This document shows, piece after piece, positions 1 through 25,970 of a stretch of 25,970 nucleotides of DNA. Both the position numbers and the translations under genes were made by a program. Every line of letters starts with the position of its first letter. Position 1 is the stretch's first letter. The notes beneath the pieces were generated by a model. It ran no database searches, was not told the origin of the DNA, and saw only the letters and a program-made list of their open reading frames with translations. This DNA is from a virus: positions 1 to 25,970 of the IMG/VR virus record IMGVR_UViG_3300045820_000006; one strand, given 5' to 3'.

Positions 1-832
1 TTCCGACCGTGGTGCCTGGGCTAAAACTGTAGCCATCGTTCATCAGAATTGACGAGCTCGCCATGTAGTAGACGGTCGTCGATGGGTTGTACTGCACGCC
101 GCTCCCGCCGCCGCCCGTCGAGCTGATCGTCACTGGACCCGTGCCGCCGCTCGGTGAGATGGTCACGTTCGTGCCGGCAATGATCTGGGAGACGCCGCCC
201 AGGTTCGCCAGCGCCCCTGCCGCTGTGGTTGCGCCCGTGCCGCCATTAGCAACGCTTACTGGTGTAGGAATTTCACTAGGCGAGCAACCCCAAAAGCTAC
301 CTGAGTATACTCGATAACAAGAGCTGTTTACATTATAGTAGACACTTCCTGGAGTAAGCTGAAGTACCGCTTCTATATCAGCGTAGCCATAATTTCCAAT
401 AGTAGCTGGAAATCTTGGCGCTGGGATAGTGGCATCAACTAAAGAAGTAATATTCTGTGAAACTCCAGTAGTTATCGTAGTCACTATACCACACTTCGAA
501 GTAGAAAGTGGGCATACAGTAAACTGCCACTGACTTCCAGAAGGACAGACTTGATTATTATCATACGTTGTAACAGTAAATGCACCTGTTCCATCGAGAG
601 TTAGCGGTCCCTGAGATAGAACTGCTGGATTGAGCGCTCCGCTACCATTACAGAGTTTGTAAGCACTCAAGCTAGGATTCGCAGGATTCGGAACAAACTG
701 TACCGTCACTGTGCCATTTGTCCACAGTGTACTATCTGAGTCGGTAACAGTGGCTGATACAGTGGTAGTCTGCGCAAAAGAAATGCTACTCACAAAGAGT
801 AGCACCCCAAGAAAAACAAGATACTTTTTCAT
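1..832 (-). CDS. Tail-fibre-like protein with Sec signal peptide, partial (open at left edge)
   Basis: About 277 codons are present and the frame is still open at position 1. The protein starts MKKYLVFLGVLLFVSS and continues ISFA-Q, a clear Sec signal peptide: lysines, a hydrophobic core, and a likely cut after Ala20. A Thr/Ser/Asn-rich beta-type region with several Cys follows. Next comes a linker containing VANGGTGATTAAGALANLGG, the GGTGATTA-type motif common in phage tail fibres, and then Gly/Ser-rich beta sequence. I chose the ATG at 832 over the overlapping ATG at 836 because it gives the signal peptide and a proper spacing from the GGAGG that overlaps the stop of the upstream gene. A signal peptide is odd for a virion fibre, so it may be an exported or surface protein that shares fibre modules. 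GC content jumps from about 44% to about 65% inside the gene near position 250. The role is inferred; the existence of the gene is firm. Confidence 0.75.
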   Translation of the reverse strand, partial: MKKYLVFLGVLLFVSSISFAQTTTVSATVTDSDSTLWTNGTVTVQFVPNPANPSLSAYKLCNGSGALNPAVLSQGPLTLDGTGAFTVTTYDNNQVCPSGSQWQFTVCPLSTSKCGIVTTITTGVSQNITSLVDATIPAPRFPATIGNYGYADIEAVLQLTPGSVYYNVNSSCYRVYSGSFWGCSPSEIPTPVSVANGGTGATTAAGALANLGGVSQIIAGTNVTISPSGGTGPVTISSTGGGGSGVQYNPSTTVYYMASSSILMNDGYSFSPGTTVG

Positions 833-840
833 ACATCCTC

Positions 841-2151
841 CTAGAGCCAGCCGTTGGTTTCAAGAAATTGATAACGCTTGAGAGTTACTTTGTTGATATC
901 AGTACGATACTGCATGTTTGGGATGTTGATCTTACTGAGAGCTTTATCACACTGTGCCGCAGCCGCTTCAATGGTGTCTCCAATACCAATCGGAGCGCAG
1001 ACATAACCGTAATTGCCACTGGTAATAAGAGACTTCTTATCCTTAGAAAGTTTCACATCATACATATACGTATGTGTGAGTTGCTCAATGTCCTCTGGAT
1101 CAAGTCCCTCAATCGGAACATCCTTGGCTTTACTAATTCTTATCTCCGTAGGATAAGGTGGTATTGAGAGTGTGACCGACATTCCATATGGCGCTTTCCA
1201 CTTAATTTGCGGTATCTGAAAAGAGGCTACCCGTTGTAGCATTTCGCCAAAGCCAGGACCATACATCGCAGCTATTGTAGAGTCGGCAAGATAACCAAAT
1301 CGCGGCGTCCACTCTAGTCCATAAGCTGTATCTTCTGTGACAATGGTATTAAGATCAATCATACCGGTAAAATGATTCTCTTGTAAAAATGGAATAATCT
1401 TTTTCAGCCCTTCTCGATAGAGCTTAGACTCTTCAGAGATAGCAAAGACCAGATTACCAGAGCATCCAGTGTTCGGACCCTTACCTTCATTCATAAACTT
1501 CTTCTCTTCAAGAGTACAAGAGAGCATGTAGAAGTCTGTGCCATTAAAATAACCCATCACTGATGCCTCAGTACCTTTGACAAATTCTTGTAAAATGAAT
1601 AGTTGATTCTTTGACAGCGCATACAATCTATCAATCACCTTAAGCATATCCGGCGCATCTTTAGCAACATACGTCAGTGCCTTATCATCATTCCCACCTG
1701 GACCCTCATAGGGTTTATAGACGTATCTCTTCCCTTCCTTATTTATATACGCCTTCCCCTCCGAAGCTGTAGCGAATTCCTGATACGGCGGCACCACAAT
1801 CTTGGCTTGCTCCATTGCTTCCAAGCCAAACTTCCTATCATCCTCCAAGGCTTCTTCAAATGAGCCGTCTCCTAATGTCGGCGCTTCTAATCTAGATGCG
1901 TCAGCCTGTTTTGGTTTGCCTGTTAGATCGAACAAGGATAAATCATATCCCTTATACGATGGATACCCGTATCCTCTGAGTGTTCGTCTATGATCCAGCG
2001 ATAGCTTCTTAGGGGGCGGAATAAGCCCCCTAAGAACGTCTTCATAATACTCTGGCTTAGACAAAAAGTAGTCTACACTATGACCTTCCGCAAGGAGGCG
2101 TAGGATAAACCACGCGCCCATTCCACAATATGAAGACATTGCTATTTTCAT
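841..2151 (-). CDS. ATP-grasp enzyme resembling phosphoribosylamine-glycine ligase (PurD-like)
   Basis: The product has 436 residues. It opens with a Rossmann-like strand and glycine turn (KIAMSSYCGMGAW, residues 2-14). The ATP-grasp part shows YVYKPYEG (143-150, Lys146 as candidate ATP-binding lysine), FILQEFVKGTEASV (185-198) and GPNTG (225-229). The last two closely match the PurD signatures around its EEFLxGEEAS and GPNTGGMG motifs. The expected metal-binding ExNxR near the end of the domain reads LEWTPRFG (279-286), keeping Glu280 and Arg284 but with Thr in place of Asn. PurD joins 5-phosphoribosylamine and glycine with ATP in purine synthesis; whether this protein uses the same substrates is unknown. 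An upstream in-frame ATG (2214) exists, but the conserved start and a stop-to-start spacing of two bases after the preceding gene favour 2151. It lies between virion genes and the fibre gene, so it would be made late. Other options are a ligase for nucleotide, DNA or peptide modification. Confidence 0.8.
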   Translation of the reverse strand: MKIAMSSYCGMGAWFILRLLAEGHSVDYFLSKPEYYEDVLRGLIPPPKKLSLDHRRTLRGYGYPSYKGYDLSLFDLTGKPKQADASRLEAPTLGDGSFEEALEDDRKFGLEAMEQAKIVVPPYQEFATASEGKAYINKEGKRYVYKPYEGPGGNDDKALTYVAKDAPDMLKVIDRLYALSKNQLFILQEFVKGTEASVMGYFNGTDFYMLSCTLEEKKFMNEGKGPNTGCSGNLVFAISEESKLYREGLKKIIPFLQENHFTGMIDLNTIVTEDTAYGLEWTPRFGYLADSTIAAMYGPGFGEMLQRVASFQIPQIKWKAPYGMSVTLSIPPYPTEIRISKAKDVPIEGLDPEDIEQLTHTYMYDVKLSKDKKSLITSGNYGYVCAPIGIGDTIEAAAAQCDKALSKINIPNMQYRTDINKVTLKRYQFLETNGWL

Positions 2152-2153
2152 CA

Positions 2154-2540
2154 CTAACTCGCTTTCATCTTTTGTTGATTGTTGAATGCGCCAGGACGTT
2201 TTTCTTTCAACCATTCTACATAGTTTGCTGGGAGTTCTGAAAAAGTATAAACAAGATTATCAATCTTGAATAAGTCCTTGTCAAAACTATACCAGAAATT
2301 TCGTTTAAGTTTTTCAAAGCCATCTTTTGAGAAGACTCCTAGATAGTCAACCTTGCAATACCATCTAGGACATTGCTTGCTAAATTCTCCAAAAGCTTCC
2401 TTGCGACGGATACGTAGCATGACTTTGAATCTCCAGAGATGTAACCAAAGCTGGAATTTAGTGTACCCATCAGAGTTCCAGTTAATTCCCTGATGAGTAC
2501 ACTGATTTTCTAGCTTTCTGTGAATGAATGGTACTTGCAT
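2154..2540 (-). CDS. Hypothetical protein, 128 residues
   Basis: I do not recognise this protein. It is basic and rich in aromatic residues (many Trp, Tyr and Phe), with Cys at 14, 57 and 62, and no signal peptide or membrane segment. It starts after a strong AAGGAG 7 bases before the ATG. Its TAG stop is two bases before the start of the ATP-grasp gene, so the two are probably translationally coupled and may work together. Base composition matches the neighbouring phage genes. It could be a small partner of the ATP-grasp enzyme or an unrelated late gene. Confidence 0.75.
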   Translation of the reverse strand: MQVPFIHRKLENQCTHQGINWNSDGYTKFQLWLHLWRFKVMLRIRRKEAFGEFSKQCPRWYCKVDYLGVFSKDGFEKLKRNFWYSFDKDLFKIDNLVYTFSELPANYVEWLKEKRPGAFNNQQKMKAS

Positions 2541-2559
2541 CTCCCTGCTCCTTTGTTAG

Positions 2560-2718
2560 TTACTTGTTATTCTTTCCAGCGTGATCTGTTTTCTGGTTTT
2601 CATGTGGCTTCTTACCGCCACCACTGCCACAGCCTTTGGCTTGTGAACCACTGGCTTGCACACGTTCCTGCATTGCCCGTGCTTCTTTGAGTGAGAGTGC
2701 TGCACTTTGACCGCTCAT
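2560..2718 (-). CDS. Small Gly/Lys-rich protein, 52 residues
   Basis: A short gene with a very good ribosome binding site (AAGGAAGGAGG upstream of the ATG). Its ATG overlaps the TGA of the preceding 627-residue gene as ATGA, which is strong evidence that it is real. The first half is helical (SLKEARAMQERVQ). The second half is disordered and polar: a GCGSGGGKK stretch followed by a His/Asn/Lys-rich tail, with a single Cys at residue 30. No domain is recognised. A virion-associated or DNA-binding small protein is possible. The leader-plus-flexible-tail layout beside an ATP-grasp gene also recalls peptide-modification precursors, but nothing shows that directly. Confidence 0.75.
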   Translation of the reverse strand: MSGQSAALSLKEARAMQERVQASGSQAKGCGSGGGKKPHENQKTDHAGKNNK

Positions 2719-4598
2719 GGATTCCTCCTTCCTTTGTAACTGAGATGCTTTCTAATTCTTGAAGGCTTAGAAGATTCTTCTTTTTGCTCCTTCAAGGTTG
2801 GAAAAAGTCTGTGAGAGAGTGGTTTGCCTATGACTGGAATCATTTGAGTGACATCTCTGCCAAGTGGATTTATTGACTTTCCTCTCAGTGCATTCGCAGC
2901 ATCGCTTATATCTGTGATGCCCATTCCAATCATAGGACCGACAACAGCATTTGCAAGACGACTACCTTTGATAGCTTGGGTGTAGTTATAGTACGCACCC
3001 ATAGCACCAATGTGAGCAAGCATGTCAAAATAAGTGCCTGCAAAATTACCGAAAGAGTCAGGATGAGTAAGACTCTTGTAATCCTTTTGCATTGATGCTT
3101 GCGCTTGCTGTAGTGAGCCTGTTCGAGCAAAAAGTTCTAAACTCTTCAACATCGGTGCGACGTAGGGAAAAACAATACCAAGTGTGCCGACAAACTGTGC
3201 GATACCTTTAACATCACCAGCCTTAAACTGCTTCCGTAACTCTCGACCAATATATGTAGCCTCCGAAGATACAAAAGAGTGGTACATAAAAGCAGAACGC
3301 ATAAAGAAATTAGCATTTCCATACATAGACTGGTCGATCGTCTTATTAACAAAAAATCTGTTATTGACAAAATGATATACACCCTTCTGAAGTTGCCCTT
3401 CAGTAAGTTTTCCGCCTTGCTTTTGTACATCTGCTATGTCAATACCCATCTCAGCAAGTTCAGCAAGAGAACGCTTATCGCCTCTGAGTGCATTGGTCGC
3501 CCAGAACTGAGCAGAATGAAATCCTACAGCCGCCGCAGCAGAGAGCTGCTTCAAGCGCATATAGTTAAATCCCGGCTGATGAATTGTCTTTCTGATAATC
3601 TCCGCGGCAGTTGGCTGATTGGTCCACTGAGCTAACTTGCCGCTGCGAGCTAGAATTTCTGAATGTACAACGTCCCACTCAGTATTTGCCAGAATACCTG
3701 AAGCCTCTAGCGTCGAGTGCATTTCATCTTCATTCATCCGAAGTAGTGCTTTACCCACTGCCTGTAACGGTGCCGACGCACCAAGATGAAAATACTGTCC
3801 TATATGTGGTATCGCTACAAATGGAATCTGTACAAGCCTTAGCACTTCTTGTGCAGTACGCTCAGGATTAGATGCTGGTGTATAAGTAGGATCAACATTC
3901 AACTTAGGAATCTGCTTATCTTCTGAGAGTGCTCGGAACTTATTCACGGTATTAATAGACTGATTCATCTGAACTTTAGCAGAAGATTTCGTAACATCGC
4001 CGCCGCGTTCGTGGAAGGTACGAGTGTCCTTGAGTTCATTTGATACTATGTCAGCGATTCTGCGACCATTGAGTTGAACTCTAGGATCAGGATATTCTAG
4101 CATCGAAGCAATCAATGGAGTAACATTCTGCATCTTATCACCAACCGAGCCGTTCAAAGCGGTAAGTCGAGCTTGAGAACGATTCTTAATATCGAGTTCT
4201 TTTAATGTCAACCCAGCATTATCACTAGCTCCAGTCGTAGGATTTATACCACGTTGAATGATTCTATTTGTGACTTGTTGAATAGGATGCCCAGTTTTCA
4301 TAGCGTGAGCATGGAGATCAGCAACCGTTGTCTTATGAATGGGCAGCGCATTTCTTGTAACATCTGAACTCTGATGCCAGTCAAGAACAGCCTTAGAGTC
4401 TTTAGTACTCTCTCCCAACGCTACAGACCTTAATCTCTGATATTCTCCAAGCTGTGCTTTAACAGCTTTTCCCTCTGGGGATATATCAAGTTCCCACTCC
4501 TTGTTTCCTACGAGTGACAACAACTTAGAGCCAACGCCGCCTTCATGCTCTAAACTCTTTGCCCACATTTCTCCAAGAGGTGCTAATAGACCGCCCAT
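2715..4598 (-). CDS. Putative internal virion (ejection) protein, 627 residues
   Basis: A large, mostly alpha-helical protein with several moderately hydrophobic helices in its C-terminal half (around FVGTLGIVFPYVAPML, and MLAHIGAMGAYYNYTQ to the end). It has a basic, Lys/Arg-rich C terminus. No enzyme motif is seen. In short-tailed phages, long helical proteins encoded after the nozzle and adaptor genes are typically carried in the capsid and ejected with the DNA; I infer that role from position, size and composition. Its ATG overlaps the stop of the 857-residue gene as TAATG, with AAAGGA upstream, so the two are coupled. The two may together match one longer polyvalent protein in other phages. 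Confidence 0.6.
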   Translation of the reverse strand: MGGLLAPLGEMWAKSLEHEGGVGSKLLSLVGNKEWELDISPEGKAVKAQLGEYQRLRSVALGESTKDSKAVLDWHQSSDVTRNALPIHKTTVADLHAHAMKTGHPIQQVTNRIIQRGINPTTGASDNAGLTLKELDIKNRSQARLTALNGSVGDKMQNVTPLIASMLEYPDPRVQLNGRRIADIVSNELKDTRTFHERGGDVTKSSAKVQMNQSINTVNKFRALSEDKQIPKLNVDPTYTPASNPERTAQEVLRLVQIPFVAIPHIGQYFHLGASAPLQAVGKALLRMNEDEMHSTLEASGILANTEWDVVHSEILARSGKLAQWTNQPTAAEIIRKTIHQPGFNYMRLKQLSAAAAVGFHSAQFWATNALRGDKRSLAELAEMGIDIADVQKQGGKLTEGQLQKGVYHFVNNRFFVNKTIDQSMYGNANFFMRSAFMYHSFVSSEATYIGRELRKQFKAGDVKGIAQFVGTLGIVFPYVAPMLKSLELFARTGSLQQAQASMQKDYKSLTHPDSFGNFAGTYFDMLAHIGAMGAYYNYTQAIKGSRLANAVVGPMIGMGITDISDAANALRGKSINPLGRDVTQMIPVIGKPLSHRLFPTLKEQKEESSKPSRIRKHLSYKGRRNP

Positions 4599-7171
4599 TA
4601 GAATTGTATCCTTTCATAGTCGCCGGTCTGAGTTTGTAAGTCAGATATCATACTGTCAATATCTGAGATACTTTCTTGAGACCTCATGCTTTTTGGACCT
4701 TTGGCATATTCTTGCATACGAAGAGCACTCAGAGTTTTGTGTGCTGAAAGTGCTTGTCTCCGCGCCTCAGAATCAGCAGCGAACATATTCTTGAGATTGC
4801 GTTTCTCTTGTAAATGCTTCTCCTGCAAGAGCTCTTGTTGCCACTCAGTCGAGTTCCACATATCATCCTGAGTGCTACGGAAGATGTTAGATTCCTTTGG
4901 CCAGCGCCCAGAACCTAGGAAGTTATCCATGTGATTGTACATGGCCTTGGCATAGTACATGAGCTGAGGCTCTGAAGGCTTCCTGCCGCTCATAAACTTC
5001 TGCACTTTCATAGTATCAATGAGCCGCTGCTCAAGTTCTTTACCAAACTCACGTGGCATTAAGTGAGTATAATTGTACATAAAAGCAAGAAAGTTCGGAT
5101 TCTGAGTTCCTTCACGAGTATTCTGATTCTCAAAAAACACGCCAGCATCTTTTAGAGCTTTTGGATAAAAGTGATTAGAAAGATCATCTTTGAAATCCTC
5201 ATCACTCATATTCTCAAAGAACTGTGCGAGAGTTTTACCCTGACTCTTAGCAGCCGCCATGTGCTCACGAAGACGTACTTTGTAATCAGGTACCTTATCA
5301 TACCGTACCGAAGGTTGGCCAAAGCGATCGGTCTTGTATTCAGTACGCGTCTTGATTGCAGGAATGGCCTTATCCTTCAAAGCAATAGATGTAGCTTTCT
5401 TAACTGGATTCTGTGTCAGTCGTTTCTCTGCCTGCGCTGCCGCTCTAGCCTGATCCTTTGCCATCTTTTGCTGAGCCATCTTCTCTACTTGCTCTGGCTT
5501 TACCATCTTCGCAGCGGCAGGATCTTTAGCAAGTTCTGCCATTACTTTCGCTTTGTAGAATTCAAGCGTACGCTTTGTACCAGGAGTCGATGCTTCTTTA
5601 GCAATCTTTGTTGCTGCTTGTTCTTGGACTCCTTCTACGTGTGTGTTGAGAGAACTCCCAGCATCCATGATAAGCTGATTAAGTCTTGTAGAAAGAAACT
5701 TAAAATCCTCACTTCCAGCTTCGATAGAGCTAAGTTTCTTCTCGCCAAGCAATGAGCGAATAAAAGTTGCCGAAGCCAGTACCGGCGCATATTGGGCAGG
5801 GTCTTCATTGAGCATGTTCATCTCATGTTCTTTGATCGCCGCTTTGCTCATACCAGACTCTTCCATCTTAGTAATGTGATTAAGAGCTGCGACATAGATA
5901 GCTTGCTGTCCAGGTATACCAGCAACGATAAGATTGTTACCTACTTCCTTCTGATGATCCTCATATCTCTCTGCATCTGTAGCAGGACGTAGACCTTTCT
6001 GCGCCAACTCTAGTTTAGCAACGTGTCTCTCCACTGCATCCTTAGCTACACCTTGTACCACGTCACCAAGTTTCTTTTTTCCCATTCCAGCAACATCAAA
6101 CATGCCATGAAACACTGCATAGCCTAGTGCATCTTGCCATGCCTGATCTTTGTCCTCTTGTTTGCGAGTAGCTTTGCCATAGGCATAACCTTCTGCTCCT
6201 GCCATTAAATAACCAAATACTTGCTTTCCAGCAGGACTCTTCATAAGCTGCGCTGTTAGATTGCCACCTTTGACTACGCCAGTACCTTCTCCCATGGCAA
6301 CATACATCGGCAACTGTGCAGCTTGTTCTGCTACGAATGAGGTCGCATGGTTCAGCCAGCCATCATAATTTGGTAATGCCGCTGCCCAGAACTCATGCTC
6401 ATCTGTCTGACGTTGTGCGCCACGATTGACAGCTTCGGTTAACTTAGAATCATGCTTAACTGAAGCAATCTGATTGTGTAAATCTACTGCTTGTTCATGC
6501 CACGGCTTAGCTAAATGCGCTTGTCGCTGTGCATCAGGAAGTGCGCGTTCTTTTTTCTCATTTTGGTACAGTTGTACTGCATCATCTACAGCATTGCCAA
6601 CTGCATTATAAACATACTGTCCTGCTCTAGCAAGACTCGGCAATCCTTCATTCCATCCATGTGCAAGACTGTGCATGATGGAATTGTTGTAAGAGTCTTC
6701 GATGTTATAGTTCGTAGCTTCCTTGTATGCTTGCTTGAGCCACAACTCTTTACTCATCGGCGCAATCTTCATGCCGCCGTACATTGGAGCAATCATCTTG
6801 TCATAGTAGTGTGATGCGACAGTTTGTTTTTGATCTTCTGTGAAATGTGACAGCTCAGCATCATTAGCTATAGTCTTCCAACGGTGCAGAGAATTAGCTA
6901 AGCCATCGTAAGGATTAGTTAACTTATACGGATTGAGCTTCGGATTCTTCAATGCCTCAATCTTGTCATGCCGATTCATCGAGTCAATTGAAGCATACTT
7001 CTGCTTTAGCGCCGTTGCTCTAGTAGCTTGCTGCTGTGCCTCTTGTTGCCTCACGATTACATCATGAAGTGGGCTAGTAGTTTTCGTCGTCTTCGTCTGG
7101 GTCGGCGGCGGTGTCTGAAAGCCAGGTAGAGGCTGAGTTGAGACTGCTGCTGGTACCTGAGGTTGATCCAC
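4598..7171 (-). CDS. Putative large internal virion protein, 857 residues, GTG start
   Basis: The product is an alpha-helical giant. It opens with a Pro/Gln/Thr-rich disordered segment of about 35 residues, followed by repeated helical stretches. Two longer hydrophobic or Ala/Gly-rich parts lie in the middle (near AAALPNYDGWLNHATSFVAEQ and AGKQVFGYLMAGAEG). Further on is a highly charged Lys/Ala coiled-coil region (AEKRLTQ, KMAKDQARAAAQ). I see no lysozyme or transglycosylase motif. Two in-frame GTG codons are available. I prefer 7171, which sits 8 bases after GGAGG; the GTG at 7180 directly abuts that site. The start region overlaps the end of the preceding gene by 98 bases in another frame. 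By size, order and composition this is an ejection or internal core protein; the exact role is unknown. Confidence 0.65.
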   Translation of the reverse strand: MDQPQVPAAVSTQPLPGFQTPPPTQTKTTKTTSPLHDVIVRQQEAQQQATRATALKQKYASIDSMNRHDKIEALKNPKLNPYKLTNPYDGLANSLHRWKTIANDAELSHFTEDQKQTVASHYYDKMIAPMYGGMKIAPMSKELWLKQAYKEATNYNIEDSYNNSIMHSLAHGWNEGLPSLARAGQYVYNAVGNAVDDAVQLYQNEKKERALPDAQRQAHLAKPWHEQAVDLHNQIASVKHDSKLTEAVNRGAQRQTDEHEFWAAALPNYDGWLNHATSFVAEQAAQLPMYVAMGEGTGVVKGGNLTAQLMKSPAGKQVFGYLMAGAEGYAYGKATRKQEDKDQAWQDALGYAVFHGMFDVAGMGKKKLGDVVQGVAKDAVERHVAKLELAQKGLRPATDAERYEDHQKEVGNNLIVAGIPGQQAIYVAALNHITKMEESGMSKAAIKEHEMNMLNEDPAQYAPVLASATFIRSLLGEKKLSSIEAGSEDFKFLSTRLNQLIMDAGSSLNTHVEGVQEQAATKIAKEASTPGTKRTLEFYKAKVMAELAKDPAAAKMVKPEQVEKMAQQKMAKDQARAAAQAEKRLTQNPVKKATSIALKDKAIPAIKTRTEYKTDRFGQPSVRYDKVPDYKVRLREHMAAAKSQGKTLAQFFENMSDEDFKDDLSNHFYPKALKDAGVFFENQNTREGTQNPNFLAFMYNYTHLMPREFGKELEQRLIDTMKVQKFMSGRKPSEPQLMYYAKAMYNHMDNFLGSGRWPKESNIFRSTQDDMWNSTEWQQELLQEKHLQEKRNLKNMFAADSEARRQALSAHKTLSALRMQEYAKGPKSMRSQESISDIDSMISDLQTQTGDYERIQF

Positions 7172-8510
7172 TAGACGCACCTCCTTCCTTTACATCGGCC
7201 TTCTTAGAATACTCCTTCATAAGACTATCTGCTGCCTGACCAAACGTTGTCTGAGCTTGCTTAGCAGTCTCTAATTGCTGGTCAAGATTGGAAACTATCG
7301 AAGCATTATAATGTTTTTGCTCAGCTTGGGCTCTCTGAATCTGTAATTCAGATACAGTCTTAGCCAAAGAAGCTTTTGTTACCGCTGTCTTAGTCTGGAA
7401 TTCCTGATACGCTTTCAATTGTACTGCTGAGTCGGCGCCTTTTAACGACAACTTAGCTTTGAAAGTAGCGAGGTCTTTAGACCCTGTCGCTGCAATTTCC
7501 TTGAGTCGATAACCAAACTGTGTTTTCGCTAAGTCTTGTCGAGCATTTATCTGCTCGTGCATCCTATCCCAAGCATCTTGACTCTTGAAAAGGCTAACCG
7601 CGTCAGCATGATCTTCGCGGCGCTGCTCAAGAGAAGCTGTATTATTAGCACGTACCTGAGCACTTAAGAGTGGCATCAATGCCTTCGTCGCCGCAGCATT
7701 AGCTTTCTGCGCTTCCATGTATGCCGCATACTGCGCTTGTGCCATCTGATTTGGTGCCATAGTCTGAGGTTGTGACTTAGCAAACGCCGTACCAAAATTC
7801 TGCGCGCCTTGCTGATTAGCTTGCTGTTGATGCTGTTGCTGTGCTTGCTTAGCAAGTTGCTTCTTCTCTTGCATGGTCTTAGCGTTTTGAATGGCTTTCT
7901 TCACTGCGTCATGTTCTTCGGTCTTGTTCTCAGAGGGATCGATATAATTGATATTGAGTCCCTTTGCAAGAGCCTTACGTAGTTTAGGATCAGAGGTAAT
8001 ACCATCTCGCACAGCGGTATTCTTAGTAATAAGCTCTTGTGCTTTCGCCGCTGTTGCGTTATCACCAATAGCCGTAGCAGAATCATGTTGCTGTTGAGCT
8101 TCATCTATCGCTGCCTGCGCCGTGAAGAGCTTCGTCGCCGCATCTGTGAGGTGCGCTTGTTTTTGCTGACGTTCCGCCGCGACTGCCTTACTAATAACAT
8201 TCCCAGCAGAAGTCAAAAGATTTGCTATCCCTTGACCCTTAGCAGCTTTCGCACCTACCATTTGTCTATGATCAAGAGGTTGCTCCGATGCTGAATTAGT
8301 TGGACGAAGCATAGAGGAAGGAATTTGTCCTACATGCTGTCCAGAGACAGGAGTAATAGCTTGTCGCATTAGATTCTGTTGCGTAGCAGTATCACCCTGA
8401 ATTTGTTTGAGCAACCCTCCAACGTCAAGTCCTCCCCCACCTGTAGAAGCAGGTACGGTAGGAGTCTCTGCTTCAGGCCACGCTAGCGTATTACCTTCAA
8501 CTTCACTCAT
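7074..8510 (-). CDS. Putative internal virion protein, Gln/Ala-rich coiled coil, 478 residues
   Basis: The start at 8510 follows AAGGAG, which overlaps the stop of the preceding gene; an upstream in-frame ATG (8594) would run into that gene and is unlikely. The N terminus is acidic and Pro-rich. The central part is Ala/Gln-rich helix with long heptad-like runs, including a QAQQQHQQQANQQ segment. The C terminus is a Ser/Gly/Thr-rich tail ending in acidic DPDEDDENY. It could be an internal core or ejection protein, or a tape-measure-like rod. No enzymatic motif was found. The last 98 bases are shared with the next gene in a different frame. Confidence 0.6.
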   Translation of the reverse strand: MSEVEGNTLAWPEAETPTVPASTGGGGLDVGGLLKQIQGDTATQQNLMRQAITPVSGQHVGQIPSSMLRPTNSASEQPLDHRQMVGAKAAKGQGIANLLTSAGNVISKAVAAERQQKQAHLTDAATKLFTAQAAIDEAQQQHDSATAIGDNATAAKAQELITKNTAVRDGITSDPKLRKALAKGLNINYIDPSENKTEEHDAVKKAIQNAKTMQEKKQLAKQAQQQHQQQANQQGAQNFGTAFAKSQPQTMAPNQMAQAQYAAYMEAQKANAAATKALMPLLSAQVRANNTASLEQRREDHADAVSLFKSQDAWDRMHEQINARQDLAKTQFGYRLKEIAATGSKDLATFKAKLSLKGADSAVQLKAYQEFQTKTAVTKASLAKTVSELQIQRAQAEQKHYNASIVSNLDQQLETAKQAQTTFGQAADSLMKEYSKKADVKEGGASSGSTSGTSSSLNSASTWLSDTAADPDEDDENY

Positions 8511-8520
8511 CTCAAACTCC

Positions 8521-9201
8521 TTAGACTGTGCTTTCCGTTTTTCCTGCTGCGACCATTCCAGACCCAGCATTAGAGTTTCCAAAGAAACCGCCAACCATAT
8601 TCATCATACCACCAGCTATTTCCCAAGGCATCGCAGCTTGATCTGCTGTCTCTTGGGCTGCTGCGGAGGAAATGCCACCAAGAAGTTGTGCTTCTAAACT
8701 TTGTTGACTCTGAGTTAGAGAAGCACTCTCACCAGCAATAGATGCCGTTTCTTGAGCTTGAAGGTTAGAGTCAGCGATTGCCGCCACAGAAGAATTAGCA
8801 CTTACTCCACCAGCACCGAGAGCAGCGTTAGTGTTTGCTAGTGCGGTCTCCATCTGAGGTTGCAGAGAAGCCGTATATTCTTTGAGAGTTTCCGAATTAG
8901 TCCCACTTATAGAACCTACCAAACTGTCAAGCTCATTTCCAACACCTGTACCATAGATGTCATCTAACTGCGATTGTAAAGCTGCGTTAGATGAGCTAGC
9001 TACTGTACCTGATGAAGGTGTTATACTGGAAGATACAGAAGAAGCCGCAGGTACAAGTGGATTAGAAGAAGATGCACCTATAGTGCTCGTACTTGCTCCA
9101 GGAAGCGTCAATGCTGCCGAACCTGTACCTGCTTTACTTGTCGTGGATGTTTGGTTATTTCCTGCCGGATTAGAGTACGGCACCAGGCTATTTGTGGCCA
9201 T
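8521..9201 (-). CDS. Putative small virion/internal protein, Ser/Ala-rich, 226 residues
   Basis: The N-terminal 75 residues are a Ser/Thr/Pro-rich disordered region. The rest is Ala/Ser/Gln-rich helix. Near the C terminus is a Gly/Met-rich hydrophobic patch (MPWEIAGGMMNMVGGFFG) that could insert into a membrane or pack inside the particle. It starts at TAATG with GGGAGGG upstream and is followed directly by the Gln-rich 478-residue gene. This is the position and composition expected for the smallest member of a podovirus-type internal or ejection protein set. That role is an inference; no family motif is decisive. Confidence 0.55.
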   Translation of the reverse strand: MATNSLVPYSNPAGNNQTSTTSKAGTGSAALTLPGASTSTIGASSSNPLVPAASSVSSSITPSSGTVASSSNAALQSQLDDIYGTGVGNELDSLVGSISGTNSETLKEYTASLQPQMETALANTNAALGAGGVSANSSVAAIADSNLQAQETASIAGESASLTQSQQSLEAQLLGGISSAAAQETADQAAMPWEIAGGMMNMVGGFFGNSNAGSGMVAAGKTESTV

Positions 9202-9965
9202 TACACCCTCCCCATTCTGAGACGGAATCTACGTGATGTTGTTGCTTGATCTCGATTACGTTGTGAGGTACGTTGAAAAATTAATCCTGGTGCACCCTCA
9301 ATTCCAGCGCTGGTCTGAAACTTCTGATCTCCATACAAAGAGGTATGAAGTTCTGAACGCTTGTTCGCAAGATTAACCTGCGGCGCTATCCTAATAGCCG
9401 CAGCATACTCAAGAATCTCTTGCCACTCATCAGCCATCATTATCTGCTGTGCTGAAAAAGTCGTAGCTAAAAGCGCAGTATTAATAACAGTCTGTGTGAG
9501 TGGATGTTGAGTCTGATAGCGCATGTAACAATTGTATGCTTGATCAGGCATAGAAGCAAGATAGATCAAGTTATTGTTCCGTGTCCAGTAGATTGGAAGC
9601 CCTGGAATGTTTAACAAGACTTCAATAGAATCAGGACTACGAAACTTCAAATCATAGCCAGAGTTTGTTGCAAGATTCGAGAGCGAAGGTACTCCATAAG
9701 GATTGTTAAACAGAAAAAATGAGTTTACCTTCTTTACATCCAGCGGAGCGTCAGCAGTTTGCAAAAAGAAACTTGCTGCATAGTTATTCTGAAAAGCGAC
9801 CAAACTAACAAGCGGTCCCGTATCCTCAAGAAGTGGGTGCTTGTAATCTTCTGTTAACTCAAGCACAGACTTCCTAATAGCTTCCATCATTACAATGTCA
9901 GCCGTCGTCCGATTCATCAAAAGTCCTTGAATTCCTGCAACACAATCACCAGCTAGAAAGCTCAT
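9201..9965 (-). CDS. Putative head-tail adaptor/connector-type protein, 254 residues
   Basis: The N terminus is helical (an AIRKSVLELTEDYKHPLLE pattern) and a beta-containing middle follows. That middle includes LNIPGLPIYWTRNNNLIYLASMPDQAYN (about residues 118-145) and then MRYQTQHP. The combination of strand, P-D-x-A-Y and R-Y-x-x-x-P recalls adaptor or tail-tubular-A-like proteins of short-tailed phages, which link portal to nozzle. It is encoded right after the nozzle-like gene, which fits, although the usual order is adaptor first. AAGGAG lies 6 bases before the ATG and overlaps the stop of the preceding gene. Other small neck proteins remain possible. Confidence 0.45.
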   Translation of the reverse strand: MSFLAGDCVAGIQGLLMNRTTADIVMMEAIRKSVLELTEDYKHPLLEDTGPLVSLVAFQNNYAASFFLQTADAPLDVKKVNSFFLFNNPYGVPSLSNLATNSGYDLKFRSPDSIEVLLNIPGLPIYWTRNNNLIYLASMPDQAYNCYMRYQTQHPLTQTVINTALLATTFSAQQIMMADEWQEILEYAAAIRIAPQVNLANKRSELHTSLYGDQKFQTSAGIEGAPGLIFQRTSQRNRDQATTSRRFRLRMGRV

Positions 9966-9974
9966 GCAAACTCC

Positions 9975-10391
9975 TTAGAAAACGTAGACCGTGTGCGATG
10001 CTGTGGGATCAGTTGTTGTGAGTGTAATCTGATCACTATCTGGCGGCGCCGTTCTTGAGACTGGCGCATTCTTGTCTTGATCTACAACATGAAATCCTAT
10101 CGGTTGTCTTTTCAGCCCATGATTAATCACAAGGCTTCCACTCGCAGGCCAATTGTATGCTGCTCCAGTATCAGTAGCACTAGTTGCTGCAATTCGAATC
10201 AATGTGCCAGAGCCATTCCCTTTGTCAAACTGCGTGTATACTCCAGCATTGGTTCCAGCGCTAGTCGGCGCACTTCCCTTAGCCGTACCCATATCAACAT
10301 TACCACTAAGTGTTTGCTGTACACCTTGTGTCCATTGACGGTGCGAATCCGAAAGAGTGTGCGCAAATGTGTTAGGATCATACGGTCTCAT
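9975..10391 (-). CDS. Small virion-region protein, 138 residues
   Basis: The first half is polar and Ser/Thr/Gly-rich. The second half is probably a small beta sandwich (SLVINHGLKRQPIGFHVVDQDKN onward, ending HTVYVF). No named family is recognised. Its ATG overlaps the stop of the 947-residue nozzle-like gene as TAATG, so it is made together with tail proteins. A C-terminal strand pattern of this sort is common in small tail or neck accessory proteins of phages. Assignment beyond 'probable virion-associated' is not supported. Confidence 0.65.
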   Translation of the reverse strand: MRPYDPNTFAHTLSDSHRQWTQGVQQTLSGNVDMGTAKGSAPTSAGTNAGVYTQFDKGNGSGTLIRIAATSATDTGAAYNWPASGSLVINHGLKRQPIGFHVVDQDKNAPVSRTAPPDSDQITLTTTDPTASHTVYVF

Positions 10392-13234
10392 TATACTGGC
10401 CTCTGTTTTGGATCATAAGATGCAAATTCTGCGATCTTTACAATGTAAACCTTAGCCGAATCTGCATTTGTAAAGCTTGGAATAGTTACCGTAAGTTGCG
10501 GAGAGTGCACTGTAAAAGCTCCTGATGTAGTTACCGAAGAAGGAAAAACTTGAAACTCTGTCGGTGTGGTCATATTTAGTGATCCACTAGCAAGAGCCAA
10601 AGAACCAAAAGTTATACCGTTAAAACTAAAGTTCAAACTACAAGCTCCAGTAAGAACCCCCAGCAACGAAACATACAAACCATCAATTGTAATATCACGT
10701 CCGAAACTAATCTCCTCGACTGGAAAAGTCACAGTCGGATCAAAGACGTTTATAGAAGCTGGCCCAGGTACGCCATCAACAAGTTTCCAAAAAGTAGGTG
10801 CGATTATACCTGAACTAACTGTAGTCTGTTGTTGCGCTTGCACTAGTTGATTAGAGTCTTGTATATCCGCAGACTCGCTCACATTTGAGTTTGCAAAAAC
10901 ACCCGAAAAAGAATTAAGAGTTTGTCCACCAGCCTGATTACGAATTGTAAGTTGTGTCCAGGTTTTATTCAAAGCATTGAACAAAAATGAGACAGTATCC
11001 AATTGAAAACAGAAGAGTACTACAATATCCTGGCCCGCGTAAACTGCACATGAGGCGGCACTTAGAAAACCTTGTGAGCCTTCTATCAAGGCAAAGAAAG
11101 AAGGTTTTATTTTCTGTCCTATAGAACTGATTGAATTGGATACTTGATAAATGTCAGAGTTTCCTACAAAGGCGCCAGTTTGATTATACTGACAAATTAA
11201 AGAAGTTGTCTGTGAACCCTCTCCTTCATCTCCAAGTCCAATGTGAGCAAAGTTAAATGGTGAAGTTGCGTTTCCTGTAGCTGTGGCATAGCTTATTCCT
11301 TGCGAGCGAATAATAAAAGCGGTACCATTACTTACAACCAACCCAGTAAGATAATCTCCAATATCTGCAAGTTGCGCGAAACCTGCTCCTGTGACATTTC
11401 CTGAGATGTTAGTAGGATTCCATTCATCTAAAGCATTTGCAGCACTCCAAAGAAACATCATATCTTGTGCTGTGTCTACTATGCCAGGAGCGTCAATTTT
11501 AGCAAGCCCAATCAAAGAACCTGCAAACTTTCTAAGTATCCGAACACCTTGATATAGTGTAGAGATAGCAAAAGCTCCAGGACCACCGTACTTGATGATT
11601 GAAGGTCCAATGTTAGCTATGTAAAGCACTCCACCTACAGAAGCTATCGAGGCTTTCGGAGAAAGTGTTGTAGAAAGTGTTGAACCTGAACTATCAGTAC
11701 CACCTGTAAGATTCTCTGGTGAACGAGCAGGAAAGTAGTAATAGTAAGTTCCTCCTACAACATAAGACAAGTCTTGGACTGTTATACTATTTCCAATAAC
11801 TCCACCAGTATAAGCAGTAAAAACTAAAGCTCCTAAACCAGAATTTACAGTTGCCGTAACATTAGGATCAGCAGAAGTAGCGGCACCGGTAAAAGTCGCA
11901 GTACCATTGATATCAGCAGCCATGTTAGTAAGTATGTCTGCTGCACTACTACCAATCATGGTAGTAATTGGTACAGGAGCAAGAGTAAGATTAGAAGCTG
12001 AACTTCCATAAGACCCAGCTACATATCCAGCAGAGGGAGATCCACTGCTTATGAAATTCCAGTCTAAAATTCCTCCACCACCTCCCACAGAAATAACTTG
12101 TATCTGTGCTGCACCATTAGCAGCAGCCAAAGCTGCCGTAGAACAATTGCTCGCTTGTTGCAGTATATAATAACTACCCCCTGCAATATAGCTAGCTCCT
12201 CCATGGTCACCCGTAAAAGATGAGATACCTCCACCTGAATCAAAAACCGTTAACGATGCGATAGTACCGTCAGGATTCAGTGTGTCAATTTGTCCGTTAG
12301 CACCTGAACCTGTCACAGATGCCGTAGAGTAGGTAAATTGACCAACTGTGACGGTATATGTGTTAATTCCATTTGGACCAGAAATTTTCAAAACAACATT
12401 TACTACCGGGGTGTAAGATAGGGTAGCTGGACCTACTACATAACCAGTACCTGCAAAATTAAGTACATGTGTAGGCTGTGGATAGCCCCAGTAAGTCGTA
12501 TACGAATTTGACACTATGTGAAAACCTGTAATCGCTCCACCAGCTCCAATAGAGTCCACTACAATTTGACCAGTAACATTAACTCCAAGAGCTGTTGACT
12601 GACTCACATAATAGTTGTCTCCTACTACATAGTTGGTGCCTCCTGAGATAGTTATAGAGGCAATAGAACCAGGAATATAAATGCTATTTACCGCTGCGAT
12701 ACCAAAATTAGAAATTGAGGTTATATTTACAATAGCTCCTGTGCCATTTGAACTAGGCGCACTTCCAGAAGTAAGAAGATCTAAAGTTAAAGAAGCTGTC
12801 GTTGCTGGAGTTGCGGTGTCAAAGATAGTAAAGACAAGTGTGTCATTCCAGATAGTGCTTAATGAGGCAGGACTCCAGGCAGTCATATAAAAAGTATACT
12901 CTACTCCAGTTGTAACTCCAGTTACAGCTACAGCCGTATAGCCAAGTGCATAATTAAGAGTTCCCCATTTTGTACTGTAGAAGTTACCAAATCCAATTAA
13001 CAATACTCCTGCTGTTCCATTCCATAAAGTAGGCACTGGCGCAGAATTTACAGATACCGCAACAAGTTTGTTATCTACGATAATAAATCCATCGCAGTTA
13101 GTAAAGCACGCCGGATCAATATAAGCCGGCGGCGCAGACGTATCCACGCCGCCGAAAGGAGACTCTTTTCCGCCGTAGGTAATCTCAAGCCCGATATTAC
13201 CATTAGCGAGTTCTTCTGCCTTGATAGCGCCCAC
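10391..13234 (-). CDS. Nozzle-like tail protein with inserted beta-repeat modules, 947 residues, GTG start
   Basis: The start is GTG at 13234, six bases after AGGAG. Residues 1-100 and about 515-947 look like the beta-propeller-type tail nozzle of short-tailed phages (T7 gp12 / P22 gp10-like by layout). The supporting stretches are LVAVSVNSAPVPTLWNG, a run with LRKFAGSLIGLAKID and DMMFLWSAANALDEWNP, then GDYLTGLVVSNGTAFIIRSQ. Between them sit three extra parts. The first two are related modules near residues 190-268 and 325-410 (pattern IASxT, GxxYxxGxxYY, IxVxSxGxGGxI, GYVxG). The third is a module near 425-485 (ADILTNMAADI to LVFTAYTGGVIGNSI) of a type repeated in many tail proteins. The C terminus is a beta sandwich ending in a basic tail. 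It is placed between head and neck genes. The role is inferred from pattern and order. Confidence 0.6.
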   Translation of the reverse strand: MGAIKAEELANGNIGLEITYGGKESPFGGVDTSAPPAYIDPACFTNCDGFIIVDNKLVAVSVNSAPVPTLWNGTAGVLLIGFGNFYSTKWGTLNYALGYTAVAVTGVTTGVEYTFYMTAWSPASLSTIWNDTLVFTIFDTATPATTASLTLDLLTSGSAPSSNGTGAIVNITSISNFGIAAVNSIYIPGSIASITISGGTNYVVGDNYYVSQSTALGVNVTGQIVVDSIGAGGAITGFHIVSNSYTTYWGYPQPTHVLNFAGTGYVVGPATLSYTPVVNVVLKISGPNGINTYTVTVGQFTYSTASVTGSGANGQIDTLNPDGTIASLTVFDSGGGISSFTGDHGGASYIAGGSYYILQQASNCSTAALAAANGAAQIQVISVGGGGGILDWNFISSGSPSAGYVAGSYGSSASNLTLAPVPITTMIGSSAADILTNMAADINGTATFTGAATSADPNVTATVNSGLGALVFTAYTGGVIGNSITVQDLSYVVGGTYYYYFPARSPENLTGGTDSSGSTLSTTLSPKASIASVGGVLYIANIGPSIIKYGGPGAFAISTLYQGVRILRKFAGSLIGLAKIDAPGIVDTAQDMMFLWSAANALDEWNPTNISGNVTGAGFAQLADIGDYLTGLVVSNGTAFIIRSQGISYATATGNATSPFNFAHIGLGDEGEGSQTTSLICQYNQTGAFVGNSDIYQVSNSISSIGQKIKPSFFALIEGSQGFLSAASCAVYAGQDIVVLFCFQLDTVSFLFNALNKTWTQLTIRNQAGGQTLNSFSGVFANSNVSESADIQDSNQLVQAQQQTTVSSGIIAPTFWKLVDGVPGPASINVFDPTVTFPVEEISFGRDITIDGLYVSLLGVLTGACSLNFSFNGITFGSLALASGSLNMTTPTEFQVFPSSVTTSGAFTVHSPQLTVTIPSFTNADSAKVYIVKIAEFASYDPKQRPV

Positions 13235-13243
13235 AAGAGACTC

Positions 13244-13522
13244 CTACTTAGTAGCCATAAACAAATCGATTTCTCCAGCAAACGTTCCAGAGAAGGTTAA
13301 AGGCCCAGAGAGCCAACCAAGTTCAAAGAACTCGATGTTATCATCTACAGTATTAGAGGTAAAGGTATAGGCTCTACCTGCTACATCTGTGATGATAAAC
13401 GTCTGTCCCGCTGCGGTGGAACCAGTCCAGAGGCCGCCCTTAAACTTAACATTCGCTGTGCCAAAAGGAGTAGTTCCTGGGGCAGTGATTTTCCAGATAC
13501 GACCTGAGTAATCGTTTGCCAT
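13244..13522 (-). CDS. Small beta-type virion protein, 92 residues
   Basis: The protein begins MANDYSGRIWKITAPGTTPF and alternates strands and turns throughout. It includes VKFKGGLWTGSTAAGQTFIIT and DVAGRAYTF, and ends in SGEIDLF-like beta sequence (GTFAGEIDLFMATK). Short proteins of this pattern (G-x-I-W-x-I/L, then a KxxxxxW strand, then D-x-A-G-R) recur near the nozzle or capsid genes of phages and are taken as small structural proteins; the function is not known to me. It has a perfect AAGGAG 7 bases upstream and sits between two other structural genes. Confidence 0.7.
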   Translation of the reverse strand: MANDYSGRIWKITAPGTTPFGTANVKFKGGLWTGSTAAGQTFIITDVAGRAYTFTSNTVDDNIEFFELGWLSGPLTFSGTFAGEIDLFMATK

Positions 13523-13537
13523 CTCGGTACTCCTTTC

Positions 13538-14224
13538 TTAGTTGAAGTTGTAGTGACAATGAAATACAACACCGTAGACGACAGCAGAGCCACCAGCTTG
13601 AGTGGTCAGGTTAAGATTAAGCAAGATCTCCGCATCTGCCGATGTAATCATCGCAGGAGTTGTAACCGGCACGTTTGTTACATAAGGTAGCGCTTGTACT
13701 GCGGTTGGAAGACCATTAGCTCCAAGAGCAACCAAGTTTGTAACCGCCGGTGCGGTATTATTTGCAAACACTGTCTTCGTCAATCCAACAGTGGCAGTTG
13801 TAAGAGCCGCACCAGTGACAGTATAGATGACATCCATGCTATCAATCTGCATACCCTTGGGAATCGGTCCACGTTGCATATTCCCAAGCGTTGCCAAGTT
13901 AGCAGCAAGAATCGGCGGAATTCCTGGCGGCAGAGCCAGTGGACCACTGGTGTTTGCTACAGTCGTAGGTCCAGCAACTCCTGCGGCTGTACCAAACTGC
14001 TCTTGGTCATACGAAGACGCATACACACCAGTACGTAGCCAAGGCTCGACATTCGAGAACAACGTAGCAGCAAGTGAAGCTGCTAGCGTCTGGCCAGCAA
14101 GTCCGGCACCCTGCGTCGCGTTCAAAGCATGTGCTGACGTGTCGATAAAATCGTCAAAACCTAGAAAAAACTGAAGGTCTGGATAGGACATGTTTCCTTC
14201 AAACCTTCCTTCAGAAATACTCAT
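13538..14224 (-). CDS. Probable virion structural protein, 228 residues
   Basis: The protein is rich in Ala, Thr and Leu with no charged clusters. The second half is beta-sheet-like (PKGMQIDSMDVIYTVTGAA, a strand, then TVFANNTAP) and ends YGVVFHCHYNFN. This resembles a jelly-roll or decoration-like surface protein encoded close to the capsid gene. The ATG at 14224 has AAGGAG five bases upstream. A second in-frame ATG at 14191 also follows AAGGAA, so a shorter form starting MSYPDLQ could be made. It lies downstream of the major capsid and zinc-ribbon genes. A head-decoration or collar role is inference. Confidence 0.6.
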   Translation of the reverse strand: MSISEGRFEGNMSYPDLQFFLGFDDFIDTSAHALNATQGAGLAGQTLAASLAATLFSNVEPWLRTGVYASSYDQEQFGTAAGVAGPTTVANTSGPLALPPGIPPILAANLATLGNMQRGPIPKGMQIDSMDVIYTVTGAALTTATVGLTKTVFANNTAPAVTNLVALGANGLPTAVQALPYVTNVPVTTPAMITSADAEILLNLNLTTQAGGSAVVYGVVFHCHYNFN

Positions 14225-14239
14225 AACATCTCCTTTTCC

Positions 14240-14253
14240 AGCGCCTTCGCGCT
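14240..14253 (-). other. Short intercistronic stem-loop
   Basis: Five-base arms AGCGC and GCGCT flank a four-base loop (GAAG on the coding strand). The hairpin starts one base after the stop codon of the zinc-ribbon gene and ends just before the AAGGAG of the next gene. There is no U-run, so it is not a simple terminator. It may shield or expose the ribosome binding site, or mark an RNA processing or stability point. Confidence 0.4.
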
Positions 14254-14254
14254 C

Positions 14255-14536
14255 TTAAACTAGGAAATCTTCTACTTCTTCTGCAAAATCTGGATTACGA
14301 AGTTTCTCTACAGGAGCGAATTCTTCTTTTCCATCAGTGAGCACCTGTGCTATACGAATGTCCCGTTCACCAAGAAGTCCTGGGATGCCATGAGAATCCT
14401 GACACTCAGGCCCAAGAAGAAGTCCACGTTCCCACTTACACAGTGCAATCTTTACTTTCTTATCGCACCGATCACAGTAGTGCCACGGTCCTGTCCAGAA
14501 TGTGTGTCGTAATCCGGTTTGTGCGAAGAAGCTCAT
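14255..14536 (-). CDS. Small phage zinc-ribbon-like protein, 93 residues
   Basis: The core is WHYCDRCDKKVKIALCKWERGLLLGPEC: a CxxC knuckle (Cys21, Cys24) followed by further Cys at 33 and 45. W-x-Y-C-D-R-C, an aromatic or Trp segment, a G-L-L stretch and a downstream Cys are typical of a small zinc-ribbon protein often encoded beside phage capsid genes. In those the second half-site is commonly CxxC, whereas here it reads PECQDSH, so His48 may serve as a ligand. The acidic tail ends EEVEDFLV. The role is unknown; metal binding is inferred. It has GAGGA upstream and follows two stem-loops after the capsid gene. Confidence 0.7.
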   Translation of the reverse strand: MSFFAQTGLRHTFWTGPWHYCDRCDKKVKIALCKWERGLLLGPECQDSHGIPGLLGERDIRIAQVLTDGKEEFAPVEKLRNPDFAEEVEDFLV

Positions 14537-14555
14537 TTTGAATCCTCAGAGTATT

Positions 14556-14587
14556 GAGGGCGATCGGAGCAGGTTCAAATCGCCCTC
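14556..14587 (-). terminator. Stem-loop 2 after the capsid gene (possible attenuator)
   Basis: Perfect nine-base arms (GAGGGCGAT and ATCGCCCTC) enclose a 14-base loop. The stem is GC-rich and would be stable. On the coding strand it is followed by CAATACTC rather than a run of U, so a classical intrinsic terminator is not supported. A partial attenuator or RNase processing and stability element between the capsid gene and the rest of the operon is more likely. It is the longer of two tandem stem-loops here. Confidence 0.45.
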
Positions 14588-14594
14588 TTTACTA

Positions 14595-14616
14595 TCACAG
14601 TAAAACTCTACTGTGA
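14595..14616 (-). terminator. Stem-loop 1 directly after the capsid stop codon
   Basis: Eight-base perfect arms (TCACAGTA and TACTGTGA) with a six-base loop begin three bases after the TAG of the major capsid gene. No U-run follows. Together with the second, stronger hairpin it fits a structure that lowers transcription of downstream genes or protects the 3' end of capsid messages, so that capsid protein is made in excess. This is an inference from position. Confidence 0.45.
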
Positions 14617-14619
14617 AAC

Positions 14620-15579
14620 CTACGGTCCCTGCGTGCCCCACACTCCCTGCCACCGCGGGCACCAAGCAGCAACGCGCATCCTCGTTTTCTGCTTGATAGC
14701 ATCCGTATCGAAGTCGTCGTCAAAATCTGTCGTCGGCGCCTCACGATTAATGACTTGGAGCGCATGGTCTGACTTCTGTGCCACAAGGAACCACGCACTA
14801 GGAGAGTTGAGCCAAGGAACTTCGAGATTCTTGTAGTCTTCAGGCAACAGAGAATTGATAGTGTTATCCCCTGTATAAGGCTTACCCGGAGAACCAAGAA
14901 TCTCACGAACCAGGAACCGAAGTTCTGGGGGAGTAATGAGATTTTCCCAACGAAGCCGAATCGGGAAGCCCATGTTATCCACCATGCGAGCAGCGTGATT
15001 AGTAGCAAGTTGAAGACCTGCTACCGAGAAGTCCACATCTACCGCAGGACGGTTAGGATAGGTACCGGGTGCTGAAATAACTCCAGCTAGACCAGGACCA
15101 ATTTGTGTAGCCTGTGCACCACCAAGCAGAGCGTGGGCGTTATAGAAAAGAGGATTACCATCAAAGGTTGTGACCTGTGAGGTAAAACCTTGATTGAACA
15201 CATTCCACGCAATCATCTCTTTGGTAAACGCCGCCGACCGTGCCAGCAACGTCGGACCTTTCTTACCAACAAGTCCGTACTTGTCATCATCGTATAGTTC
15301 CTTAGAGGTTCTAATTCCAAGGGAGTATGTCAGTGGCTCAACCCTCTTAGAAGCACCCTGCTTCATTTCTGTATAAGAGGTAGAGACATTTTCAGGCTTC
15401 TCAAGTAACACTGAGATACCTGCCATTTCCAACTCTTGTTCATACTCAGAATCCGAATCTACTTCATGGAACACCTTCGGATAATCTGACGCTTTGAGCT
15501 GGCTATCGAGGCAGTCGAAGTAAATCTTCTTAAGCCCCGGCTGCATTAACTGTGCAAATTTTGCTCTAACTTGAGGCAT
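14620..15579 (-). CDS. Major capsid protein, 319 residues (Mu gpT-like type)
   Basis: The sequence starts MPQVRAKFAQLMQPGLKKIY. An acidic helical arm near residues 40-52 (DSDSEYEQELEMAG) follows, and then a body with TTFDGNPLFYNAH (137-149). The DGxPLF-S/N-x-H signature is characteristic of Mu gpT-type and related HK97-fold capsid proteins. The later segments RWENLITPPELRFLVREILGS and a C-terminal beta domain fit the same fold. The length is typical for the family. Its ribosome binding site is AAGGAG seven bases before the ATG. Flanking genes (probable decoration protein upstream, zinc ribbon and small structural genes downstream) and two stem-loops after the stop codon agree with an abundant capsid subunit. 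Confidence 0.85.
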   Translation of the reverse strand: MPQVRAKFAQLMQPGLKKIYFDCLDSQLKASDYPKVFHEVDSDSEYEQELEMAGISVLLEKPENVSTSYTEMKQGASKRVEPLTYSLGIRTSKELYDDDKYGLVGKKGPTLLARSAAFTKEMIAWNVFNQGFTSQVTTFDGNPLFYNAHALLGGAQATQIGPGLAGVISAPGTYPNRPAVDVDFSVAGLQLATNHAARMVDNMGFPIRLRWENLITPPELRFLVREILGSPGKPYTGDNTINSLLPEDYKNLEVPWLNSPSAWFLVAQKSDHALQVINREAPTTDFDDDFDTDAIKQKTRMRVAAWCPRWQGVWGTQGP

Positions 15580-15595
15580 AAATGATCTCCTTCGA

Positions 15596-16216
15596 TTAGG
15601 CTACTTGAATCGCTGCGGTTAGAAAGACAAAGTTAACCAAGGAATTAAGCCCTGGTCCCATAGGAAGACCGACAACCTGCACGACAGCAGTGCCACCAGT
15701 CTTGCCGCCGTCAACATACCACCAACCGTTAGCATCCTTAGTCATGCCATAGGTAGCACCAATAGTTGCTTGAGTTGTGGTCCAGTTTGCAGCTACTGTA
15801 CCAGTGCTGTTGTCAAAAAGAGCCTGAAAGATATTATCTTGATTCGGCTCAATATACAACGTGCGACCGTCTGTGACTGGAGTATCAAGAGCAATATTCA
15901 CACCCAGAGGCTGATTGACTACAGCACCCCAGACCTGAATTGCAATATTTCCGGTAACTCCACCAAACGGAAGAATCGGAGCACCAAGACCCGCACTCCC
16001 AAGATTGGCGCCAAAAGATTCTGAAATTCCCAAAATCCCAGCGGTGACTGTAACACCATCCCATGCTTGTACAAACCCAGCACCGTTCAACTGCACTGGA
16101 GTACCTGACCAGAAAGTTTGACCTGCTGCTTCCGCGATGGAGCTGGTATACGGCGTAGTCCCCGCCTTCTCCAGCACTTGTAGAATCGGCAGATGCGTAG
16201 TAAGATTCGCCGGCAT
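15596..16216 (-). CDS. Probable capsid decoration/stabilisation protein, 206 residues
   Basis: The protein is Gly/Ala/Thr-rich, almost without charge, and built of short strands. It contains AGQTFWSGTPVQLNG, a WDGVTVTAGILGISE stretch and IAIQVWGAVVNQPLG, and ends LTAAIQVA. Immediate placement before the major capsid gene and this composition fit a head decoration or cement protein; no motif is decisive. The ATG at 16216 lies after AAAGGAG. Its stop is 16 bases from the capsid start, so the two are co-transcribed and probably made in similar amounts. Confidence 0.6.
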   Translation of the reverse strand: MPANLTTHLPILQVLEKAGTTPYTSSIAEAAGQTFWSGTPVQLNGAGFVQAWDGVTVTAGILGISESFGANLGSAGLGAPILPFGGVTGNIAIQVWGAVVNQPLGVNIALDTPVTDGRTLYIEPNQDNIFQALFDNSTGTVAANWTTTQATIGATYGMTKDANGWWYVDGGKTGGTAVVQVVGLPMGPGLNSLVNFVFLTAAIQVA

Positions 16217-16241
16217 ATGCGCTCCTTTAGTTACTGTTGGG

Positions 16242-16260
16242 ACGGTGCCTGCTACACCGT
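16242..16260 (-). other. Intercistronic stem-loop upstream of the decoration gene
   Basis: Six-base arms (ACGGTG and CACCGT) with a seven-base loop lie in the 54-base gap between the 200-residue gene and the decoration gene. The hairpin is upstream of the AAAGGAG and without a U-run. It could protect the 5' end of a processed decoration-capsid message. It is a short structure and may be chance. Confidence 0.3.
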
Positions 16261-16270
16261 GAGGTTAGTG

Positions 16271-16873
16271 TTAGACGACTGGATCGTAGAATGAGCCTGC
16301 TTCTGGGTGCATAGGAACTTCCTGAAGATCGAAAGTATTTGCAATCCGAGCCGAAGGCGGTCTACGGTTGTTTCCAAGTTGACGTTGAGAGAGTTCTAAT
16401 CCTGCACGACGTTTGCCATACAGAATGCGTTTGTGAACACGTAACGCTATAACATCGACATAGCGATACAACTTATCAGAATCAAAGACTAGCGGAAGCT
16501 TGAAATCAGGATGTACATGCTCTGGCCTCAAATACTCATATCCTTCTGCCATAAGCTGTCCAATCCTACGCTGATCCTGTGAAGCCCAGACAACTTCATA
16601 CTCAGGATCTTTCAACTTAATATTCATGTAATCTGGCACTTCATGCTCGATTGCAGGAATATAAGTCGAAGCTTTGTAGGCTTCCCTCTCAGTCATTGTA
16701 GCCCAGTTCGGTTCTTTTGGCTGCGCTGCTTCTACGTGGTCTTTTCTGTTCTTAGCCAGAACACGCTGAATTGCATCCTCAAGATCTTTGGCTGAGGTAG
16801 CAGGATTACTCACTACTCCAGCCAGCTCCTTAGCAACACTTCCCGCTTCAATTTTATGATTGATCTCAGGCAT
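16271..16873 (-). CDS. Conserved-looking phage head-region protein, 200 residues
   Basis: The N-terminal 60 residues are helical and charged. The rest is a compact mixed domain with IKLKDPEYEVVWASQDQRRIGQLMAEGYEYLRPEH, a stretch with the look of a virion assembly or capsid-region protein seen next to scaffold genes. A basic region (RVHKRILYGKRRAGLELSQRQ) and a C-terminal tail follow. No enzyme motif is visible. The ATG lies inside the end of the scaffold gene (8-base overlap) behind AAGGAAGGAG, so translation is coupled to the scaffold. Function is unknown; a role in head assembly is inferred from place. Confidence 0.6.
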   Translation of the reverse strand: MPEINHKIEAGSVAKELAGVVSNPATSAKDLEDAIQRVLAKNRKDHVEAAQPKEPNWATMTEREAYKASTYIPAIEHEVPDYMNIKLKDPEYEVVWASQDQRRIGQLMAEGYEYLRPEHVHPDFKLPLVFDSDKLYRYVDVIALRVHKRILYGKRRAGLELSQRQLGNNRRPPSARIANTFDLQEVPMHPEAGSFYDPVV

Positions 16874-17600
16874 AACCGACTCCTTCCTTATCTAAGATTT
16901 CAGCGTAAGCCTTCGGCGTAAACCCAAGATGCTTAGCAGCGCGTTTGACGTTTTCATCTGCTTCAAGTCCAGCAAGACGATCTTTGTTGTCATCTGCTAC
17001 ACTTGTGTTCCCAGCAGCACCCGAACTTGTGCCACGACTGCCTTCGGAACTAGCAAAACGGTTCTTGAGTTTGCCTTCAACAAGCTCAGGAGTATGCTTG
17101 CCAAGAACTGTGTGATAGCAATTCTCAACATTCTGCGCATTGTTTCTAAATGCCGCTGGCTGACTCTCAAGAAGCGCATCGACTTCACGCTTAATGTCTC
17201 CGTGATAATAAGGAAATCTTTCAGCATTCTCGAAAACTTCACGCTTAATTCGATCTGCACGAGAGAGCAAAACCTCGTTAGTCAGAGGCTGCGTAGCAAG
17301 AGCAATAGCTTCCTTGGTCTTGCCTTCGAGCATCAAAGACTCAATACGCTCTTCAAGTTCTGCTTGTGTTTCAGTGTTCTTAGTCGCAGTCGCTGTACGA
17401 GTAGCCGCCGCATCCTTGGCAGTCTGCGTTTCTACAAACTTATTAATCCCTGCAAGTGACTCAAGAATCTGCGTTACTTTCGGTGTAAGATCAGCCGCCG
17501 CATTAGCGCCAGCTTCAATCTTAGTTGTCAACTCATCAGGAAGAGTGAACTCCTCTGTTCCATCTTCCTTCGATTTCTTCTGCCATGAGAAGAGTGCCAT
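16866..17600 (-). CDS. Probable scaffolding protein, 244 residues
   Basis: The protein is highly charged and mostly helical, low in aromatic residues. It has a coiled-coil-like centre (ETQAELEERIESLMLEG, then KEAIALATQ) and a Ser/Gly-rich linker (SSEGSRGTSSGAAGNTS) before a short C-terminal helical domain (VKRAAKHLGFTPKAYAEIL). This layout, between portal and capsid genes, is that of phage scaffolding proteins, which guide procapsid assembly and are then lost. No protease catalytic triad is seen. The start is at TAATG with GGAGG ten bases upstream. Confidence 0.65.
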   Translation of the reverse strand: MALFSWQKKSKEDGTEEFTLPDELTTKIEAGANAAADLTPKVTQILESLAGINKFVETQTAKDAAATRTATATKNTETQAELEERIESLMLEGKTKEAIALATQPLTNEVLLSRADRIKREVFENAERFPYYHGDIKREVDALLESQPAAFRNNAQNVENCYHTVLGKHTPELVEGKLKNRFASSEGSRGTSSGAAGNTSVADDNKDRLAGLEADENVKRAAKHLGFTPKAYAEILDKEGVGYA

Positions 17601-17917
17601 TAGATTTCACCTCCTTCTTGAGAGTGTTTCATTTTAAGTACACTTGCTTCTTGGTATTTTTGCTGCTCTTCAAGTGTTCTGAGTCGTTGTGGAAGTTCCA
17701 AGAAAACTTCCGTAACTCTTAACTGTGTACTAATTCTTACTGAGAGTGCTTTGATTTCTTCCGCCGACAGCTTAGTGGTGTCAAATCTTGCCCAGTTAAA
17801 TGCTTCCCTCTGAAGATTCTTGAGCATTTCCACTACCGGCTGGAACTCCTCCTTGAGCCATAGCTCCTGAAGGGACACTCGATACGGTATTAGATCCTCG
17901 ATTTTGTTGATTTCCAT
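17600..17917 (-). CDS. Small helical protein overprinted on the portal C-terminus, 105 residues
   Basis: I chose the ATG at 17917 because a Shine-Dalgarno repeat (GCAGGAGCAGGAGCAGG) ends six bases before it; an in-frame ATG at 18010 would need a Cys-rich basic leader with no binding site. The first 122 bases overlap the end of the portal gene in another frame. The protein is helical, with EFQPVVEMLKNLQREAFNWARF followed by a second helix pair ending in LEEQQKYQEASVLKMK. It may be a small portal- or scaffold-associated assembly factor. The stop is TAATG-coupled to the scaffold gene. Confidence 0.7.
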   Translation of the reverse strand: MEINKIEDLIPYRVSLQELWLKEEFQPVVEMLKNLQREAFNWARFDTTKLSAEEIKALSVRISTQLRVTEVFLELPQRLRTLEEQQKYQEASVLKMKHSQEGGEI

Positions 17918-19775
17918 TGCCTGCTCCTGCTCCTGCTTGTGCCTGCATTTGCTGCATAGCGGTTTCAATAATCTGTGACACGTCAGGAAGCAACGCATCA
18001 GGATTATCACGGTTAAAGTTACGCGCCAAGGTCATAGCAGAGACTCTTGTCGCAAGAAGCATATCCAGATAATACTTCTTCAAATCTGGCGGTATGCCTT
18101 CAGAATTGATCGCTTGGATAATCTGTGCTTGACTCTGATAGAAGCGATCAAGCCTATCCGAGATGAGAATGTCATTTTGCTTTTCGAGTTCTTTGTTAGC
18201 AGATGCCGATGCTGGACGAAGACGCAGTCCTAGTGTGCCATCACGATAGAGATCTAACGCCTTCTTCAGTTTATCTGCATCTCTGCCATACTTCTTAAGC
18301 TTCTCACCAATACCAAAGTTTGAGTACATTGTGAGAAACTTGCATCCTAACTTCACATGTGCCGAGCGCATGTCACCGGTACGAAGGTTGTTGCGATTAT
18401 TCTGCTGCGCCATGACCATTGAAGTTCCAGCGGCACTGTAGATACCGCGCTTCTGATTTACAATCCCACCACCAGTACCACCAGAAGCGGGATCAACTCC
18501 AGTACGTTCCTTGGCTATTGCCATATGAAATTGATCTGGCCCATCGCTATAACCTACATCAGCGCCGGCCTTAATGTGCTCGATCTCATCTTTACGTCCC
18601 GGCAATACAACGCCAGGAAACACATCCAGTATAGACCCAAGCTTACATTCTGGGTCCGCACGCCATACTCCCAGCATTGCCATGTTACGATTGTTAGTGC
18701 GCCAGTTATTATTGTTCGATAATTCCTTTTGCACCATGTGAATCATCTCAGCAAAACCTGTACCAAGATAAGACTCATCATCGTAGGCTAATTTCATGTC
18801 CTGATATGGGAGCATGTTCTTAGGATAGTTATTAAAAGCTACCCACAAAATCTTTTCTGTACGCTTGTGGTATTTTGCCTGGAAAGAATACTCCTTGCCT
18901 TGGATCCAGTAAGTAAAGAATACTGTGTAGTTATACCACCGCGCTGCACCAGTATCTACGCCAGAAGAGTCAATAGAGAACTGCTCATTAATCTCCCGTT
19001 CCATCTCTGTTTCTTGAACAGCGTCAGGATTACTAAGCAATGATTCAATATCACTCTGTTTGTAGTAAGGACTCTTCGCTTTAAGATCCTGCACTGCCCA
19101 CATATCAAGAGAATCAATATGTCCAAAGAGCTTCATGTTCTCTAACTTCGGCACAGAAGGATCAAAGATAAAACGATTCAGCGGCAACAACTCAGGATGA
19201 GGACCATCGCGCTTGGTAATGATATGCTCTTCTGATTTGACTGGGCCATCTTCTTCTGAAGTACCGCCGCTCTTATACTCCATTACTACCTGTTGTTCAA
19301 ACTCATATGGCGTGTAGATGATTCCTGTGCCATACTTAATCGCACTGTGAAATGCGCTCTGCTCAACCCTGTATAGGTCTAACTCATCCGGCGCATATGC
19401 CATGTCCATCAAAAAGTTTTGTACAACCTGCTTGAGTTCTTCGCCGTCTTTTCCTGGTAGGCCGCCACTCATTGTAGCTGCCCAGAGCGGATCATACATA
19501 TAAATACCACCCATGATACGAGCCAACAACTCATCTGATGCTGTACCGATGATTGGGATTACTAAGTTCGCCGCGCCCGGCCATGGCCAATCGGCTTCTT
19601 TATTCTTTGGCCGTGCCTTGTACAAGCGCACATACTCTGGCAACTTCTCAGTTCTAAAAGTCTGCAACCGTCTATCGAGATGTGCAATCTTATCCTTGAT
19701 AAAATCACAAATCTCCCGATAGTTATCAGGTCCAATAAGTTCCGGCGTTACTTGCGTGGGTGGTTGATATGGCAT
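17796..19775 (-). CDS. Portal protein, 659 residues
   Basis: This long, mixed alpha/beta protein has the order expected of a portal. An N-terminal helical segment contains DKIAHLDRRLQTF, and WPWPGAANLVIPIIG follows at about residues 63-77. Next comes a wing region with YGTGIIYTPYEFE and a stretch around DPSVPKLENMKLFGHID. A core region follows with an AYDDESYLGTGFAEMIHMVQ helix, a Gly-rich loop near DPASGGTGGG, and a long helical crown. The last 50 residues are Gln/Gly/Ser-rich and disordered, and part of them is overprinted by the next gene. It forms the ring through which DNA enters and leaves the head. The ATG at 19775 overlaps the stop of the previous gene (TAATG). It lies downstream of large terminase as usual. 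Confidence 0.85.
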   Translation of the reverse strand: MPYQPPTQVTPELIGPDNYREICDFIKDKIAHLDRRLQTFRTEKLPEYVRLYKARPKNKEADWPWPGAANLVIPIIGTASDELLARIMGGIYMYDPLWAATMSGGLPGKDGEELKQVVQNFLMDMAYAPDELDLYRVEQSAFHSAIKYGTGIIYTPYEFEQQVVMEYKSGGTSEEDGPVKSEEHIITKRDGPHPELLPLNRFIFDPSVPKLENMKLFGHIDSLDMWAVQDLKAKSPYYKQSDIESLLSNPDAVQETEMEREINEQFSIDSSGVDTGAARWYNYTVFFTYWIQGKEYSFQAKYHKRTEKILWVAFNNYPKNMLPYQDMKLAYDDESYLGTGFAEMIHMVQKELSNNNNWRTNNRNMAMLGVWRADPECKLGSILDVFPGVVLPGRKDEIEHIKAGADVGYSDGPDQFHMAIAKERTGVDPASGGTGGGIVNQKRGIYSAAGTSMVMAQQNNRNNLRTGDMRSAHVKLGCKFLTMYSNFGIGEKLKKYGRDADKLKKALDLYRDGTLGLRLRPASASANKELEKQNDILISDRLDRFYQSQAQIIQAINSEGIPPDLKKYYLDMLLATRVSAMTLARNFNRDNPDALLPDVSQIIETAMQQMQAQAGAGAGNGNQQNRGSNTVSSVPSGAMAQGGVPAGSGNAQESSEGSI

Positions 19776-20038
19776 TAGAGGACGCCTGCGTTACTTTGAG
19801 TTGTTATCGAAGTGCCTGCAATGACTGTGGTAGTCTTTGGTGCAGTCAACTGAAGCTGCGGCGCTGGTATCGTAGCACTAAAGCTCTTGAAATCCGCAAT
19901 CAGCAGACTTAAGAACTTATAAATGAATGTGTATACTACATTACCATTTGGTACAGGTAAAGCCTGTACCAAAGCCGAGGCGACAGAATTAACAACGTAG
20001 AAGATCAGTGCAAGTTGTAATGGTACTGAGATAACCAT
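19775..20038 (-). CDS. Small membrane-type protein, 87 residues
   Basis: The N-terminal half holds two hydrophobic stretches: PLQLALIFYVVNSVASALVQA, and VVYTFIYKFLSLLIADF after a PVPNG turn. The C-terminal half is Thr/Gln-rich and polar. The motif ALPVPNGNVVYTFIYKF looks like a recurring small phage protein (LPxP, then Y-x-x-x-Y-x-F), whose role I do not know. Two hydrophobic segments beside two other small membrane proteins make it a holin candidate, but this is inference. It has AGGAG five bases upstream and is TAATG-coupled to portal. Confidence 0.65.
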   Translation of the reverse strand: MVISVPLQLALIFYVVNSVASALVQALPVPNGNVVYTFIYKFLSLLIADFKSFSATIPAPQLQLTAPKTTTVIAGTSITTQSNAGVL

Positions 20039-20047
20039 TTCTTACTC

Positions 20048-20284
20048 CTACTTATGTATCATCGCAAAAAAAGTTGCGATAGCTACGACGGTAGCGATTA
20101 CTGCTGAGCCAGCGAGAGAAAGAGCAAGAACATTTGCTTTACCATCCTTCACCGCTGTTAAAGCAGCGTTTAGAGCTTTTTCATGAGCCTTCTCACGTTC
20201 ATCCATGATAGCAAGGAGATGGATCTTCAGTGTATTAAAGGTCCATCCAATTTCATTATCATGACTCTCTGAGATAGCGCTCAT
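20048..20284 (-). CDS. Small tail-anchored membrane protein, 78 residues
   Basis: The start at 20284 follows AGGAG, which overlaps the stop of the upstream gene; an in-frame ATG further up (20362) would give an unlikely leader. Residues 15-48 form an amphipathic helix (FNTLKIHLLAIMDEREKAHE and on). One transmembrane segment occupies roughly 51-75 (NVLALSLAGSAVIATVVAIA), followed by a short MIHK tail. An amphipathic helix followed by a C-terminal membrane helix is the architecture of XhlA-type and other lysis-associated phage proteins. It is adjacent to a second protein of the same layout. Function is inferred only. Confidence 0.65.
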   Translation of the reverse strand: MSAISESHDNEIGWTFNTLKIHLLAIMDEREKAHEKALNAALTAVKDGKANVLALSLAGSAVIATVVAIATFFAMIHK

Positions 20285-20292
20285 TAAAACTC

Positions 20293-20514
20293 CTAAAAAT
20301 GCTTTGCTATGACTGCGGCTAGTGTGGCTAAGACACTGGCTAAAGTAGCACAACTTAGCCATACGATCGCAGCAAGTTTTGTCTCGGCGCTTGTCATTCT
20401 GGACACTAGAGAGGGTTCTCCATTTCCTTCAATCACAATACGCCTAAGCGTTCTTACATCGCTCTCGATGTCCTTAACAAGCTGACAAGGCACAGTCGCA
20501 CACGTATCACCCAT
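20293..20514 (-). CDS. Small XhlA-like membrane protein, 73 residues
   Basis: A short helical N-terminal part (VKDIESDVRTLRRIVIEGNGEPSLVSRM) is followed by one C-terminal transmembrane helix (AAIVWLSCATLASVLATLAA, ending AKHF). This heptad-like helix plus a tail anchor matches the general plan of hemolysin XhlA-like proteins encoded next to phage lysis genes. Cys5, Cys10 and Cys55 are unusual for so small a protein. GGAG lies 7 bases before the ATG. It is between large terminase and the next small membrane protein, 16 bases after the terminase stop. Confidence 0.65.
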   Translation of the reverse strand: MGDTCATVPCQLVKDIESDVRTLRRIVIEGNGEPSLVSRMTSAETKLAAIVWLSCATLASVLATLAAVIAKHF

Positions 20515-20530
20515 TCCCTGCTCCCCCGTA

Positions 20531-22402
20531 CTAGGCTGCTGCTGCCCTCATTCTTTGAGCAAACAGTGACTTCTGCTTTAACATAAAATCATCGACACGT
20601 TCTTGTGAAACTTTGTCAAATTTCCAAATCTGAGGACCATAAGAGAGAACATCAAGCAAGTCAATAAGACCTTTCCGTTGCCCATATTGTTCTACTTCTT
20701 CTTTGAACTCGGTACAATTATTCGTGTCTAACCAAAGTTCATGGCGCTCTACGATTGGAATGAAATTTTCAATTCGTTCTGCTTTAGCGTTTGCGTTCTG
20801 TGGAGTCTTGAGAGGAAGAAACTGGATACCAACAAGCTCTGGATGATCGTGCTTGTGTTCTTCGACGAAGTAGTTTAGATGATAAAGCAAATACTTCTGT
20901 GCTGCCACTGCTTCGACGTAGACAACACGAAGCTTCCATTTGACTGCGAGAAAAAATATCTGCTTAACAAAATCATCTATAGGACAAGCTTTGGCCCATT
21001 GATCGAGTAAGTAAACTCTGCGAGGATCACGCTCTACTCCAGTAACCGCAATAGCATGACGGCACCGACCGTCTTTGCCGGCTTCTTGGCCTAAGTGTGA
21101 ACCTCCGTGATTCGGATCAACTGTCATATAACGATCCAGATTGCGTGGAAAGACATCTTTTATTACATCGCCTTCTGCTACATGATGACGAATGACAATG
21201 CGATACTGCTGAGGATGAGAAGTCTCAAAGTATCTGCTAACTATCGAAGATTCCTTCGGCACCGCCAATGCACCAGTTACTTTTTCAAAGTTAAAATAGC
21301 GAAAATCCGCCATATTAAACTTGGCTTTAGAAGGATCAATAGGATAGTTAAGAAACTGACAAGAAAAATGATAGCTGCCAAGACGGCGCTTCCAGCGTAG
21401 TAACTTCTCCCGTGTGAAAGCCTCTGGGAATATTGGATCACCGAAAGGATGAAGAGAGCAACAACCACCCAGAGCGGAATGAGTAGTCCAACTAAAATAA
21501 GGCTCTTCCTGACGTATGTGCGAATTGAGGTCATCATGCGACCACCTGTTACCTACGACTATCTCGTCAAAGTCTCTACCGGGATTATCCGGGTCTGAAT
21601 CTGTAGCACCGACCAGGATTTGATGATAATCGATTGTATCGGCCATAACAATACTGGATTTTCTGGCTTCTCTTCCCACAAGATCATCTTGCACCACGAC
21701 GTTGTAATGACGTGATTGTAGGGCCGCGCCGACTCCGATAAAATCGAAAGTACCTTCTCCCTGTCCACGTCCAGCAGGAGTTCGTCTTTGATGAAGAGAT
21801 TCATTTGTCCACGTCTCCTTTTCAGTTGGAATTATTTCTGGAAATAGGTGACGGAAGAATGAATTGTTTTCGTAGTGGTTTGAGATTCGGATACCCAGTT
21901 TGATTGCGTTCTTGATAGTCTCGGACACCAAGAGGATGCGTATGTCTTGGCTGTGGGTTCGACGCATCCACTCAATGTAGAGATCAGAGTAACCAACTGA
22001 AGTAAAGAAATCTTCTTCCCGTTTGCCAAAAGGTAATGCTCTCCAAATCGAAAAGCACTCGCTGTAGACTGTACTTTTGAAATGGTCACGGGGAATCTCG
22101 ATTCCTTCCTTAAGGCCATCTTTCATTACAGTAAGACACATCTGATAATGAAGATTCTTTGCTTTGTCGGAGTTCTTAGAAAAGCGATTCTTGCCCATGA
22201 CAACGGTGCTGAAATAGTAAAGGTCCATCAAAGCATTAGCGCGAAAGACTTGCTTTTTCTCTGCGGCATTTTTACAAAGATCCGTGGGAATGAGATTGTA
22301 ACCAAGAATAGTAGAACGCGGCACGAAGGTATCCCCAGTCTCTCCTACTTCAAGAGTCCTGAGGATATCTCGCACCGTTTGTTCTATTTCACGTTGGCTC
22401 AT
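20531..22402 (-). CDS. terL: Terminase large subunit, 623 residues
   Basis: This is the DNA-packaging motor: an ATPase that pumps DNA into the procapsid, plus a nuclease that cuts concatemers. The ATPase shows IPRDHFKST (103-111), which matches the terminase Walker A pattern (P-R-G-x-x-K-S/T) but with Asp at 106 and Phe at 108 in place of the usual glycines. Walker B is VVVQDD (235-240). The nuclease domain has TVDPNHGG (Asp429), VVYVEA (Glu497) and DLLDVLSY (Asp581/Asp584), the three acidic positions of the RNase H-like fold. The length is normal or slightly long. The ATG overlaps the stop of the preceding gene as ATGA. Confidence 0.9.
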   Translation of the reverse strand: MSQREIEQTVRDILRTLEVGETGDTFVPRSTILGYNLIPTDLCKNAAEKKQVFRANALMDLYYFSTVVMGKNRFSKNSDKAKNLHYQMCLTVMKDGLKEGIEIPRDHFKSTVYSECFSIWRALPFGKREEDFFTSVGYSDLYIEWMRRTHSQDIRILLVSETIKNAIKLGIRISNHYENNSFFRHLFPEIIPTEKETWTNESLHQRRTPAGRGQGEGTFDFIGVGAALQSRHYNVVVQDDLVGREARKSSIVMADTIDYHQILVGATDSDPDNPGRDFDEIVVGNRWSHDDLNSHIRQEEPYFSWTTHSALGGCCSLHPFGDPIFPEAFTREKLLRWKRRLGSYHFSCQFLNYPIDPSKAKFNMADFRYFNFEKVTGALAVPKESSIVSRYFETSHPQQYRIVIRHHVAEGDVIKDVFPRNLDRYMTVDPNHGGSHLGQEAGKDGRCRHAIAVTGVERDPRRVYLLDQWAKACPIDDFVKQIFFLAVKWKLRVVYVEAVAAQKYLLYHLNYFVEEHKHDHPELVGIQFLPLKTPQNANAKAERIENFIPIVERHELWLDTNNCTEFKEEVEQYGQRKGLIDLLDVLSYGPQIWKFDKVSQERVDDFMLKQKSLFAQRMRAAAA

Positions 22403-22668
22403 TGCAAACTTTCTACAACTGAGTAAACTGGTTTTTCGACACTCACTCTTAGAGGAGTCAGCGGTCTGTTAAACGTCAAGAGAGTCACATAAAAACGAGC
22501 GCCAAAAAATATCGCCAATCGTGCTCTCCAACTTAACTTCCAGCAAGTGACAACTTCTCCATCTGGAGTCCTACTTGCTGGAAGAGGAATATACTCAGGT
22601 TGATCCTCTGCATAAACTACCGATTCCAGTAATTCAATCTTAGGATCAATCGGTATAAGAATTTTCAT
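22399..22668 (-). CDS. Small conserved-type phage protein, 89 residues
   Basis: The start at 22668 lies five bases after AGGAG; an earlier in-frame ATG (22710) has none. The protein is beta-rich with YAEDQPEYIPLPASRTPDGEVVTCWKLSWRARLAIFFGARF and a C-terminal FNRPLTPLRVSVE. The pattern Q-P-E-Y-x-P-L-P-A...P-D-G-x-V...W-x-L-S...R-x...G...L-x-P-x-x-x-S-V is a frequently seen small phage protein of unknown role. ATGA overlap with the terminase start suggests co-regulation with packaging. Confidence 0.75.
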   Translation of the reverse strand: MKILIPIDPKIELLESVVYAEDQPEYIPLPASRTPDGEVVTCWKLSWRARLAIFFGARFYVTLLTFNRPLTPLRVSVEKPVYSVVESLQ

Positions 22669-22758
22669 TTCTGCTCCTGAAAATGAGTTTAACTTCCGGT
22701 GGCGCTTCACGCCGCAGATGGCATCACAGTAGTTGCAAAGGTCTCTGTTGTTACTTGA

Positions 22759-23295
22759 TTAAACCTTGCTTATACCAAGCGTAGGATTCGCATCGACTGC
22801 CTTGTTCCACTGATTCTTTTGCTGAGACACTGGAGAATGAAAAAGGCTGCGCTCAAATCCTGGCACAAGCGTCTGGACTTTGGCTGTGGTCTTCGATGCT
22901 ACGTGAGCTTGAAACATAGCAGTTGTCTCTTCTGGTGTCGCAGCTTCGTCTTCAGCTACAGCGGCGGTTGAAGTTGTCGTAACTGCTGAGTTAGCTGTAA
23001 CAATCCCAATGATGGTCGTAATACCTGCCAAGATGAGATTGCCGTAAACGACATAAGCAGTTGGAATAGGCAGAGCATCGAAGACTGTCTCGAAAGCATC
23101 TAGAGCTTCGATAACATCCTGTGCAACTGTTCCTGAAGTCCAATTTGTCAACGCAGCCGCAGCCGTTTTATAAGCTGTAAGCGCTGCAATACCTTCGGTT
23201 GTATTTGCGAGATTAAGTGCGGTAAGAAGCGACTGAAGCTCTGGCTCAAGACCAGTCATCAATGCTCCTACGGTTTCTGCTGCTTTTTTGCACAT
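22759..23295 (-). CDS. Hypothetical protein with one membrane segment, 178 residues
   Basis: The first 75 residues are an Ala/Thr/Leu-rich helical region. A hydrophobic stretch follows near 80-104 (AYVVYGNLILAGITTIIGIV), then a long Thr/Ala/Glu-rich linker and a polar C-terminal tail. The LPIPTAYVVY motif before the hydrophobic part echoes LPVPNGNVVY in the 87-residue protein at 19775-20038, so they may share an origin. AAGGAG lies seven bases before the ATG. The 90-base stretch to the next start (22669-22758) holds no gene that I can see. Confidence 0.65.
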   Translation of the reverse strand: MCKKAAETVGALMTGLEPELQSLLTALNLANTTEGIAALTAYKTAAAALTNWTSGTVAQDVIEALDAFETVFDALPIPTAYVVYGNLILAGITTIIGIVTANSAVTTTSTAAVAEDEAATPEETTAMFQAHVASKTTAKVQTLVPGFERSLFHSPVSQQKNQWNKAVDANPTLGISKV

Positions 23296-23306
23296 TTTGC
23301 TGCTCC

Positions 23307-23393
23307 TTAGTCAATGTTAGTTGTCATACATTCTACCCAGTACAGCCACTCAAAACACGGAGGACCGAAAATTGGGCTAAACACGTCTCTCAT
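23307..23393 (-). CDS. Tiny protein, 28 residues
   Basis: Translation gives MRDVFSPIFGPPCFEWLYWV followed by eight more residues, ending in TNID. GGGAG lies nearby upstream of the ATG. The TAA stop touches the GGAG of the next gene, exactly the tight packing seen throughout this operon. The ATG overlaps the TGA of the putative broken gene before it as ATGA. The Trp/Phe/Pro/Cys-rich composition could be a membrane-active or binding peptide. No family is recognised. Confidence 0.5.
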   Translation of the reverse strand: MRDVFSPIFGPPCFEWLYWVECMTTNID

Positions 23394-23483
23394 CGTAAGC
23401 GCTCCCACAAGAAAGCATCTTCATAGTCTCCATAAAAATCTGGCACATACTGCGGAACTGAGAGTTTCTTTTTGAATCTCCAT
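23390..23483 (-). pseudogene. Possible broken small gene after small terminase
   Basis: In the frame ending at 23390 there is a credible protein tail RFKKKLSVPQYVPDFYGDYE followed by DAFLWERLR and a TGA that overlaps the next ATG. No start codon is in frame. The ATG at 23483, directly after the terminase stop, would open this frame if the G at 23480 were absent; as written it reads only 20 codons in another frame. A single-base insertion, a sequencing error or programmed frameshifting would each explain it. A late GTG inside the frame has no ribosome binding site. Confidence 0.35.
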
Positions 23484-24212
23484 CTAGTTCACCGTTCCAT
23501 CTGTAGGAAGAATCTCCAGAAGTTGCGCATCGAACTCGCCAGTTTCCGCGGCATCCTCTAGAGACTTGAGTGCTGCTTCTTGGTCGATAGCGCTAAGTGT
23601 GTGCGAGTTTGAGAATTCTGTGTTCGCCGCCACTGCAATAGCAGAATGTTCCGAGCCACCTAGCGGAGGCGCTATGCCACGAATAGCACTGATGATGCTT
23701 CGAGAAGCCTCATCTGCTTTCTCGAAGTCGAACATATCTACTGGCTTTACTTCTGTCTTAGATATTTTGGCGAACGAACCTTCACGATCAAGGATGTCTT
23801 GAGCCAAAGCAACTTTATGCTTGCGCTCAGCAAGAGTGGTTCCTTGTGATTGGACTTCATTCGCCAAAACTTGGAGTGCTGCTGGGAGCATTTGAGTGAG
23901 CATCTCGCGGCGCTGGCTCTTAATCATTTCCAGATTAGAGTCCATGTCGATGATTATGCCGTGGGTGATTTTAATGCGAGCGTTGAGGTAGTCGGCGGAC
24001 TTTTTGATATAGCGTAGACGCTGTACAGAGACACAGAGCATCGAAGCTATCGCAGCTTCACCAAATCCAGCAGCTTCGAGACGTACAATCTTCTCAAGAC
24101 GCTGCAACTTCTTGAACATGTTCTTCTGCGCTGGCTTAGAACCAAGACGCCCGGTCTTAGGATTGAGCGAGCCACCGTAGTGTAGGTGTCCGAAATTTGA
24201 GGAGGATGCCAT
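23484..24212 (-). CDS. terS: Terminase small subunit, 242 residues
   Basis: Residues 41-71 form a helix-turn-helix (KIVRLEAAGFGEAAIASMLC then VSVQRLRYIKK), the DNA-binding element of small terminases. A long central helical region (DSNLEMIKSQRREMLTQMLPAAL, then LANEVQSQG and AERKHKVALAQDILDREG) suits the oligomerising part. The C-terminal 80 residues are acidic and variable. The small subunit recognises the packaging site and activates the large subunit. Here it is separated from the large-subunit gene by four small genes. The start overlaps the previous stop (TAATG). Confidence 0.75.
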   Translation of the reverse strand: MASSSNFGHLHYGGSLNPKTGRLGSKPAQKNMFKKLQRLEKIVRLEAAGFGEAAIASMLCVSVQRLRYIKKSADYLNARIKITHGIIIDMDSNLEMIKSQRREMLTQMLPAALQVLANEVQSQGTTLAERKHKVALAQDILDREGSFAKISKTEVKPVDMFDFEKADEASRSIISAIRGIAPPLGGSEHSAIAVAANTEFSNSHTLSAIDQEAALKSLEDAAETGEFDAQLLEILPTDGTVN

Positions 24213-24466
24213 TATTTCCGCGCCGCCTGTTTCTTGTGTTCAGATTGAGCTGCTTTATAGGAATGACCTTGCTTCTTGGCCTTAGCTGTCGAGTCTTGCT
24301 GTCTGCGAAAAGAAGCATTAGCGTCTTGGACCATCTTATCAGCATAAGCATGATCCGTAGTATCTTTCTTGAGCGAGGGCGTGGGAATAGACTCTATAAA
24401 ACGCCGAGCCTTATTCACTCCACTGATGATCGAATCTGCAAGATCACTACCTGTGTCTGTCATCAT
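24212..24466 (-). CDS. Hypothetical basic protein, 84 residues
   Basis: Unrecognised. The N-terminal third is neutral to acidic and helical. The C-terminal half is strongly basic, with repeated Lys, Gln, Arg and His (RRQQDSTAKAKKQGHSYKAA, then QSEHKKQAARK), suggesting nucleic-acid binding or an intrinsically disordered tail. The ATG at 24466 overlaps the previous TGA (ATGA); a second ATG follows at once. It is immediately upstream of small terminase. Confidence 0.65.
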   Translation of the reverse strand: MMTDTGSDLADSIISGVNKARRFIESIPTPSLKKDTTDHAYADKMVQDANASFRRQQDSTAKAKKQGHSYKAAQSEHKKQAARK

Positions 24467-24660
24467 TTACCATCCGCACCCTTAAAGCGTTTGAGAGTTT
24501 TGTCATGTCGTTGGATTCTGGATGCTTCGAGTGGCTCTACAGCGTTGGTATCTGTAGGAGTGGGTTTTTCTACCGTGGAAGGTTTTCGTGGGAAGCTTTT
24601 GTGCTTCGTGCGTGGGCCACCGCCGACGCTAGTGTGAATCTTAATCTCAGACTCTGCCAT
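24463..24660 (-). CDS. Hypothetical disordered protein, 65 residues
   Basis: Pro/Lys/Thr/Glu-rich throughout, with basic stretches (PRTKHKSFPRK, RHDKTLKRFKGADGK) and no hydrophobic core. It is probably disordered or a nucleic-acid-binding peptide. AAGGAG precedes its start, and TAATG overlap with the preceding gene links it to the operon. No function is assigned. Confidence 0.6.
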   Translation of the reverse strand: MAESEIKIHTSVGGGPRTKHKSFPRKPSTVEKPTPTDTNAVEPLEASRIQRHDKTLKRFKGADGK

Positions 24661-24851
24661 TAGGATTCTTCTCCTTCGCGGTTTCGAGACTCCAGAAGCC
24701 CTGTGTAGTTGGAGAAATGCGCCGAAAGTGCGCGGCGAAGAGGACTAGGATCGTAAGAATGTACGAAAGTCGCCTTCAGTTTCTCGAAGGTCACATCTCC
24801 TCCGTCGATATTCTCATACACATTTTGTGTACTTGTGCACTTCGAGTCCAT
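24660..24851 (-). CDS. First gene of the leftward operon, hypothetical, 63 residues
   Basis: The ATG at 24851 has no Shine-Dalgarno sequence, unlike nearly every other gene here, but lies exactly where a transcript from the upstream promoter-like sequence would begin. An internal GTG at 24794 follows GGAGGA by four bases and would give a 44-residue form (V/M-TFEKLKATFVHSYDPSPL...); either or both may be used. The C-terminal half (SPLRRALSAHFSNYTGLLE) is amphipathic. The protein is not recognised. Its position at the head of the late operon suggests a regulatory or packaging-linked role, by inference only. Confidence 0.55.
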   Translation of the reverse strand: MDSKCTSTQNVYENIDGGDVTFEKLKATFVHSYDPSPLRRALSAHFSNYTGLLESRNREGEES

Positions 24852-24857
24852 GTTTTA

Positions 24858-24887
24858 AGTGTACCACGTCTCCGGCGGCGGCGTCAA
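24858..24887 (-). promoter_or_regulatory. Probable sigma-70-type promoter for the leftward operon
   Basis: On the minus strand TTGACG (24,882-24,887) is followed after 18 bases by TACACT (24,858-24,863), five and four matches to consensus. Six bases then separate the -10 element from the ATG at 24,851. The predicted transcript start therefore falls on or very near the A of the start codon, so the message would have no leader. The sequence match is visible; activity is inferred. Confidence 0.45.
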
Positions 24888-24944
24888 GTGTATGCGAGCT
24901 AATTCGTGGGCGAAAAATACTCATTCTCAGGCGCATACAACTCC

Positions 24945-25037
24945 GCATGTACGCGTGGGCGCATGTACATAGCACAACTCTACTCACACCACACCCACGC
25001 ATATACGCATGTTTGTGCGCATGTTCTAGCATGTACA
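24945..25037. repeat. Cluster of GCATGT-type repeats and ATGTACAT palindromes
   Basis: Six copies of a nine-base motif occur in 93 bases: GCATGTACG (24945), GCATGTACA (24961), GCATATACG (24999), GCATGTTTG (25007), GCATGTTCT (25019) and GCATGTACA (25029). Two of them extend to the perfect palindrome ATGTACAT (24963 and 25031). TGTACA appears again at 25472 and 25583 on the other side of the region. Such clusters are typical of repressor operators or replication iterons. Confidence 0.5.
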
Positions 25038-25060
25038 TTCAATCATAGTAGAAGCTGTAG

Positions 25061-25077
25061 TTTCAGAATTTCTGAAA
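25061..25077. repeat. Inverted repeat TTTCAGA-ATT-TCTGAAA
   Basis: Seven-base perfect arms with a three-base centre. It is followed by A-rich sequence on the plus strand and preceded by a T-run on the minus strand, the wrong side for an intrinsic terminator in either direction. It is more likely a protein-binding operator. It lies just right of the GCATGT cluster. Confidence 0.35.
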
Positions 25078-25197
25078 AAATTAGTAGGAGCGTCCCCCCA
25101 CCTTCATTCACGAGGATGGAATTTTTGAGGCGGAGGAAACATAAAGCGGTGGGTGAGTAGATGAGTATGGGAGTACATGAGTACAGAGTGTGCGCTT

Positions 25198-25219
25198 GTG
25201 TTTACTAGAGAGTAAACAC
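25198..25219. repeat. Inverted repeat, nine-base arms (GTGTTTACT / AGTAAACAC)
   Basis: Perfect nine-base arms around a four-base centre. No U-run follows on either strand, so it is more likely an operator or regulatory hairpin than a terminator. It lies near the middle of the control region. Confidence 0.45.
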
Positions 25220-25232
25220 TACAGGTAGATAT

Positions 25233-25248
25233 AGTTTAATGTTAAACT
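25233..25248. repeat. Inverted repeat AGTTTAA-TG-TTAAACT
   Basis: Seven-base perfect arms with a two-base centre, 13 bases right of the previous inverted repeat. A compact dyad of this shape suits a dimeric repressor. The sequence is AT-rich, so some self-complementarity could be chance. Confidence 0.35.
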
Positions 25249-25440
25249 TGTTGAAAATAGTTGTGCGCAGAGAGTGAAACTGAGCTACACTTTAAGAGTG
25301 GAAGGAAACATAAGACACTTCCATACGGCTCAGGCCACGGTAATGATTAGGTTATATGTTGACAATTGAATGGACAAGCGCACAGAGGTGAATACGTGTA
25401 ATGCGTATGTGTGGAAACACTCTGACTCTCAGAGGTGCGC

Positions 25441-25463
25441 GCACAGTCTAAGGTAGGCTGTGC
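25441..25463 (+). promoter_or_regulatory. Strong hairpin in the upstream leader (segments 1 and 2)
   Basis: GCACAGTCT (25,441-25,449) pairs with AGGCTGTGC (25,455-25,463): nine pairs including one G-U, with a five-base loop. The right arm also belongs to the long-range stem with 25,560-25,579, so the two cannot form together. A possible 28-codon frame (25,370-25,456) ends in the loop and right arm, but it has no ribosome binding site. Confidence 0.5.
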
Positions 25464-25579
25464 TAGGCTCATGTACAATCACTGAGCATAGACGCGGTGA
25501 AGTATGCAATCCGCTGTTAACATGTTACAGCATTGTTACGACTCATAAGCTGTAGAGAGTGAGCCTAGCACAGTCTATC
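25452..25579 (+). promoter_or_regulatory. Long-range inverted repeat enclosing 88 bases (segments 2 and 3)
   Basis: Positions 25,452-25,471 pair with 25,560-25,579 over 20 positions. Eighteen are Watson-Crick pairs (14 in one unbroken run, from CTGTGC to GGCTCA and its complement), and the two exceptions are both G-U wobbles that would still pair in RNA. The loop contains TGTTA repeats, the palindrome TAACATGTTA and a smaller TACAGC/GCTGTA stem (25,526-25,531 with 25,549-25,554). It ends just before the start of the rightward gene. Confidence 0.55.
25515..25538. repeat. Three TGTTA repeats with overlapping palindromes
   Basis: TGTTA occurs at 25515, 25523 and 25534. The first two form the overlapping perfect palindromes TGTTAACA (25515-25522) and TAACATGTTA (25518-25527). 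This suits an operator read by a dimeric regulator, or short replication iterons. It lies inside the loop of the long-range repeat. Confidence 0.35.
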
Positions 25580-25585
25580 GACTGT
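25570..25585 (+). promoter_or_regulatory. Hairpin next to the ribosome binding site (segments 3 and 4)
   Basis: ACAGTC and GACTGT form a six-base stem with a four-base loop, ending four bases before the GGAG of the rightward gene. Its left arm is shared with the long-range stem, so only one of them can form. It could slow ribosome loading when present. Confidence 0.4.
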
Positions 25586-25602
25586 ACATGGAGAAAACAA
25601 AC

Positions 25603-25970
25603 ATGAGTAACGAAACCAATGTATCTGAGTTGAAGTCAGTGAAAGTGACTGACTCCAAAGCGACACTAGCGAGCGGAGTTGTTGAATTTAATCCGCTGTC
25701 AGTGTTGAATGAACGCCAGCGCATCGCCCTTGCAGCAAAGTGGGGCGCACTCAAGCAAGCTGAGCGGGATGCGTATGTAGAGTATAGCTCTGCGGGCGTT
25801 ACAGATAGCGCTACACTCTACGTTATCGCTTCAATCCTCACTGAGGCGAATAACAAAATCTTCAGTGACAGCCGTGGTGAGTATCTGGGGATAATGCAGC
25901 AATGGTATCAGAGTTTGACCAGCGCGGAAGCTTCGATCAAAAACTACGCCGAGAACGAGTTGCAAAAGCT
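25603..25970 (+). CDS. Rightward gene of unknown function, partial (runs off the right edge)
   Basis: The frame is open for 122 codons to the window end. The start at 25,603 has GGAG nine bases upstream; an in-frame ATG at 25,588 overlaps that site and is less likely. The protein is soluble and mainly helical after a polar N terminus: FNPLSVLNERQRIALAAKWG, KQAERDAYVEYSSAG, then ATLYVIASILTEANNKIFS and a C-terminal helical run. I do not recognise a family. It is transcribed away from the virion genes, so it is probably an early or middle gene, perhaps regulatory or replicative (inference). Confidence 0.65.
   Translation, partial: MSNETNVSELKSVKVTDSKATLASGVVEFNPLSVLNERQRIALAAKWGALKQAERDAYVEYSSAGVTDSATLYVIASILTEANNKIFSDSRGEYLGIMQQWYQSLTSAEASIKNYAENELQK

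Follow-up and report, generated by a model that had tools for sequence, protein, structure and literature searches.

A PurD-like ATP-grasp subfamily encoded among phage virion genes: probably an amide ligase and not a GAR synthetase

Described PurD and phage ATP-grasp enzymes and the ligase of the window

In PurD from A. aeolicus, ATP is bound at K103, K143, E185, E192 and K214, glycine at D212, R287 and E292, and magnesium at E100 and K214, and the way in which PRA binds to the enzyme is structurally unsolved (PMC8880213). ATP-grasp proteins have also been reported from phages, namely from the LUZ24-like phage UFV-P2 and, as R2K, from jumbo phages; the formation of amide or peptide bonds has been predicted for both, and neither was described as PurD-like (PMC3890496, PMC7824862). 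R2K represents a different ATP-grasp clade than the ligase analysed here, and the UFV-P2 protein (291 aa) is an early-region product whose gene has those of an amidoligase and a glutamine amidotransferase nearby, whereas our ligase is found among virion genes. A functional analogy exists with the NAGGN synthetase Ngg (PA3460), in which N-acylation is coupled to amide ligation, the resemblance being limited to the chemistry and to the partner domain. We found no description of the PurD-like family itself in the literature searched, outside which the amidoligase survey of Iyer et al. (2009) lies.

The window, i.e. the whole stretch of DNA that was analysed (a 25,970-base virus record), encodes on its minus strand (841..2151) a protein of 436 aa with an N domain, an ATP-grasp domain and a GARS_C domain. 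The reading frame is open from 2214, and the ATG at 2151 (MKIAMSS...) is the start in all close homologues. The protein had been called a PurD-like ATP-grasp enzyme in an earlier note, and the motifs quoted there were all found: ILQEFVKGTEAS (residues 186–197), GPNTG (225–229) and LEWTPRFG (279–286). Profile searches agree with this assignment (Pfam GARS_A: 1.9e-10; GARS_C: 3.7e-8, with 34.0 bits narrowly below the cut-off of 34.8; the NCBIfam PurD model TIGR00877: 1.5e-24), and the homology to PurD is, judging from these scores, far above chance. The TIGR00877 score of 86.6 bits lies below the curated equivalog cut-off of 288, as does that of the top-scoring family member (136.8 bits). PHROGs version 4 gave no match for the ligase of the window and a single weak match for one member of the family.

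The predicted structure of the ligase (AlphaFold2, 38 sequences; pLDDT 91.9, pTM 0.91) was compared with known structures using Foldseek and VIA-align 2. PurD structures rank first (Z 30–35 over 380–393 residues, rmsd ~3–4), followed by PurK, biotin carboxylase, PurT and PylC (Z 23–25), which share the common superfamily fold but score about 10 Z units under PurD; the sequence profile of the ligase matches PurD only. According to the model, the ligase is PurD-like in fold throughout (residues 1–429), N and C domains included, and exhibits the full PurD architecture in the same domain order, together with the ATP-site residues, the carboxylate-binding Arg and the TG loop. A fold search among viral models returned only weak and generic ATP-grasp matches.

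Active site and relationship to PurD

The active site was mapped by aligning 41 family representatives with 32 PurD sequences. E100, K143, E192, K214 and R287 of PurD are retained (E103, K146, E195, K217 and R284 in the ligase), and K103, E185 and D212 are conservatively replaced by R106, Q188 and E215. Lost from the family are N285, which became T282, and E292, which became Ala, Leu or Thr (41/41 family members vs. 32/32 PurD sequences with the original residues). Of the FGDPE stretch that follows ExNxR in PurD, the DPE is missing as well, 41/41 family sequences exhibiting ExTxR without it. Both the GGREH loop (GGREHA) and the DPE motif are present in 32/32 PurD sequences and in 0/41 family members, where it should be noted that 30 of the 32 PurD sequences were picked by the GGREH motif, so that this column, as opposed to the others, is partly selected. 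Because the PRA-bound structure of PurD is unsolved, the loss of GGREH counts as indirect evidence. The Tyr of the PurD G-x-x-Y motif is substituted by Asp266 in 40 of the 41 members, and Asn268 stands where PurD has Gly. Asp266 is a metal ligand predicted from the alignment; it occupies what we take to be the position at which biotin carboxylase and other enzymes of the superfamily have an acidic metal ligand.

The earlier note had drawn attention to Thr in the place of Asn in the metal-binding motif, and this change turned out to be real and family-wide: among 239 viral and cellular sequences searched, 235 could be scored by pattern and 234 of them have Thr. The sole exception (L078) is a mis-hit of the pattern, its actual motif being LEWTSRFG; of the sequences missed by the pattern, two read EPTCR and two further unmatched ones stay outside the count. 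The protein combines the ATP-grasp fold with the ATP-binding Lys and the acidic metal ligands of the superfamily, and Lys146, Glu195, Lys217, Glu280 and Arg284 are invariant in the phage and cellular branches alike, with Asp266 nearly so. Loss of the ATP-binding lysine and glutamates, which would have spoken against enzymatic activity, was looked for among the relatives, and both are kept. This pattern of conservation suggests that ATP binding and carboxylate activation are kept, that recognition of the glycine amine is gone, and that recognition of PRA is probably gone as well.

Phylogenetic analysis (18 PurD, 36 phage and 12 cellular sequences) separated PurD from the family on a branch with 100/100 support and a length of 1.69, with all members on one side, so the homologues do not nest inside true PurD, an outcome that the earlier note had considered. 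The family comprises three well-supported groups, i.e. phages of the window type, phages of the MW202796 type, and the cellular branch; the tree position of three long rows (L094, L128 and L078) is unsure.

Distribution and genomic context

Scans of IMG/VR yielded 12 close loci and, when the MW202796 protein served as the query, 49 loci. A further scan, with an alignment as the query, gave 348 confirmed matches (best 80 of 348 retained), and one that used the cellular branch yielded 179 (best 80 of 179 retained), which may overlap with the earlier ones. Members of the family are frequent in environmental viromes, as indicated by the at least 348 and at least 179 confirmed matches of these two scans. 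Among catalogued phages it is present in 1 of 50,697 records, namely MW202796, a metagenomic circular genome of 43.8 kb in which the family gene is unannotated, and a megablast search with the first 6 kb of the window against the catalogued phages gave no match. Other catalogued tblastn matches (Listeria, Staphylococcus and faecal 'phage' contigs) mostly resemble true bacterial PurD and were all set aside; OR846843, OR848135, MT837619 and similar entries are PurD-matching contigs without annotation that bear the label of a Listeria, Enterococcus or faecal phage. The two such records that were inspected, L064 and L065, display ExN and GGREH, the ordinary motifs of bacterial PurD, and look like host contamination. 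One viral member (L309:6028-7629, 533 aa) has a C-terminal extension with the sequence DLDGTLANY, which by eye resembles HAD phosphatases.

The minus-strand gene order in the window is terminase, portal, capsid, several uncharacterized large proteins, ligase and a fibre-like gene. The terminase large subunit (20531..22402), the portal or head-tail connector (17796..19775) and the major capsid protein (14620..15579) provide the context for two large ORFs downstream of them, of 860 aa (family 7; 4598..7180, without a Pfam match) and 627 aa (family 8; 2715..4598), regarded as ejection-type by position in the former case and by position and size only in the latter. The placement of the ligase between ejection-type proteins and a fibre-like gene, as claimed previously, is thus confirmed, with the added detail that an ORF of 128 aa (2154..2540, minus strand, without a Pfam or PHROGs match), and possibly also one of 52 aa, separates it from the last large ORF. 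The TAG of the 128-aa ORF precedes the ATG of the ligase by two bases, which suggests translational coupling. The region had also been called a late operon, which it would be by gene order. The fibre-like gene (2..832, minus strand) is truncated by the end of the window, matches a PHROGs tail fibre weakly and is preceded by a good ribosome-binding site (GGAGG). The N-terminus of its product looks like a Sec signal peptide (MKKYLVFLGVLLFVSSISFAQ), which is odd for a phage fibre, and the same signal-peptide-like start is seen in the relatives L007, L011, L067, L069, L072 and L122.

Within the window group, 17 loci with family 8 were found. The ligase is the next gene downstream in 16 of them, and in the remaining one (L196) the contig ends at that point and carries the ligase at its other end (L069), which brings the count to 17/17. 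A same-strand ORF of at least 450 aa directly precedes the ligase in 83 of the 98 phage loci with enough flanking sequence (a count that includes near-copies and not only independent events), compared with a background of 165/770 (21%) for other genes in these loci; the median gap between the two is -3 bases. In 45 of 72 loci, at least one member of a set of eight virion-linked families, such as TerL, portal, capsid or tape measure, occurs within five genes of the ligase. In unrelated viral groups the ligase is flanked by TerL and a portal-sized protein or by portal and capsid, or it follows a tape-measure or transglycosylase protein, and some viral loci show other contexts. The ligase is also more conserved than its neighbour, with 51–53% identity across relatives in which family 8 has 19–28%, and its dN/dS ratio is 0.05–0.08 (NG86; for the more distant pairs, dS approaches or exceeds saturation). 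It is, in short, a conserved gene among virion genes, although such late placement may simply mirror the timing of expression.

Chromosomal relatives were detected in 26 of 194 sampled genomes from the phylum of a Nanoarchaeota MAG, in 14 of 380 from the phylum of a Patescibacteria MAG, and in single Planctomycetota and Betaproteobacteria MAGs; this cellular branch is a sister group, present in CPR bacteria and DPANN archaea. In 10 of about 42 cellular loci (a raw count without a background rate), a GNAT-fold acyltransferase is adjacent in the same direction or fused, either of the Acetyltransf_1 type (L212, L220, L222, weakly L186, and L125 as a fusion) or of the Acetyltransf_6 type (L209, L215, L217, L219 and L233). 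The fusion is found in a Nanoarchaeota MAG (L125:7825-10949), where two family members stand in tandem and the second carries the GNAT domain. The pairing and fusion suggest a pathway of amide ligation and N-acylation, as in NAGGN synthesis. In another locus (L128:721-2986, on a contig binned as Chlamydiia) the family member adjoins a GNAT domain fused to a C39-type peptidase domain, and one CPR genome (L185, L240 and L248) possesses two tandem copies of the cellular-type ligase. A GNAT-family protein is encoded also in the tail region of MW202796-type phages (L013:15960-16367; L030 and L102), at the position that gp13 has in T7, judged by gene order. We considered whether this protein is the same partner and rejected the idea: the cellular GNAT profile does not match it, and it belongs to a different GNAT family (family 15), encoded at some distance from the ligase. 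No GNAT was recognized in the window.

Predicted reaction and possible acceptors

The earlier suggestion of a new ATP-grasp subfamily that acts on a substrate other than that of PurD is supported by the tree and the profile scores as well as by the active-site mapping, the structure and the gene context; the ligase is probably not a GAR synthetase. We consider it likely that the ligase is an active carboxylate-amine (amide-forming) ligase, whose acceptor amine is other than phosphoribosylamine, and among the roles offered previously, the predicted ligation of an amide or peptide fits best. In the predicted reaction, Mg-ATP would phosphorylate a carboxylate held by Arg284, with the metal bound by Asp266 and Glu280 and with Thr282 in the place of Asn, and the resulting acyl phosphate would be attacked by the amine. 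The GNAT-fold partners of the cellular branch, one of them fused, lend support to the amide chemistry. The most likely acceptor would be an amine on an amino acid, a peptide or a protein that is produced or altered at a late stage of infection; candidates are a component of the virion or envelope, or a small N-acylated peptide.

PurD-architecture enzymes mostly act on small molecules. Or perhaps the product is a small soluble metabolite (an N-acylated dipeptide, an osmolyte or a signal) that aids the late infected cell, which would require the same enzyme class and only another acceptor? We regard this as a possible, if tentative, reading: it agrees with the usual substrates of this architecture and with the GNAT domains paired with or fused to the cellular relatives, and Ngg offers a precedent, as it both N-acetylates and ligates (PMC8070244), but it does not account well for the gene standing among virion genes in unrelated phage groups, or for the lack of a matching GNAT partner beside the ligase in the window. 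A similarly tentative proposal is that the ligases of phages join amino acids or other acyl groups to proteins that are part of the virion or are ejected from it, as a post-translational modification in particle assembly or genome delivery.

Modification of phage DNA or nucleotides, e.g. by coupling an amino acid to a base through an amide bond, appears improbable, and no finding of the analysis speaks for it. Amino-acid-modified bases do occur in phages and ATP-grasp chemistry would permit such a reaction, but the gene accompanies virion and not replication genes, and MW202796 is annotated with a cytosine methyltransferase and no hypermodification pathway.

The making of a purine precursor, another role offered previously, has become unlikely, and we give very little credence to the ligase being a true PurD, i.e. 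an auxiliary metabolic gene that boosts purine synthesis for genome replication. It resembles PurD in its fold, in its domain order and at many ATP-site residues, and viral purD genes, as annotated there, have been listed as purine genes (PMC11097641, PMC12043954). On the other hand, the ligase reaches only 87 bits where the cut-off is 288, it falls into a separate clade, the glycine-site and GGREH residues are lost in all members, and the gene has a virion context with no purine genes nearby. PurM and PurN were found in 0/36 viral records each by profile scan (most of the records being linear and maybe incomplete), and PurF above the cut-off also in 0/36, the one PurF-like match (G652) scoring 38 bits against a cut-off of 350. 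Equally hard to credit is a catalytically dead derivative with a structural or scaffolding role, for which one could cite the lost metal-binding Asn of ExN and the fact that, in the window group, the ligase strictly accompanies ejection-type proteins, as a dead enzyme would not need Lys146, Glu195, Lys217, Glu280 and Arg284 to be invariant and Asp266 nearly so.

The match of the ligase to PurD profiles makes it easily recorded as a viral purine gene, a function against which the sequence evidence argues, and viral purD annotations of such genes deserve checking. Common in viromes, present in a single catalogued phage record and without a good PHROGs match, this large and so far unnamed family has escaped study. 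A second route to the substrate is provided by the cellular branch, whose members in CPR and DPANN genomes have the GNAT partners. Should it be true that virion proteins are modified, the phage members would represent an unrecognized step in particle assembly or genome delivery.
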